Shown: piece by piece, positions 1 through 64,000 of the stretch
How the letters are laid out: the number at the start of each line of letters is the position of its first letter
Numbering within the stretch: position 1 is the first letter of the stretch
Assembly (NCBI GenBank): GCA_002951815.1
Contig: CP019454.1
Location: forward strand, 1,674,001 to 1,738,000
Direction of reading: 5' to 3'
Length of the DNA stretch: 64,000 nucleotides
Source: Sulfobacillus thermotolerans
Lineage (GTDB): Bacteria > Bacillota > Sulfobacillia > Sulfobacillales > Sulfobacillaceae
Notes under the pieces: generated by a model
Told to the model about the DNA's origin: nothing
What the model saw: only the letters and a program-made list of their open reading frames with translations
The model's database searches: none
Translations under genes and position numbers: made by a program

Positions 1-2
1 TG

Positions 3-1235
3 GATGAGACAGCCCGGGTTACTGGTGTGCCTGTGGCGACCATAGAGCGTTTAGGCGAGCGCCTGGCGAGCGTGCATCCTTTGCTCTTGCGTACCGGGTA
101 TGGTGTACAAAGACAGGAGCATGCGGGGGAAGCTGTCTGGGCGATTTCTGCGTTGTCCGTGATCACCGGATCATACCGGGATGTGGGGGGCGGACACTTG
201 CTAGGGAATGGCGATGCTTTTCCCCTTAACTGGGACCGATTAACACGCCCAGAATTGCGACCTGGAAATCCCCGCACGATTAATATGGTACAGTTGGGAG
301 ATGCCTTAACCCAATTGGATGATCCCCCTGTTAAAGCTTTGATTGTGTATAACAGCAACCCCGCCGCGACGGCGCCGGATCAAGGGCGGGTTCTGGCGGG
401 ACTACGGCGTGAGGATTTGTTTACGGTCGTGCACGAGCAAATGTTGACGGACACGGCTCAGTATGCGGATTGGATATTGCCCGCGGCGATGGCCTTTGAA
501 ACCCTCGATCTCCATACGTCGTATTGGCACCGTTATATTCAGTTAAGCCCGCAAGCTGTATTGCCGGCAGGCGAAGCGGTATCGAATACCGAATTTTTTC
601 GGCGTTTGGCTAGAGCCTGTGGATTTAAGGACGCTCCATGGTGTCAGGATAGTGATGAAGATCTGATTCGGCAAGCCCTTGATACACAGCATCCGTGGCT
701 TCATGGCATTACGTGGGAAAGTCTGCAAAAACGTCCGGTGCAAAAAGTTAACCTTAAGGTGTCGGACCGTCCATTTTTAGATACTAAGGACCACAACGGT
801 CCTCTCTTTAGGTTGTACCCTTTACCTGTGTTGCCGTTTACTCCACCTCAGACGCCAGCAGAATATCCTCTTGTTCTGATTACGCCTTCGCGCAAAAATA
901 CGATTAAGTCGAGTTTTGGTAATAATCCCCGGTTGCTTATTCGAGAGCCTAATCCCACCATTTATGCGCATCAAGAGGATATAGAGCACTTGGGATTGCA
1001 AGATGGGCAGCGCGTACGCGTCGAAAGCCCGACAGGCCATGTAATTTTGCAGCTGCGCGGCAGCAAGCAGGCACGACCCGGCGTCGTCTTGAGTTATGCC
1101 GTACGTTGGAACCAAGACGGGGGAGGCGTCAATATTAATCAGTTGACGAGTCAAACGCTGTCAGACTTTGGTGGGGGGGCCACGTTTTACAGTACGCGGG
1201 TGAGGATAATTCCCTGGGAAAATGAGGTCGAGTGA
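3..1235 (+). CDS. Molybdopterin-dependent oxidoreductase, C-terminal part (cut by window start)
   Basis: The frame is open from the first bases of the window, so this is the 3' part (about 410 residues) of a larger molybdenum enzyme of the DMSO-reductase/formate-dehydrogenase superfamily. The first part matches the molybdopterin domain: a segment reading ALIVYNSNPAAT, then VVHEQMLTDTAQYADWILPA, which is typical of the region closing over the bis-MGD cofactor. The last 120 residues (from about PLVLITPSRKN to the end) fit the C-terminal molydopterin-dinucleotide-binding domain, with a GLQDGQRVRVESPTG-type motif. The N-terminal Fe-S domain and any active-site Cys/Sec/Ser ligand lie outside the window, so the substrate cannot be told. 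moaC and a mog-type gene for cofactor synthesis lie about 24 kb downstream. The family is certain; the exact enzyme is not. Confidence 0.9.
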   Translation, partial: DETARVTGVPVATIERLGERLASVHPLLLRTGYGVQRQEHAGEAVWAISALSVITGSYRDVGGGHLLGNGDAFPLNWDRLTRPELRPGNPRTINMVQLGDALTQLDDPPVKALIVYNSNPAATAPDQGRVLAGLRREDLFTVVHEQMLTDTAQYADWILPAAMAFETLDLHTSYWHRYIQLSPQAVLPAGEAVSNTEFFRRLARACGFKDAPWCQDSDEDLIRQALDTQHPWLHGITWESLQKRPVQKVNLKVSDRPFLDTKDHNGPLFRLYPLPVLPFTPPQTPAEYPLVLITPSRKNTIKSSFGNNPRLLIREPNPTIYAHQEDIEHLGLQDGQRVRVESPTGHVILQLRGSKQARPGVVLSYAVRWNQDGGGVNINQLTSQTLSDFGGGATFYSTRVRIIPWENEVE

Positions 1236-1236
1236 T

Positions 1237-2151
1237 ATGTGGATAGAATGTGTGCCCAATTTTTCAGAGGGTCGGCGTCTGGACGTCATGCAAGCCATCG
1301 CGGAGGCGGCCGCTAGTGCGGGAGCTCGGGTGTTGGGAATGGAAGGGGATTATGACCATAATCGGTCGGTGTTGACATTAGCCGGGGAGACCGCGACTGT
1401 CGAAGAGGCCGTACTGCGTGCGGCGTTTGTGGCGGTGTCGCAAATTGATTTGCGTCGGCACGTGGGAACTCATCCGCGGATGGGCGCTATCGATGTCATT
1501 CCTTTCATTCCCTTAGAGGGTACGAGCATGGCGGATGCCGTCCAGGCGGCGCAGAGGGTGGGCGAGCGGTTGGGGCGTGAGCTTGGACTTCCCGTGTATT
1601 TGTATGAGCACGCGGCGACGATTCCACAGAGGCGTAACTTGGCCGATGTGCGGCGCGGAGAATTTGAGGGTCTGGCAGCGCGAATGTCCAGTGATGTGCC
1701 GGACTACGGCCCCTCGTCTCCCCATCCGAGCGCGGGGGCGGTAGCAGTGGGGGCGCGCAGGCCGTTGATTGCCTTTAATGTTTTTTTAAACACGACGGAT
1801 ATTCAAGTCGCGCAGGCCGTAGCTAAAGCAGTGCGTAATTCCAGCGGAGGGCTCGCAGGGGTCAAGGCATTGGCCATGGATACCGTCTCGCAAGGACAGG
1901 TACAGGTATCGCTCAATTTGGTCGATTATCCTAAGACATCTTTGCCGCGGGCTGTGGAAATGGTCCGGCAAGAGGCGCAGCAGTATGGCGTTAGTGTGGC
2001 CCGCACCGAATTGGTGGGGTTGATGCCCGTCCAAGCTCTATTGGATACGGCACGGTATTACTTGCAACAGCCCGACTTAACTTTAGAACGGATTTTAGAA
2101 TGGCAATTAATGGAACAACTAGATGATGCGGGGCGGGTTGACAAGCCATGA
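1237..2151 (+). CDS. Glutamate formimidoyltransferase (FTCD N-terminal domain family)
   Basis: A 304-residue protein beginning MWIECVPNFSEGR, the hallmark N-terminus of the formiminotransferase domain that moves a formimino group from N-formiminoglutamate to tetrahydrofolate in histidine breakdown. DYDHNRSVLT and HVGTHPRMGAIDVIPF are the conserved substrate and folate-site segments. There is no fused cyclodeaminase domain, as is common in Bacillota. I prefer ATG 1237, which sits one base after the preceding stop with a GAGG upstream, over ATG 1222, which overlaps the upstream gene. No other hut gene is nearby, so a role in general folate one-carbon metabolism is also possible. Confidence 0.9.
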   Translation: MWIECVPNFSEGRRLDVMQAIAEAAASAGARVLGMEGDYDHNRSVLTLAGETATVEEAVLRAAFVAVSQIDLRRHVGTHPRMGAIDVIPFIPLEGTSMADAVQAAQRVGERLGRELGLPVYLYEHAATIPQRRNLADVRRGEFEGLAARMSSDVPDYGPSSPHPSAGAVAVGARRPLIAFNVFLNTTDIQVAQAVAKAVRNSSGGLAGVKALAMDTVSQGQVQVSLNLVDYPKTSLPRAVEMVRQEAQQYGVSVARTELVGLMPVQALLDTARYYLQQPDLTLERILEWQLMEQLDDAGRVDKP

Positions 2152-2167
2152 GGAGAACGGGGCGGGC

Positions 2168-2566
2168 ATGATTCACGGAATAGGCGTCGATGCGACGGAA
2201 ATTGCACGGATTGCGAAAGCATTGGAAAACCCGCGTTTTTTACCGCGCATCTTTACCCCCGCCGAATCACTGAGCGTTGGGGACGGACCCGAAGCGGTTA
2301 GGCGTTGGGCGGCTCGGTTTGCGGCAAAAGAAGCGCTCATTAAGGCTTGCGGAGGGATTCGAGGTAGCCGCTGGACTGATATTGAGATCGTGCGCCAAGA
2401 GCATCATGAGCCTTTGGTGAGGGTTAAAGGGCCTTTAGGCGTGTGGTTGCAAGAGCGCCAATTGCACATCTGGATGTCTTTTACCCATGAAAGGCTTTAT
2501 GCTATTGCCATGGTGGTGCTGGAGAAGAGGGAGGACTATGCGTCACAACCAGATATGGAGCGTTGA
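2168..2566 (+). CDS. acpS: Holo-[acyl-carrier-protein] synthase
   Basis: A 132-residue 4'-phosphopantetheinyl transferase that moves phosphopantetheine from CoA to apo-ACP. It starts MIHGIGVDATEIARI, the family's GxGxD motif carrying the Mg-binding Asp, and has WAARFAAKEALIKA (the WxxKEAxxKA motif) near residue 55. The length is normal. The start at 2168 is chosen because family homology begins there; an earlier in-frame ATG at 2123 would add 15 unrelated residues and overlap the upstream gene. The 3' end overlaps nnrD by 29 bp, which suggests translational coupling. The acpS / nnrD / alr / toxin-antitoxin order resembles the acpS-alr-ndoAI-ndoA region of Bacillus. Confidence 0.95.
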   Translation: MIHGIGVDATEIARIAKALENPRFLPRIFTPAESLSVGDGPEAVRRWAARFAAKEALIKACGGIRGSRWTDIEIVRQEHHEPLVRVKGPLGVWLQERQLHIWMSFTHERLYAIAMVVLEKREDYASQPDMER

Positions 2567-4043
2567 AGAGGCCAGGCATTATGACCGCCGGGCCCAAGAC
2601 TTTGGGGTCGGGTTTCTGTCCTTAATGGAAGTGGCGGGCGCCAAAGCCGCAGCACGGTGGGTTACGCAACTACCGAAAGGTCGAGGACTCGTACTAGCAG
2701 GTCCTGGGCATAATGGCGGCGATGCGTTAGTTGTAGCACGCTACCTAGCCCGCGACCATGATACCGACGTTTGTTTTCCTTTGGTGGAGCCGCAGTTTGC
2801 GGGAGCAAAGGGTCTGAAACAAGCGGCTATTGCGCACGGTGCTAGGGTGGTGGAGGTTGATGACGTCATACCGTCGGTCGCGCACTATGCCTGGGTAGTG
2901 GATGGAATCTTTGGCACGGGTTTTCACGGGAATCTTGATCCAACCGTCGCGCAAATTTTTGAGTCAATATCCGCAGCCGGTACGGCGATGTATGTGCTAG
3001 ACATCTTGTCTGGCGTTGATGCCGATAGTGGGGCATATCAGGGGCCGCCATTGGCTATCGCGAGTACAGTCACTTTTGGCGGTGCGAAATGGGGCCACTT
3101 CGGGTATCCGGGTGCCCTCTACACGGGGCCATTGACGATCGCGGATATTGGATTGGAGTGGCCAACAAACGGTGACGGGTGGATTAGTCCCAAATGGGCG
3201 TATGATCACAGACCTGCGCTTGCCGTGGGGGCTCACAAGTATCAGCGTGGACGAGTGGCTGTTGTCGGAGGCTCGGTGGCGATGACGGGCGCTCCTGTCA
3301 TGGCGGGAATGGCGGCCTTGCGGGCGGGCGCAGGTCTTGTGCAACTCATTGTTCCGCACAAAGCCCGTCGACGCATGGCCGTACCGGAGCCGTTGATGGT
3401 ATGGCCGTCGACGGGACGCGGATTATTGACCACCCAGGATTTAGAACAACTCATGCGTGCCGACGTCATTATCTTTGGACCGGGTATGGGGCGTGAGACG
3501 GGTGTTTTAGCGTTAGAACAGGTCGTGGGCTTGGGTAAGCCGTTAATCGTGGATGCGGATGGGCTATACTGGCTTGCCAAACGGCCGGACTTGAGGTTAC
3601 CCGCGCGGTCGTTGTTAACCCCACATAGCGGGGAAATGGGCATGCTGTTAGGGATCAGTGCGGCGGTGGTGGATCATAATCGGGTCAGTGCATTTCACCA
3701 AGCCTATCGTCGGTATCAGACGACGTTGGTGCTCAAAGGACTTTATACGCTCACGGGGGATGCCCAGATCCTAGTGAATACGGCGAATACGCCGGCGTTA
3801 GCCACGGCTGGGTCCGGGGACGTGCTAAGCGGTATTGTGGCGGGGATTTTAGCCTCAGCACCTCAAATGTCTAGTGCACAAGCGGCGGCGCTGGCCACGT
3901 ATGTGCATGGGTGGAGTGGCATTCATGCCGCACGCCACCATGGCCGTAGCGTTGTGGCAACGGACCTGATTGAGTGCTTGGGGCAAGCGTGGCACAGTGT
4001 GGAAACCGAAGAGGAGCCTCCACAGTTGCCGCAGTGGATATAG
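2538..4043 (+). CDS. nnrD: Bifunctional NAD(P)HX epimerase / ADP-dependent NAD(P)HX dehydratase
   Basis: A 501-residue two-domain repair enzyme for hydrated NAD(P)H. Residues about 1-210 are the YjeF_N epimerase domain, with GPGHNGGDALVVAR as the signature. Residues about 220-490 are the ribokinase-like carbohydrate-kinase dehydratase domain, with a VVGGS...G motif, GPGMGR, LTPHSGEM and the ATATAGSGDVLSGIV-type motif (here PALATAGSGDVLSG) near the C-terminus. ATG 2538 follows GGGAGG by about 6 bases; the longer frame from 2487 starts inside acpS and lacks homology. Located between acpS and alr. Confidence 0.95.
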   Translation: MRHNQIWSVEEARHYDRRAQDFGVGFLSLMEVAGAKAAARWVTQLPKGRGLVLAGPGHNGGDALVVARYLARDHDTDVCFPLVEPQFAGAKGLKQAAIAHGARVVEVDDVIPSVAHYAWVVDGIFGTGFHGNLDPTVAQIFESISAAGTAMYVLDILSGVDADSGAYQGPPLAIASTVTFGGAKWGHFGYPGALYTGPLTIADIGLEWPTNGDGWISPKWAYDHRPALAVGAHKYQRGRVAVVGGSVAMTGAPVMAGMAALRAGAGLVQLIVPHKARRRMAVPEPLMVWPSTGRGLLTTQDLEQLMRADVIIFGPGMGRETGVLALEQVVGLGKPLIVDADGLYWLAKRPDLRLPARSLLTPHSGEMGMLLGISAAVVDHNRVSAFHQAYRRYQTTLVLKGLYTLTGDAQILVNTANTPALATAGSGDVLSGIVAGILASAPQMSSAQAAALATYVHGWSGIHAARHHGRSVVATDLIECLGQAWHSVETEEEPPQLPQWI

Positions 4044-4075
4044 CCTCATAGCCCAAGAGAACAGGGGGACCACCA

Positions 4076-5182
4076 GTGAGACCAACAATTGCGCGCATTT
4101 ATTTAGACCGTTTGCAGCATAACGTGTCATGGATTTTGAACCGGTTGAATCCGCATGTACAACTGATGGCCGTGGTCAAGGCAGACGGGTATGGCCACGG
4201 AGCGGTTCCGGTGGCACAAGCGGCCTTAAGTGCGGGAGCTTCGTATTTGGGTGTCGCTCTCGTGGGAGAGGGCGTGGCTTTGCGTAACGCTGGCATAGAC
4301 GCTCCTATTTTAGTGCTGGGCCAACCGGCCGCCCAAGAAGTTACGGAGGCGCTGGACAATCAGCTGGATTTAGTGGTCTTTGACCCGGAGCGATTTGCGC
4401 AAATCGAAGAGGCGGCCAAAAAGCGTCAGAGGCCGGCACGGGTGCACTTGAAGATGGATACTGGGATGGGACGCATTGGTATGCTTCCCGCACACTTGGA
4501 TGATGCGTGGATTGAACGTCTGCGCTCGCCCCACGTGATATTAGCGGGCCTTATGACGCATTTCGCGAATGCGGATGCGTCTGACCCGCTACTCACCCAG
4601 CATCAAGTGGCGGTGTTCTTGGATATTGCCGAACGTCTGCGACAAGCCTCTATCGAGCCATTACTGATGCATGCCGCTAATTCGGCTGCGGCACTAAAAT
4701 ATCCAGGAACGCAATTTAGCATGGTGCGGGTGGGGATTGCGATGTATGGTCTTGAAGCATACCATCCGATGCCTAAGGGATTACGGCCTGTCATGGAGTT
4801 GATCAGTACAGTGACCTTTGTCAAAGACGTGGACGAAGGGTTTGCTGTAGGCTACGGGAGCACATTTGTGACCGACCGTCCCATGAAAATTATCACCGTC
4901 CCCATTGGCTACGCGGATGGATACCGGCGTGCTCTCTCTAACCGTGCCCAGGTATTGATTCGAGGTCATCGTTACCCGGTGGTTGGCCGCATTTCGATGG
5001 ATCAGTTGTCCGTCGGGGCAGATGCCGCTGCACCCATTCATGTAGGGGATCCGGTGGTGCTGATAGGCGAGTCGGGGGGGCTCACCGTAACGGCTGATGA
5101 CTTAGCCCGGGAAGCGGATACCATTGGGTATGAAATTGTTACCGGAATTTCGGCGCGAGTGCCCCGTGTTTACGGTGATTGA
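4076..5182 (+). CDS. alr: Alanine racemase
   Basis: A 368-residue PLP enzyme making D-alanine for peptidoglycan. The PLP lysine is in AVVKADGYGHG near residue 36, and the second catalytic Tyr lies in the FAVGYGSTFVTDRP region, about residue 260. The motif HLKMDTGMGRIG and the HAANSAAAL segment are also typical. The start is GTG 4076 after an AGGGGG ribosome site. Its stop codon overlaps the -35 box of the promoter for the following toxin-antitoxin pair. Confidence 0.96.
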   Translation: MRPTIARIYLDRLQHNVSWILNRLNPHVQLMAVVKADGYGHGAVPVAQAALSAGASYLGVALVGEGVALRNAGIDAPILVLGQPAAQEVTEALDNQLDLVVFDPERFAQIEEAAKKRQRPARVHLKMDTGMGRIGMLPAHLDDAWIERLRSPHVILAGLMTHFANADASDPLLTQHQVAVFLDIAERLRQASIEPLLMHAANSAAALKYPGTQFSMVRVGIAMYGLEAYHPMPKGLRPVMELISTVTFVKDVDEGFAVGYGSTFVTDRPMKIITVPIGYADGYRRALSNRAQVLIRGHRYPVVGRISMDQLSVGADAAAPIHVGDPVVLIGESGGLTVTADDLAREADTIGYEIVTGISARVPRVYGD

Positions 5183-5208
5183 CAGCGATTTTTTGCGCAG
5201 ACTATAAT
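5179..5208 (+). promoter_or_regulatory. Sigma-A-type promoter for the EndoAI/EndoA pair
   Basis: Perfect -35 TTGACA (5179-5184) and perfect -10 TATAAT (5203-5208) separated by 18 bases. The -35 overlaps the alr stop codon, so the toxin-antitoxin pair probably has its own strong promoter in addition to any read-through from alr. Confidence 0.75.
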
Positions 5209-5237
5209 GAAGAGCATCAGGGAAAGAGGTGGGCATT

Positions 5238-5483
5238 TTGGAAGAAAACCGTCGGGTGATAGTGCGCATGCCCCATCATTTGGTGGACGCACTGGACAAA
5301 GTGGCGGATGGCGAAGGGCGTCACCGGAGCGAGGTCATTCGCGAAAGTGTCGAGTTTTACATCGCCGAACAAAGAAAACGGCAACTCCGGCAAGAACTGA
5401 TTCAAGGATATCAAGAGCTTGGCGCGCTCAATGCGTCCTTGGCAGAAGAACCGTGGGAATATGCCGGGAGCCCTCAGGAGTAA
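5238..5483 (+). CDS. Ribbon-helix-helix antitoxin, EndoAI/MazE-like
   Basis: About 81 residues (84 if GTG 5229 is used). The N-terminal half, RRVIVRMPHHLVDALDKVADGEGRHRSEV, is cut here only by length and is a textbook CopG-type ribbon-helix-helix DNA-binding fold. The C-terminal half is charged and probably binds the toxin. The gene directly precedes an EndoA/MazF toxin with no gap, as antitoxins do. TTG 5238 is preferred because the AGAGGTGGG ribosome site is well spaced from it. It likely represses its own promoter at 5179-5208. Confidence 0.88.
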   Translation: MEENRRVIVRMPHHLVDALDKVADGEGRHRSEVIRESVEFYIAEQRKRQLRQELIQGYQELGALNASLAEEPWEYAGSPQE

Positions 5484-5855
5484 ATGACGGTGGCCATATC
5501 TGATGTAGTTGTAAAACGCGGCGATATTTTTTTTGCGGATTTGTCTCCCGTGGTCGGTTCCGAACAGGGAGGAATCCGCCCAGTTTTAATACTGCAGAAT
5601 GATATTGGCAATCGCTATAGTCCCACGACGATTATCTGCGCGGTCACATCGCAAGTCTTCAAAACGCGGCTGCCCATCCACGTGGATGTCAAGGCCCACG
5701 AATCCAACCTCGATCGGGATTCCGTTATTCTTCTCGAACAAATTCGGACGATTGACAAAAGACGACTGAAAGAGCGCATTGCGCACTTGAATCCTGATAT
5801 TATGAATCGTGTCAATCAAGCGATTGTCATCAGCCTGGGGCTTACTGACCTCTAA
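5484..5855 (+). CDS. ndoA: EndoA/MazF-family mRNA endoribonuclease toxin
   Basis: A 123-residue PemK/MazF toxin that cleaves mRNA. It begins its fold at VKRGDIFFADLSPVVGSEQGG, followed by RPVLILQND, NRYSPTTIICAVTSQ and the C-terminal RTIDKRRLKERI, which closely follow Bacillus EndoA. The catalytic Arg (in GIRPV) and Thr/Ser (in VTSQ) are in place, so the toxin looks intact. ATG 5484 starts right after the antitoxin stop codon. Placement after alr matches B. subtilis alr-ndoAI-ndoA. Confidence 0.95.
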   Translation: MTVAISDVVVKRGDIFFADLSPVVGSEQGGIRPVLILQNDIGNRYSPTTIICAVTSQVFKTRLPIHVDVKAHESNLDRDSVILLEQIRTIDKRRLKERIAHLNPDIMNRVNQAIVISLGLTDL

Positions 5856-5900
5856 ACAGGCTGATTACGTATTTTCGTCTTAATAAGGAGCGAGAGTTTA

Positions 5901-6644
5901 TTGGAAAGCAAACCCCTCATAGCGATTTCCATGTCTCGTGAGTTAGGACCGGATAATGTCTATCGGGACTTTTTACGGGCGCCGTATTTGCATGCCGTTG
6001 TTCAAGCGGGAGGCATTCCTGTGTTATTGCCCAATGTTCCTGAAAGTCAAGAAGCATTGTTGCGGTGCGATGGGCTATTGTTAACGGGAGGCGGCGATTT
6101 TGATCCCGCAGCCTACGGGGCTCTGGATGCGGGAACGAACCAAGCTAGTATCTCAAAAGACCGTGACCGTACAGAAATCGCATTAGTGCGCGCGGCCCTC
6201 CAACACAAAATGCCTGTGTTTGGCATTTGCCGCGGTGTGCAGGCGATTGCGGTGGCTCAAGAGGGGACGTTGGTTCAAGATATCCCTCGTGTGTATCCTA
6301 CGTCTGATATTCACCATAATCAGTCGCAGCCGCGTCAACAGGCCACCCACGGTGTCACGGTATTGCCGGGTACGAAACTTCACCATGTTACGGAAACAAC
6401 GGATTTGCGGGTTAACTCCTTTCACCATCAGGCTTTAGACAAGGTGCCCCGTGGATGGAATGTGGCCGCCCATGCAGAAGATGGACTCGTTGAAGCGATT
6501 GAATATCCGGGAAACTCATGGGGCATTGGCGTTCAGTGGCATCCTGAGGACCTTGTCGATTCCGAGACTCATGCCCGCAAACTGTTTGCGGACTTTGTTG
6601 ATGCCGCACGGCAATATATGGAACAGGAGAGGCATAATGTCTGA
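5901..6644 (+). CDS. Gamma-glutamyl-gamma-aminobutyrate hydrolase family (peptidase C26) protein
   Basis: A 247-residue class-I glutamine-amidotransferase-like hydrolase. The nucleophile Cys is in FGICRGVQAI (about residue 112) and the catalytic His-x-Glu is in GVQWHPED (about residue 215). LLTGGGDFDP near residue 60 is the oxyanion region. Family members cleave gamma-glutamyl-GABA or gamma-glutamyl conjugates. The start is TTG 5901 behind AAGGAG. The end overlaps the following asparaginase by 8 bp, so the two probably form an amide-degrading operon. The physiological substrate is not readable from the sequence. Confidence 0.9.
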   Translation: MESKPLIAISMSRELGPDNVYRDFLRAPYLHAVVQAGGIPVLLPNVPESQEALLRCDGLLLTGGGDFDPAAYGALDAGTNQASISKDRDRTEIALVRAALQHKMPVFGICRGVQAIAVAQEGTLVQDIPRVYPTSDIHHNQSQPRQQATHGVTVLPGTKLHHVTETTDLRVNSFHHQALDKVPRGWNVAAHAEDGLVEAIEYPGNSWGIGVQWHPEDLVDSETHARKLFADFVDAARQYMEQERHNV

Positions 6645-7653
6645 ACTGGCTGTAGAAATTACGCGGGGCGGTCATGTAGAAAGTCGAGCCTATGCCGACG
6701 TGGCGGTGGTGGATAGTCTTGGGCATATTCGCTATTGGCTCGGAGATCCACAACGTCCCACGTTTTGGCGCTCTAGCGCCAAACCCTTTCAAGCGTTGCC
6801 AGTGGTGTTGGCCGGGGGAACAAGCCAATACCACTTCACCACGGAAGAGGTGGCCATGATTTGTGCGTCACACGGTGGAGAGCCCGAGCATGTGAAGACG
6901 GTTGCAGGTTTGCTGTCTCGTATCGGGGCAACGCCGGAGGATTTAGCCTGTGGCGTGCATGCGCCAAGCTATGGGCCCGCAGCGCATGATCTCGAGGCCA
7001 AAGGGATAGCGCCCAGTCCGCTCCACAACAATTGTAGTGGCAAGCATACGGGAATGTTGACCTTAGCCAAAGTCTTGGGTGTACCCTTTGAGGGCTATGA
7101 AAATCCGAGTCATCTTGTGCAACAAAAGATTCGTGAGAGCATCGCAAAGATGACCGGCGTGGACCAGTCTGCGCTCCAGACGGGTATCGACGGCTGTAGC
7201 GTGCCCACATTTTTTCTCCCCTTGGCACGTATGGCGTACGCTTATGCACGATTGGTCGACCCGCGGGGACTGGAAGAGCCTTGGCAGGTGGGCTCGACCC
7301 TTATCGCGGAAGCAATGCGGCTTCACCCCTATTTAGTATCGGGAACGGGACGTCTCGAAGTCACTTTAGCGGAGGCCACAGCGCACCGGTTTGTTGCCAA
7401 AGGCGGAGCCGAGGCGGTATTTTGCCTTGGAATTCCAGAACGAGGCTTGGGGCTTGCGGTGAAAATGGACGACGGCATGTCCCGGACCGTGCCGACCGTT
7501 GTCATTCAAGCCTTGCGTGACATGGGGGCCCTTAGTGATAGCGAAATGGCGGCGTTAACAGACGTCATGGCGCCCATTTTGCGTAATCACCGTGGGGTGG
7601 AAGTGGGTCAGATTCGTCCGGCCTTTCACCTGCACTCAGGAAAATTAGCCTAG
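6637..7653 (+). CDS. Asparaginase (Asparaginase_II / thermolabile family)
   Basis: A 338-residue member of the asparaginase II family (PF06089 type), unrelated to the classical AnsA/AnsB fold. Family landmarks seen are FWRSSAKPFQALP, MICASHGGEPEHV, NNCSGKHTGML and TGIDGCSVPTF. It likely hydrolyses asparagine to aspartate and ammonia. ATG 6637 follows an AGGAGAGG site and overlaps the upstream gene by 8 bp; the in-frame ATG at 6451 lies deep within that gene and is not the start. Confidence 0.9.
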   Translation: MSELAVEITRGGHVESRAYADVAVVDSLGHIRYWLGDPQRPTFWRSSAKPFQALPVVLAGGTSQYHFTTEEVAMICASHGGEPEHVKTVAGLLSRIGATPEDLACGVHAPSYGPAAHDLEAKGIAPSPLHNNCSGKHTGMLTLAKVLGVPFEGYENPSHLVQQKIRESIAKMTGVDQSALQTGIDGCSVPTFFLPLARMAYAYARLVDPRGLEEPWQVGSTLIAEAMRLHPYLVSGTGRLEVTLAEATAHRFVAKGGAEAVFCLGIPERGLGLAVKMDDGMSRTVPTVVIQALRDMGALSDSEMAALTDVMAPILRNHRGVEVGQIRPAFHLHSGKLA

Positions 7654-7689
7654 GCTTAGATTGCTGGATAAATAATATCCGTTACATGA

Positions 7690-7718
7690 TTGAAAAGAAC
7701 ATCCTCTCTCATTAGAAT
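7690..7718 (+). promoter_or_regulatory. Promoter of the rubrerythrin operon
   Basis: -35 TTGAAA (7690-7695), a 17-base spacer, and -10 TAGAAT (7713-7718). It lies about 50 bp upstream of the rubrerythrin start. The -10 overlaps the PerR/Fur-like box at 7712-7726. Confidence 0.65.
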
Positions 7719-7726
7719 AATTCTTA
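7712..7726. promoter_or_regulatory. PerR/Fur-like operator overlapping the rubrerythrin promoter
   Basis: The 15-mer TTAGAATAATTCTTA is an inverted repeat (7-1-7; six of seven arm positions pair) that closely follows the PerR-box form TTATAATnATTATAA. It covers the -10 region, so a bound repressor would block transcription. Rubrerythrins are typical PerR targets, which is the basis for the reading; no perR gene is in the window. Confidence 0.55.
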
Positions 7727-7770
7727 GGTAATCTCGGTTACCGAAAAAATCTAACGAGGGGGGTTTTCTT

Positions 7771-8193
7771 TTGCCGTCACTGCTGAATACCCAGACTCAC
7801 AGCAATCTTAAAGAAGCTTTTGCCGGAGAGTCGCAAGCTAATCGGCGTTATCTGTATTTCGCGCAAAAAGCCGACATTGAGGGGCGTCCCGATGTCGCAG
7901 GACTATTTCGTGATGTTGCTGAGGGAGAAACGGGTCATGCTTTTGGGCATTTTGAGTTTTTAGAGGAAGTGGGCGATCCCGTGACTGGGGTACCTGTGGG
8001 CTCAACCGAGGATAACTTGAAAAGCGCTATTGAAGGCGAAACGTATGAATACACCCAAATGTATCCTGGGTTTGCTAAAGTGGCCCGTGAAGAGGGCTTC
8101 GACGACATTGCTGAATGGTTCGAAACCTTGGCACGCGCTGAAAAGAGCCATGCAGGACGATTTACCAAAGGCTTGGCGGCACTAGACGATTAA
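7771..8193 (+). CDS. Rubrerythrin-type diiron protein without rubredoxin domain
   Basis: A 140-residue four-helix ferritin-like protein. The metal-binding pattern is visible as [10 protein letters not shown] (first Glu, about residue 18), [10 protein letters not shown] (Glu and His, about residue 51), [11 protein letters not shown] and [11 protein letters not shown] near the C-terminus. It lacks the C-terminal CxxC rubredoxin domain of full rubrerythrins and so resembles the sulerythrin/erythrin class. Family members act as peroxidases, which need an outside electron donor when no rubredoxin domain is fused. The start is TTG 7771 after GGGGGG. It heads a group with an HdrD-like Fe-S protein and a DUF3501 protein, which may be redox partners. 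Confidence 0.93.
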
Positions 8194-8203
8194 GTCACCG
8201 CAC

Positions 8204-8230
8204 ATCAAGGGGCCTTTAAGGCCCCTTGAT
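8204..8230 (+). terminator. Perfect hairpin after the rubrerythrin gene
   Basis: A 27-base perfect palindrome around GGGGCCTTTAAGGCCCC with no T-run after it. It may stabilise the short rubrerythrin mRNA or partly attenuate read-through into the Fe-S gene, rather than act as a full intrinsic terminator. Confidence 0.5.
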
Positions 8231-8258
8231 GGCGATGAGGCGAAAAGGGGTGTCCTGT

Positions 8259-9521
8259 ATGGAATATAATCCTAATCACGAGCGTTATTGGGATGAGACG
8301 GCCTTATCCGAAGATATGAAGAAAGCCTTTGATATTTGCAATGGCTGTCGGTTGTGCTATAGCCTTTGTCCTTCCTTTCCTGAACTCTTTCGAGTGGTCG
8401 AGTCTCATGAGGATGACGTTGATCTGTTGACAGATGAGGAAATGGCCAAGACCGCAGACCTCTGTTATCAATGCAAATTATGCTATCTCAAGTGTCCATA
8501 CATTCCGCCGCATCGTTTTGATTTGGATTTTCCCCGTTTGATGCTCAGATCCAAAGCGGTCCGCGCCAAAAAGCACGGAATTAAACCCGTCGATCGGTTT
8601 TTAGGGGACCCCGAGCGCATTGGGCGATTGGGCACAGCAGCGCCTACGTTATCCAATTGGAGCAATCTTCAGCCGGTGATGCGACAACTCTTGGAAAAAA
8701 CCGTGGGCATTGACCATCGCCGACATTTGCCTAAGTTTGCGCTTATGAGGTTTTCACAATGGATTGAAAAACACCAAGAGCGCACCAAAACGGCGGATGT
8801 GGCAATCTTTTCGACGTGCACAGTGGAATATCATGAACCAGGCATTGGGCAGGCAGCGCTTAAAGTGTTAGCGCATAACGGTATTCAAGCGGAAGTGCCA
8901 GCTTTTCAACAATGTTGTGGCATGCCTGCTTTAGATGGTGGGGATATAGCCGGGGCCACCTTGCGTGCGCGCCAGAATGTGGCGGTCTTGAAACAATTTG
9001 CCCGCGACGGCAAGCCCATTTTAGCGTTACAGCCTACCTGCGCATACGTTCTGAAGAAGGAATACCCGCTGCTCCTCGGAACCGAAGATGCGGAATTGGT
9101 AAGCCGTAACACGTGGGACGTGACGGAATATTTGGCCCAGATGGCGCGAAAAGGCGAATTAAAGAAGGATTTTGCGCAAGCCTTGGGTACAGTTACCTAC
9201 CACTTATCATGTCATACAAAGGCTGAGGGGCTCAAGCGGCAAGCTCGGGATCTGCTCACTTATGTAGACGGCACGACAGTCAATGTTGTCGATCATTGTG
9301 CCGGGATCGATGGAACATGGGGGCTGAAAGCGGAATTTTATGATGAATCACAGAAGGTGGCCGCCAAGTTAACGCAGGCTTTTCACAAAGCCCATGATAC
9401 CCAAGCTTGCTCAGATTGTGCTTTGGCAGGATTGCAGATTGAAACGGTCACCGATCAGCCACCGCGTCATCCTGTCGAGCTTTTAGCTCAGGCCTATGGA
9501 TTGCACAAAGCCCCTGAATAA
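8259..9521 (+). CDS. HdrD/GlpC-like iron-sulfur oxidoreductase
   Basis: A 420-residue soluble protein. Cys27/30/33/37 (CNGCRLCYSLCP) and Cys69/72/75/79 (CYQCKLCYLKCP) form two [4Fe-4S] ferredoxin sites. Two CCG-type domains follow: one has CCGMPALDGG, the other has HLSCHTKAEG, HCAGIDGTWG and a terminal CSDC. In the second module the usual Cys-Cys pair reads His-Cys. This domain order is shared by heterodisulfide reductase D and the anaerobic glycerol-3-P dehydrogenase subunit GlpC, but no partner glycerol or heterodisulfide gene is nearby. Instead it sits between rubrerythrin and DUF3501, a neighbourhood I recall from other bacteria, so electron delivery to the rubrerythrin is a reasonable inference. 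ATG 8259 follows AAAAGGGG; the frame from 8226 overlaps the hairpin. Confidence 0.88.
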   Translation: MEYNPNHERYWDETALSEDMKKAFDICNGCRLCYSLCPSFPELFRVVESHEDDVDLLTDEEMAKTADLCYQCKLCYLKCPYIPPHRFDLDFPRLMLRSKAVRAKKHGIKPVDRFLGDPERIGRLGTAAPTLSNWSNLQPVMRQLLEKTVGIDHRRHLPKFALMRFSQWIEKHQERTKTADVAIFSTCTVEYHEPGIGQAALKVLAHNGIQAEVPAFQQCCGMPALDGGDIAGATLRARQNVAVLKQFARDGKPILALQPTCAYVLKKEYPLLLGTEDAELVSRNTWDVTEYLAQMARKGELKKDFAQALGTVTYHLSCHTKAEGLKRQARDLLTYVDGTTVNVVDHCAGIDGTWGLKAEFYDESQKVAAKLTQAFHKAHDTQACSDCALAGLQIETVTDQPPRHPVELLAQAYGLHKAPE

Positions 9522-9585
9522 CGTGGTACAACGCAGCAGTCTGCGCGAAGTAAGCGTTTAATTCTAAGAATAGGAGGGAAAGCCA

Positions 9586-10161
9586 TTGAAGCCATTGACT
9601 TTGGCAGACATCGCGTCGGCTGAACAATTTGCCAAAGAACGCGATGCATTGCGGAAGCGTCTGATTGCGCTTAAGAAGATTCGTCGTGTTGACGTCGGAC
9701 CGCGCATCGCCATTGTGTTTGAAAATCGCGAGACGATGCGATTTCAAATCCAAGAAATGTGCCGCATTGAACATATTACAGATCCGCGTTTGATCCAGCA
9801 AGAAATTGACATCTACAATGAGCTATTGCCCCTAGGTCACGCGATTGGCGCGACCTTACTGATTGCCCTGACCCAAGAGGATGATATTGCGCAAGTCTTA
9901 CAGCAACTGTCGGGCGTCGAAGAACACGTCTTTTTAGTGGGTGAGGGATTTCGTGTGCATGCGCAAGCCGAAGCAGGACGATCCACCGAAGAGAAGACCA
10001 GCGCAGTGCACTATCTTACTTTTAATTTTACGCTCGATCAAATTAATGCGCTCGCGTTGTCACCGCGAGTGTCCTTGGCCATTCATCATGCGGGATATGA
10101 TTTTCAAACGGTTCTCGAGGACATGACGAAGGCATCATTGTTAGCCGATCTTATCCACTAA
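9586..10161 (+). CDS. DUF3501 family protein
   Basis: A 191-residue protein of the DUF3501 family. The typical segments are the N-terminal LTLADIAS, then KRLIALKKIRRVDVGPRIAI and FENRETMRFQIQEMCRIE. No enzyme motif, signal peptide or membrane helix is visible. The start is TTG 9586 behind GGAGGG. It is the third gene of the rubrerythrin / Fe-S protein / DUF3501 group; the function is unknown and can only be guessed as redox-linked from this company. Confidence 0.85.
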   Translation: MKPLTLADIASAEQFAKERDALRKRLIALKKIRRVDVGPRIAIVFENRETMRFQIQEMCRIEHITDPRLIQQEIDIYNELLPLGHAIGATLLIALTQEDDIAQVLQQLSGVEEHVFLVGEGFRVHAQAEAGRSTEEKTSAVHYLTFNFTLDQINALALSPRVSLAIHHAGYDFQTVLEDMTKASLLADLIH

Positions 10162-10216
10162 CTCCACTAAGGGGTGAAAGCCCTTTGTCGGACGGTTGCC
10201 GATAGATGTCGCACTG

Positions 10217-10247
10217 AGGAGTCTAGGTCGGGGCTCCTTTGTTTTTT
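10217..10247 (+). terminator. Probable terminator after DUF3501
   Basis: A short AGGAG...CTCCT stem (10217-10221 with 10234-10238) followed by TTTGTTTTTT. The stem is short, but the T-rich tail is good. It would close the rubrerythrin operon. Two more small hairpins precede it at about 10170-10205 (AAGGG...CCCTT and CGG...CCG). Confidence 0.5.
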
Positions 10248-10437
10248 AAGTGGACAAGTGTAAAAACCGCTTGTAGACTAAATGCTAGAGTTTTTAATTC
10301 TTCCTAAATTGGCTATCATCCTTGCATGCGGCTCTTGTCACCATGACCGGGAATGAGGTGGTTTTTTTGTGTGGTAAGAGCCTATTTAGGGTAAACTTGA
10401 CTCGTATTCGTAGGAACAAGGGCCCGCACGTCATCAG
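10248..10437. other. Non-coding stretch between DUF3501 and the zinc-ribbon gene
   Basis: No convincing gene is seen in the roughly 340 bases between 10162 and 10508, apart from the small leader frame listed separately. The stretch holds the terminator at 10217-10247, a weak CACC...GGTG stem followed by GTTTTTTT near 10339-10368, and a TTGACT hexamer near 10398 without a clear -10. A short 5' leader RNA is possible. Confidence 0.4.
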
Positions 10438-10509
10438 ATGAAGAAAGGAGGGAAGCCCGTTTCCGTTCCTGGGGCTTTTCGGGTTCGAGGATTCCAGCGG
10501 GCGCGTTGA
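10438..10509 (+). CDS. Possible 23-residue leader peptide coupled to the zinc-ribbon gene
   Basis: The frame ATG 10438 to TGA 10507-10509 encodes a basic 23-mer (MKKGGKPVSVPGAFRV...) whose stop overlaps the next ATG as TGATG. The downstream gene has no good ribosome site of its own, so coupling to this frame would explain its translation. An AAAGGAGGG lies inside it at about 10443-10451, followed by an AAGCCC...GGGCTT hairpin. The leader's own start has no visible Shine-Dalgarno, so this is tentative. Confidence 0.25.
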   Translation: MKKGGKPVSVPGAFRVRGFQRAR

Positions 10510-10694
10510 TGTCAAATCCTATTTGCCCGCAGTGCGGAAATCGCTGGCTGGGACGTCTTAGAGGGCCTGGATGGTTTTATTGCGATATTTGTATGGTGGA
10601 ATTGCGTTGGGAAGCTGGTGCTATGGCCGTGTATATGATTACACCAGAAGGTGACCGGGATCGGGTCGTGAATGACATCGGTCAATCTGTCTGA
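10509..10694 (+). CDS. Small zinc-ribbon protein
   Basis: A 61-residue protein with CPQC near residue 7 and CDIC near residue 28, a pattern for a single zinc ribbon. The C-terminal half (AVYMITPEGDRDRVVN) has no recognisable domain. It is not a known ribosomal protein to my eye. Start ATG 10509, with TTG 10506 as an alternative, overlaps the stop of a possible leader frame. It lies between the rubrerythrin group and a convergent hydrolase gene. Confidence 0.65.
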   Translation: MSNPICPQCGNRWLGRLRGPGWFYCDICMVELRWEAGAMAVYMITPEGDRDRVVNDIGQSV

Positions 10695-10707
10695 TTTTCG
10701 CAGGGGT

Positions 10708-10730
10708 CCCCTTCCCGAAGGAGGAAGGGG
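10708..10730. terminator. Hairpin between convergent genes
   Basis: A perfect 8-bp stem, CCCCTTCC paired with GGAAGGGG, around a 7-base loop. It sits between the zinc-ribbon gene (+) and the hydrolase gene (-), so it could serve both, but there is no clear T-run on either side. Confidence 0.5.
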
Positions 10731-10739
10731 AAGAGGTTG

Positions 10740-11534
10740 CTAAGCAAGCAGGTTGGCATGGCGTGATAAAAAGTCGGCCATAGTACGGCAAGTCATTTGC
10801 GGTTCTTCGATGTGCGGCAGATGACCGACATCATCAATGATGAGCAACTCAGCATCAGCTAAAGCCTTTTCGAGTTGGCGGCCGTACTCGACCGGCACGA
10901 TGATATCGTCACGGCCCCAGAGCAACAATGTGGGCATGTTGACCCGGGTTAAATCGAGGGACGGATCCGAGGCAATGCCGTCATTCCCTAAATATTGCGC
11001 AAAGACATGGCGGCCATGATTTAATTCTTGGGCATCAGACAGTGTTCGGTAGGGCGTCAGTTTACGATATCGGTCGGGATGCTTGACGAGCCCCGACATA
11101 AACTGGTCAGGAGGCAGGGTCAGCGGGTTGACAATGGGGACATCTTTAAGATTCACACCCACGGCATCTAATAACATGAGGGCTCGCACTTGCGTGGGCA
11201 TTTGGGCTGCAACGCCAAGAGCAACTCGTCCACCCATGGAGTTGCCGCCAATGGCGAATCGCTCAATATTCCACACACCCAGCCAGCCTTGGATAGCGAC
11301 GACGATGTCACTCACCCGTTCAATTCCCGGCACTTTTTCAGATTGCCCGAATCCGGGCATATCGGGGGCGATCACGCGGAAATGGGTACTGAGACACTCT
11401 AACTGGTACCACCATGCTTTGCCAGTGCCTCCGCCACCGTGTAGGAGGATAATGGGGAACCCTTGACCGGATTCAAACCAGCTAAACTGCTTGCCACGCC
11501 ATGTGCTATGCTGGCGTATAATGTCTGTGGGAAT
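10740..11534 (-). CDS. Alpha/beta-fold hydrolase, apparently starting at ATT
   Basis: A 264-residue alpha/beta hydrolase. The oxyanion segment LLHGGGGTG, the nucleophile elbow GNSMGG (Ser), the acid in WGRDDIIVP and the His in VGHLPHIEEP make a complete triad, like meta-cleavage-product hydrolases and lipase-type esterases. The first ATG/GTG/TTG in frame (GTG at 11375) lies after the oxyanion loop and would give a broken fold. Upstream, ATT at 11534-11532 follows a perfect AGGAGG by 8 bases, and an in-frame TAG closes the frame just before that. ATT is therefore the most likely start, which is rare. The substrate is unknown. Confidence 0.85.
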   Translation of the reverse strand: MPTDIIRQHSTWRGKQFSWFESGQGFPIILLHGGGGTGKAWWYQLECLSTHFRVIAPDMPGFGQSEKVPGIERVSDIVVAIQGWLGVWNIERFAIGGNSMGGRVALGVAAQMPTQVRALMLLDAVGVNLKDVPIVNPLTLPPDQFMSGLVKHPDRYRKLTPYRTLSDAQELNHGRHVFAQYLGNDGIASDPSLDLTRVNMPTLLLWGRDDIIVPVEYGRQLEKALADAELLIIDDVGHLPHIEEPQMTCRTMADFLSRHANLLA

Positions 11535-11662
11535 GGTTGTCGCCTCCTAATAAGTATGCTGTCGTTATTGTAAACTTGTCGCGGCCGAAGGCCAAGGGAA
11601 GGAAGGACGTTACGAAACAGAAGATGATACGGACGTCGACCGTGCGTAAAGATCAGGAGGCG

Positions 11663-12670
11663 GTGAAGGTCAGCGACGTCGGTGAACGGGCGCTGATCTC
11701 AGTGATACACCGCTTACAAGCGATTGTACCAATGGGCTATTTGGGCATTGGAGATGATGCGGCATATCTTCCGCCATCGGATCTCGGATGGTTAGTAAGT
11801 CAAGATATGCTGGTAGAAGGAGTGCACTTCCGCTGGGATTGGATGACGCCGGAACAGTTGGGAGAAAAAGCGGTAGCGGTCAATATTAGCGATATTGCGG
11901 CAATGGGGGGCGTACCCAAGGCCATTTTAACCAGCATTGCCTTACCAGCGGATACTGAAGTCGAGCGGGTCGAACGGCTCTACCGTGGCATGGCTAAGGC
12001 ATTAGACCGTTATGGGGCCGTGCTGCTGGGAGGAGACACGGTACATTCGCCGAGTGAGATGTCTCTGGACGTGGCGGTGTTTGGACAGCCTAGTGTGACC
12101 GGCCCTATCTTGTTGAATGGTGCAAAGCCCGGAGATCGGCTTTTCGTGACGGGACGACTGGGTGCCGCTCATGCGGGCTATACGTTGTTATCCCATGGCG
12201 TCAGGTGGCCGAGTACTTCGATTCAGCATCGCAGTGTACTCCAAGCGCATTTGGCGCCGGTAGCCCGCGTAGAAGCGGGAAAGCAATTGGGGGCCCTCGC
12301 TCATGCTATGACCGATATATCCGATGGATTGCTGTCGGAAATTCGGACCATGACGCGTTTTGGAGGGATTGGTGTCCAAATTGATGCCGATAAGATGCCT
12401 ATTGACGCGGCGACGCGGTCTGTAGCCAAGGAGTACGGTGAGGATGCGTTGGATTTTGCATTGTACGGTGGTGAGGATTACGAATTATTAGCGGCGATTC
12501 CGCCGTCCCGTGCCCAACAGGCGGAACAACTCTGTTTGCAGTGTGGGGTGCCAATTACCGAGATTGGCGTCGTAACTGATACCTTAGGCATTCGGGTGAT
12601 GCGCGCGGGAGAGGAGATAGCCGTCGATGAAAGAAAATCCTATCATCACTTCACCGTGGACCCGGATTAG
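11663..12670 (+). CDS. thiL: Thiamine-monophosphate kinase
   Basis: An AIR-synthase-fold kinase turning TMP into TPP. LGIGDDAAYL (ATP/Mg site), VSQDMLVEGVHF, NISDIAAMGG, LLGGDTVHS, DISDGLLSE and YGGEDYELL are all family signatures. The 5' end is uncertain: the frame is open from TTG 11537, with ATG 11624, GTG 11642 and GTG 11663 as candidates. Family homology starts just after 11663, where an AGGAGG lies only 2 bases from the GTG; that AGGAGG would be ideally placed (8 bases) for a GTC at 11669. A TATAAT at 11517-11522 may be its -10. The 3' end overlaps tsaE by 44 bp. The pairing of thiL with tsaE, tsaB and rimI is common in Bacillota. Confidence 0.9.
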   Translation: MKVSDVGERALISVIHRLQAIVPMGYLGIGDDAAYLPPSDLGWLVSQDMLVEGVHFRWDWMTPEQLGEKAVAVNISDIAAMGGVPKAILTSIALPADTEVERVERLYRGMAKALDRYGAVLLGGDTVHSPSEMSLDVAVFGQPSVTGPILLNGAKPGDRLFVTGRLGAAHAGYTLLSHGVRWPSTSIQHRSVLQAHLAPVARVEAGKQLGALAHAMTDISDGLLSEIRTMTRFGGIGVQIDADKMPIDAATRSVAKEYGEDALDFALYGGEDYELLAAIPPSRAQQAEQLCLQCGVPITEIGVVTDTLGIRVMRAGEEIAVDERKSYHHFTVDPD

Positions 12671-13133
12671 CCATAGTCCCGAGGAGACGGCCGAGCTTGC
12701 CAATGAACTAGCGGGATTGTTCGCCCCTAAGGGATTAGTGATGCTGTCGGGAGACCTTGGGTCCGGCAAAACGACGCTGACGCAGGATCTGCTGAAAGCC
12801 TGGGGATATAAGGGATCGGTAAAATCGCCAACGTTTGACTTGGTCCATGTTTATCCGCTTCCGGCCTTTACCGTGTACCATGCAGACTTATACCGATTGC
12901 AGGGCGATGATGGGTTGGACATTTTAGACTTGCCGTCGCCGCACGATGCGCATAGTATCATTATTGCAGAATGGGGCGAAGCCCTGCGATCGCTTTATCC
13001 TGAAGGGTTTGCACTGTCGTTAGAGGCTTGTGGGGAAAACTGCCGGCAAGTAGAACTGACGGCTTACGGCCCTGGGGCGCAACAGCGATTGCAGCAGTGG
13101 CGAACGTCGCAGTCCTTAAAGAGGCGGTCATGA
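12627..13133 (+). CDS. tsaE: tRNA t6A synthesis ATPase TsaE
   Basis: A 168-residue P-loop ATPase that works with TsaB and TsaD in making N6-threonylcarbamoyl-adenosine at tRNA position 37. The Walker A is GDLGSGKTT (about residue 42), followed by the SPTFDLVHVYP motif and YHADLYRL, all typical. ATG 12627 lies inside the thiL 3' end, and the stop overlaps tsaB as ATGA, so translation is probably coupled. Confidence 0.95.
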   Translation: MKENPIITSPWTRISHSPEETAELANELAGLFAPKGLVMLSGDLGSGKTTLTQDLLKAWGYKGSVKSPTFDLVHVYPLPAFTVYHADLYRLQGDDGLDILDLPSPHDAHSIIIAEWGEALRSLYPEGFALSLEACGENCRQVELTAYGPGAQQRLQQWRTSQSLKRRS

Positions 13134-13840
13134 GTCATAAAGTATTAGGATTTGATGCATCGGGACCTGGTTTGTCGGCTGGGTATCTGATAGAGGGAGA
13201 GGTGGCCGCGGATTTGTCGTGGCGCCGCTCAAAATCGGCAGGCTCGCATTTAGTCCCGTGGCTTGACATGCTCATTCAGGAATTTGGAACGCCTACCGTC
13301 ATCGCTGTGGGAATTGGCCCGGGATCTTTTACGGGCGTCCGAATTGCTGTGACGGCGGCCAAGGCCTTAGCTTATGCCTTGCATGTTCCCGTTGTTGGGG
13401 TGTCGTCTTTGCAGGCTTGGGCGTATTCACCGCATTTGCAAGGGCCGGTCCTTGTCAGTAGTGAACGACGCGGTCCAGCCTTTTATGCGGGGTTGTATTA
13501 TTGTGGGGGAAGCGTGCCCGAACCGCTGGTACCAGATTTTGCTGCCAATGGCGCCTTGCCCGAACAATTTCCTTGGTCCGGCCCCGTTGGGGTGTTAGGG
13601 CCTTTGGCAAGCGACAGCGAGATGCTAAAGGCTATTAGCCCAGAAGCTTATCGTTTGGATCTGCCCTTATTAGGGAGCCAAGTAGCAAGACTGGCTGAGT
13701 TCACAGTACAATATGGAGATGGGGTGGGGGCGTTAAACCTGTCGCCCGCCTATTTGCGAGCACCAGCTATTTCAAACCTGGGCCAAGCGTCGGCCGTGGT
13801 GCATGGAAAGGAAGAGAGCAGCCGTGGCAGTGAGCGATGA
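13130..13840 (+). CDS. tsaB: tRNA t6A synthesis protein TsaB
   Basis: A 236-residue ASKHA-fold partner of TsaD. It starts MSHKVLGFDASG and carries GIGPGSFTGVRI, the TsaB/YeaZ signature, near residue 62. ATG 13130 overlaps the tsaE stop as ATGA; the longer frame from 13028 is inside tsaE and non-homologous. The 3' end overlaps the rimI start. Confidence 0.93.
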   Translation: MSHKVLGFDASGPGLSAGYLIEGEVAADLSWRRSKSAGSHLVPWLDMLIQEFGTPTVIAVGIGPGSFTGVRIAVTAAKALAYALHVPVVGVSSLQAWAYSPHLQGPVLVSSERRGPAFYAGLYYCGGSVPEPLVPDFAANGALPEQFPWSGPVGVLGPLASDSEMLKAISPEAYRLDLPLLGSQVARLAEFTVQYGDGVGALNLSPAYLRAPAISNLGQASAVVHGKEESSRGSER

Positions 13841-14315
13841 CAAAGCCAAAGCCGGACCGGATGGGTCGCCAGAGGTTGTCGTGCGGGATATGTATATGGC
13901 CGATTTGGATGCGGTCATGGGGATTGAAGCCCATTCCTTTCCCACACCATGGTCGCGCAATGCGTTTCAAACAGAATTGCTGGAAAACACATTTGCGACC
14001 TATTTAGTGGTGGAGTTCCACGGGCAAGTGGTGGCCTATGGTGGAATGTGGGTCATTTTAGACGAAGCCCATGTAACGAATATCGCTGTTCATCCAGACT
14101 TTCGGGGCCATCATTTAGGCGAAACGATTATGACAGGATTAATGGCTCGCGCCAAGGCCTTGGGCGTCGTGCGCATGACCTTGGAAGTGCGGCGAGGCAA
14201 TACCGTCGCGCAAAATTTATACAACAAGTTAGGGTTTGTTCAACTAGGCGTACGGCGGGGCTACTACACCGATACTCACGAAGATGCCTTTATTATGTGG
14301 AAAGATCCCATATAA
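13824..14315 (+). CDS. rimI: Ribosomal-protein-alanine N-acetyltransferase RimI-like GNAT protein
   Basis: A 163-residue GNAT acetyltransferase. The N-terminal half carries VMGIEAHSFPTPWS, typical of RimI, and the acetyl-CoA loop is seen as NIAVHPDFRGHHLG. TLEVRRGNTVAQNLYNKLGF gives the rest of the fold. RimI acetylates the N-terminus of ribosomal protein S18 in E. coli. GTG 13824 has a GGAAGAGAG site, but ATG 13803 and GTG 13830 are alternatives. Placement after tsaB is the normal order. Confidence 0.88.
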   Translation: MAVSDDKAKAGPDGSPEVVVRDMYMADLDAVMGIEAHSFPTPWSRNAFQTELLENTFATYLVVEFHGQVVAYGGMWVILDEAHVTNIAVHPDFRGHHLGETIMTGLMARAKALGVVRMTLEVRRGNTVAQNLYNKLGFVQLGVRRGYYTDTHEDAFIMWKDPI

Positions 14316-14318
14316 GAA

Positions 14319-14801
14319 TTAACTGGCCTTGGGATCTTGGCGGGCAGGCGCTTCGGGGGGCGGGAGCTTGGGCACGGTGCGTCCGCCCCACCATGCGGCG
14401 AATCCTCCCAAGACGCCATAGAACACGGCGGCGAACCCTCCCGTAATAAGGGCGCTGGATACGACGTGCAGGTGCAGCATGGTGCGAGCAGCTGCTACGG
14501 GTACCCCATGCAACTGCGCAATAAAGGCTTGTTCGGCGGCGGGCAACCGGATCACATACTGACTGATGAGGGTGCCGGCAAAAGCGGTTACAGCGCCGAT
14601 AACAGCGACTGGCCAAAAAGGCCGTCGCCCATGGCGTTTTATCGTGCGTCCTAAGAGGACAAAAAGGACAACACTGGCTAAAAAGGTGAATAGATGCCCC
14701 AGCGTCATCAACGGATATGTGGTTGGAGAAAGGGCCAAACTTGAGGGGCCCGCAAAAACAATTAACAAGACCATCCCATAGAGTATTATAATCCACCCCA
14801 T
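14319..14801 (-). CDS. Unknown four-helix membrane protein
   Basis: A 160-residue hydrophobic protein that I do not recognise. Four membrane segments are visible: residues about 3-22, 34-52, 63-85 and 110-136, with short loops and a Pro/Ala-rich charged tail (VPKLPPPEAPARQDPK). There is a His-rich stretch (MLHLHVV) between the third and fourth helices, and a His also in the second. A DUF420/DoxX-like or haem-linked protein is conceivable but unproven. ATG 14801 has GGGAGGG 10 bases upstream. It is reversed between rimI and tsaD and splits an otherwise collinear t6A cluster. Confidence 0.75.
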   Translation of the reverse strand: MGWIIILYGMVLLIVFAGPSSLALSPTTYPLMTLGHLFTFLASVVLFVLLGRTIKRHGRRPFWPVAVIGAVTAFAGTLISQYVIRLPAAEQAFIAQLHGVPVAAARTMLHLHVVSSALITGGFAAVFYGVLGGFAAWWGGRTVPKLPPPEAPARQDPKAS

Positions 14802-14886
14802 AACAAACCCTCCCTAACAGTCATGGGAGTAGTTTTCCCAGATCGGCCAAAGATATTTCGCGCAACCAAGGAGAGGAGCATAGCCT

Positions 14887-15885
14887 ACGAAAATCCTCGG
14901 AATCGAATCATCTTGTGATGAAACGGCGGCCGCTGTTGTTGAAGATGGCACACGTCTTTTAGCGACCAGTTTGGTATCATCTGCGGCCATTCAGGCCCAA
15001 TACGGAGGCGTGGTGCCGGAAGTGGCGGCCAGGGAGCATGCGATGGCTATTTTGCCAGTCGTCGATTGGGTTTTGAAAGAGGCAGGGTTGGACTTAGCGG
15101 ACATTGATGCGGTGGCGGTGACGCAAGGACCTGGCTTGTTGGGCTCCTTGCTGGTCGGGGTGACTTTTGCCAAAACGTTGGGAGCGAGTTTGCATGTGCC
15201 GGTAATCGGAGTTCATCATCTGGAGGCGCATTTGTATGCTAATGCGCTCATGGCTCCCATTGAGTTTCCCGCCTTGGCGTTGCTTGTCTCTGGGGGGCAT
15301 ACTAGTCTTTTTTACTGGCAAGGCCATCGGGATTTGCGGCTTCTGGGAGAAACGCAAGATGATGCGGCTGGGGAAGCCTTTGATAAAGCGGCACGTATTC
15401 TTCACATGACCTATCCGGGAGGACCGCAAATTGAACGGTTAGCGCGCCAAGCGCGTAAGAAATCGTTCAAGCTACCCGTGGCCGATATGCATGGCCGGTT
15501 GGACTTTAGCTTTAGTGGGGTGAAGACAGCGACCGCCGCGTTATATCGCGAGCATCCTGACGAACCGGAAGAAGTGGCTTATGCATTGCAAGAGGCGGTC
15601 GTGCGCGCATTGGTCCAAACCGTCAAGAGGGCCCTTGCACGTTATCCGGTGGGCGATCTCTATCTTGCGGGTGGAGTGACAGCCAATGAAGCCATTCGCG
15701 AAGCGTTTTTGCATCTTGGCGCGGAGCTGGGCATAAGGATCCACATACCCCCGGTGTCTTACTGCACAGATAATGCGGCGATGGTCGCAAGTTTGGGATA
15801 TTACCAATGGCAAGCGGGAGAGACCATGGGGGCTTTTGAAGGACCCAAAGTGCTTTTTCCGCTCGGACAACGGGAGGGAGAATAA
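14887..15885 (+). CDS. tsaD: tRNA t6A transferase TsaD, no canonical start codon
   Basis: The catalytic subunit of t6A37 synthesis. Reading in frame from 14884 gives KILGIESSCDETAAAVVEDG, the invariant TsaD N-terminus; then come the metal-binding HHLEAH (HxxxH), LVSGGHTSLF, GEAFDKAARIL and SFSGVKTA. Total length is about 332 residues, normal for the family. Yet the first ATG/GTG/TTG is TTG 14971, 28 codons too late. Upstream in frame there is TAG at 14881, with AAGGAG ideally 7 bases before it (as if a TTG had become TAG), and ACG at 14887, with AGGAG 8 bases before it. The coordinates here use ACG. A sequencing error, mutation or non-standard initiation are all possible. Confidence 0.9.
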   Translation, partial: TKILGIESSCDETAAAVVEDGTRLLATSLVSSAAIQAQYGGVVPEVAAREHAMAILPVVDWVLKEAGLDLADIDAVAVTQGPGLLGSLLVGVTFAKTLGASLHVPVIGVHHLEAHLYANALMAPIEFPALALLVSGGHTSLFYWQGHRDLRLLGETQDDAAGEAFDKAARILHMTYPGGPQIERLARQARKKSFKLPVADMHGRLDFSFSGVKTATAALYREHPDEPEEVAYALQEAVVRALVQTVKRALARYPVGDLYLAGGVTANEAIREAFLHLGAELGIRIHIPPVSYCTDNAAMVASLGYYQWQAGETMGAFEGPKVLFPLGQREGE

Positions 15886-15888
15886 GTA

Positions 15889-16401
15889 TTGCTGCTCAAA
15901 TTTGGAGACTTTTATCCTCAAGTTGGCCATCCGGTGTTTGTGGCCCCGGGTTCTTATCTGATTGGCCAAGTGACGCTTGGGGATTATAGCTCGGTATGGT
16001 TTAATGCCGTGATTCGCGCTGATAGCGCGCCTATTACCTTGGGCGAGGGATCCAATGTCCAAGATAATGCCACACTGCATGCAGACCCTGGGTTTCCTTG
16101 CATGATTGGTGCGGGGGTCACGATTGGTCATGGGGCCATTGTTCATGGAGCGCAGGTGGACGATGATGTGTTAATTGGGATGGGAGCTATCATTATGAAC
16201 GGGTCCCATATTCACCCCGGTACCATCATCGCGGCGGGTTGCTTGGTTCCCCAAGGCATGGAAATTCCTGCGGGTGTTTTAGTGATGGGATCGCCCGCCC
16301 GCATTGTTCGTGAGTTGCGGCCCGAGGAACATGAACAAATTCGGTCAGCAGCCCTGCACTACCGCGCACTATGGGTGGAACAGGGATGGCAGTTTCGTTA
16401 A
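15889..16401 (+). CDS. Gamma-carbonic-anhydrase-like hexapeptide-repeat protein
   Basis: A 170-residue left-handed beta-helix protein of the gamma-CA/YrdA group. Hexapeptide repeats run through residues about 20-140. The Zn-ligand pattern is present: His in NATLHAD, His in TIGHGA and His in IVHGAQ, with the RAD (about residue 43) and NVQDN motifs. It may be a real carbonic anhydrase or one of the many proteins of unknown function with this fold. TTG 15889 lies 3 bases after the tsaD stop, behind GGGAGG, so it is co-transcribed with tsaD. Confidence 0.85.
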   Translation: MLLKFGDFYPQVGHPVFVAPGSYLIGQVTLGDYSSVWFNAVIRADSAPITLGEGSNVQDNATLHADPGFPCMIGAGVTIGHGAIVHGAQVDDDVLIGMGAIIMNGSHIHPGTIIAAGCLVPQGMEIPAGVLVMGSPARIVRELRPEEHEQIRSAALHYRALWVEQGWQFR

Positions 16402-16464
16402 TAAATAGAGGATGAAACAGCTGTGCTTGGCAAATCCTACCCATAAATGGCTGGAGGGACAAAT

Positions 16465-17847
16465 GTGACGCATGTGCATTTTATAGGAATTGGCGGATAC
16501 AGCATGAGTGGTCTGGCGCTGTTGCTAAAGCATCAAGGATATGAGGTCACGGGCTCCGATGTCAATCCATCAAGCCGAACGGAGCGCGTCGAACGTCAAG
16601 GCATCACGGTGCAATATGTCCATCGGCCAGAAAATGTGGCGGGAGCAGATTGGGTGGTATATAACACGGACGTGGCGGAGGACAATCCGGAGCGGGCTGA
16701 AGCGGTGCGGTTGGGGATACCCCTGTATCATCGGTCGGAAATTTTAGCCCGGGTGCTTGAAGGGTTTGAGGCCATAACGGTGAGCGGCACGCATGGCAAA
16801 ACCACCACGACCACCATGATTGGCACCATTTTGCAAGATGCGGGGGCAGATCCGGCGGTCTTAGTGGGGGGAGAGGTTGCGCAATTTGAGGGGAATGTGC
16901 GCGTCGGTCATGGCCGTTATGCCGTGGCAGAAGCCGATGAAAGTGACGGCACGTTCTTGCGATATCATCCGTGGGTTGCGGTGGCAACTAATGTGGAGCC
17001 CGAGCATCTCGATCATTATGATGGGTCTTTTGACGCGCTGCAGCAGGCATTTGCGGTCTATTTAAATAAAGTGCCGGATACGGGCTTAGCGGTCATTGGG
17101 ATAGACAATCCTGTGTTACGGACTATCAGTCAGACTCTGGCAGTACCTTTCGTCACGTATGGCCTGACGGAAGAGGCGATGCTTAGGGCAACCAATATCC
17201 AATTGACGCCCGCTTTAACGCGGTACACGGTAATGTGGCAAAACCAGCCGGTGGGAACCGCGACGCTCGCGGTGCCGGGGGTGCATAACGTCGTCAATAG
17301 CTTAGCGGCGCTGGCGGTAGCCCACCATACGGGGATTGCGTGGGATGATGCCTTACAATCTTTGGCCACATTTTCTAATGCTCAACGCCGGTTTCAGGTT
17401 ATTGTGGATACCCCTGTCATGATTGTCGATGATTATGCGCATCATCCTACAGAGATTCGCTCGACCCTCCAAGCCTGCCGGCAGCGCACACCAGGGCGCA
17501 TTTTTGCTTTATTTCAACCGCAAAGGTATATTCGAACCAAGAACTTGTGGACGGAGTTTACCCACGCTTTTGATGATGCCGATGAGCTCTATTTGACCGA
17601 GATTTATGCACCTCCGGGAGAAGCGCCCATTGCGGGCGTATCAGGAGAACGATTGGCCCAAGCGATTGCCGACCAAGGGAAAACCGTACATTTTCGTCCG
17701 GATATGTTTTCTGTTGTGGAGGACGTCTTGGGGCGCATGGTTCCGGGCGATACCTTTATCACCATGGGAGCTGGGAATGTCTATATGGTCGGACGAGAAC
17801 TTGCGAAGAAATTAGAGGCAAGCGATGTCGCGGGCTCAGGGTTGTGA
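16465..17847 (+). CDS. murC: UDP-N-acetylmuramate--L-alanine ligase
   Basis: A 460-residue Mur ligase that adds L-Ala to UDP-MurNAc. VHFIGIGGYSMSGLA is the nucleotide-binding N-terminus, SGTHGKTTTTTMIG the P-loop, ADESDGTF and NVEPEHLDHYD the central-domain motifs, and DDYAHHPTEI the C-terminal domain start. I choose GTG 16465, which has GGAGGG 7 bases upstream; ATG 16447 would add six residues and lacks a site. Confidence 0.95.
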   Translation: MTHVHFIGIGGYSMSGLALLLKHQGYEVTGSDVNPSSRTERVERQGITVQYVHRPENVAGADWVVYNTDVAEDNPERAEAVRLGIPLYHRSEILARVLEGFEAITVSGTHGKTTTTTMIGTILQDAGADPAVLVGGEVAQFEGNVRVGHGRYAVAEADESDGTFLRYHPWVAVATNVEPEHLDHYDGSFDALQQAFAVYLNKVPDTGLAVIGIDNPVLRTISQTLAVPFVTYGLTEEAMLRATNIQLTPALTRYTVMWQNQPVGTATLAVPGVHNVVNSLAALAVAHHTGIAWDDALQSLATFSNAQRRFQVIVDTPVMIVDDYAHHPTEIRSTLQACRQRTPGRIFALFQPQRYIRTKNLWTEFTHAFDDADELYLTEIYAPPGEAPIAGVSGERLAQAIADQGKTVHFRPDMFSVVEDVLGRMVPGDTFITMGAGNVYMVGRELAKKLEASDVAGSGL

Positions 17848-17887
17848 TAGACTGATGAGAAATTCCCTGGATGCCCCGGGGTGGTGA

Positions 17888-19378
<1,491 letters not shown>

Positions 19379-19408
19379 GGGTTTGCCCGATATGAAAGGC
19401 GGATTAGT

Positions 19409-20671
19409 GTGGCACGGCTTGTCATCGAAGGCCAGCACCCACTGGCTGGGGAAGTAAGTGTAGAAGGGTCGAAAAACAGTGCGCTGCCCATTATTGTGGC
19501 AGCGGCGCTGGCGTCAATAGGGACCACCATTTTAGATAATGTCCCGCGTTATACCGATATTTTGGACTTATGTCAGATATTGCGGGAATTAGGAGCCCGC
19601 GTGGAATGGACTGGTGAAACCCAGCTTGAAATTGATGCCACAAACTTGTCGGGATATCATGCGCCGTATGAATTGGCGAAGAAGTTGCGAGGATCGACCT
19701 ATGTGGTGGGCTTGCTGTTGGCACGCATGGGGCAGGCCGATGTGGCTTTTCCGGGCGGGTGTCAAATTGGATCACGCCCCGTGAATTTTCATGTACGGGG
19801 TTTTGAAGCACTAGGGGCTCATATGTGGCTGGAACACGGATCGATTCACGGCGAAGTCGGATCCCAAGGACTGCAGGGCACGCGCATTTATATTGAGCGG
19901 GCGTCTTTTGGCACCACCATTAATTTAATGATTGCCGCGTCCTTGGCACATGGGACGACGATATTAGAAAATGCGGCCATGGAGCCAGAAACCGTAGATT
20001 TGGCCAACTTTCTCAATGCCATGGGGGCGGTTGTGAGGGGAGCTGGGACAAGCCTTATACGCATCGAGGGTGTGACAACGCTGCATGGGACGCGTCATGA
20101 AATCATTCCGGACCGTTTAGAGGCCGGGACATATTTGTTGGCGGCAGGGGTTGCTGGAGGTTCAGTAACTGTAACCAATGTGATCCCGGAACACTTGCGG
20201 ACCGTTTTGTTGAAACTGGAGCAGGCTGGTTGCCACATCGAAGAAGATATGGACTGGATTCGTATTAGCGTCGAGGGACGTTTACGTGCGGTCGATATTG
20301 AGACCCTACCGTACCCCGGTTTTCCGACCGACCTCCACCCTCAAATGGTCAGCGTTTTGAGCCTATCTGAAGGGGTTTCTGTCGTCCAGGAGACGGTGTT
20401 TGAGAATCGCTTTGGCTATACCAACGACCTTGTGCGCTTAGGGGCTGATATTAAATTGGACCGGGAAACGGCGATTGTCCGGGGTGTTGACCAGTTGACG
20501 GGGGCCCCCGTGCAAGCTCAAGATATTAGAGGTGGAGCTGCGCTGGTTTTGGCAGGGTTGGGAGCGTTAGGCACTACCGTCGTCGACGGTCTGGAGTATA
20601 TAGACCGGGGTTATCATGCCTTGGAATATAAACTAAGCAGGTTAGGGGCCCGGATTATCCGGGAAGGATGA
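19409..20671 (+). CDS. murA: UDP-N-acetylglucosamine 1-carboxyvinyltransferase
   Basis: A 420-residue EPSP-synthase-like enzyme for the first committed step of peptidoglycan synthesis. GSKNSALPI holds the Lys/Asn pair near residue 22, the catalytic Cys is in PGGCQIGSRP (about residue 115, the fosfomycin target), and RGGAALVLAGL and YIDRGYHALE close the protein. GTG 19409 is the start. Confidence 0.95.
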   Translation: MARLVIEGQHPLAGEVSVEGSKNSALPIIVAAALASIGTTILDNVPRYTDILDLCQILRELGARVEWTGETQLEIDATNLSGYHAPYELAKKLRGSTYVVGLLLARMGQADVAFPGGCQIGSRPVNFHVRGFEALGAHMWLEHGSIHGEVGSQGLQGTRIYIERASFGTTINLMIAASLAHGTTILENAAMEPETVDLANFLNAMGAVVRGAGTSLIRIEGVTTLHGTRHEIIPDRLEAGTYLLAAGVAGGSVTVTNVIPEHLRTVLLKLEQAGCHIEEDMDWIRISVEGRLRAVDIETLPYPGFPTDLHPQMVSVLSLSEGVSVVQETVFENRFGYTNDLVRLGADIKLDRETAIVRGVDQLTGAPVQAQDIRGGAALVLAGLGALGTTVVDGLEYIDRGYHALEYKLSRLGARIIREG

Positions 20672-20685
20672 GGAGATGAGGAGCA

Positions 20686-21867
20686 ATGCCAGAAACCGTG
20701 GTAGTGAGTCTAGCACGGACACCCTTCACGCCCTTTGGGGGCGCACTCAAAGACGTCAAAGCAACGGATCTAGGAGCCCATGCTATTCGTGAGGCGCTAA
20801 AACGGGCCATGATACCAGGCGACGCCATCGACTATGTTTTTATGGGCCAGGTCCTTCAGGCGGGAGCCGGACAGATTCCCTCGCGACAAGCCTCGATGGG
20901 AGCGGGAATGCCGGAGACGGTACCATCGGATACGATAAACAAAGTCTGTGCCTCGAGTCTTAGAGCCGTGAATTTAGCAGATATGGCCATCAGGGCGGGC
21001 GAAATTCAATCGGCTGTTGCCGGGGGGATGGAATCGATGAGCCGGGCGCCATATTTGGTGGATGGGGCTCGCTTTGGTTTGCGGATGGGAGATGGGGCTC
21101 TTGTCGATGCCGCGGTGCACGACGGATTGTGGTGTAGTTTTGGCCAGTGTCATATGGGCGTTTATGGCAGCGAAGTTGCGAAGGAATTTGGCATTAGCCG
21201 TGAAGAACAAGATGAGTGGGCCTACCGCAGTCACGTAAGGGCGATTCAAGCGACGGATTCAGGGCGATTTGCCAAAGAAATTGCGCCATTGACATTGACG
21301 GGGCGTCGCGGTGAGCAGTCGGTCATTGATCACGATTTAGGCCCCCGGCGTGATACATCACTGGAGAAAATGCGGGCCCTTAAACCAGTGTTCGTCGCCG
21401 ACGGGACTGTGACGGCGGGAAATGCGCCTGGGCTGACAGACGGAGCCGCCGTATTGGTCTTGATGGAGCGCACACAAGCAGAAAATTTGGGGTTGCCGAT
21501 ATTAGCGACGATCGTGAGTTCGGGATTCGTGTCGCGCGCTCCTAAATACTTGCATACCGTGCCCGCTTATGCGGCTGAAATGGCTTTGGCAAAAGCGGGG
21601 ATTGACAAATCCCAACTCAAACTCATCGAAATTAATGAGGCCTTTGCGGCGGTGACGTTGACGAGTATTAAAGTTGGAGAATTTAATCCCGAAATTGTCA
21701 ATGTCAATGGGGGTGCTGTCGCGTTAGGACATCCGATCGGCGCGTCGGGGGCACGCATTTTGATGACGTTAATTGTCGAACTGCAAGAACGGGGCGGCGG
21801 TTACGGTGTGGCCGCGATCTGCAGCGGAGGTGGCCAGGGGGAAGCGACGCTGGTCAAAGTCGGGTAG
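20686..21867 (+). CDS. Acetyl-CoA acetyltransferase (thiolase)
   Basis: A 393-residue type II thiolase. The nucleophilic Cys is in NKVCASSLRAV (about residue 88), His in NGGAVALGHPIGASG (about residue 348), and the second Cys in AICSGGGQGEA (about residue 378). It joins or splits acetoacetyl-CoA or longer 3-ketoacyl-CoA. It is followed 10 bp later by a 3-hydroxyacyl-CoA dehydrogenase, so the pair works in a butyrate/acetoacetyl or beta-oxidation path. Confidence 0.95.
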   Translation: MPETVVVSLARTPFTPFGGALKDVKATDLGAHAIREALKRAMIPGDAIDYVFMGQVLQAGAGQIPSRQASMGAGMPETVPSDTINKVCASSLRAVNLADMAIRAGEIQSAVAGGMESMSRAPYLVDGARFGLRMGDGALVDAAVHDGLWCSFGQCHMGVYGSEVAKEFGISREEQDEWAYRSHVRAIQATDSGRFAKEIAPLTLTGRRGEQSVIDHDLGPRRDTSLEKMRALKPVFVADGTVTAGNAPGLTDGAAVLVLMERTQAENLGLPILATIVSSGFVSRAPKYLHTVPAYAAEMALAKAGIDKSQLKLIEINEAFAAVTLTSIKVGEFNPEIVNVNGGAVALGHPIGASGARILMTLIVELQERGGGYGVAAICSGGGQGEATLVKVG

Positions 21868-21876
21868 GGGGTCAAT

Positions 21877-22734
21877 ATGATGGAAAATCAGCGCCTGTTA
21901 GTCGTAGGGGCTGGACAAATGGGAGCCGGCATTGCGCAGACTGCGGCGACTCAGGGCTTTGAGGTGTGGTTGACGGACAATGCCCCGGAACAAGTGCAAA
22001 AAGCCCTCAGTGGCATGCAAGCGCGACTGAGCCGTGCGGTTGAGACGGGTAAATTGACCGCCGATCAACAAAGGGATATTTTGTCTCGCATTCATGCCGT
22101 GCCCACGGCCCAGAGTGTTTCTTCCATTGATCTTTGTATTGAAGCGATTGTTGAAGCGGAGGCCGTCAAAGTGGGGGTGTTTCGTGAGCTGGGCGAGCAC
22201 TTCGGTCCCGACACGATACTGGCCTCCAATACGTCATCCATCTCGATTTCTCGAATTGCGCGTGACACGCGGTATCCGGAACGGGTTATCGGCATGCATT
22301 TTATGAATCCGGTTCCCGTAATGCGTTTGGTTGAAGTCGTGGAGGGAGCTCTTACAAAGAGCGAGGTCACCCAGCACGTCATGGCGGCAGCCGAAGCCAT
22401 GGGGAAGGTGCCCGTCCTAGTGCAAGATTACCCTGGTTTTGTCTCCAACCGCATTTTGATGCCGATGATTAACGAGGCGATCTTTGCGTTGCAAGAAGGC
22501 GTGGCGAGTCGTGAGGCGATTGATACGGTGATGAAATTAGGCATGAATCACCCCATGGGGCCTCTGACGCTAGCAGATTTTATTGGACTTGATACCTGTT
22601 TATCTATTATGGAAGTGCTTTATCAAGGTTTTAGTGATTCCAAATATCGGCCAGCGCCCTTACTACGGAAAATGGTGGATGCAGGGCTTTTGGGCCGGAA
22701 AAGCGGACAAGGGTTTTATCACTATGACAAGTAG
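21877..22734 (+). CDS. hbd: 3-hydroxybutyryl-CoA dehydrogenase
   Basis: A 285-residue NAD(P)-dependent dehydrogenase. [11 protein letters not shown] near residue 10 is the Rossmann motif; [18 protein letters not shown] (catalytic His) and [11 protein letters not shown] follow, and [12 protein letters not shown] begins the C-terminal dimer domain. It acts with the adjacent thiolase. A strong terminator follows directly. Confidence 0.95.
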
Positions 22735-22770
22735 GAAAAACGAGGCGGATTCCCGCCTCGTTTTTCTTTT
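22735..22770. terminator. Strong bidirectional terminator
   Basis: An inverted repeat AAAAACGAGGCGG...CCGCCTCGTTTTT with a 4-base loop and a further T-rich tail. It serves the thiolase/hbd operon on the + strand and the convergent deacetylase gene on the minus strand. Confidence 0.92.
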
Positions 22771-22789
22771 TCATGGGTCTAATAGCGCG

Positions 22790-23497
22790 TTAAATGGGAG
22801 AAGAGTGGGGTACTTGGTCTTGTATGAGTTGAGGCAAAGTGACCGCTTGGTAGCCCATCTGCTTTAGTTGCTCTAAAATGGCATTGAGGGCAGTCGCGGT
22901 CTGCGAACGATTCCCGCCGCCATCGTGCATGAGAATAATGGAGCCAGGTTTTACTTGGGTTGCGACTTTGTTAATAATAGAGCCAACCCCGGGGCGAGCC
23001 CAATCTCGCGTGTCGATAGACCATAAGACAACGGTGTACCCGTGATCGGCAAACAAATGTATCATGGGTTGGCTGACTAGGCCATAAGGGGGCCGGTAGA
23101 ATAATGAGGGGTCGACGCCTAAGGATCGGACAAAATCTTGCGATTTGCTCGCGTCTTGCCATAGCGCGGCGGCGCCGACGCGGCGTAAATTCAAATGCTG
23201 CCAGCCATGATTTGCGACTGCCGAGCCTTGACGGGCGATGTCGCGCACCAGTTGTGGAAATCGCTCGGCCTCACTACCGACAACGAAGAAAGTGGCGTGC
23301 GCATGATACCGTGTCAGGGTACTGAGAATTAAGGGTGTGTATTTGGGTGATGGTCCATCATCAAACGTAATCGCCACGATTTTTTTGTTGGTGGGGACAT
23401 GGGTTAGGACATTTTGGGAAACGGGCTGAGTGACCAGAAGAAAGGCTAACGCGATTAAGACGAATGGACTGATGACGAGCCATCGCCAACCATTCAT
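22790..23497 (-). CDS. Polysaccharide deacetylase (NodB domain), membrane-anchored or secreted
   Basis: A 235-residue carbohydrate esterase 4 protein. An N-terminal hydrophobic helix (residues about 4-24) acts as signal or anchor. VAITFDDGPSP carries the catalytic and metal Asp, NHGWQHLNL the two metal His, YRPPYG the third motif, TRDW the fourth and ILMHDGGG the fifth. It probably trims acetyl groups from cell-wall or sporulation peptidoglycan. ATG 23497 starts the hydrophobic helix; the longer frame to 23818 lies over the divergent gene and is rejected. Confidence 0.9.
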   Translation of the reverse strand: MNGWRWLVISPFVLIALAFLLVTQPVSQNVLTHVPTNKKIVAITFDDGPSPKYTPLILSTLTRYHAHATFFVVGSEAERFPQLVRDIARQGSAVANHGWQHLNLRRVGAAALWQDASKSQDFVRSLGVDPSLFYRPPYGLVSQPMIHLFADHGYTVVLWSIDTRDWARPGVGSIINKVATQVKPGSIILMHDGGGNRSQTATALNAILEQLKQMGYQAVTLPQLIQDQVPHSSPI

Positions 23498-23625
23498 GGG
23501 GCAATCATCTCCTTGGGCGGTGCTAAAGCCCGTCCGGCGTGTTTGTGAATATGTACGCACTGCTTGCCGCGAATATGCGGCGGACGAGACACAATGAAGA
23601 TATGCGAGAAAGGGGAGAATAATCG

Positions 23626-24780
23626 GTGGCAGAAAACCTTTGGCAAACCATCGAGCCTTGGATGGTCGACGTGCGAAGACAAATTCATCGTTTTCCAGAA
23701 TTAGGGCTTGAAACACCCCATACCCAACAAGTCGTGGAAGAGGCTTTAGATTTCTTGCAGATTTCGCATCACCGCTTAATTGGCACGGGGGTGGTGGGCG
23801 TGATTGCCCCCAATGCACAAGGTCCTGCCATGTTATTGCGCGCGGACATGGACGCTTTGCCGATTTTAGAGGCCACCGGTCTGCCTTTTAGCTCAGAAAT
23901 CTCTGGCCGCATGCATGCATGTGGTCATGACATGCATACGGCCATGCTATTGGGCGCCGCATATTACTTAAAACATCACGAGGCGCAATTAAGCCACCCG
24001 GTTATTTTAATGTTCCAACCAGGAGAAGAAGGACCGGGAGGCGCTTTGCCGATGATCGAAGCGGGCATTTTAGACAATCCTCCGGTGAGTCGGGCCGTAA
24101 TGGTGCACGTGGATAGCGATCTTGCCGCGGGAGTTGTTGGCCTGTTCAGCGGTCCCGCCATGGCCTCACCGAATGATTTTTCGATAACGGTTAAAGGCCG
24201 GGGCGGGCACGGGGCTCATCCGGATAAAACGGTGGATGCCATTATCGCGGCAACGGCGATTGTGCAAGCGTGTCAGACATTAGTGAGCCGCGAAGAAGAT
24301 CCCACCGAGCCTTTAGTGGTGACGTTTGGCACAATTTGCGGGGGTTACCGGGAAAATGTGATTGCAGATACGGTAGAGATGACGGGTACGATTCGTATTT
24401 TGTCACCCAATAATCTCGATGGGACCCTTGAGCGCTTTGACAATTTGGTCCATCAAATCGCGCAAGCATACCGCGCGGAAGCTGTCATTTCTATGCACCG
24501 AGGATATCCTCCGCTGGTGGCTGATCCCGCCTTTACGGGTTTGGCGCAGCAGGTCTTGACACAGGAATTGGGAGAGGCTGCTGTCGTTTTACTGCCACGG
24601 CCATCGATGGGCGCGGAGGATTTTGCCTATGTCGCACAAAGAGTGCCCGCCACAAACGTGCATGTTGGCGTCGTGGGCCCGGATTTCGTCACAGGAATTC
24701 ATTCGGCAGCGTTTAATCCCGATGAGCGCGCATTGCGAACAGGTGCCCAGGCGTTTGCGGCGATTGCGATGCATTTGTAG
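23626..24780 (+). CDS. M20 family amidohydrolase (N-acyl-amino-acid / hippurate hydrolase type)
   Basis: A 384-residue zinc peptidase-like enzyme. RADMDALPI (metal Asp, about residue 85), ACGHDMHTAML (metal His), FQPGEEGPGGA (Glu), and GRGGHGAHPDKTVD in the dimerisation domain are the family landmarks, with MGAEDFAY near the C-terminus. It removes acyl groups from amino acids. GTG 23626 follows GGGGAG. It diverges from the deacetylase; a GCCGC...GCGGC inverted repeat (23566-23581) lies in the shared upstream region. Confidence 0.92.
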   Translation: MAENLWQTIEPWMVDVRRQIHRFPELGLETPHTQQVVEEALDFLQISHHRLIGTGVVGVIAPNAQGPAMLLRADMDALPILEATGLPFSSEISGRMHACGHDMHTAMLLGAAYYLKHHEAQLSHPVILMFQPGEEGPGGALPMIEAGILDNPPVSRAVMVHVDSDLAAGVVGLFSGPAMASPNDFSITVKGRGGHGAHPDKTVDAIIAATAIVQACQTLVSREEDPTEPLVVTFGTICGGYRENVIADTVEMTGTIRILSPNNLDGTLERFDNLVHQIAQAYRAEAVISMHRGYPPLVADPAFTGLAQQVLTQELGEAAVVLLPRPSMGAEDFAYVAQRVPATNVHVGVVGPDFVTGIHSAAFNPDERALRTGAQAFAAIAMHL

Positions 24781-24791
24781 GAGGGTCATAC

Positions 24792-25301
24792 GTGGGTACC
24801 CAACCAAACCATCTTAATGAACGCGGAGAAGTACATATGGTGGAAGTGGGCGAGAAGCCGGCAACCCGGCGCCTAGGGCGTGCCGTTGGGTATTTATCGG
24901 CGCGCCCGGATATTTGCCAAGCGGTTAAGAACGGCCAGATCCCTAAGGGTGACGTTTTGGCCGTCTCCCGCGTGGCGGGAATTATGGCGGCCAAAAAGAC
25001 CAGTGACATCATTCCATTGTGTCATCCTTTGCCATTAACTCATATAGACGTCCAGATTGAAATTGAATCAGAAGCTTTTCGGGTGGAAGCGGTGGTGGAA
25101 ACAACGGCTCCGACGGGCGTGGAAATGGAAGCGCTAACCGCGGTATCAGCGAGCCTTCTCACGCTTTATGACATGCTTAAAGGGATGGACCGAACCCTGG
25201 AGATTGGGCACATTGTCTTGTTGGAAAAGGCCGGAGGCCGTTCCGGGCATTTTCTGCGGGAAGGAGCTTCCCATGTGGACCATAGCGATTCTCACCAGTA
25301 G
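24792..25301 (+). CDS. moaC: Cyclic pyranopterin monophosphate synthase
   Basis: A 169-residue molybdenum-cofactor enzyme that rearranges 3',8-cyclo-GTP to cPMP. PLCHPLPLTHIDV and GVEMEALTAVSASLLTLYDM are the catalytic motifs. GTG 24792 follows GGAGGG. The end overlaps the next gene by 29 bp, giving a two-gene Moco operon. Confidence 0.95.
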   Translation: MGTQPNHLNERGEVHMVEVGEKPATRRLGRAVGYLSARPDICQAVKNGQIPKGDVLAVSRVAGIMAAKKTSDIIPLCHPLPLTHIDVQIEIESEAFRVEAVVETTAPTGVEMEALTAVSASLLTLYDMLKGMDRTLEIGHIVLLEKAGGRSGHFLREGASHVDHSDSHQ

Positions 25302-25752
25302 TGATCAAGGCGCTACGGGGAAGCGCGCAGACGAATCGGGGGCAATTTTGGCGACCCATTTGGAACAAGTTGGAAAAGTTGTCGAACGCAAGATTCTGCC
25401 CGATGAAGAAGAGCTGTTAGCTCAGCAGATGCAGAAGTGGATAGACCAAGGCATTGATCTGATTCTGACCACAGGGGGCACCGGGTTAGGGCCCAGGGAC
25501 GTGACGCCCGAGGCTACAAGACGAGTCATCGACCGCGATATTTCGGGTATCGCGGAGGCCCTGCGACAAGAGTCGATGCGCCACACCCCCATGGGCATGC
25601 TGTCTCGAGGGATAGCGGGCCAGGCCAAGACGACGCTCATCATCAATCTTCCCGGCTCTCCTCGTGCGATTGAGGAACTCTTGCCAGTCATTTTTCCTGT
25701 TTTAGACCATGCGATGCACCTCATTCATGGGCAAACCACTCATGAAAAATGA
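25273..25752 (+). CDS. Molybdopterin adenylyltransferase-type protein (MogA/MoaB)
   Basis: A 159-residue MoCF-binding protein. LTTGGTGLGPRDVTPEAT is the family signature and NLPGSPRAIEELL the C-terminal one. It prepares molybdopterin for Mo insertion. ATG 25273 has AAGGAG 6 bases upstream and lies inside the moaC end; the frame from 25168 is out-of-family. The two genes would serve enzymes such as the oxidoreductase at the window start. Confidence 0.92.
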   Translation: MWTIAILTSSDQGATGKRADESGAILATHLEQVGKVVERKILPDEEELLAQQMQKWIDQGIDLILTTGGTGLGPRDVTPEATRRVIDRDISGIAEALRQESMRHTPMGMLSRGIAGQAKTTLIINLPGSPRAIEELLPVIFPVLDHAMHLIHGQTTHEK

Positions 25753-25836
25753 TGTTTAGGGTAGAACTAAAAAGATTTTACGAGATTGGTGGCCGTAAAG
25801 GGCCATATTTCCGGTTTCTGCCGGGAAGAGAATTAT

Positions 25837-25865
25837 TTGACGTGTTTCGGCCTTTTGAGTAAACT
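25837..25865 (+). promoter_or_regulatory. Promoter of groESL
   Basis: -35 TTGACG (25837-25842), a 17-base spacer and -10 TAAACT (25860-25865). The CIRCE operator lies directly downstream, so HrcA would block this promoter. Confidence 0.75.
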
Positions 25866-25879
25866 GCTCTATGGGTACG

Positions 25880-25906
25880 TTAGCACTCGCTGAGCGTGAG
25901 TGCTAA
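25880..25906. promoter_or_regulatory. CIRCE element (HrcA operator)
   Basis: Exact consensus TTAGCACTC-N9-GAGTGCTAA just after the groES promoter and before its ribosome site. This is the known HrcA heat-shock operator. hrcA itself is not in the window. Confidence 0.97.
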
Positions 25907-25945
25907 CAAAAAACATAGTTAGCTATTACTGAGGAGGGAACATCT

Positions 25946-26248
25946 GTGGAGCTTCGTCCTCTGGCAGACCACTTGGTCGTGGAAATGACAGACGACGATT
26001 CACTGCCTTCGGGGATTGTGTTGCCCGACACCGCGAAGGAGAATCCGCAGCGGGGACGTGTTCGAGCGGTTGGCCCTGGCCGACTCTTGAATGATGGTAC
26101 CCGGGCACCTTTGGAGGTCGGACCCGAAGATGTCGTGCTGTTCGACTTGGAAGCAGCAAAGAAAGTTAGAGTGAACAATCATGATTACTGGTTGCTGCGG
26201 GAACAAGATGTTCTGGCAGTAATCGTGCCGGCAATGGTTCACGCCTAA
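25946..26248 (+). CDS. groES: Co-chaperonin GroES
   Basis: A 100-residue lid of the GroEL chamber. LRPLADHLVVEM opens the protein, and SGIVLPDTAKENPQRGRV is the mobile-loop and roof region. GTG 25946 follows GAGGAGGG. It is directly followed by groEL. Confidence 0.96.
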   Translation: MELRPLADHLVVEMTDDDSLPSGIVLPDTAKENPQRGRVRAVGPGRLLNDGTRAPLEVGPEDVVLFDLEAAKKVRVNNHDYWLLREQDVLAVIVPAMVHA

Positions 26249-26279
26249 CCACATGCACCATAAACGCTTAGGAGGGTAA

Positions 26280-27932
<1,653 letters not shown>

Positions 27933-27949
27933 GTCGTTCTTGCTCAACA

Positions 27950-27985
27950 AAAGAGGGGAGCCTTGAGGCTCTCCTCTTTCTTTTT
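27950..27985 (+). terminator. Terminator after groESL
   Basis: Stem AAAGAGGGGAGCC with GGCTCTCCTCTTT (one G-T pair), TTGA loop, then CTTTTT. Confidence 0.88.
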
Positions 27986-28047
27986 GCGGCTCGGACAGGA
28001 ATAATAGAGAGCACAAGATGATGAGGAGCGACGTAGGAGGGAATGAA

Positions 28048-28641
28048 ATGGGGGCATTAGCTATTGGCATCGTCATCGTGGCATTTTTCTTGGGAGCCAT
28101 ACCTTTTGGGTACCTCCTCGCACGTCTCCGTTTTCAAACGGACATTCGCCAACATGGCAGTCAGAATATCGGTGCGACCAATGTGGCGCGGACTTTTGGA
28201 CTGAGTATAGGACTCATCGTGTTGGGCTTGGACGCCTTAAAGGGAATTCTAGCCGTGCAACTGGCCTATTGGGTCACGCCTGCGCATCCGGCATGGGCGG
28301 CATTGGCAGGGTTTTTTGCTGTTTTGGGCCATGTGTTTTCCCCGTTTATGCGATTTAAAGGCGGAAAGGGCATTGCGTGCGGCTTGGGCGTTGTCATCAG
28401 TTTATTTTGGCCTGCGGCATTGGGGGCGGCCTTGGTCTTTGCAGGGGTTGTCCTGATCTTTCGCATTGTCTCCGTTGCGTCATTGATGGGCATGATTGCT
28501 GCCCTGGTGACGCTATGGGCGGCTGGCCGTTTCGTGGATCTCTGGTATTTTGCCGTTCCCACGGTGATTTTGGCGTTATGGGCCCACCGCAAGAATTGGG
28601 AGCGCTTGATTCAGGGGAAGGAACCCCGTTTCGGTCGATAA
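28048..28641 (+). CDS. plsY: Glycerol-3-phosphate acyltransferase PlsY
   Basis: A 197-residue integral membrane enzyme that moves acyl from acyl-phosphate to glycerol-3-P. GAIPFGYLLAR is the first motif, HGSQNIGATNVAR the second and RFKGGKGIACGLG the third; about five membrane helices are seen. ATG 28048 has TAGGAGGG 7 bases upstream, better than ATG 28018. Confidence 0.95.
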   Translation: MGALAIGIVIVAFFLGAIPFGYLLARLRFQTDIRQHGSQNIGATNVARTFGLSIGLIVLGLDALKGILAVQLAYWVTPAHPAWAALAGFFAVLGHVFSPFMRFKGGKGIACGLGVVISLFWPAALGAALVFAGVVLIFRIVSVASLMGMIAALVTLWAAGRFVDLWYFAVPTVILALWAHRKNWERLIQGKEPRFGR

Positions 28642-28731
28642 AAATTTTTTTGGAAAGTATGGCAATGGATTGAAATGGGTAAAAATGGGAAGGCTGAAGA
28701 TAGACGAATCGCTGTTAAGGAGGCCTAACCA

Positions 28732-29223
28732 TTGGAAGTGACATTATCTCAGCTTATTGAAGCGGCTCCAGAATTGGCTGTCGCGTTGCGCACCGATATT
28801 CGGCGAGGAAAGCTGCCGGCGAAACGGCAAGAAGGGGTGGCCGGTCGTCCCTACCTCGTGGATACCCATGCGCTGTTACAATCGGACCGCGAAGGATTTC
28901 GTCAGTTAGCCCAGGATTTAGAAGCCGGTCGGGAAATTATCCGGACCAAATCTGATAAAGGAAGCGCTGGCGTGTCGCATTCTCGCCGCATTGGGGAAGA
29001 AATTTGGCCGCCTTTCATGAAGATTATGGAGTCTCAGCAATCGATGATGAATCAATTGTTGGATGTCTTTACGGAAGAGATGCGGCGTCGGCAGGACCGT
29101 GTCGACCGTCAGGCGCGGGAGATGCAGGAGTTGTCGTATAAACTCGGGCAATCGCATCAACAAATTGAGCGATTGGAACGTATCCTCAAAGAACGAACAG
29201 AAACCCGACTTGAACAGGCGTAA
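28732..29223 (+). CDS. HTH-like N-terminus plus coiled-coil protein, function unknown
   Basis: A 163-residue protein that I do not recognise as a named family. Residues about 3-48 look like a MerR/excisionase-type winged helix (LSQLIEAAPELAV, then IRRGKLPAKR and a GRPYLV wing). Residues about 95-163 are strongly charged heptad-like sequence, rich in Gln, Arg and Glu, predicted as a coiled coil. This plan recalls RacA-type chromosome-anchoring proteins and phage-like DNA-binding factors, but only at the level of architecture. TTG 28732 follows an AAGGAGG. A MerR-type regulator follows it. Confidence 0.75.
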   Translation: MEVTLSQLIEAAPELAVALRTDIRRGKLPAKRQEGVAGRPYLVDTHALLQSDREGFRQLAQDLEAGREIIRTKSDKGSAGVSHSRRIGEEIWPPFMKIMESQQSMMNQLLDVFTEEMRRRQDRVDRQAREMQELSYKLGQSHQQIERLERILKERTETRLEQA

Positions 29224-29249
29224 AACGATTATAGAAAGTCGAAAATGAT

Positions 29250-29273
29250 GGCAGGGGTTTTTGGACCCCTGCC
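29250..29273 (+). terminator. Hairpin after the coiled-coil gene
   Basis: Perfect 9-bp stem GGCAGGGGT with ACCCCTGCC around a 6-base loop. No strong T-run follows, so it may be a weak or factor-dependent stop. Confidence 0.55.
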
Positions 29274-29360
29274 AAATTCTCGTCAACGGGTTTAGTTTGT
29301 TGTTAAAGTTCGGTAAGATATTGACAGGAACACAGGGGTTTTATCACGAGGAGATGTTTT

Positions 29361-29795
29361 ATGAAAAGTGGCAGCCATTCCGACCAGCCATCTTTCTCTA
29401 TTGGGGTTGTCAAAGAGGCGACCGGCTTGACAGAAAGACGCATCCGCTATTATGAGACGCTGGGGATGTTAGCGCCGGGACGTACTCAGGGTAATCAGCG
29501 TCTTTATAGCCAGGGGGATATTGACCGCCTCAAATATATTAAAGCGTTGCTTGATCACGGGGTCACCTTGAAAGAGGTGCGTGCTCAACTGCAACAGGAA
29601 GATACGGCCACGTACCGCCACGACTTTGACGAGGTGGAACGGGATGCGGAGAGTTACTTTCAGGGGAAGCTGATTGCGCGGCGGGCCGACGTCCACCGCG
29701 ATTCGCTGTACCCGTTGATTAATCGCCAAGATATTATGCGCCGTTTGGCTCGTGAGCACAAGGACGGGCAGGGAGATACGAAGGGAGACCATTAA
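29361..29795 (+). CDS. MerR-family regulator, GlnR-like
   Basis: A 144-residue regulator. Residues about 13-80 are a MerR winged helix: FSIGVVKEATGLTERRIRYYE, then PGRTQGNQRLYSQGDI, then LKYIKALLDHGVTLKEV. The GNQRLYS and GLTERRIRYYE wording is closest to GlnR/TnrA, the nitrogen regulators of Bacillota. The C-terminal tail is unlike GlnR's short glutamine-synthetase-sensing tail as I know it, and no glnA follows, so the GlnR role is uncertain. It lies just upstream of hpt and guaA. Confidence 0.8.
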   Translation: MKSGSHSDQPSFSIGVVKEATGLTERRIRYYETLGMLAPGRTQGNQRLYSQGDIDRLKYIKALLDHGVTLKEVRAQLQQEDTATYRHDFDEVERDAESYFQGKLIARRADVHRDSLYPLINRQDIMRRLAREHKDGQGDTKGDH

Positions 29796-29798
29796 GCA

Positions 29799-30341
29799 TT
29801 GCAAGCCGCGCAAGGAGAACGATTAGAAGTGTTGTTATCGGCTCAGCAGATCGCTAGCCGAATTCAGAACCTCGGCAAGCGGATTACGCTGGATTATCAA
29901 AACAAGCCGTTGATTTTAATTGGGATTTTAAAGGGCTCTTTTATCTTTTTGGCCGACCTCGTCCGCTATATTGATTTGCCCATTTCTGTGGATTTTATGG
30001 CGCTGTCTTCCTACGGCAGTTCAACCAAATCTAGTGGAGTTGTACGCATTATCAAAGATCTTGATCACAGCATTGAAGGCCACCACGTGTTAGTCGTGGA
30101 AGATATTGTGGATACAGGTCTTACGCTGAACTATATTTACGGCCATGTGAAATCGCGCGGCGCTCTCAGCGTGAAAATCTGCTCATTGCTAGACAAGCCG
30201 GATAGACGGCAGGTGGCGGTGCCCTTACATTACAAAGGATTTGAAATCCCCGACGAGTTTGTTGTGGGATACGGACTTGATGTGGGCGAGCGCTACCGTA
30301 ATTTGCCCGATGTCTGTAAGTTGGTGAGGACAGACGCATGA
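29799..30341 (+). CDS. hpt: Hypoxanthine phosphoribosyltransferase
   Basis: A 180-residue purine salvage enzyme making IMP or GMP from base and PRPP. VVEDIVDTGLTL is the PRPP loop, GILKGSFIFLADLVR the first loop, and KPDRRQV and FVVGYGLDVGERYRNLP the base-binding C-terminus. TTG 29799 follows AAGGGAG; its stop overlaps guaA as ATGA. Confidence 0.95.
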   Translation: MQAAQGERLEVLLSAQQIASRIQNLGKRITLDYQNKPLILIGILKGSFIFLADLVRYIDLPISVDFMALSSYGSSTKSSGVVRIIKDLDHSIEGHHVLVVEDIVDTGLTLNYIYGHVKSRGALSVKICSLLDKPDRRQVAVPLHYKGFEIPDEFVVGYGLDVGERYRNLPDVCKLVRTDA

Positions 30342-31861
30342 ATTCTGGAGTGTTAGTGTTAGATTTTGGAGCGCAATATAATCAACTTATTGCGCGGCGG
30401 GTACGCGAAGCCCATGTCTTTTGTGAAGTCGTGCCTGGAGACATTGCCTTGGACGAGTTAAAAGCCAAGCAACCGCAGGCGATTATTTTGTCGGGCGGGC
30501 CCGCGAGTGTTTTTGAACCAGGGGCCCCGACCATGGATCCGCGTATTTTGTCCTTGGGGATTCCCACGTTAGGCATTTGTTACGGCATGCAATTGATGGC
30601 CAAGCTTTTGGAGGGCGGAGTTGAGCCGGCAGCTCAACGAGAATATGGTCGCACAATGATGGAGCTGGACGTCGACTCTAGCCCACTGTTTACGCATATT
30701 CCCGCCCAATCGACGGTGTGGATGAGTCATGGAGATCATGTATTTCGTGCTCCTCCCGGGTTTCGTGTGTTAGCACATACCGCGACGACGCCTATCGCAG
30801 CGATGGCCGATCCAGCACGGAACTTATGGGCCGTACAATATCATCCCGAAGTTCGCCATACAGAGGGCGGATTTCAAATGCTAGAGAACTTTTTATTTGA
30901 CGTAGCTCAATTAACCCCTTCTTGGGAGCCTGCTCAATTCATTCCGGAAGCGATTGCGCAAATTCAACGGGAGGTGGGCGCGGGACGTGCGCTCATTGCA
31001 TTGTCCGGCGGCGTAGATTCGGCTGTGGCGGCGGCTTTAGCACATGAAGCGCTAGGCCCGCGATTAAGCGCCATTTTGATTGATCACGGCCTGATGCGCG
31101 CGGGTGAGATTGAAGAAGTGGTGCGTGCTTTTCCAACCTTGGACTTACATGTCATCAACCGTGCGGATGTATTTTTTGACGCGCTCAAGGGTGTCACAGA
31201 TCCGGAAGCCAAAAGGAAAATCATTGGACGCGAATTTATTGCGGCGTTTGAATACGCCAAGCGCACTGCCGGACATGCTGACGTGTTGATTCAAGGCACT
31301 GTCTATCCCGACGTCATTGAGTCCGGAGGGAAAAATGCACGGACGATTAAATCCCATCACAATGTTGGAGGACTACCGGAAGAGGTGGGTTTCACCATCG
31401 TTGAACCCTTGCGCTGGCTTTTTAAAGATGAGGTACGCAATGTCGGATTAGCCTTAGGGATGCCACAGAGTATTGTCTGGCGTCAGCCATTTCCGGGACC
31501 GGGTTTGGCGGTGAGAATCGTGGGCGAAGTCACCCGGGAAAAAGTGGAGATTGTGCGTCAAGCGGACGCGATTGTGCGTCAAGAGATTGAGGCGCGTGGA
31601 CTGCAGCGCGCGATTTGGCAGGCGTTTGCCGTGTTGTTGGACGTGCGGTCGGTGGGGGTTATGGGCGACCAAAGGACTTATGGCTATCCGATTGTTGTGC
31701 GCGCGGTGCAAAGCGATGACGGGATGACGGCGGATTGGGTGCGCTTGGATCCGGACTTGCTGGAAACGTTAGCGCACCGGATTATTGGAGAAGTGCCGAA
31801 TGTAAACCGGGTGGTCTACGATGTGACCTCAAAGCCCCCGGGGACCATTGAATGGGAATAA
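30338..31861 (+). CDS. guaA: GMP synthase (glutamine-hydrolysing)
   Basis: A 507-residue two-domain enzyme turning XMP into GMP. The glutaminase domain has its Cys in LGICYGMQLM and His-x-Glu in QYHPEVRHTE. The ATP pyrophosphatase loop is ALSGGVDSAVAAAL (about residue 228), and the dimer domain ends PPGTIEWE. Overlap with hpt suggests an hpt-guaA operon. Confidence 0.97.
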   Translation: MNSGVLVLDFGAQYNQLIARRVREAHVFCEVVPGDIALDELKAKQPQAIILSGGPASVFEPGAPTMDPRILSLGIPTLGICYGMQLMAKLLEGGVEPAAQREYGRTMMELDVDSSPLFTHIPAQSTVWMSHGDHVFRAPPGFRVLAHTATTPIAAMADPARNLWAVQYHPEVRHTEGGFQMLENFLFDVAQLTPSWEPAQFIPEAIAQIQREVGAGRALIALSGGVDSAVAAALAHEALGPRLSAILIDHGLMRAGEIEEVVRAFPTLDLHVINRADVFFDALKGVTDPEAKRKIIGREFIAAFEYAKRTAGHADVLIQGTVYPDVIESGGKNARTIKSHHNVGGLPEEVGFTIVEPLRWLFKDEVRNVGLALGMPQSIVWRQPFPGPGLAVRIVGEVTREKVEIVRQADAIVRQEIEARGLQRAIWQAFAVLLDVRSVGVMGDQRTYGYPIVVRAVQSDDGMTADWVRLDPDLLETLAHRIIGEVPNVNRVVYDVTSKPPGTIEWE

Positions 31862-31887
31862 GTCCTAAAGGATGAGGAATAAGGACA

Positions 31888-31925
31888 GTGGCCATAGAGG
31901 ACATTAGCTATGGCCACTTTTTTTT
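31888..31925 (+). terminator. Terminator after guaA
   Basis: Perfect stem GTGGCCATAG with CTATGGCCAC, a 10-base loop, then eight T. It separates hpt-guaA from the pur operon. Confidence 0.93.
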
Positions 31926-31945
31926 GGAAAGGCGGACGGGAAGGG

Positions 31946-31974
31946 TCGACATTTCCGAACAATTTATATAAGAT
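31946..31974 (+). promoter_or_regulatory. Promoter of the pur operon
   Basis: -35 TCGACA (31946-31951), a 17-base spacer and -10 TAAGAT (31969-31974); TATAAG at 31967 is an alternative. The -10 lies between the two PurBox-like sites. Confidence 0.55.
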
Positions 31975-31995
31975 TACCGTGTAATGTTCGGTTAC
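31951..31995. promoter_or_regulatory. Inverted PurBox pair upstream of purB
   Basis: 31951-31963 reads ATTTCCGAACAAT, a full match to the Bacillus PurBox AWWWCCGAACWWT. 31983-31995 read on the minus strand is GTAACCGAACATT, 12 of 13. The two face each other 19 bases apart around the promoter, close to the 16-17 bases of B. subtilis PurR targets. A PurR-like repressor released by PRPP is inferred; its gene is not in the window. Confidence 0.75.
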
Positions 31996-32016
31996 TGTGA
32001 GAGAGGGGATCCCAAG

Positions 32017-33315
32017 GTGATTAATCGGTATGCGCGGCCCGTGATGCAGGATTTGTGGTCGGATCAAAATCGCTATGACCGCTGGCTGGATGTGGAACGC
32101 TATGTCGTAGAAGCATGGGAGACACTGGGAAAGATTCCCCATGGTGTGGCGGCAAGACTTTCTAAGGCTACCGTCGATCCCAAACGGGTGGATGAGTATG
32201 AAAAGACATTTCATCACGACATGATTGCTTTTATTAATGCAGCAGGTGAAACCGTAGATCCTGAAGACGCGAAATACATTCATTTTGGTTTGACGTCTAC
32301 GGATGTGGTTGACACGGCGTTGGCATCCTTAACGCGCGATGCGCTCATGATTGTGCAAGAGGGCGTGTCACGATTGTCACAGGCCGTGCGAAAGCTAGCG
32401 CTTGAACATCGCCACACGCCGGTGATGGGGCGCACCCACGGGATTCATGCTGAACCCACCAGCTTTGGTCTCAAACTTGCGTTATGGTGGTTGGAACTTG
32501 AACGGGATAGAGAACGCATTGTGCATGCCACAGAGAATATCAGCGTGATAAAAATATCGGGGGCGGTTGGCAATTATGCCAATATTCCTCCGGTCATTGA
32601 GGCCCAAGTGGCAGAAAAAATGGGGATGAAACCGGCGCCATTGTCGACCCAAGTGCTGCAGCGGGACCGCCATGCCGAAGTCATCACGGCTTTAGCGATT
32701 TTAGCGGGGACGTTGGATAAAATGGCTACGGAAATTCGCCATATGCAGCGCACCGAAGTGGGGGAATTGGCCGAACCCTTTGGCGAAGGCCAACGGGGAT
32801 CATCGGCCATGCCACACAAGCGAAACCCGGTGATGGCCGAGCAAGTGTCAGGACTGGCGCGCGTGTTGCGTGGTTATGTGGTGCCGGCTTTGGAAGATAT
32901 GGCATTGTGGCATGAGCGCGATATATCGCATTCGTCGGTGGAGCGGGTCATCTTGCCCGATGCGACAACCTTGGCGGACTACCTGCTCGATGTGATGAGC
33001 CGCATTATGGAAAACTTGACCGTGAATACCCGTAGGATGCGACAAAACATCGATATGACGGGCGGTTTGGTGTTTTCCCAGAAACTGTTGTTGGCGCTGG
33101 TCGAGGCGGGGATGACGCGCGAAGAGGCTTATAAACGAGTGCAGCACCACGCCATGGAAGCGTCCGCAGATCCGGCGGTCAGCTTTCGCGAACGGGTCCT
33201 TGCAGATTCTGTGATTGCTAGCTACTTGACTCCTGAACACATTGCCAGCTTGTTTTCAGTTGACCCTTATCTCAAGGAAGTCGACGCCATTTATGAGCGT
33301 CTGGGACTTACCTAA
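32017..33315 (+). CDS. purB: Adenylosuccinate lyase
   Basis: A 432-residue lyase acting twice in purine synthesis (SAICAR to AICAR, and adenylosuccinate to AMP). FGLTSTDVVDTA, GRTHGIHAEPTSFG and the flexible-loop signature GSSAMPHKRNPV are present. GTG 32017, with AGAGAGGGG upstream, is the start; the upstream ATG at 31984 lies inside a PurBox and is rejected. It is the first gene of the pur operon. Confidence 0.96.
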   Translation: MINRYARPVMQDLWSDQNRYDRWLDVERYVVEAWETLGKIPHGVAARLSKATVDPKRVDEYEKTFHHDMIAFINAAGETVDPEDAKYIHFGLTSTDVVDTALASLTRDALMIVQEGVSRLSQAVRKLALEHRHTPVMGRTHGIHAEPTSFGLKLALWWLELERDRERIVHATENISVIKISGAVGNYANIPPVIEAQVAEKMGMKPAPLSTQVLQRDRHAEVITALAILAGTLDKMATEIRHMQRTEVGELAEPFGEGQRGSSAMPHKRNPVMAEQVSGLARVLRGYVVPALEDMALWHERDISHSSVERVILPDATTLADYLLDVMSRIMENLTVNTRRMRQNIDMTGGLVFSQKLLLALVEAGMTREEAYKRVQHHAMEASADPAVSFRERVLADSVIASYLTPEHIASLFSVDPYLKEVDAIYERLGLT

Positions 33316-33353
33316 ACCTAAGCGGTATTCGAGTTATTCAAGGAGGACATGCG

Positions 33354-34061
33354 ATGTTGACGGCAACAGAACTGCTTTATGAAGGCAAAGCCAAGAAAGT
33401 GTATGCGACAACCGATCCTCGTGTGGTGATTGTAGATTTTAAGGATGATGCGACAGCCTTTAATGGCGAAAAAAAGGGCCAAATTGCCGGTAAAGGAGAA
33501 GTCAATGCGGCGATTACCACCCGACTAATGACATATTTAGAAGCGCATGGCATTCCAACGCACTTTCGTGAGCAACTAGATGCACGGCGGCTTGTCGTGT
33601 CCCATTTGCAAATGGTGCCTTTAGAAGTCGTGGTACGCAACCGGGTGGCGGGTTCACTTGAGAAACGGCTGGGCCTGGCGGAAGGCACGGTTTTGGATGA
33701 ACCCGTAATCGAATTGTATTACAAGAATGATGCTTTAGGAGATCCTTTGTTGAATGACGACCACATTCGGGTTTTACAGGCGGCGTCACCTGCCGTGGTT
33801 ACCCAACTCAAGCAGCAAGCCCGCGACATTAATCGGTTACTGCAGAATTTTTTCGAAGAGCGCGGCCTAATTCTTGTGGACTTTAAACTGGAGTTCGGCA
33901 TCCAAGAGCATGCTTTGGTCCTGGGCGATGAGATCTCTCCCGATACCTGCCGGCTCTGGGACAAAGAAACGTTGCAAAAAATGGACAAAGACCGGTTTCG
34001 CCGCGACTTAGGTGGCGTGGAAGATGCGTACCAGGAAGTCTTGAAAAGGGTGATGTCATGA
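33354..34061 (+). CDS. purC: SAICAR synthetase
   Basis: A 235-residue ATP-dependent ligase joining CAIR and aspartate. LYEGKAKKVYAT opens it, EVVVRNRVAGSL is mid-protein, and LVDFKLEFG and EISPDTCRLWD are the signatures. AAGGAGG precedes ATG 33354. The end overlaps purS by 4 bp. Confidence 0.97.
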   Translation: MLTATELLYEGKAKKVYATTDPRVVIVDFKDDATAFNGEKKGQIAGKGEVNAAITTRLMTYLEAHGIPTHFREQLDARRLVVSHLQMVPLEVVVRNRVAGSLEKRLGLAEGTVLDEPVIELYYKNDALGDPLLNDDHIRVLQAASPAVVTQLKQQARDINRLLQNFFEERGLILVDFKLEFGIQEHALVLGDEISPDTCRLWDKETLQKMDKDRFRRDLGGVEDAYQEVLKRVMS

Positions 34062-34306
34062 CGTTTGACCTCATAGTCAATGTGGCCTGGAAAGAGGAAA
34101 TCTTAGATCCGGCCGGGCAATCGACGACGAAAGTGCTCCAACAAATGGGGTATGCCGTAGACAACGTGCGGATTGGCAAACAAATCAGATTGCAAGTCGA
34201 AGCCCAAGACCAGGACAGGGCCTTAGAAGCTGGGCGCGAGATGGCGAAACGATTGCTCGCCAATCCTGTTATGGAGACGTATACCGTGCAGGTGGTGGAA
34301 GCATGA
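34058..34306 (+). CDS. purS: FGAM synthase subunit PurS
   Basis: An 82-residue ferredoxin-like subunit that links PurL and PurQ. The LDPAGQSTTKVLQQMGY-type segment and the C-terminal NPVMETYTVQV are typical. Overlaps purC and purQ by 4 bp on each side. Confidence 0.94.
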   Translation: MTFDLIVNVAWKEEILDPAGQSTTKVLQQMGYAVDNVRIGKQIRLQVEAQDQDRALEAGREMAKRLLANPVMETYTVQVVEA

Positions 34307-34986
34307 GAGTCGGTGTCATTTCGTTTCCTGGCTCGAATTGCGATGATGATACGTTGAACGCTTTGGCTGCGCTTGGGGTGGAGGGCGTGCCGTTATGGTA
34401 CCAGCAGACGGAATTGCCCCCGGTTGACCGTCTGATTTTACCTGGAGGCTTTTCTTATGGCGACTATTTGCGCAGTGGCGCCTTAGCAGCGCAAGCCCCG
34501 ATCATGGCCAGTGTGGAGCAGGCCATCGCCACACAGGCGATGCCGGTTTTAGGCATTTGTAACGGGTTTCAGATTTTATGTGAACGAGGACTCTTGCCAG
34601 GCGCATTGCGTCCTAACGTGTCTGGAGAATTTCTTTGCACATGGGAAACGCTGCGAGTCGTCTCTGTGCCCCAGGGGTTTGTGGGTCTTAAAACGGGGGA
34701 TTTGTTACGGATGCCGATTGCCCATCATGAAGGAGCCTTTGCGGTGGAGCCCGGTTTTCTTTCCACACTTTTTGATCAGGGACAGGTTTTTTTGCAGTAT
34801 AGCGACCCCGACGGGCAAGTGCATGCCCTGACTAATCCTAATGGCTCGGTGGCCAATATTGCTGGGATTAGCCAAGGAAGTGTGACGGGACTAATGCCTC
34901 ATCCCGAACGGGCCATGGCCCAATATTTAGGCTCGGTGGATGGCCGTAGATTCTTAAAGGCCTGGCTTGGGGAGGAAGACCAATGA
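34303..34986 (+). CDS. purQ: FGAM synthase glutaminase subunit PurQ
   Basis: A 227-residue class-I glutaminase feeding ammonia to PurL. FPGSNCDDDT opens it, PGGFSYGDYLR is the oxyanion region, the Cys lies in LGICNGFQIL and the His-x-Glu in MPHPERAM. Overlaps purL by 4 bp. Confidence 0.97.
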   Translation: MRVGVISFPGSNCDDDTLNALAALGVEGVPLWYQQTELPPVDRLILPGGFSYGDYLRSGALAAQAPIMASVEQAIATQAMPVLGICNGFQILCERGLLPGALRPNVSGEFLCTWETLRVVSVPQGFVGLKTGDLLRMPIAHHEGAFAVEPGFLSTLFDQGQVFLQYSDPDGQVHALTNPNGSVANIAGISQGSVTGLMPHPERAMAQYLGSVDGRRFLKAWLGEEDQ

Positions 34987-37151
34987 CGTACGAAGAGGTA
35001 GGGCTGACGGCCGAAGAGTTCACGCATATTTGTGATCAGATGGGCCGCGTGCCCAATGACCTGGAGTTGGGATTGTTTGGCGTATTGTGGTCGGAGCATT
35101 GCAGTTACAAAAGTTCCAAAAATTTGCTGGCGTGGTTGCCACATGACGGCCCGGCTGTTGTCCAAGGCCCCGGAGAAAATGCGGGTGTGGTGCAATTGGA
35201 CGACAAAGTTCATGTGGCGTTTAAGGTCGAAAGCCACAACCATCCCTCGTACGTGGAGCCAGTCCAAGGGGCAGCGACCGGGGTTGGGGGCATCTTACGC
35301 GATATTGTGGCCATGGGGGCAAGGCCGGTAGCGTTGGCGGATTCCTTGCGCTTTGGTACCGATGACCCATCCCAGCACTTGCAACACGCGGTGGTCGAAG
35401 GGGTGGGGGCCTACGGCAATGCTATCGGAATTCCCACCGTGACGGGTGAGGTCGGCTATGGGGCGGTCTACGATAAAAATCCTTTAGTGAATGTGATGGC
35501 CGTAGGATTATTGCCGGCTCAACGTAAGATTAGTGCGCGCGGGGCAAGACCGGGGTCGTATCTTCTGTTAGTAGGACAGCCCACGGGCCGTGACGGTATT
35601 CATGGCGCCAGTCTGTTAGCATCGCAGGACTTTGGCGAAGGCACAGAACACATGCGGCCTACCGTCCAAGTGGGGGATCCGTTTATGGGGAAGCTGCTTA
35701 TGGAAGCTACCTTGGCCGCTGTGGAAACAGGCTTGTTGGACGCTGTGCAAGATCTGGGCGCGGCCGGCTTAACGTCAGCTATTGCGGAATTGGTTTATAG
35801 GTCGCAGGTGGGAGCTCAAGTTTGGCTCGACGACGTGCCGTGTCGTGAACCGCATATGACGCCTTATGAAATTATGTTGTCCGAAACCCAAGAACGCATG
35901 CTGTTGATTGTGGCTCCTCATCATTTGGAAGCCATCGAGGCCATTATGAACCACTGGGAGTTGCCGCATCGTGTCATTGGCGAGGTGACGGAGGAACCCT
36001 TGTTAGTGATTGGGACGCGGGACAACCCTCGGCAAGCCGTTTTGCCACCAGAAATTCTGGCCGGCGCTTGTCCGCTCAAGCCGGTACCGGCTAATGGGCG
36101 GGATAAAGGGCGCCAGCTTGTGCCGTCCATGCCAGCCTTTAAGCCGCTGACACTTGAGCGCGAATGGGGTTTGAACGTTTTGGGCGCTCCAGAGTGTAAA
36201 AGCCGCGCGCCTATTTATCAGCGATATGACTCCATGATCTTGACAAACACCGTTTGGGGGCCTGACCATCCTTTGGCAGTGTTGCGGGTGAAAGACTCTA
36301 CCGCTGGGTTGGCTATAGCAGTCCGGGGCCCTGGACGCTATGCAGCGCTCGACCCCTACAGCGGGGGGATGGCGGCCGTGGCTCGCGTTATATCGCTGCT
36401 CGCAACGCAAGGCGCGCAGCCCCTTGGATTAACCGATGGGATCAATGCGGGCAATCCAGATCGAGAGGACGTATTTCAAGACCTTATGGCCTTGTTGGCC
36501 GGGATTGCTGATGCGAGTCAAGCCCTAGGTGTGCCGGTAACCGGAGGCAATGTGTCGTTGCATAACGAAACCAGTGGTCATCCAATTTGGCCAACGGCGG
36601 TCATTGGTGCGGTAGGACGCCATTCTTGTCCTCTTGAACCCGTTCCCGATGCGCCTATGGCGGCGGGCATGGATATCTTGTGGGTTGGTCCTGAGGATTT
36701 AGGGCTTGGCGGTAGCATTTTTGAATCGCTATATAGTCCGCGCCTGACTCCCTACCCACGGGCGAATCTTACCCAGCTTGCCGAGGTATTGGCATGGGTG
36801 ACAAGCCTGGCACGCACGGCACCTGGTATAGCGCTTCGAACCATTGAAGAGGGGGGGCTTTTTGTCGCGATGAGTCGGGCCTTCATAAAGGCACCGGAAA
36901 AGCTAGGGATCACGGTGAAAGCTGACGACCCTGTAGTAGAATGGTTGTTTTCTGAAGCGGTTGGCCAGTTTTTGATTTTTTCAACGCCGGAGTCAACGGC
37001 ACGCCTTTTGGAGGAGAGCCCAAAGTCGGTTACAGTGCGGGTTGTTGGTCAAACCACGCTAGATGGGGCACTGCAATTCAGAGCGCACAAGACGTTACAC
37101 TATAGCCGGGAAGAACTCGAACGGACGTTTGCACAGGGTTATAGGGGGTAG
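34983..37151 (+). CDS. purL: FGAM synthase subunit PurL (small type)
   Basis: A 722-residue synthase of the short PurL class that works with PurS and PurQ; no fused glutaminase. LWSEHCSYKSSK, GPGENAGVVQLD and KVESHNHPSYVEP form the first ATP/Mg half, and VTGGNVSLHNET lies in the second half. Confidence 0.97.
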   Translation: MTYEEVGLTAEEFTHICDQMGRVPNDLELGLFGVLWSEHCSYKSSKNLLAWLPHDGPAVVQGPGENAGVVQLDDKVHVAFKVESHNHPSYVEPVQGAATGVGGILRDIVAMGARPVALADSLRFGTDDPSQHLQHAVVEGVGAYGNAIGIPTVTGEVGYGAVYDKNPLVNVMAVGLLPAQRKISARGARPGSYLLLVGQPTGRDGIHGASLLASQDFGEGTEHMRPTVQVGDPFMGKLLMEATLAAVETGLLDAVQDLGAAGLTSAIAELVYRSQVGAQVWLDDVPCREPHMTPYEIMLSETQERMLLIVAPHHLEAIEAIMNHWELPHRVIGEVTEEPLLVIGTRDNPRQAVLPPEILAGACPLKPVPANGRDKGRQLVPSMPAFKPLTLEREWGLNVLGAPECKSRAPIYQRYDSMILTNTVWGPDHPLAVLRVKDSTAGLAIAVRGPGRYAALDPYSGGMAAVARVISLLATQGAQPLGLTDGINAGNPDREDVFQDLMALLAGIADASQALGVPVTGGNVSLHNETSGHPIWPTAVIGAVGRHSCPLEPVPDAPMAAGMDILWVGPEDLGLGGSIFESLYSPRLTPYPRANLTQLAEVLAWVTSLARTAPGIALRTIEEGGLFVAMSRAFIKAPEKLGITVKADDPVVEWLFSEAVGQFLIFSTPESTARLLEESPKSVTVRVVGQTTLDGALQFRAHKTLHYSREELERTFAQGYRG

Positions 37152-37153
37152 AC

Positions 37154-38566
37154 ATGGCACAGGAGTTGCACGATGAATGCGGCGTGTTTGGCATCTATGG
37201 CGATCCTCAAGCCGCGCTGAAGTCCTATTGGGGGACATTTAGCCTGCAGCATCGGGGCCAAGAAAGCGCAGGATTGGCCGTCTTGCATGAGGACGCCATT
37301 ACCGTGAATAAGGGCATGGGATTGGTCACCGAGGCGCTAAAGGTCGAGCAAGAAAGCCAGCGTATTGGCCACGCGGCGATTGGCCATGTGCGCTATTCCA
37401 CGACGGGAGAATCTTCATTAGTCAATGCCCAGCCGTTGCTGATGAAGACCCGATTTGGTTTGTTGGCATTGGGGCAAAATGGCAACTTGGTAAATGGGGA
37501 GTCCTTGCGGGAACGTCTTGAAAGCCAAGGAGCGATCTTTCAAGGGACAACGGATAGTGAAGTGTTGGCTCATTTGATTGCCAGGAGTGCTGAGCCGTCT
37601 TTTTATGATGCACTAAAGGAGTCATTGCGCCTGTTAGAAGGAGGCTTTGCGTTTACCGTGTTAACGCCACAAGCCCTGTATGGCGCGCGCGATGTCCACG
37701 GCATCCGCCCCTTGGCTCTGGGACAGACCAAAGAAGGGGCCTATATTTTGGCGTCGGAGTCGTGTGCTTTTGATGTGGTTGGGGCTCGTTACGTGCGCGA
37801 TATCGAACCCGGGGAACTGGTGCGTATTAATGACGATGGGATAGAGACGGACCGTTTCGTCGAAAAAAAGTCGGAACGGGCCTTATGTGCGTTTGAAATG
37901 ATTTATTTTGCCAGACCGGATTCCCGTATGGAAGGACAAAGCACGCACGTTGTGAGGCGACGCCTAGGACAGATCTTGGCGCAAGAAGCCCCAGCCCGGG
38001 CCGATGTCGTCGTAGGGGTGCCGGACTCTAGCATTCCTGCCGCCATGGGATATGCCCAAGCGTCGGGGTTACCCTTTGATTTTGGGTTGGTCAAAAACCG
38101 GTACGTGGCAAGGACGTTTATTGCACCCAGTCAAGCCTTGCGTGAATCGGCTGTGCAAATGAAGTTGTCGGCGGTTCGTGATGTGGTATTTGGCAAACGG
38201 GTGATTTTGGTGGACGACAGTTTGGTACGAGGTACCACATCTCGCCACTTAGTGCAACTCCTGAGGCAGGCGGGAGCTACGGAAGTCCATATGCGGATTG
38301 CGTCGCCGCCTTATACCGATCCGTGCCACTATGGGATTGATACGTCCCGGGCTACAGAACTCGCCGCTCGCAATATGAACATTGAAGAGATTCGTACGAT
38401 GGTAGGAGCCGATTCTTTGGCCTATTTGTCGCTTCAGGGACTAAAAACCGGTCTTGGGCAACAGGGCTGGTGCATGGCGTGTTTCGGGGCAGGCTATCCC
38501 GTTCCTTTAGAGGAACAGCCAGTTTTGCCGCTGATGCAACGACCAATCGGGGTGAAGGGAGATTAG
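37154..38566 (+). CDS. purF: Amidophosphoribosyltransferase
   Basis: A 470-residue enzyme for the first purine step. A short propeptide (MAQELHDE) precedes the catalytic Cys in ECGVFGIYG, so it is probably self-cleaved. The PRPP loop is VILVDDSLVRGTTS. Cys residues at RALCAFEMIYFARPD, SPPYTDPCHYG and GWCMACFG match the four [4Fe-4S] ligands of the Bacillus enzyme, so an oxygen-sensitive cluster is likely. Confidence 0.96.
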   Translation: MAQELHDECGVFGIYGDPQAALKSYWGTFSLQHRGQESAGLAVLHEDAITVNKGMGLVTEALKVEQESQRIGHAAIGHVRYSTTGESSLVNAQPLLMKTRFGLLALGQNGNLVNGESLRERLESQGAIFQGTTDSEVLAHLIARSAEPSFYDALKESLRLLEGGFAFTVLTPQALYGARDVHGIRPLALGQTKEGAYILASESCAFDVVGARYVRDIEPGELVRINDDGIETDRFVEKKSERALCAFEMIYFARPDSRMEGQSTHVVRRRLGQILAQEAPARADVVVGVPDSSIPAAMGYAQASGLPFDFGLVKNRYVARTFIAPSQALRESAVQMKLSAVRDVVFGKRVILVDDSLVRGTTSRHLVQLLRQAGATEVHMRIASPPYTDPCHYGIDTSRATELAARNMNIEEIRTMVGADSLAYLSLQGLKTGLGQQGWCMACFGAGYPVPLEEQPVLPLMQRPIGVKGD

Positions 38567-38568
38567 TG

Positions 38569-39588
38569 ATGCCGGAGCCAAAGCGGCCCATGAATTACCG
38601 TGACGCGGGTGTGGATATTGACCAGGGTAACGAAGCGGTAAAGAAAATCCGGCCCTGGGCGGAAAAAACCCAGCGTCCCGAAGTGTTAGCGGGTGTTGGA
38701 GGATTTGCGGGCGCCTTTGCGTGGAATCAGGCTGGAGTCCTGTTAGCCGGGGCTGATGGGGTGGGCTCGAAATTATTATTGGCCCAGCAGCTCAACAAGC
38801 TAGATACGATAGGCATAGACTTGGTGGCCATGAATGTCAACGATATTCTCGCCCAAGGGGGTGAGCCGTTATTCTTTCTCGACTATATTGCTACGCACCG
38901 GGTCATTCCCGAGGAAATTGAAACGGTGGTGGCGGGCATCGCTCAGGGGTGTTTGGAAGCGGGCTGTGCGCTTTTGGGAGGCGAAACCGCTGAATTGCCG
39001 GATTTATATGCCCCAGGGCATTTTGATTTAGCGGGCTTTGCTGTGGGTCATCAGCGCTATGTACCGCCTGCTCTCCCTGAGCCGGGAGATGTCGTTTTGG
39101 GCTTAGCTTCCAGCGGTTTTCATTCTAACGGTTACCAATTGGTCCGGCGCATCATTGCGGACAACGGCGTCGATTTGAATGCCCCTCTTTTTGACGACAA
39201 CGGCGTCTCATGGGGCAGTGCGCTCTTAACCCCAACTCGCATCTATGTGAAGGCCGTTCGGGCCTTATGGGATCATGCCATCGTCAAGGCTATGGCGCAT
39301 ATTACGGGGGGCGGTTTAGTAGACAATCTTCCTAGGACCTTGCCCGAAGGGGTCGCGGCCGTTATTCGCAAACAGTCATGGCCGATTTTACCCTTGATGA
39401 GTCGCGTGGCCGAAATGGGCTGCATGGAGGATCAGGAGTTTTATCGGACCTTCAATGCGGGTATCGGCTTTACGGTTGTTGTGGCGCCAGACCGAGTCGG
39501 TCAAGCCCAGACCATCCTCGCGCAGCACCAAGTGGCGTCCTATCCCATTGGGCGGATTACCCAAGGTCAAGGGGTGGTATGGGAATGA
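38569..39588 (+). CDS. purM: AIR synthetase
   Basis: A 339-residue cyclo-ligase. MNYRDAGVDIDQGNEAV begins the protein, ADGVGSKLLLA is the ATP/Mg site, and LLGGETAELPD and HITGGGLVDNLPR follow. ATG 38569 has AAGGGAG upstream. The end overlaps purN as ATGA. Confidence 0.96.
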   Translation: MPEPKRPMNYRDAGVDIDQGNEAVKKIRPWAEKTQRPEVLAGVGGFAGAFAWNQAGVLLAGADGVGSKLLLAQQLNKLDTIGIDLVAMNVNDILAQGGEPLFFLDYIATHRVIPEEIETVVAGIAQGCLEAGCALLGGETAELPDLYAPGHFDLAGFAVGHQRYVPPALPEPGDVVLGLASSGFHSNGYQLVRRIIADNGVDLNAPLFDDNGVSWGSALLTPTRIYVKAVRALWDHAIVKAMAHITGGGLVDNLPRTLPEGVAAVIRKQSWPILPLMSRVAEMGCMEDQEFYRTFNAGIGFTVVVAPDRVGQAQTILAQHQVASYPIGRITQGQGVVWE

Positions 39589-40196
39589 AATGGGCGGCAC
39601 TTGTGGGGGGATATGGAAGCAACTTAGAGGCCATGTTGGAATATGGCAATGCGGTGCATTTGGTCATTTCGCATAAGGCCAACGTCCGGGCGCTCGAGGT
39701 AGCCGAAAAATATCACGTGCCTCAGGTTGTTTTACTTCCGAAAGCGTATGAAAGTCGACAAGCTTTTGATGCAGCTTTGTTAGCGGTTTTGCAAAAAGAA
39801 AACATTGAGGCATTGGCGTTGGCAGGGTACTTACGTTGGTTGGGCCCTGAAGTCATCGCCCACTACAGGGGGCGGGCCGTCAACTTGCATCCCGCCTTGC
39901 TGCCTTCGTTTCCGGGTCTTAATGCCATCGAGCAAGCTTTTGCTCATGGCGTGTTTTGGACCGGGGTTACAGTCCATTTTGTGGATGATGGCCATGACAC
40001 GGGCCCAATCATCGCACAGGCGGCGGTACCACGGTACCGCGAAGATACGTTGGACGACTTGCGGGAACGTATTCAGCATCATGAGCACCGTCTGTATCCC
40101 CGAATTGTGGAGGCGGTCGACAAGGGGATCGTTCATCTTGAAGGAGAACATGTAATCTGGGAGGAGTCTAAATCGTGGATCAATGGGCATTATTAA
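39585..40196 (+). CDS. purN: GAR transformylase
   Basis: A 203-residue 10-formyl-THF-dependent enzyme. VGGYGSNLEAML is the phosphate site; the catalytic Asn and His lie in VNLHPALLPSFPG and the Asp in DDGHDTGPII. ATG 39585 overlaps the purM stop; ATG 39579 is two codons earlier. It overlaps purH by 22 bp. Confidence 0.95.
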   Translation: MKWAALVGGYGSNLEAMLEYGNAVHLVISHKANVRALEVAEKYHVPQVVLLPKAYESRQAFDAALLAVLQKENIEALALAGYLRWLGPEVIAHYRGRAVNLHPALLPSFPGLNAIEQAFAHGVFWTGVTVHFVDDGHDTGPIIAQAAVPRYREDTLDDLRERIQHHEHRLYPRIVEAVDKGIVHLEGEHVIWEESKSWINGHY

Positions 40197-41698
40197 GCGT
40201 TAGTGATAAGACGGGTATCGTGGAATTAGCCCAGGGGTTTGTGGATCAAGGCATTGGGTTGTTAGCGAGTGGCGGAACTTATCAATACTTACGAGATCAC
40301 GGCTTAACCGTCAAGTCGTTGGAAGACCTGACGGGTTTTACAGAGATATTAGGCGGCCGCGTGAAAACACTGCACCCGCGCATTTATGCGGGAATTTTAT
40401 CACGGGAAACCCGTGACGATGTTAACGACCGTCAAAAAGTTGACGCACCCCATGTGGTGGCGGTCGTTGTGAACTTGTATCCCTTTGAGGCATTTCTCAA
40501 CCAAGGGGCGGATCAAGCCACCCTAATTGAAAAAATTGATATTGGTGGCGTCGCTTTGATTCGGGCTGCGGCCAAGAACTTCCAGCACGTGGCCGTGGTG
40601 GTTGATCCTAGTCAATATGCCACCGTTCTGGCCAAGCCGCTTCATGCCGTGACAGTGGAAGAGAGGCGGCGGTGGGCCTATCAGGCCTTTAACCATGTTG
40701 CGTACTATGATGCTTTAATTGCGCAGAGTTTTGGGGATTGGGAAGGCCACCAAGCGGAGCTACCGGAACTATACGTCGTGGCAGGCCGCAAATCGGGCAT
40801 GTTGCGTTATGGAGAAAATCCTCATCAACGCGCGGGGTTTTATGCTCAGACACGGGACGTCGGATTTCAGAGTGCAAAGCTTCATCAAGGGAAAGCCTTG
40901 TCTTATAACAATTTAGCGGATGCTGACACCGCGTGGCGTCTAGCCGCGACGTTGACGGCACCGGCTGCGGTGGCGGTGAAGCATCAGACGCCCTGCGGCG
41001 CGGGGGTGGGGCAAAGCCTCGCTGAGGCATATGAGAAAGCGTATCAGGCCGATCCGGTGTCGATCTTTGGAGGCATTGTGGCCTTAAATGGCATCGTGGA
41101 TGCGCCATTGGCCAACCGCCTCACGGAGATTTTTTTGGAAGTTATCATTGCGGAAGGATTTACGGATGAGGCTTTAAAGGTGTTGAGCGCCAAAAAGAAT
41201 GTGCGAGTACTGGAGATGCCCTTTGTGTTGCCCGAGCAGTCAGAGGAAATTCGCACGGTAACCGGTGGATTTTTGGTCCAGGAGCGCGACCGTATTACCG
41301 TTCCGTGGCAGTCGCTAAAGCAAGTGGCGGGACCGGCGGTATCACTGGCAGAATACGAACAGGATATTACGCTAGCTTGGGCAACTGTGGGATTTGTGAA
41401 GTCGAATGCGATTGTTGTTGTGAACGCGGGCATGACCGTGGGAATAGGTGGAGGGCAAACGAACCGCATTGATGCGGCCAGGCAAGCACTGGCTCAAGCG
41501 GGTGATAAGGCCCATGGCGCCGTTTTGGCATCCGATGCCTTTTTCCCGTTTGGGGATGTGATGGAAGAAGCCGCGAAGCACCGCATTGGGCTTGTAATTC
41601 AGCCAGGTGGCTCGGTGCGGGATAACGAGTCCATTGACGCCGCTAACGCCCATGGAATTCCCCTGTTCTTTACGGGAGAGCGCCATTTTCGGCATTAA
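40175..41698 (+). CDS. purH: AICAR transformylase / IMP cyclohydrolase
   Basis: A 507-residue bifunctional enzyme for the last two IMP steps. The cyclohydrolase half has LLSVSDKTGI and GGRVKTLHPRIYAG; the transformylase half has LRYGENPHQRA and VKHQTPCGAGVG. GTG 40175 has GGGAGGAG upstream. Confidence 0.97.
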   Translation: MDQWALLSVSDKTGIVELAQGFVDQGIGLLASGGTYQYLRDHGLTVKSLEDLTGFTEILGGRVKTLHPRIYAGILSRETRDDVNDRQKVDAPHVVAVVVNLYPFEAFLNQGADQATLIEKIDIGGVALIRAAAKNFQHVAVVVDPSQYATVLAKPLHAVTVEERRRWAYQAFNHVAYYDALIAQSFGDWEGHQAELPELYVVAGRKSGMLRYGENPHQRAGFYAQTRDVGFQSAKLHQGKALSYNNLADADTAWRLAATLTAPAAVAVKHQTPCGAGVGQSLAEAYEKAYQADPVSIFGGIVALNGIVDAPLANRLTEIFLEVIIAEGFTDEALKVLSAKKNVRVLEMPFVLPEQSEEIRTVTGGFLVQERDRITVPWQSLKQVAGPAVSLAEYEQDITLAWATVGFVKSNAIVVVNAGMTVGIGGGQTNRIDAARQALAQAGDKAHGAVLASDAFFPFGDVMEEAAKHRIGLVIQPGGSVRDNESIDAANAHGIPLFFTGERHFRH

Positions 41699-41728
41699 AA
41701 AGTGCGCAAGGAACAGGAGGCGATGGTC

Positions 41729-43003
41729 ATGCTAGCTTTACGCGATATGCAAGGGATTGTGGTGATCGGGTCAGGCGCTCGCGAGCATGCGATTTTGTGG
41801 GGGTTAGCGCAACAAGTACCCCAGGTGCCGTTGTATGCAGCTCCCGGGAACCCGGGTATGGAACAGTGGGCTTCATGCCTCGGATTGGACACCGTGGCCG
41901 ATATTGTGCAGTGGGCAAGTCAGCAGTCCGGGCCGTTGTTGGTCATCATTGGACCGGAAGGCCCTTTAGCCGAAGGCTTGTCGGACCACTTGCGAGCTCA
42001 AGGCCATGTTGTGGTGGGGCCTTCCAAAGAAGCAGCCAGGCTGGAGAGCAGCAAGGCGTTTGCTAAAGAGTTTATGGATCGTCATCACATTCCGACCGCT
42101 CGTTGGACATTATTTCATGATCCCAGCGCGTTGGCCGCCTACACTGCGCAATATGCTGAGTGGCCCTTGGTACTTAAGCAAAGCCGCTTGGCGCAAGGCA
42201 AGGGGGTCGTGGTAGCGGCTGACGAGACAGTGGCCAAAAAAGCTATTGCGGAGTGGTCGGAGGATCCGACGGTTTATGACGATGGGGTGATTGCCGAAGC
42301 TTGTCTTGTCGGACGTGAGGTCTCGGTGCATATTTTGACGAATGGCCAAGACTATGTATGGATGCCATTAGCCCAAGATTATAAGCGCTTAAGCGAAGAT
42401 CCGCAGAGTCCCAATACCGGCGGCATGGGGGCGTATGCGCCCGTCACGTGGCTGACGGATGCAGACCGAAAGGCGATTCAAACCGCCGTGCTCGACCCCT
42501 TGATGCAAGCAATCCAAAAAGACCATTTACTTTACCGCGGTGTGTTGTACGTCGGTATTATGATGACGGCGCAAGGTCCCATGGTGCTCGAGTTTAATGT
42601 GAGGATGGGCGATCCCGAAACGGAGGTTATTATTCCGATTTTGGATGTGGACTGGATTCAGTGGTGGTGGGAATTGGGCCAAGGGCACTTACATGCTCAA
42701 ACATTGCCCGAACCCGCCCGTGCGGCCGTCGCGGTCGTGCTAGCCTCTGACGGCTACCCGAAAACCCCTCGGCGTGGGCAGCCGCTCGCGATAACGCCGA
42801 CAGAAGAGGCGATTGTCTTCCAAGCGGCGACTCGCCGTGATCCGAAGGGACAACTTCAAGCGAATGGGGGGCGGGTATTGACGGTTGTAGGACTTGGAGC
42901 CAGCATTTCCGAGGCGCGGCGCCACAGTTACCAGCAAGTGACCGCCATTGATTTTCCTTTCAGCTGTATGCGGCACGATATTGCGCTTGAGGCGTTAGAG
43001 TAA
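41729..43003 (+). CDS. purD: GAR synthetase
   Basis: A 424-residue ATP-grasp ligase. VVIGSGAREHAILW is the N-terminal signature, GPEGPLAEGL, VLKQSRLAQGKGVVV and GGMGAYAPV follow, and EFNVRMGDPETEV is the catalytic segment. ATG 41729 has AGGAGG 8 bases upstream; GTG 41702 is less likely. It is the last gene of the pur operon. Confidence 0.95.
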   Translation: MLALRDMQGIVVIGSGAREHAILWGLAQQVPQVPLYAAPGNPGMEQWASCLGLDTVADIVQWASQQSGPLLVIIGPEGPLAEGLSDHLRAQGHVVVGPSKEAARLESSKAFAKEFMDRHHIPTARWTLFHDPSALAAYTAQYAEWPLVLKQSRLAQGKGVVVAADETVAKKAIAEWSEDPTVYDDGVIAEACLVGREVSVHILTNGQDYVWMPLAQDYKRLSEDPQSPNTGGMGAYAPVTWLTDADRKAIQTAVLDPLMQAIQKDHLLYRGVLYVGIMMTAQGPMVLEFNVRMGDPETEVIIPILDVDWIQWWWELGQGHLHAQTLPEPARAAVAVVLASDGYPKTPRRGQPLAITPTEEAIVFQAATRRDPKGQLQANGGRVLTVVGLGASISEARRHSYQQVTAIDFPFSCMRHDIALEALE

Positions 43004-43057
43004 ATTTTAGGTTAATGGGGCATTCTGAACACATGAAACTGTTCGGAGGTGCCACTA

Positions 43058-43690
43058 GTGCACAATGGGCTTCGTAAGACCTTCATGGTAACGGCTACGG
43101 GATTGCTGCTGTGGACTGCTGCGGGCTGCAGCTTTACCATGGGAGCTCCCGCCCCAGAACATGGCAGTACAGCCTCAACGAATCAAACGGAGGGCACTGC
43201 TAGCTCGGGCAGTTCCTCGTCTGCGAGCGGTGCGTCATCAGGGAGCTCGGGGGGAGCATCTGGGGCTTCAGGCGGGACGGAACCCTCTATGCAAATTCAA
43301 AAAGCTGTTCGCGATGAGATGGAAACACCGAAAATGCAAAAAATGATAGCGGAAACGGTTTCCACGTCGCAGTTGCAACAAGCGTTGATGACGCCGGCTG
43401 GCCAGTCCACCATGGAGAAAGCCTTACTCATGGTGGTCAATAGTCCTACGTTTCAAAAGACCTTGGAAATGGATGTCACAAAGGCCATGAGTACATCTAA
43501 GGTGACACAGATTATTGATACCGCAGTAAAGGCGAGTCTTATGAAGATGGCGACGAGTTCATCCAGCAGTGCGTCAGGAGGTAATGCATCAGGCGGCACG
43601 AGTTCTTCCTCCACGTCCAGCGGGGCGTCCTCTTCGATGAGTGGGGGGCAGGGGTCCTCTGCGACAAAAAGTGGGTCGGGAAGCGAATAA
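43058..43690 (+). CDS. Ser/Gly-rich lipoprotein, possibly GerD-like
   Basis: A 210-residue exported protein. A hydrophobic signal ends at WTAAGC, a plausible lipobox. A low-complexity Ser/Gly/Ala linker occupies about residues 40-75. The middle (about 80-170) is a series of imperfect units of the type TPKMQKMIAETV, TPAGQSTMEKAL and SPTFQKTLEMDV, a layout that recalls the spore-germination scaffold GerD. A second Ser/Gly/Ala-rich tail closes the protein. GTG 43058 has CGGAGG upstream, partly inside a TCTGAACA...TGTTCGGA inverted repeat (43024-43047). The GerD reading is by pattern only. Confidence 0.75.
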   Translation: MHNGLRKTFMVTATGLLLWTAAGCSFTMGAPAPEHGSTASTNQTEGTASSGSSSSASGASSGSSGGASGASGGTEPSMQIQKAVRDEMETPKMQKMIAETVSTSQLQQALMTPAGQSTMEKALLMVVNSPTFQKTLEMDVTKAMSTSKVTQIIDTAVKASLMKMATSSSSSASGGNASGGTSSSSTSSGASSSMSGGQGSSATKSGSGSE

Positions 43691-44139
43691 GGCTGGGGTC
43701 GATATCGCGAGCCCATGTTCGGGCAGAACCCCGTCAGCAACCAGGATACGGCAGGCTGGTGTTTCCATACGGAAAAGGAAATAAAAATTTTCTTTAGTAC
43801 CACAGGGATGGAATCCCAAATTCATGAACGTCCTCAGTCCTCCTTACTCTAGATAGGTGGTTTGGGGGCGTTTGTTGCGTCAGGAAAGGTATCAGCTCGC
43901 GGGGATCGGGTAAATGAGTAAACCTTACGACCAGTGCGCGTGTGTAATCGTTGATCACGACGCCACGCATCAGGCGCAAGCTGCGTGAAATTGCAATGTC
44001 TCTTGCTGCAGGAAGATGAGGGAGTGACCATGTGCAATAGCGTAAAATGTTGTTGGCACATTGCTTGTACGGATTGTGCCTACCGGTGCAATGCCAATTG
44101 ACAAAATATCCGATAATCCCGCTCCTTTATGCGAGGTCG
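43691..44139. other. Non-coding stretch with possible structured RNA
   Basis: About 450 bases without a convincing gene; the minus-strand frames here have no ribosome site or homology. The first 80 bases can fold: GGGGT and ACCCC enclose a GCCC...GGGC hairpin, followed by CCAG...CTGG and TTTCC...GGAAA stems (about 43694-43778). I cannot match this to a known RNA family. Confidence 0.35.
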
Positions 44140-44167
44140 TTGACTCTGGCTAAAAATAGGCTATAGT
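44140..44167 (+). promoter_or_regulatory. Promoter of the TrpR-like gene
   Basis: -35 TTGACT (44140-44145), a 16-base spacer and -10 TATAGT (44162-44167). Confidence 0.7.
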
Positions 44168-44210
44168 GAAAAGACAACGGACCATGATAATGGTGATAGG
44201 AGTGTCCTTT

Positions 44211-44504
44211 ATGAATGCAAAGCTTCGTACCAAGGAAACGGCCATGTTGTGTCAAGCGTTCTTGGCCCTGGAGGCCGAGGAGGAATGCTTGGCGTTCTTT
44301 GAAGATTTGCTAACCGTTCAAGAACTGCAGTCCATTGCCCAGCGCCTTGCGGTGGCGCAGTTGTTGGATCAGGGGCAGACGTACGAAGACATTGCTCGTT
44401 TGACAGGTGCCTCGTCGGCTACGATTTCTCGAGTCAAGAGAGCCCTGGCATTTGGCGCGGATGGCTATCGTCTCGTATTGGACCGATTGGCGAAAGCCCG
44501 ATAA
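44211..44504 (+). CDS. YerC/YecD-type TrpR-like transcriptional regulator
   Basis: A 97-residue TrpR-superfamily protein. DLLTVQELQSIAQRLAVAQLL is the core and YEDIARLTGASSATISRVKRAL the helix-turn-helix. It matches the YerC/YecD family, found in Bacillus just before pcrA-ligA, as here. ATG 44211 has ATAGGAG upstream; the frame from 44166 begins inside the -10 box and is rejected. Confidence 0.92.
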   Translation: MNAKLRTKETAMLCQAFLALEAEEECLAFFEDLLTVQELQSIAQRLAVAQLLDQGQTYEDIARLTGASSATISRVKRALAFGADGYRLVLDRLAKAR

Positions 44505-44553
44505 TTTTTTATCTAAAAACTTTAACACACTACTGTGGTAAGGCGGTGTAGTC

Positions 44554-44844
44554 ATGCGGGTGGAAGTGTTGTTGGCAGAAGCCGGGTTTAGTGAGCATGG
44601 ACGGGTTAAGGGCTATGCCTGGCACGATACACAATCCTTAGACATTTGGTATTGCTTGCCGAATACAAAAGTGGCTGAGGATGAACTGACAGCGTTGGTC
44701 GCGTCTATACAAGGGACGTTGCTAAACTCGCCTCTGAATGGAGAGAACCCCAGCAAAGCCCACTGCGCCAGGCGGCGAGTGTTGATTGCGCCCGAAGATT
44801 CCAGTCTGTCCTATGCCTGCAGCAATTATGCGTCATTCCATTAG
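44554..44844 (+). CDS. Hypothetical 96-residue protein
   Basis: I do not recognise this protein. It has no signal peptide or membrane helix, four Cys (WYCLPN, AHCARRR, YACSN) and a mixed alpha/beta look. Start ATG 44554 has AAGGCGG upstream. It sits between the TrpR-like gene and pcrA, and the pcrA -10 box follows its stop closely. It may be a lineage-specific gene. Confidence 0.5.
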   Translation: MRVEVLLAEAGFSEHGRVKGYAWHDTQSLDIWYCLPNTKVAEDELTALVASIQGTLLNSPLNGENPSKAHCARRRVLIAPEDSSLSYACSNYASFH

Positions 44845-44867
44845 ACGCGTAGTATCCGTGCTATAAT
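44841..44867 (+). promoter_or_regulatory. Possible promoter of pcrA-ligA
   Basis: Perfect -10 TATAAT (44862-44867), with TTAGAC at 44841-44846 and a short 15-base spacer. Confidence 0.5.
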
Positions 44868-44896
44868 GGCAGTTGAGGAAGTTACGGGAGGCTGCC

Positions 44897-49080
<4,184 letters not shown>

Positions 49081-49105
49081 CGGTTAAGGCAGGAAGGCAA
49101 GACCA

Positions 49106-49134
49106 TTGCAGGTGATAAAAGCAGCCCGTATAAT
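49106..49134 (+). promoter_or_regulatory. Promoter of the oligopeptide ATPase genes
   Basis: -35 TTGCAG (49106-49111), a 17-base spacer and a perfect -10 TATAAT (49129-49134). A roughly 60-base leader precedes the ribosome site. Confidence 0.7.
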
Positions 49135-49202
49135 AGGGTCGTTAAGTTGTCGGATTCTGTCAGGGTTTTTATAGCAGGGGCCAGTGGGAAGGAGAGAGCG
49201 GT

Positions 49203-50228
49203 GTGCCGCATAGGGTACTGGACGTAAAGAATTTAAGCACCTACTTTTTCACGGAAGACGGTCCGGTTAAGTCCGTGGATCAGGTGAGCTTTTATATCGA
49301 TTCAGAAGAAACGCTCGCTGTGGTCGGAGAGTCAGGTTGCGGCAAAAGCGTAACATCGCTATCTATTATGCAATTAATTCCCTCACCTCCGGGTAAGATC
49401 GTGGGCGGCGAAATTCTTTTTCAAGGCGAGGATCTTTTAAAGAAGAGTCCGGATGAAATGCGCAAAATTCGTGGCAACCAGATTGCCATGATCTTTCAAG
49501 AGCCCATGACGTCGCTCAATCCCGTTTACACCATAGGCGACCAGATTGCAGAAGCCGTGATATTGCATCAAAAGCTTGACAAGCGGAAAGCATGGGAACG
49601 AGCTGTCGAGATGTTGCGGGAAGTGGGTATTCCTTCACCGGAAAAAAGGGCGCATGAATATCCGCACCAGATGTCAGGGGGAATGCGGCAGCGGGTGATG
49701 ATTGCGATGGCTATGTCTTGTAATCCCTCCTTGCTTATCGCGGACGAGCCTACCACGGCATTGGATGTGACCATTCAGGCACAGATTTTGGACCTCATGC
49801 GCAAGTTGAAACGTGAATTTCATACGGCGATTATGCTGATTACGCACGATCTGGGTGTGGTTGCGGAAATGGCTGACCGTGTCGTCGTGATGTATGCCGG
49901 GAAGATTGTAGAAGAAAGTCCTACGGTGGATCTCTTTCGAGAGCCTTTGCATCCTTATACGCAAGGTCTGTTAGAATCGATCCCGCGTTTGGATCAGCCC
50001 ACAAGTGAGAAACTTCACGTCATCGATGGGACCGTGCCAAATCCGTTGCACTTGCCGAAAGGGTGTACATTTGCGCCGCGGTGTCCCAAAGCCATGGATG
50101 TATGCCGCGAGAAGGCGCCAACACTCACGGCGGTGTCGGAGGGACGTAAGGTGAGCTGCTGGATGCATGTGGATCCCCAACATGTCGATCCCCCGACGGA
50201 TGGTTCGGGTAAGGAGGTAGCCTCATGA
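49203..50228 (+). CDS. Oligopeptide/dipeptide ABC transporter ATPase (OppD/DppD type)
   Basis: A 341-residue ABC ATPase. GESGCGKS is Walker [15 protein letters not shown] the signature, [12 protein letters not shown] Walker B and [12 protein letters not shown] the switch. The C-terminal oligo_HPY domain is rich in Cys ([14 protein letters not shown]), which in relatives can hold an Fe-S cluster. GTG 49203 has AAGGAGAG upstream. It overlaps the next ATPase by 4 bp. Confidence 0.95.
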
Positions 50229-51214
50229 GTGCTGTGATGGAAAACCAGCCGCATGAAGTCTTAATGGAAGTTCGTGATCTGACGAAATATTTTCCCATTA
50301 CGGGAGGATTGTTTTCGCGGGTGGTGGGCCATGTCAAAGCGGTGGATGGCGTTAGTTTTGATTTGCGTCGCGGTGAGACATTGGGGTTAGTGGGAGAATC
50401 CGGTTGTGGAAAAACGACCACTGGCCGGGCGGTATTGCGTCTTATTGAACCCACATCGGGCACAATAAAGTTTGAAGGGCAAGACATTACGCATTACAAC
50501 AAGCAGCAAATGCGGGCTTTGCGTCGGCAGATGCAAATTATCTTTCAAGATCCCTTTGGCTCCTTAAATCCGCGCATGTCGGTGGAACAAATCATTGAAG
50601 AACCGTTGGTGATTCACCACATGGGCAACCGCAAAGAACGCGAAGCGCGGGTGCGGGAATTGCTGGATGTGGTCGGATTGGCGTCTTATCATATGCGTCG
50701 GTATCCGCATGAGTTTTCTGGGGGCCAGCGTCAGCGTATTGGGATCGCCCGGGCATTGGCACTAAATCCTAAGCTGATTGTGGCGGACGAACCTGTATCG
50801 GCGTTGGATGTGTCCATTCAGTCTCAGATTCTCAACTTGTTGGAGGACTTGCAGGCGGAATTTGGGCTAACGTACCTGTTTATCGCCCATGGTTTGAACG
50901 TTATTCGGCATATTTCCGACCGGGTCGGTGTAATGTATTTAGGAGCTATGGCGGAAATTGCTAGTTCTGAAGATATCTACCGTAAACCGCTTCATCCCTA
51001 TACCGAGGCGTTGTTTTCTGCCATTCCCATTCCCAATCCCGATATCAAACGGGAGCGCATCATTTTACAAGGGGATGTGCCAAGCCCTGTGAATCCACCG
51101 TCTGGATGCCGGTTTCATACACGGTGCCCCATCGCGCAAGAAAAATGTCGCGTGGAGCGGCCGGTCCTTAAAGAATCGGAACCCGATCATTGGGTCGCTT
51201 GTCATTTTCGTTAA
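50225..51214 (+). CDS. Oligopeptide/dipeptide ABC transporter ATPase (OppF/DppF type)
   Basis: A 329-residue partner ATPase. [15 protein letters not shown] is Walker [16 protein letters not shown] the signature, [13 protein letters not shown] Walker B, and a Cys-rich C-terminal domain ends it ([14 protein letters not shown]). The switch reads [10 protein letters not shown], with Gly in place of the usual Asp of the HDL D-loop region. No permease or binding protein follows, so they must be elsewhere. Confidence 0.95.
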
Positions 51215-51228
51215 GGAAAAGCGTTACA

Positions 51229-51271
51229 AGCCCGGACGTCTTCTGATAAGGAAGAGGTCCGGGTTTCTTTA
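51229..51271 (+). terminator. Terminator after the oligopeptide ATPases
   Basis: Long stem CCCGGACGTCTTC with GAAGAGGTCCGGG (one mismatch), 7-base loop, then TTTCTTT. Confidence 0.88.
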
Positions 51272-51285
51272 TCGCGAGTCAAGAG

Positions 51286-51639
51286 CTAGTGGGATGTTGC
51301 GCGGCGAATGGCGATTAGCGTGACAACTTCCGGCGGTGCAGGGTGCGTTTGCCACCACGGCATATTGGCCGTCCATTGGCCCATTGCGGTTACCGTGTCT
51401 CCTACGCGTAATGCCGCGGGAAGCGCCACAGAAGGCACGACGCTTGAAGACGTTTGAGGATCTTCAAAGGTGACGGAGTCCACGGTAATTTCAATAAAGC
51501 CTGCATCGAAACTCTCGCCTAAGTGGGTGACGGGGCCGGTCCGAGTTAGGGTTAAAGATTCTGTTCGGCGTGGAAAAAAGTAAAAGAAGACGGCCACGCA
51601 CAATCCGGCGATAACGAAGGGCAACGCCCTTTGGCGCAT
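51286..51639 (-). CDS. Small membrane-anchored protein, unknown
   Basis: A 117-residue protein with one N-terminal membrane helix (residues about 5-22) and an outside domain of about 90 residues that looks all-beta (AGFIEITVDSVTFEDP, then ALRVGDTVTAMGQW, then EVVTLIAIRR). This recalls small OB-fold domains, but I cannot name it. ATG 51639 follows GGAG. It lies alone, reversed, between the ATPase terminator and gatC. Confidence 0.6.
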   Translation of the reverse strand: MRQRALPFVIAGLCVAVFFYFFPRRTESLTLTRTGPVTHLGESFDAGFIEITVDSVTFEDPQTSSSVVPSVALPAALRVGDTVTAMGQWTANMPWWQTHPAPPEVVTLIAIRRATSH

Positions 51640-51757
51640 CAAGATCGGCTCCTTTTTTTCTTTATAAGGTGCTCAAGTTATTCCTGCGGGGTACCTCATG
51701 GTCTTCATTATAACGCGGGGGTTGGGCGTGGAAAATCGCAACGGGGCCCGTCAAGCT

Positions 51758-51786
51758 TTTTACTCTCATTCCAAGCATGGTATACT
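51758..51786 (+). promoter_or_regulatory. Possible promoter of gatCAB
   Basis: -10 TATACT (51781-51786) with a weak TTTTAC -35 17 bases upstream; it is the only candidate in front of gatC. Confidence 0.4.
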
Positions 51787-51810
51787 TTGGAGGTTATGGA
51801 GGGATATGCT

Positions 51811-52110
51811 GTGGCTTTGTCGGAAATACAAGTCAAACATGTTGCACGCCTTGCGCGCTTGCGGGTAGAATCGGACGAGATTGCCCAAATAACCCAAGAT
51901 TTAGACCGGGTGTTGGAGTATGTGGCACAGTTGAGCCAATTGGATACGGACACTGTTGAGCCGACGATGCACGTTATGGGATTGGCTATGCCTTTGAGGG
52001 CCGATGAGGTCAAGCCATCTTTGCCAGTAGATGCTGCGTTAAAGAATGCGCCCGATCCCCGCGATCATATGTTTGGTGTACCGCGGATTATGGATGGAGG
52101 CGACGCCTAA
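51811..52110 (+). CDS. gatC: Asp-tRNA(Asn)/Glu-tRNA(Gln) amidotransferase subunit C
   Basis: A 99-residue belt subunit. VKHVARLARLRV at the N-terminus, LDTDTVEPTMHV in the middle and the C-terminal FGVPRIM are typical. GTG 51811 has GGAGGG 7 bases upstream. Its stop overlaps gatA (TAATG). Confidence 0.94.
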   Translation: MALSEIQVKHVARLARLRVESDEIAQITQDLDRVLEYVAQLSQLDTDTVEPTMHVMGLAMPLRADEVKPSLPVDAALKNAPDPRDHMFGVPRIMDGGDA

Positions 52111-53570
52111 TGCGGGCTTATGACATGACGGCTACGGAAATTTCCCAAAGGGTCCATCGCAAAGAAATGTCGGCCACTGAATGTGTCAGGGAAGTTGCCG
52201 ACCGCATTACGGCATTGGAACCCCTAGTAGGAGCTTTTTTGCATCTTGACGTGCAAGGAGCCCTGAACCAAGCGCGAGCAATTGATGCGCTCTCCGACGA
52301 CGAACGGCAACAGATGCCGCTGGCGGGAGTGCCGGTAGCGGTGAAAGACAATATGACCACAATGGACATGCCCACCACGGCAGCTTCGAAGATTTTAGAA
52401 GGATTTATGGCACCTTATAATGCCACTGTGGTTAACCGTTTGAAGGCGGCAGGCGCCATTATTGTGGGCAAGACCAATATGGATGAGTTTGCCATGGGGT
52501 CTTCCACAGAGCATTCCGCGTATCAACTGACCCATAATCCATGGGATTTAAGTCGCGTGCCCGGCGGTTCGAGTGGTGGTTCGGCCGCGGCTGTTGCGGC
52601 ACGGATGGTGCCTATCGCCTTGGGTTCGGATACGGGGGGCTCGATTCGCCAGCCGGCGAGTTACTGTGGCGTGACGGGGCTGAAACCGAGTTATGGGCGG
52701 GTGTCGCGATATGGGCTGATCGCCTATGCATCGAGCCTCGACCAGATCGGTCCTTTGGCCCGGAGTGTGGACGATGTCGCATTGCTCTACGATATTATTG
52801 CGGGATATGATCCGTTGGACGCCACCTCCATACGTGCGGAAACAGCGCGGGTATCAGAGGGTCCGGTGGATTGGAAGGGGCTTCGTGTGGGAGTTCCCAA
52901 AGAATATCTCTCGGCTGACCTTGGCGGCGTGGTGGCCCAACGCCTGCAAGACGTCATCACGCAATTGGAGGCCCAAGGGGCTTCTGTGCTCGAAGTATCG
53001 TTGCCGCATACGGCGTATGCGATTGCCACCTATTATTTGATCGCGCCCGCTGAGGCGTCGAGCAATCTTTCGCGCTTTGATGGGGTACGCTATGGCTACC
53101 GGGCATCAGGGGCCGATTTACTAGAGATGTATGAAAACACTCGAGCCCAGGGCTTTGGACCGGAAGTTAAGCGCCGCATTCTTTTAGGTACGCACGCGCT
53201 GTCTGCGGGATATTATGATGCCTATTATCTTAAAGCGCAGAAAGTCCGGACGTTGATTCGGCAAGACTTCGAGCAAGCTTTTGCCTTGGTGGACGTTATT
53301 CTCACGCCTACAACGCCAGACGTTGCCTTTCGCTTTGGCGAAAAGAGCAGCGATCCTTTGCAAATGTATTTATCAGACGTCTACACCGTAACCGCCAACT
53401 TGGCGGGAATTCCGGCCATATCTACTCCAGCGGGGTTGGCTGATGGACTGCCGGTGGGGATTCAGTGGTTGGGGCCGGTGATGGGAGAGGACCGCCTGTT
53501 GCAGGTTGCGCGCGGCTTTGAAGAGTTGTGGCCATCTTCAACGTGGCCAGGTTTAGGAGGCGAGGCATGA
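52110..53570 (+). CDS. gatA: Asp-tRNA(Asn)/Glu-tRNA(Gln) amidotransferase subunit A
   Basis: A 486-residue amidase that frees ammonia from glutamine. The Ser-Ser-Lys triad lies in VAVKDNM (Lys, about residue 75), [13 protein letters not shown] (Ser) and [12 protein letters not shown]. The overlap with gatB is ATGA. Having gatCAB suggests that Gln-tRNA, Asn-tRNA or both are made by transamidation. Confidence 0.97.
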
Positions 53571-55036
53571 ATAGCGGGTATGATGTGATTATTGGACTGG
53601 AAGTACATGTCGAGCTGAAAACCCAGTCTAAGCTATTTTGTTCTTGTTCGGCGTCTTTTGGGGCCGAACCCAATACCCATACCTGTCCGGTATGCTTAGG
53701 GATGCCTGGGGTCTTGCCGGTGCTCAACGAAGAGGCGGTAGCCTACGCCGTTAAGGCCGCTCTGGCTTTACGGTGTACGGTGCATCCCTTTTCAAAATTT
53801 GACCGCAAGCAGTACTTCTATCCTGACCTTCCTAAAGCCTACCAAATTTCGCAATATGATCAACCTTTAGCGGAGTATGGTGCTGTGCCTATTATTGTGG
53901 ATGGGCATGTGGTGAAAGAGGTGACGGTACGCCGTATTCACATGGAAGAAGACGCGGGGAAGCTCAACCATTTGGGAATACGTCTGGGGGATGCCAAGGG
54001 GTCGTTGGTGGACCTTAATCGTGCGGGCGTGCCCTTAATTGAAATTGTGTCGGAACCGGATATGCGCTCGGCTGATGAAGCGCGGTTATACTTAACGGAG
54101 CTGCGCAACGTGCTAAGTTATCTCGACATCTCCGATTTGCGGATGGAGGAGGGCTCCATGCGCTGTGATGCGAATGTCTCACTGCGCCCACATGATTACG
54201 TCGGTTCGCTGGAAGACTTGCCGCGGGTAGAAATTAAAAACGTCAATTCGATTCGCAATGTGCAAAGAGGCATTGAATATGAGGTGGCCAGGCAAGCCGA
54301 ATTGCTCGCGCGAGGCGAACGGATTGTGAAAGAAACGCGGGGATTTGACGATCAAAATGGTCGCACATACAGTCAGCGCAGTAAAGAGGAAGCGAACGAC
54401 TACCGGTACTTTCCCGAGCCCGATCTGCCGCCTTTAGTATTGACCCAAGAGGCGATTGAGCGGGTGGCCCGCAGCTTGCCGCCGGCACCGACTGTGTTGC
54501 GCGAGGAGTTACAGCAAGCCGGGGTGACGGCCAAAGAGGCAGAAATCATTGTGGGGGACCGCGCCCTTTGGGAATATTGGCGGGAAGCCACTACGCATTA
54601 TGAGGACAAACGCCAAGTTACGAACTGGATTTTGTCCGATTTGTCTCGTCTTCTCAACGCCCATGGTGATACCTGGTTGACGCCTCGCGTCACGCCGGCG
54701 GCATTGGCGGATTTGTTACGGTTGATTGCGAACGGCACCTTATCGGGACGTATGGCTAAAGAGGTTTTGGACCGGATGTATGAAAGTGGTGCAACGGCTG
54801 CACAGACCGTTGAAGCCATGGGTGTGAGTCAAATTACGGACCATGGCGCCATCCAAGCGGTTGTGCAGCAAGTAGTGGCGGACAACCCTCATGTTGTTCA
54901 AGATTATCTCAATGGCAAGGAAAAGGCGCTAGGATTTTTGGTTGGACAAGTCATGAAGCAAACCAAAGGTCAAGCCAAACCAGACATGGTCAATGCGATT
55001 CTTAAAGGCGTGATAGCAGACTATGCAAAAACCTAA
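53567..55036 (+). CDS. gatB: Asp-tRNA(Asn)/Glu-tRNA(Gln) amidotransferase subunit B
   Basis: A 489-residue kinase/tRNA-binding subunit. IGLEVHVELKTQSKLFC opens it, PDLPKAYQISQYDQP and RMEEGSMRCDANVS are the core motifs, and a YqeY-type helical domain ends it. Overlaps the next gene by 14 bp. Confidence 0.97.
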   Translation: MNSGYDVIIGLEVHVELKTQSKLFCSCSASFGAEPNTHTCPVCLGMPGVLPVLNEEAVAYAVKAALALRCTVHPFSKFDRKQYFYPDLPKAYQISQYDQPLAEYGAVPIIVDGHVVKEVTVRRIHMEEDAGKLNHLGIRLGDAKGSLVDLNRAGVPLIEIVSEPDMRSADEARLYLTELRNVLSYLDISDLRMEEGSMRCDANVSLRPHDYVGSLEDLPRVEIKNVNSIRNVQRGIEYEVARQAELLARGERIVKETRGFDDQNGRTYSQRSKEEANDYRYFPEPDLPPLVLTQEAIERVARSLPPAPTVLREELQQAGVTAKEAEIIVGDRALWEYWREATTHYEDKRQVTNWILSDLSRLLNAHGDTWLTPRVTPAALADLLRLIANGTLSGRMAKEVLDRMYESGATAAQTVEAMGVSQITDHGAIQAVVQQVVADNPHVVQDYLNGKEKALGFLVGQVMKQTKGQAKPDMVNAILKGVIADYAKT

Positions 55037-55928
55037 GCGGTTGCGCGATGGGGCTCATATCCGCGTTGTAGCGCCAGCTTCTATCTGCAACCAAGCCGCC
55101 GTGGAGCGCACGGCAGCTTGGTTGCAGCAGCGGGGATACCGGGTATCGATGGGAAGTCATGTCTATGATGTGGACCGGATTTTCGCTGGGCGCGACGTAG
55201 ACCGTGCGCAAGATATCGTGGATGCCGTGAATGATCCATCTGTTGATGCTATCTTTGCCGCCCGTGGGGGCTATGGCAGCGCACGGGTTTTGCCTTATTT
55301 GGCTAGGTACGATTGGCGGGATATTAAGCCCAAAATATTTCTAGGCTATAGCGATATGACGGCCCTCCATAGTTTCTGGCAAACGGTGTGCGGCTGGGTG
55401 ACGTTTCATGGGCCCATGATGGAAAGCGATTGGACCGGAATAAATGGCGAGACGGCTTTAGCGGTGTTGCGAGGGGATATGACGGCTTTGGGGCCGGTCC
55501 CCTTAGAACCGCTTTTGCCGTCTGTGCTAGAGCTGCCGCAGGCTTGTTGGCAAGGCGGCAATCTCGCGGTGTTGACATCGCTTATTGGCACGCCGTATTT
55601 TCCGTCATTGCAAGGGAGTGTGTGCTACTTAGAGGAAGTACAAGAAGCTCCTTATCGGGTGGACCGTATGCTTCAACAATTGTACCAATCGGGCAGTCTT
55701 GAAGGCGCGGTGGGGCTTGTGTTTGGCGAAGCGACGCGCTGCGATTCACAAGATGAACGAGGGTATCAGGTGCGTGAGGTGGTGCAAGACTTCGCCCTTC
55801 AACATCAAATTCCGGCGTGGTGGGGATTTTGGGCAGGACACGGGCCAACCAATTTAACCGTGCCATTGGGTATTGAGTTGCGCCATGAGGGATCGAGCAT
55901 GGTTTTTGAGGAGGCAGCGGTGCAATGA
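55023..55928 (+). CDS. LD-carboxypeptidase family protein (peptidase S66)
   Basis: A 301-residue serine peptidase of the LdcA/MccF family that trims the terminal D-Ala of murein tetrapeptides or inactivates microcin-like compounds. IRVVAPAS at the N-terminus, FAARGGYGSARVLPYL, the nucleophile Ser in FLGYSDMTALH (about residue 110) and FHGPM are signatures. ATG 55023 lies within gatB, and its stop overlaps rlmD as ATGA. Confidence 0.9.
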   Translation: MQKPKRLRDGAHIRVVAPASICNQAAVERTAAWLQQRGYRVSMGSHVYDVDRIFAGRDVDRAQDIVDAVNDPSVDAIFAARGGYGSARVLPYLARYDWRDIKPKIFLGYSDMTALHSFWQTVCGWVTFHGPMMESDWTGINGETALAVLRGDMTALGPVPLEPLLPSVLELPQACWQGGNLAVLTSLIGTPYFPSLQGSVCYLEEVQEAPYRVDRMLQQLYQSGSLEGAVGLVFGEATRCDSQDERGYQVREVVQDFALQHQIPAWWGFWAGHGPTNLTVPLGIELRHEGSSMVFEEAAVQ

Positions 55929-57277
55929 GCGCCCGTTTAGAGGAGTCATACACCGTGCGCATTGAGCGGATGGGGCAGTCTGGCCAGGGTGTAGCCTATT
56001 TGCCTGATGGGCGCATCTTTTTTGTTGACGATGCCTTGCCCGGAGAATTGGTGCGCGCGCAGGTGACCCAGGTGAAGCCGCGGTATGCGAAAGGACGGAT
56101 CGAGACCATTCTCGAGCCCAGCTCGAGCCGGATCACACCAGTTTGCTCCTACGCTGAGCAATGTGGGGGCTGCAGTTTTCAACATTGGGATTACCGTGCG
56201 GAAACGGAATACAAACAAGAGTGGGTGCGGCAGGCTCTCAAACGGATTGCCAAAATTCCGGAACCCCCTCTTTTCCCCATTGTTCCAGCGACTGGGCCGG
56301 ATCATTACCGCAATAAGGGGCAGTTTCCTTGGGGCCAGCAAGGGCAGCAGCTCAGTTTGGGTCTTTATGCACGGGGCAGTCATCAATTAGTGGAGTTGGC
56401 ATCGTGTCTTATTCAAGATGAGGGCATTAATCGGGTGCTGCGTCGTGCCCCGGAACTGGCCCGTCCCTATCACTTCACCGCGTATCAAGAGACAACAGGA
56501 CAGGGCTTGTTGCGGCATTTGTTGATTCGCTCGGCGCGTGCGACCAAGGACTTGCTTGTATTAATTGTAGCGACCGCTTTTGATCCCAATCTTTCCGCGT
56601 ATGCTAGGGATTTGATGGCGGATAACCCGCATATTAAGGGAGTGGGGCTCAACATCAATACGGAACGCACCAATCGTATATTGGGCCCCTCCACCCGGTT
56701 ATTGCACGGGCAAAGTACGATCATTGATCAGATATTGGGGCTGTCTTTCCATGTCTCCTTTGAATCATTTTTCCAAGTCAATCCCGAACAAGTTGAGCGG
56801 TTGTACCGCTTAGCGCTCGACAATATTCCCGAAAGCACGGGGGTGTTATGGGACCTATATGCGGGCGTCGGGACGTTGGCGTCTTTGGCTAGTGCACGGG
56901 CCCAAAAGGTTTACGCGATTGAACTGAATTCGGCGGCGGCTTCGGATGGACGGAAAAACTTTGCGCTCAATGGCCTGCACAATATACAAATGATAACAGG
57001 ACGCGTTGAGGATGTCATTGATGAGAACGTTTTACGAAAGCCAGATGTCGTGCTGATGGATCCCCCGCGCAAAGGCGTCGATAGCCATGTGCTGAGTCGT
57101 TTAAAGCGATTACATCCTTCGCGCATTGTCTACATCAGCTGCAATCCGGATACCCTGGCGCGAGATGTGCAGCTCTTGTCGCCAGAATATCGGTTGACAG
57201 CGGTGACCCCTGTGGACATGTTTCCGCGGACGGACCATGTTGAAGCCGTGGCAGTGCTCGATACGGCCCAGGTCTAA
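55925..57277 (+). CDS. rlmD: 23S rRNA (uracil-C5)-methyltransferase, RlmD/RumA type
   Basis: A 450-residue m5U methyltransferase. An N-terminal TRAM domain (residues about 8-65), then CSYAEQCGGC with a later Cys in LASCLIQDE give the [4Fe-4S] site; LWDLYAGVGTL is the SAM site and YISCNPDTLARD holds the catalytic Cys. Bacillus has two similar enzymes (RlmCD-type), so the exact target uracil is uncertain. Confidence 0.93.
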   Translation: MSARLEESYTVRIERMGQSGQGVAYLPDGRIFFVDDALPGELVRAQVTQVKPRYAKGRIETILEPSSSRITPVCSYAEQCGGCSFQHWDYRAETEYKQEWVRQALKRIAKIPEPPLFPIVPATGPDHYRNKGQFPWGQQGQQLSLGLYARGSHQLVELASCLIQDEGINRVLRRAPELARPYHFTAYQETTGQGLLRHLLIRSARATKDLLVLIVATAFDPNLSAYARDLMADNPHIKGVGLNINTERTNRILGPSTRLLHGQSTIIDQILGLSFHVSFESFFQVNPEQVERLYRLALDNIPESTGVLWDLYAGVGTLASLASARAQKVYAIELNSAAASDGRKNFALNGLHNIQMITGRVEDVIDENVLRKPDVVLMDPPRKGVDSHVLSRLKRLHPSRIVYISCNPDTLARDVQLLSPEYRLTAVTPVDMFPRTDHVEAVAVLDTAQV

Positions 57278-57285
57278 TCATCCAG

Positions 57286-57304
57286 GGCGTTGTCCAAGAA
57301 CGCC
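57286..57304 (+). terminator. Small hairpin after rlmD
   Basis: GGCGTT pairs with AACGCC around a 7-base loop; no T-run follows. Confidence 0.35.
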
Positions 57305-57442
57305 GTGGAACTCCACCGATAATCCATGGATCATGTGATATTATTAGCCGAGAATCGGACGACATTTGTTGCGATATGCGGGTTCCGCCATTATCTGGGC
57401 AAAGGAGGGACGGGGCTCGGTTATTTGTTTGCCCCAAGGAGA

Positions 57443-58216
57443 ATGAACCAGTCCTTGTTTATTAACCAGAGGCTCACGCGCTCGTCGTTGAATAAAGTGC
57501 CGGCTATTACCGCGTATTTTTGGGTCTTAAAATTGTTAACGACGGCGATGGGGGAAGCGACATCCGATTATCTTGTCCATCACCTGAATCCCTATTTGGC
57601 GGTTGGATTGGGGTTCATGGGGTTTGTAGTCGCGTTTGTGTGGCAATGGCAGGCGCCACGTTATATCGCCCCGATTTACTGGTTTTTGGTTCTGATGGTG
57701 GCGATTTTTGGGACGATGGTCGCGGATTCAGTGCATGTGGCTTTAGGCGTGCCCTATTATCTGTCGAGTTCGGTCTTTGCGGTCGTTTTAGCCGTGGTGT
57801 TCAGAACTTGGTATAAGACAGAGAAAACGGTGTCGATTCACCGTATCAATACAAAACGACGCGAGTTGTTTTATTGGGCCGCGGTGTTGGCGACTTTTGC
57901 CATGGGGACCGCTACAGGGGACATGACGGCCACCACGCTGCATCTGGGTTATTTGCCTTCGGGATTATTATTTTTGGCGTTATTCGGTTTAACGGGTGTG
58001 GCGTACGTGTTAGGTTTCAACACAATATGGGTTTTTTGGGTTGCCTATGTGCTGACCAGACCCTTAGGGGCGTCGTTTGCGGATTGGACAGCCAAACCGC
58101 CAAGTATGACGGGATTGGGATATGGAGATGGTGTGGTCAGTGCTGTTCTTGGGATCGCCCTTATTGTGGGGGTAGGATATTTAGCCATCACTCAACGTGA
58201 CGTGCAACAAGATTAG
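57443..58216 (+). CDS. DUF347 / COG4705 membrane protein
   Basis: About 257 residues with roughly eight membrane helices in two repeats. The repeats carry LLTTAMGEATSDYL and FAMGTATGDMTATTLHLGYLPSG, which are the DUF347 signature, and VLTRPLGASFADW lies near the end. The function is not settled in the family. The start is uncertain: ATG 57443 has an AAGGAG too close to it. Its stop overlaps the stop of the convergent permease by three bases. Confidence 0.8.
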   Translation: MNQSLFINQRLTRSSLNKVPAITAYFWVLKLLTTAMGEATSDYLVHHLNPYLAVGLGFMGFVVAFVWQWQAPRYIAPIYWFLVLMVAIFGTMVADSVHVALGVPYYLSSSVFAVVLAVVFRTWYKTEKTVSIHRINTKRRELFYWAAVLATFAMGTATGDMTATTLHLGYLPSGLLFLALFGLTGVAYVLGFNTIWVFWVAYVLTRPLGASFADWTAKPPSMTGLGYGDGVVSAVLGIALIVGVGYLAITQRDVQQD

Positions 58217-59640
58217 GGTTCGTTGTGGAGTGCGGAAAGAATACGCGGGCGGAGCCACAGCCAGACAATCCACGCGACAACGATGCCCCCAAATCCCACG
58301 ATGGCGCCCATCGCTTCGCCCGTAGCGAGCGGAGAGGTTGCGAGGGCGATGAAGACGATGAGGATGACAAAGTAGGTGGTATAAGGAAAGCCCCACAGTT
58401 TATATGTGAGCCTATCCGGATGGTGTTTTTGCAAGTAGGGTCGATAGTGTAATTGGGTCAACAAAACCATGAACCAAATGAACATGGCTTGAAATCCCGT
58501 TGCGGTGACGAGATAGGCATAGGCTTTTTGGGGCAGCACATAGGCTAGAATAATGGTGAGTGCTAAAAGGCCAGCACTCATCCAAATCGCATTGGCCGGA
58601 ATACCTTTGGCGTTGAGACGTCCTAGAACCCCTGGGGCTTGGTGGGCGTGTGATAAGCCATAAAGGACACGGACATTCGAATAGAGTGCGGCATTCATTG
58701 TGGACAGCACGGCAAATAAGAGGACAAAATTCATGACGAATCCCCCATAGGGAACATGTGTAGCGCGGATGGCGAGAACAAAGGGCGAGATTTGGGAGGA
58801 CATTTTATCCCACGGTACTAAATTCAAGATTAGGAACATCGAGCCCATATACATCAAGACGATTAAGGCTACGGTCCACCGTACCGCGCGGGCAATGGTG
58901 GTCGTAGGATTTTTTGTTTCCGCCGCGGCTAATCCGATGACACCGGTTCCGGCGTAGGCGAAGAGCACGAGCAATAGGGCGGGACTGGCATGAAGCCAGC
59001 CATTCGGGATCCAACCTCCATGATGAAGTAACGAACGGAATCCATGCGGTGCAACCAAGGGTGGCGTCATAGGTAAGACATGCGTGACGGATAAGACGCC
59101 AATGATTAAAAACGATAAGACTGCCGTCGATTTAATCCCTGCCATGACGTTTTCAACCGTACCGAAGCCGCGAACACTGACGAAATTAACAGCAATAATG
59201 AAAATGGAATAGGCTAAGGACCAAGTCCATAACGGAATACTTGGGAACCATAGCCGGGAAAACAAACTGGCTGCTGTCACCTCACTAGACATGGTGAGCA
59301 CACTTGAGAACCAGAAGATCCATCCCGCAACAAATGTCCATCCGGGACCCAAAACGAGTTTGGTGTAATTTAAAAAAGATCCGGGAGTGGGAGATGCGAT
59401 CGACATCTCTGCTAAAGCCGAAATTTCAAGATACATTGCTACGGCGGCAACGGCAAAGAATACTAAAATAACGGGACCGGCCATGCGCATTGCTAAGCCA
59501 CTGGCCATAAAAAGACCAGACCCCATAATGCCACCAATGGTCAATAAGGTGAGAGTCGGAGCCCTGAGACTTTTTTGAAAGGCGTGGGTGTGCTTTGCCT
59601 TTTTAAGACGTGCGCCAAATTTGCCCGATTTAATACTCAA
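58213..59640 (-). CDS. Amino acid permease (APC superfamily)
   Basis: A 475-residue transporter with 12 membrane helices. The N-terminus after a short cytosolic part reads LTLLTIGGIMGSGLFMASG, the APC unwound-helix motif; PGSFLNYTKLVLGP and FAYAGTGVIGLAAAETKNP are typical of the AAT family. TTG 59640 follows a GAGGAGG by 8 bases, so I prefer it to the upstream frame start at 59676. The amino acid carried is unknown. Confidence 0.9.
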   Translation of the reverse strand: MSIKSGKFGARLKKAKHTHAFQKSLRAPTLTLLTIGGIMGSGLFMASGLAMRMAGPVILVFFAVAAVAMYLEISALAEMSIASPTPGSFLNYTKLVLGPGWTFVAGWIFWFSSVLTMSSEVTAASLFSRLWFPSIPLWTWSLAYSIFIIAVNFVSVRGFGTVENVMAGIKSTAVLSFLIIGVLSVTHVLPMTPPLVAPHGFRSLLHHGGWIPNGWLHASPALLLVLFAYAGTGVIGLAAAETKNPTTTIARAVRWTVALIVLMYMGSMFLILNLVPWDKMSSQISPFVLAIRATHVPYGGFVMNFVLLFAVLSTMNAALYSNVRVLYGLSHAHQAPGVLGRLNAKGIPANAIWMSAGLLALTIILAYVLPQKAYAYLVTATGFQAMFIWFMVLLTQLHYRPYLQKHHPDRLTYKLWGFPYTTYFVILIVFIALATSPLATGEAMGAIVGFGGIVVAWIVWLWLRPRILSALHNEP

Positions 59641-59727
59641 ATAATTGGCCTCCTCATCCCGTGTTGATGGTAGCATGTATTGTTGTTGACAGGCCTATAC
59701 CTGAAAAGAGAGGACGACCTTACGCTA

Positions 59728-60207
59728 ATGGATACAGAACGACGCACCCCAGCGTTTTCGCGGACGGAAATGACGGAGTTAGTGTTGCCCGGAGACTCAA
59801 ACCAGCTGGGCAATATATTGGGCGGACGAATGATGCATTGGATCGACTTGGCGGCGGCCATTGCTGCTGGGCGCCATGCTGGACGGGTGGCTGTGACAGC
59901 CTCTATGGACTCGTTAGAATTTCTCCACCCGGTAAAGGTAGGACAAGTGGTTCGGTTGGTAGCCCAAGTGAATTGGGTGGGACATACGTCGATGGAAATC
60001 GGGGTTGATGTGTTTCGGGAAGACCTCAATCTGGGTGATGTGAAAAAAACGAGTACCGCGTATCTAACCTTTGTGGCGTTGGATGAAGAGGGGAAGCCAG
60101 TGCCTGTGCCACCCTTGATTTGTGAAACGGAGGAAGAGCAGGCACGATTTCATGAGGCCGAAGAGCGCCGTAAGGAACGCCTTAAGCACCGGCATCACCG
60201 CGATTAG
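59728..60207 (+). CDS. Acyl-CoA thioesterase (hotdog fold, YciA/BACH type)
   Basis: A 159-residue thioesterase. LPGDSNQLGNILGGRMMHWIDLAAA is the hotdog signature with the catalytic Asn/Asp pair, and SLEFLHPVKVGQVV follows. The tail is very basic and charged. ATG 59728 is preferred to the frame from 59680. It is divergent from the permease. Confidence 0.9.
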   Translation: MDTERRTPAFSRTEMTELVLPGDSNQLGNILGGRMMHWIDLAAAIAAGRHAGRVAVTASMDSLEFLHPVKVGQVVRLVAQVNWVGHTSMEIGVDVFREDLNLGDVKKTSTAYLTFVALDEEGKPVPVPPLICETEEEQARFHEAEERRKERLKHRHHRD

Positions 60208-60250
60208 TGCAACAAGCCCAGAACCAAGCGGCGAACGTCGCGTCACGGGT

Positions 60251-60282
60251 AAAAAGGACATCACGAAGATGATGTCCTTTTT
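60251..60282 (+). terminator. Strong terminator after the thioesterase
   Basis: Perfect 13-bp stem AAAAAGGACATCA with TGATGTCCTTTTT and a 6-base loop; A- and T-runs allow action in both directions. Confidence 0.9.
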
Positions 60283-60988
60283 GAATGGGGTGTAAGTTGT
60301 TAGGCGCATCCCAAAGAGGTTGTGAGGTGTCACAGGGGTCAGGGCGTCTGGAATCCGGAATCGGAGTGCGAGTCAAAAAGGGAACAACAAATACCGTACG
60401 CGGAAGTGTGCTCGTCGCGCCAATGTATCTTACATTGTGCACCAACAACCAGCCCATCGCTCTGATCACGTCTTGTCAAGTGGTGTTAGCTTGGCTTCCT
60501 AGAAGGCGGGCTGAGCCGGCCATACGGGACTAAAGGCCGCGGGGTCCATCCCTCAAGGGGAGCTGCTATTCGTTAACGGGACTCGGGCGCCGGGGCGACT
60601 GCCGCCGCTGACGCCAGCAACCTGGCTGGCAATTCCAATTGCCTTTTTGATTACGACCCTGTTTAGGGGGCAATTTCTTCGAAACCGCACTTCGCCACTC
60701 AATGATCTTTAGTCCCGTTACATCTTGAGATCCCATTATTTAGTTGTAGGGCTTTTGAGCTCGCAGGGGTTCTTCTGACCTCATGCGACCGCGGCAAAAG
60801 TTCAAATCATGGAACGCGTGGCAAGCGATTGTTACGTGGCCAACGGGACCTTTTGCGTACATGCATGGGGGAGGAAATCTTTTGCCGTTTCATAGAACAC
60901 CTTGATTGAGTAAAAAGGCGAAATGCCATGATGGCTTGATAATCGGTATGGGGAAACGATCTGTAAAACGTCGGACAAATCTTATCTA
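60283..60988. other. Non-coding stretch upstream of paaA
   Basis: About 700 bases without a convincing gene; small frames here lack ribosome sites and homology. It holds a second terminator-like hairpin (60628-60648) preceded by GC-rich pairing sequence (about 60570-60626), which could be the 3' end of a small RNA. The remainder is AT-richer towards the paaA promoter. Confidence 0.4.
60628..60648 (+). terminator. Terminator-like hairpin in the non-coding stretch
   Basis: GGCAATT pairs with AATTGCC around a 2-base loop (a longer loop is needed in practice), followed by five T. A GCCAG...CTGGC stem lies just before it. Confidence 0.5.
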
Positions 60989-61003
60989 TTAAAATAATTC
61001 TTG
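60989..61003. promoter_or_regulatory. PerR/Fur-like box upstream of paaA
   Basis: TTAAAATAATTCTTG differs at only two of 15 positions from the box at the rubrerythrin promoter (7712-7726). It overlaps the paaA -35. As one arm is weak, chance AT-rich similarity cannot be excluded. Confidence 0.35.
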
Positions 61004-61028
61004 ACGAATGATAAGGAAGAGGCATAAT
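61001..61028 (+). promoter_or_regulatory. Promoter of paaABCD
   Basis: -35 TTGACG (61001-61006), a 16-base spacer and -10 CATAAT (61023-61028). Confidence 0.65.
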
Positions 61029-61039
61029 CTTTTATTAAA

Positions 61040-61049
61040 CAAGCGCTTG
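61040..61049. promoter_or_regulatory. Palindromic operator candidate just after the paa promoter
   Basis: Perfect 10-bp palindrome CAAGCGCTTG starting 12 bases after the -10 box, a position suited to a repressor such as a TetR-type PaaR. The regulator is not in the window. Confidence 0.4.
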
Positions 61050-61089
61050 GTAGGTTAAATATCTGTTGATTGTTTAGGGGGGATGGAAA

Positions 61090-62037
61090 ATGGAGGATGC
61101 ACAGCGTTTTCATGACTTTATGCAGCGTATTGAAGCGGGAGAAAAGATTGAATCAACAGACTGGATGCCCAAAGAATACCGTGATTTACTGATCAAGCAA
61201 ATTCACATGCATGGGATTAGCGAAATCATGGGGGCTTATCCAGAAAAGGAATGGGTGACCAAAGCGCCCACGATTCGCCGCAAATTAGCGCTGAATGCTA
61301 AAGTTCAAGATGAGATTGGTCATGGTCAGATGTTGTTGCGCTTGGCCGAAGATTTAAGTCGTCCATACGGACGGGGCCGTGAAGAACTCATGGATGATGT
61401 GCTCGATGGCCGTGTAAAGTTTCACAACGTCTTTCATTTAGAGGCGCCCACGTGGGCTGATGCTGGCGTGATTGGTTTTATGGTCGATGGAGGAGCGATT
61501 ATTACCCAAGCTATGCTCCTTGAGAGTTCCTATGCTCCTTATGCCCGCATGCTCAAAAGGATTGTGGCGGAAGAGAGTTTTCATATGCAACATGGTGAGT
61601 CCGTCGTGTTGGCACTAGCAGAAGGGACTGAGGCCCAAAGGCGGATGCTGCAAGACGCTATTGCGCGGTGGTGGCCTGCTATGATGTACTTTTTCGGTCC
61701 GCGTGAAATGGGCCCGTCTTCCAAGAAAATGATGGAATACAAGATTCGGACGATGACGAATGAACAATTGCGGCAGAAGTTTATCAATCGCTATGTCCCT
61801 CGGATTCGCGCATTGGGCATGGTTATTCCCGACCCCAATCTATACCAAGATCCTGACGACCATGTCTGGCATTACACGGACCCCGATTGGAATTGGTTTA
61901 ATGAGGTCGTTCATCATAACACGGGTCCAATGAGCCAAGCTCGTCTGGCTTTGCGGCGCCAGGCGCACACGGAACAACGTTGGGTGAGAGAAGCGGCGTT
62001 TCAGGCGGGTCAAGTGTTGCAAAATCAAGGGGCATAA
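61090..62037 (+). CDS. paaA: Phenylacetyl-CoA epoxidase subunit PaaA
   Basis: A 315-residue diiron catalytic subunit of the oxygen-dependent ring-1,2-epoxidase. The diiron ligands are seen in KVQDEIGHGQ (ExxH, about residue 80) and AEESFHMQHGE (ExxH, about residue 160). ATG 61090 has GGGGGG upstream. First gene of paaABCD. Confidence 0.95.
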   Translation: MEDAQRFHDFMQRIEAGEKIESTDWMPKEYRDLLIKQIHMHGISEIMGAYPEKEWVTKAPTIRRKLALNAKVQDEIGHGQMLLRLAEDLSRPYGRGREELMDDVLDGRVKFHNVFHLEAPTWADAGVIGFMVDGGAIITQAMLLESSYAPYARMLKRIVAEESFHMQHGESVVLALAEGTEAQRRMLQDAIARWWPAMMYFFGPREMGPSSKKMMEYKIRTMTNEQLRQKFINRYVPRIRALGMVIPDPNLYQDPDDHVWHYTDPDWNWFNEVVHHNTGPMSQARLALRRQAHTEQRWVREAAFQAGQVLQNQGA

Positions 62038-62088
62038 CGCGGGTAGACGCGAACGGTTCTTGCTTAATGACAAAAGGAGGGACTTTTG

Positions 62089-62433
62089 ATGAATCCGCAA
62101 GAAATACCTGTGTACGAAGTCTTTGTGCAAGCGGATGCTCTAAGCTTTCCAACGCATGTGGGAAGCCTGCGTGCTGCCTCGCCAGCCTTTGCGCTACAAT
62201 TAGCTAAAGAAACATTTTGCCGCCGCGAAGATGCACATGATGTGTGGGTGGTGCCGTCACAAGCGATATCGCGGGCCCGCCGTGACGCTACCGCCGCATT
62301 ACCTACAACGACTTCCGACAAACGTTACCGGCTGCCGAGTGGCTATGACAACGCGCCTCACTGGAAACGGTTCAAGGCACAGGCCATGACGATTGAAGAA
62401 GTGGCTGCCGACATGCGGACGAAGGGGCGGTGA
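62089..62433 (+). CDS. paaB: Phenylacetyl-CoA epoxidase subunit PaaB
   Basis: A 114-residue structural subunit. YEVFVQADALSFPTHVGSLRA and the REDAHDVWVVPS segment match PaaB; the C-terminus has extra residues compared with the usual ~95. AAGGAGGG precedes ATG 62089. The stop overlaps paaC. Confidence 0.92.
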   Translation: MNPQEIPVYEVFVQADALSFPTHVGSLRAASPAFALQLAKETFCRREDAHDVWVVPSQAISRARRDATAALPTTTSDKRYRLPSGYDNAPHWKRFKAQAMTIEEVAADMRTKGR

Positions 62434-63212
62434 TGATTGTGGAGATATTGACGGACGCAGAGCGTGTGGCATTGCAGCGTATTTTGATCCCGGTGGCTGA
62501 TGATGAGTGGATTTTGGGGCACCGCGGATCGGAGTGGTTGGGCTTGGCACCGGACTTGGAAGAAGACTTGGCGCTGAGTTCAATAACGCAAGATAATCTT
62601 GGTCATGCGCAGTTGCTTTATGATATCGTAGCTGACCTTGGAGGCTATAGTGCAGACCAATGGGTGTACGCCAGGTCGCCTAGCGAATGGAAACATTGTC
62701 AATTAGTCGAGATGTCCCGTCAAGATTGGGCGGACCTTGTAGCGGGCCGTTTTGTTTATGAGACGTTTGATGAGATGCGCCTGCAAATGCTAAATCTTAT
62801 TGCATATCAACCATTGCAGGCGGCTGTGACGAAAATTCGGCAAGAAAAGATGTATCATCTGCAACACTTTGAGAGTTGGGTAGACACTTTGGTGTTGGGT
62901 GGTCAAAGCGCTAGGCAGCGTATATTGGAGGCTTTAACGGATGTGTATGCGCAAATCGGCGATATGTTTGTGTGGGAAGAGACTAACCCGGGTTTAGATT
63001 TGTGGCATTTGAACGAGACCGCCCGTGGGCTACCGCAAAAATGGGTTACGCGTCTTCAAGGGAAGTATGAGTCTTTGGGTTTACCTTGGCACACCAGGGT
63101 TATTCCTCAGGCAGAAAGCAATGGTCGATTAGGCCAACACGCCGAATCCTTTTTCCCCTTATGGAAGGAAATGACGAGTGTGCGGGAGATCGCGCCCTTG
63201 AGCGGCTGGTAA
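62433..63212 (+). CDS. paaC: Phenylacetyl-CoA epoxidase subunit PaaC
   Basis: A 259-residue non-catalytic partner of PaaA with the same helical fold. DDEWILGHRGSEWLGLAPDLEEDLALSSI cannot be quoted whole but is the family's typical N-terminus; QDNLGHAQLLYD and EKMYHLQHFESW are the relic metal-site helices. ATG 62433 or GTG 62430 overlaps the paaB stop. Confidence 0.94.
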   Translation: MIVEILTDAERVALQRILIPVADDEWILGHRGSEWLGLAPDLEEDLALSSITQDNLGHAQLLYDIVADLGGYSADQWVYARSPSEWKHCQLVEMSRQDWADLVAGRFVYETFDEMRLQMLNLIAYQPLQAAVTKIRQEKMYHLQHFESWVDTLVLGGQSARQRILEALTDVYAQIGDMFVWEETNPGLDLWHLNETARGLPQKWVTRLQGKYESLGLPWHTRVIPQAESNGRLGQHAESFFPLWKEMTSVREIAPLSGW

Positions 63213-63237
63213 ATAGTACCGGAAGGAGAGATGGCTT

Positions 63238-63681
63238 ATGTCGACGGACGAGATATGGGACCGTTTGAAGACGGTTGCAGATCCTGAGATTCCCAACTTG
63301 AGCATTGTCGATTTAGGCATGGTTGATCGCGTTGAGATAGACCAGGGCCATGTCAAGGTGGACTTAATGCCCACGTTTGTGGGGTGTCCCGCGTTGCATT
63401 GGATTGAGCAGAAAGTGGAAGAAGCCTTAGCGCCTTATCCTACCACCGTCAAATTTGTCTATCGAACGCCATGGACAACAGAGCGGTTAACCGCACGCGG
63501 CCGTGAACGGCTATTAGAATGGGGGGTGGCACCACCTCTTAACCAGCCTGGACCCGTGACGTGTCCGTTATGTGGATCGCAAAAAACCCATCTCAATAGT
63601 GCCTTTGGGCCGAGTTTGTGTCGAGCGATCTATTATTGCGACGAGTGTCAGCAACCCTTTGAGGCAATGAAAGCGATTTAG
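63238..63681 (+). CDS. paaD: Phenylacetyl-CoA epoxidase subunit PaaD (MIP18/DUF59 with zinc ribbon)
   Basis: A 147-residue protein with an N-terminal DUF59/MIP18 domain (VADPEIPNLSIVDLGMV and a Cys in FVGCPALHW) and a C-terminal CPLCGS...CDEC zinc ribbon, the full PaaD layout. It is thought to help mature the metal centres of the epoxidase system. AAGGAGAG precedes ATG 63238. A terminator follows, so paaE (the reductase) is not in this operon. Confidence 0.93.
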   Translation: MSTDEIWDRLKTVADPEIPNLSIVDLGMVDRVEIDQGHVKVDLMPTFVGCPALHWIEQKVEEALAPYPTTVKFVYRTPWTTERLTARGRERLLEWGVAPPLNQPGPVTCPLCGSQKTHLNSAFGPSLCRAIYYCDECQQPFEAMKAI

Positions 63682-63702
63682 TCGGCCTGTAACCCATAGA
63701 GA

Positions 63703-63728
63703 ACCGTCCCAAAATGGGACGGTTTTTT
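63703..63728 (+). terminator. Terminator after paaD
   Basis: Perfect 9-bp stem ACCGTCCCA with TGGGACGGT, AAA loop, then six T. Confidence 0.93.
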
Positions 63729-63855
63729 GTGTTTTAAAGGATTGACGGGAAGGCTGTTGCATCGTGGCAAGAATCTATACCGATCGCGTCAACGGGTCCT
63801 TCGCTATGATAAGGACAGGCCCGAGGACGCGGCCAAATAACGGGGAGGGAATACC

Positions 63856-64000
63856 ATGCCAACGGCCCACGTACTGTCCTTGATTACCAAATTAACAAGT
63901 GTCTTGGTCGACATCGCTGGGGGACTGTTTTCATTAGTGATGGTCTATGGCGGAATACGGTTTATGGTGGCACAAAGTCCGCGCTCGGTGCAAGCGGCCA
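63856..64000 (+). CDS. VirB2/TrbC-like small membrane protein (cut by window end)
   Basis: The 48 residues available start MPTAHVLSLITKL, pass through a hydrophobic segment (about residues 17-35) and reach YGGIRFMVAQSPRSVQAA. A helix-turn with Gly, then a charged Ala-rich stretch after the second hydrophobic part, is the usual look of TrbC/VirB2 pilin-like subunits of type IV secretion systems. GGGAGGG precedes ATG 63856. Confidence in the family is limited because the gene is partial. Confidence 0.6.
   Translation, partial: MPTAHVLSLITKLTSVLVDIAGGLFSLVMVYGGIRFMVAQSPRSVQAA

Follow-up and report, generated by a model that had tools for sequence, protein, structure and literature searches.

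The DNA analysed here, referred to as the window, is a 64,000-nucleotide stretch of Sulfobacillus thermotolerans (contig CP019454.1). It carries a gene for an alpha/beta hydrolase on the minus strand (10740–11534), divergent from thiL. The open reading frames downstream of thiL, which we take to be tsaE-, tsaB- and rimI-like, are followed by tsaD. From stop to stop, the hydrolase frame opens at 11546 and runs to 10740. The original prediction for this locus placed the start of the hydrolase at an ATT located eight nucleotides after a perfect AGGAGG, with an in-frame stop directly upstream, and both features were confirmed. The Shine-Dalgarno (SD) sequence AGGAGG occupies 11548–11543, the ATT lies at 11534–11532 after an 8-nt spacer, and the TAG that closes the frame upstream (11549–11547) overlaps the SD. 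The minus strand reads TTAGGAGGCGACAACC-ATT-CCC-ACA-GAC at this point, and the coding sequence counted from the ATT comprises 264 codons (stop included). A −10-like TACAAT (11567–11572, minus strand) is found 32 nt upstream of the ATT, preceded by a −35-like TTGGCC (11595–11590, minus strand); both are consensus matches only. The interval from TACAAT to ATT holds no ATG, GTG, or TTG in any frame in the genome of the window (G000). The first in-frame canonical codon is a GTG at codon 54 (11373–11375, minus strand), 159 nt downstream of the ATT. The oxyanion motif HGGGG (codons 32–36, 11427–11441) precedes this and therefore any canonical start, as had been claimed.

Read from the ATT, the protein matches the PF00561 profile with 102.6 bits (cut-off 25.8). 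HGGGG and the nucleophile elbow GNSMGG (codons 97–102, 11229–11246, minus strand) are invariant in 16/16 aligned proteins, and His238 is common to all 16 aligned family members. The catalytic role of GNSMGG is putative and is read from the family. A structure model of the 264 residues from the ATT has a mean pLDDT of 87.1, and its predicted strands 6–12, 15–22, and 26–31 all precede codon 54. Sequence and fold matches in the PDB include esterases, membrane phospholipase A, PHB depolymerase, and meta-cleavage-product hydrolases. With the profile, nucleophile elbow, oxyanion motif, and catalytic His all present, the protein can be assigned to the PF00561 alpha/beta hydrolases, and its activity is predicted on that basis. 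It has the fold, GNSMGG, HGGGG, and the conserved His in common with hydrolases of this family (esterases, meta-cleavage-product hydrolases) but, among the best 25 of its 33 NCBIfam matches, reaches the curated cut-off of none.

These features bear on the GTG at 11375, which the original prediction had named as the alternative start. As the first canonical codon in the frame, it could begin a shorter protein, in which case the conservation upstream of it would be fortuitous. Such a start would remove the three predicted strands as well as HGGGG, which every aligned protein retains. Furthermore, the GTG has no scored SD, and its position is non-canonical in the seven relatives from the genus, except for G002 (GTG at +159). 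N-terminal conservation and the structure model exclude it as the start, and we regard the short protein as barely credible.

The string AGGAGG-N8-ATT is, by itself, no better than chance and not significant: 0.48 occurrences are expected in the window and one was found, and 37 of 100 shuffles contained at least one. When spacings of 5–9 were allowed, four AGGAGG–ATT pairs were found, against 2.42 expected. (ATT sites following the AGGAGG at 9572 were rejected; they lie one base off a TTG start.) The case for the ATT start therefore rests on conservation. A protein search of 61 genomes gave a match in 55, the weaker matches being mostly to other hydrolases. The 30 best loci were read, eight from the genus (G000–G007, Sulfobacillus-type contigs, the window being G000) and 22 from outside it. 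The ATT, at a spacing of 8 nt from AGGAGG, is found in all eight genus genomes. A relative with a canonical codon at this position would have spoken against the predicted start, and ATG, GTG, or TTG was found there in 0/8. The TACAAT is also kept in 8/8, at 30 nt from the ATT in the seven others versus 32 nt in G000. Near the aligned start, each of the 22 loci from outside the genus carries an in-frame ATG or GTG. In two species of a sister genus (G009 and G018), an ATG falls exactly on the ATT codon, 11 codons before a conserved Trp; in G013, G017, G024, G026, G028, and G030, the ATG is one codon after the aligned ATT. The ATG of G009 and G018, being from another genus, does not refute the ATT start; the alignment supports the view that it marks the ATT column as the start.

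Fourfold synonymous sites of G000 are 25–37% identical to those of the seven other genus genomes, which suggests that synonymous sites across the genus are near saturation. It is the retention of ATT and its spacing in 8/8 despite this divergence that makes the conservation persuasive. The identity of the ATT alone is moderate evidence, because a single codon is often retained at conserved Ile columns (4/8 in the hydrolase, start included, and 3/7 in tsaD). Among the 121 amino-acid columns of the hydrolase that are conserved in all eight genomes, six use a single codon throughout, and codons 1 (ATT), 5 (ATT), and 6 (ATA) account for three of these. Since codons 5 and 6 are identical in 8/8 genomes, translation might instead begin at one of them, or at another nearby in-frame codon, with the first ATT belonging to the leader. 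However, codons 5 and 6 lie at least 20 nt away from AGGAGG; the 8-nt spacer of the first ATT is in line with those of canonical-start genes, which have their mode at 7–8 nt. The outgroup ATG aligns with the first ATT or one codon later, not with codons 5 or 6, and we consider initiation at these codons improbable.

A canonical start further upstream, either in frame or in another frame combined with frameshifting, is a separate explanation, as is a sequencing error or a pseudogene. G003 does have in-frame GTG/TTG codons 126–183 nt upstream of the ATT, and an out-of-frame ATG occurs in the leader of G005, G006, and G002. Yet the other seven genus genomes lack any in-frame canonical codon up to the upstream stop, and the interval between TACAAT and ATT is free of canonical codons in every frame in 5/8. 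Eight separate assemblies are concordant and have no stop within the hydrolase frame, so explanations of this kind are highly improbable. The locus combines the features of a conserved non-canonical start, namely a conserved N terminus with no usable in-frame ATG, GTG, or TTG, a strong SD, and a codon kept among relatives. As an in silico assignment, initiation of the hydrolase at AUU throughout the genus is very probable.

Codons 5 and 6 (ATT ATA; 11515–11522, minus strand) are constant beyond what the protein needs, and there may be an overlapping DNA or RNA signal at this position. Prediction of RNA structure at the hydrolase start gave nothing convincing (two-sided change in 1 of 12 predicted pairs) and offers no explanation for the fixed codons.

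A rare start had also been indicated for tsaD, and this held up. Read from the ACG at 14887–14889, tsaD (14887–15885, plus strand) matches TIGR03723 with 388.2 bits (cut-off 296.1), and AAGGAGAGGAG (14868–14878, plus strand) is located 8 nt upstream of the ACG. The start codon is ACG in 8/8 genus genomes. In G000, G002, G003, and G004 there is no in-frame canonical codon between the upstream stop and the ACG; G001, G005, G006, and G007 have an in-frame ATG, GTG, or TTG 33–117 nt upstream, at differing, unconserved places. Nine of the 177 tsaD columns conserved in all eight genomes keep one codon. Of the nine conserved Thr columns, one is codon-invariant, and it is the first, ACG; the hydrolase has none among five. 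The codon-constancy result thus appears sharper for the tsaD ACG than for the hydrolase ATT.

Outside the genus, 22 tsaD loci were collected and 19 remained after G009, G019, and G020 (incomplete, misread) were left out. A canonical codon is present at or near the start in 17 of the 19, and the sister genera have ATG or GTG. G040 has a GTG only 16 codons upstream. A wider sample of the class (121 genomes, 30 loci read, ten incomplete ones dropped) gave an ATG, GTG, or TTG within 15 codons upstream to three downstream in 20/20 readable loci. In the genomes sampled, the predicted ACG start is thus a trait of the genus of the window. G035 (L055) has ATC at the place expected for ATG, with no canonical codon near it in frame, and tsaD may have acquired a rare start independently there. 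To our knowledge, ATT is very rare as a start codon and ACG is rarer still. A literature search, judged by titles and the openings of abstracts, returned no ACG start on a bacterial chromosome. The fixed ACG of tsaD, a core tRNA-modification gene, is the more surprising part of these results, if true.

The initiation machinery itself looks ordinary. The anticodon of the initiator tRNA is CAT in 8/8 genus genomes (among the matches listed), which led us to reject an altered initiator tRNA. The 3′ end of the 16S rRNA is GGATCACCTCCTTTCT in G000, G003, and G004, and an altered anti-SD was rejected for these three; the 16S search gave no match in the remaining five. IF3 is ordinary in alignment, as judged by eye. 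The SD of the hydrolase is good, not unusually strong, since among 193 genes that have a canonical start and a scored SD, 91 likewise show at least six SD-matching bases. In the mechanism we propose, AGGAGG would pair with this ordinary anti-SD and so place the AUU, 8 nt away, in the P site. The CAU initiator tRNA would pair with the first two positions of AUU, the mismatch at the third base would be tolerated, and the protein would begin with fMet. The tsaD ACG would present the same situation with a mismatch at the middle base. IF3 rejects near-cognate starts, so translation of the hydrolase should be weak and should track IF3 activity, an expectation founded on the precedents of infC, Streptomyces sigR, and Staphylococcus aureus cvfC1 and ccpN. 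We see about an even chance that low expression or sensitivity to IF3 is part of the explanation, and any benefit to the cell or regulatory role of the rare starts would be putative.

The statement in the original prediction that ATT starts are known mainly for infC proved too narrow, as AUU, AUA, and GTC starts have been published for pcnB, cvfC1, ccpN, and sigR. Like the hydrolase, infC (which encodes IF3 and starts with AUU, AUC, or AUA) has a near-cognate AUN behind a strong SD, but it encodes a translation factor that is subject to an autoregulatory loop, whereas no link between the hydrolase and IF3 is known. Streptomyces sigR is described (PMC5472188) as having a GTC start behind AGGAGGTG, repressed by IF3, proven by mutation, and present as GTC in 32 of 34 species; the paper reports that evidence for such a start is lacking in other actinobacterial genera. 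As described there, sigR resembles the hydrolase in its genus-wide non-canonical start behind a good SD. It differs in that sigR is a sigma factor with a mutation-proven, IF3-repressed GTC, and the hydrolase is an enzyme with a predicted ATT start. In S. aureus, the starts of cvfC1 (AUU) and ccpN (AUA) were shown by ribosome profiling and reporters, and strong SDs are said to aid these weak starts (PMC13009471). On this account they are conserved, non-canonical, and of low efficiency, and their start and SD traits resemble those of the hydrolase. The cvfC1 product is a putative zinc-finger small protein and ccpN encodes a repressor, so neither is an enzyme, unlike the hydrolase. A study cited in that paper concerns Escherichia coli pcnB, a chromosomal gene whose translation is reportedly limited by its AUU; pcnB shares the AUU start, but its enzyme is unrelated to the hydrolase. 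ATT starts in E. coli ribE are reported from N-terminomics (PMC13245402). Judged from the alignments, the genus-wide AUU start appears to be real, and the hydrolase would join the known genes with conserved near-cognate starts.

Rare starts elsewhere were sought in partial surveys, and cases were retained after reading by eye. The first survey compared G000 1534001–2058000 with stretches of G003, G004, and G001 (295 genes, 228 well matched), and the second took in a further 400 kb of G000 (81 genes, of which 21 were well matched). A reverse survey covered 145+96+28 = 269 G003 genes, largely the same genes as in the G000 surveys. Of the seven genus genomes read for infC, five have ATC as its start and the other two ATT. 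crcB (PF02537; crcB/fluC) has CTG in 7/8 genus genomes and TTG at the same column in G005, and the CTG is preceded by an SD-like GGAG (L134:17386–17736 in G003; L375 in G000). Upstream of this column there is also an ATG at eight codons in G003, and an in-frame TTG at 15 and 12 codons in G000 and G007, respectively. cbiX (PF01903; G000 C1 1757874, L343 around 1501) has an ACG, spaced 8 nt from AGGAGG, that is confined to G000; the start is ATG or GTG/TTG in the five others of the genus that were read, with no match in G001 and fragments only in G007. A spore germination permease (PF03845; L354 and L355 near 1501, match strand) has a candidate ACG in G003 and G004 and an ATG in G000, G002, and G005. 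The ACG of cbiX and that of the permease are less conserved than the starts of the hydrolase, tsaD, crcB, and infC.

The suggestion that rare starts are used more often in this genome fits these partial surveys (hydrolase, tsaD, infC, crcB, cbiX), although any excess over other bacteria is conjectural. According to PMC5622118, 61,358 ancestral AUG starts in 36 genome triplets gave two changes to CUG and one to AUU, figures that derive from annotated starts and are a rough yardstick only for the genus survey. With the tsaD ACG and the crcB CTG alongside the hydrolase ATT, the sequences hint that near-cognate starts are retained in this genus in larger number than expected. It is possible, though doubtful, that AUU, AUC, ACG, and CUG make up a lasting repertoire of near-cognate starts among unrelated genes of the genus, either sensed through IF3 or reflecting relaxed start selection, with ACG as a regular chromosomal start.

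The ATT and ACG could also be real starts that were fixed by drift, or for a low constant level of product, with no regulation linked to IF3. No regulatory RNA structure stood out (the single two-sided change noted above), the rare-start genes share no obvious function, and some rare starts are species-specific, as is that of cbiX in G000. Against this, the third positions have been kept across saturated divergence though a canonical start is one mutation away. We give fixation of this kind slightly less than an even chance. Whatever fixed them, the hydrolase ATT and the tsaD ACG, kept genus-wide, provide a natural setting in which to test if weak starts are under selection and if they tie these genes to IF3.

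Since the starts allowed by gene finders are mainly ATG, GTG, and TTG, genes with near-cognate starts are cut short or mis-annotated. Canonical-only annotation would leave the hydrolase without its oxyanion motif and TsaD without its first 28 residues. This bacterial group seems to depend on start codons that are passed over in gene prediction.

Other candidates from the surveys were set aside. At G000 1631727 and 2021547, the conserved sequence upstream (GGGTGGAACCG, GGTGGTACCGCG) is non-coding in appearance and resembles T-box leaders. For the ORF at 1755864, presumably cobM-like, an ATG downstream is the likelier start. ORF 594632 (ACG versus ATG in G003) was dropped, being transposase-like by eye and having a TTG three codons on. 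thiL (window 11678–11690, plus strand) was not counted as a rare-start gene; at the place of its GTG, G003 and G004 have ATG and G001 has GTG. In G000, this GTG is only 2 nt after an AGGAGG and a GTC is 8 nt after it, and a GTC start of thiL, similar to that of sigR, stays conceivable.
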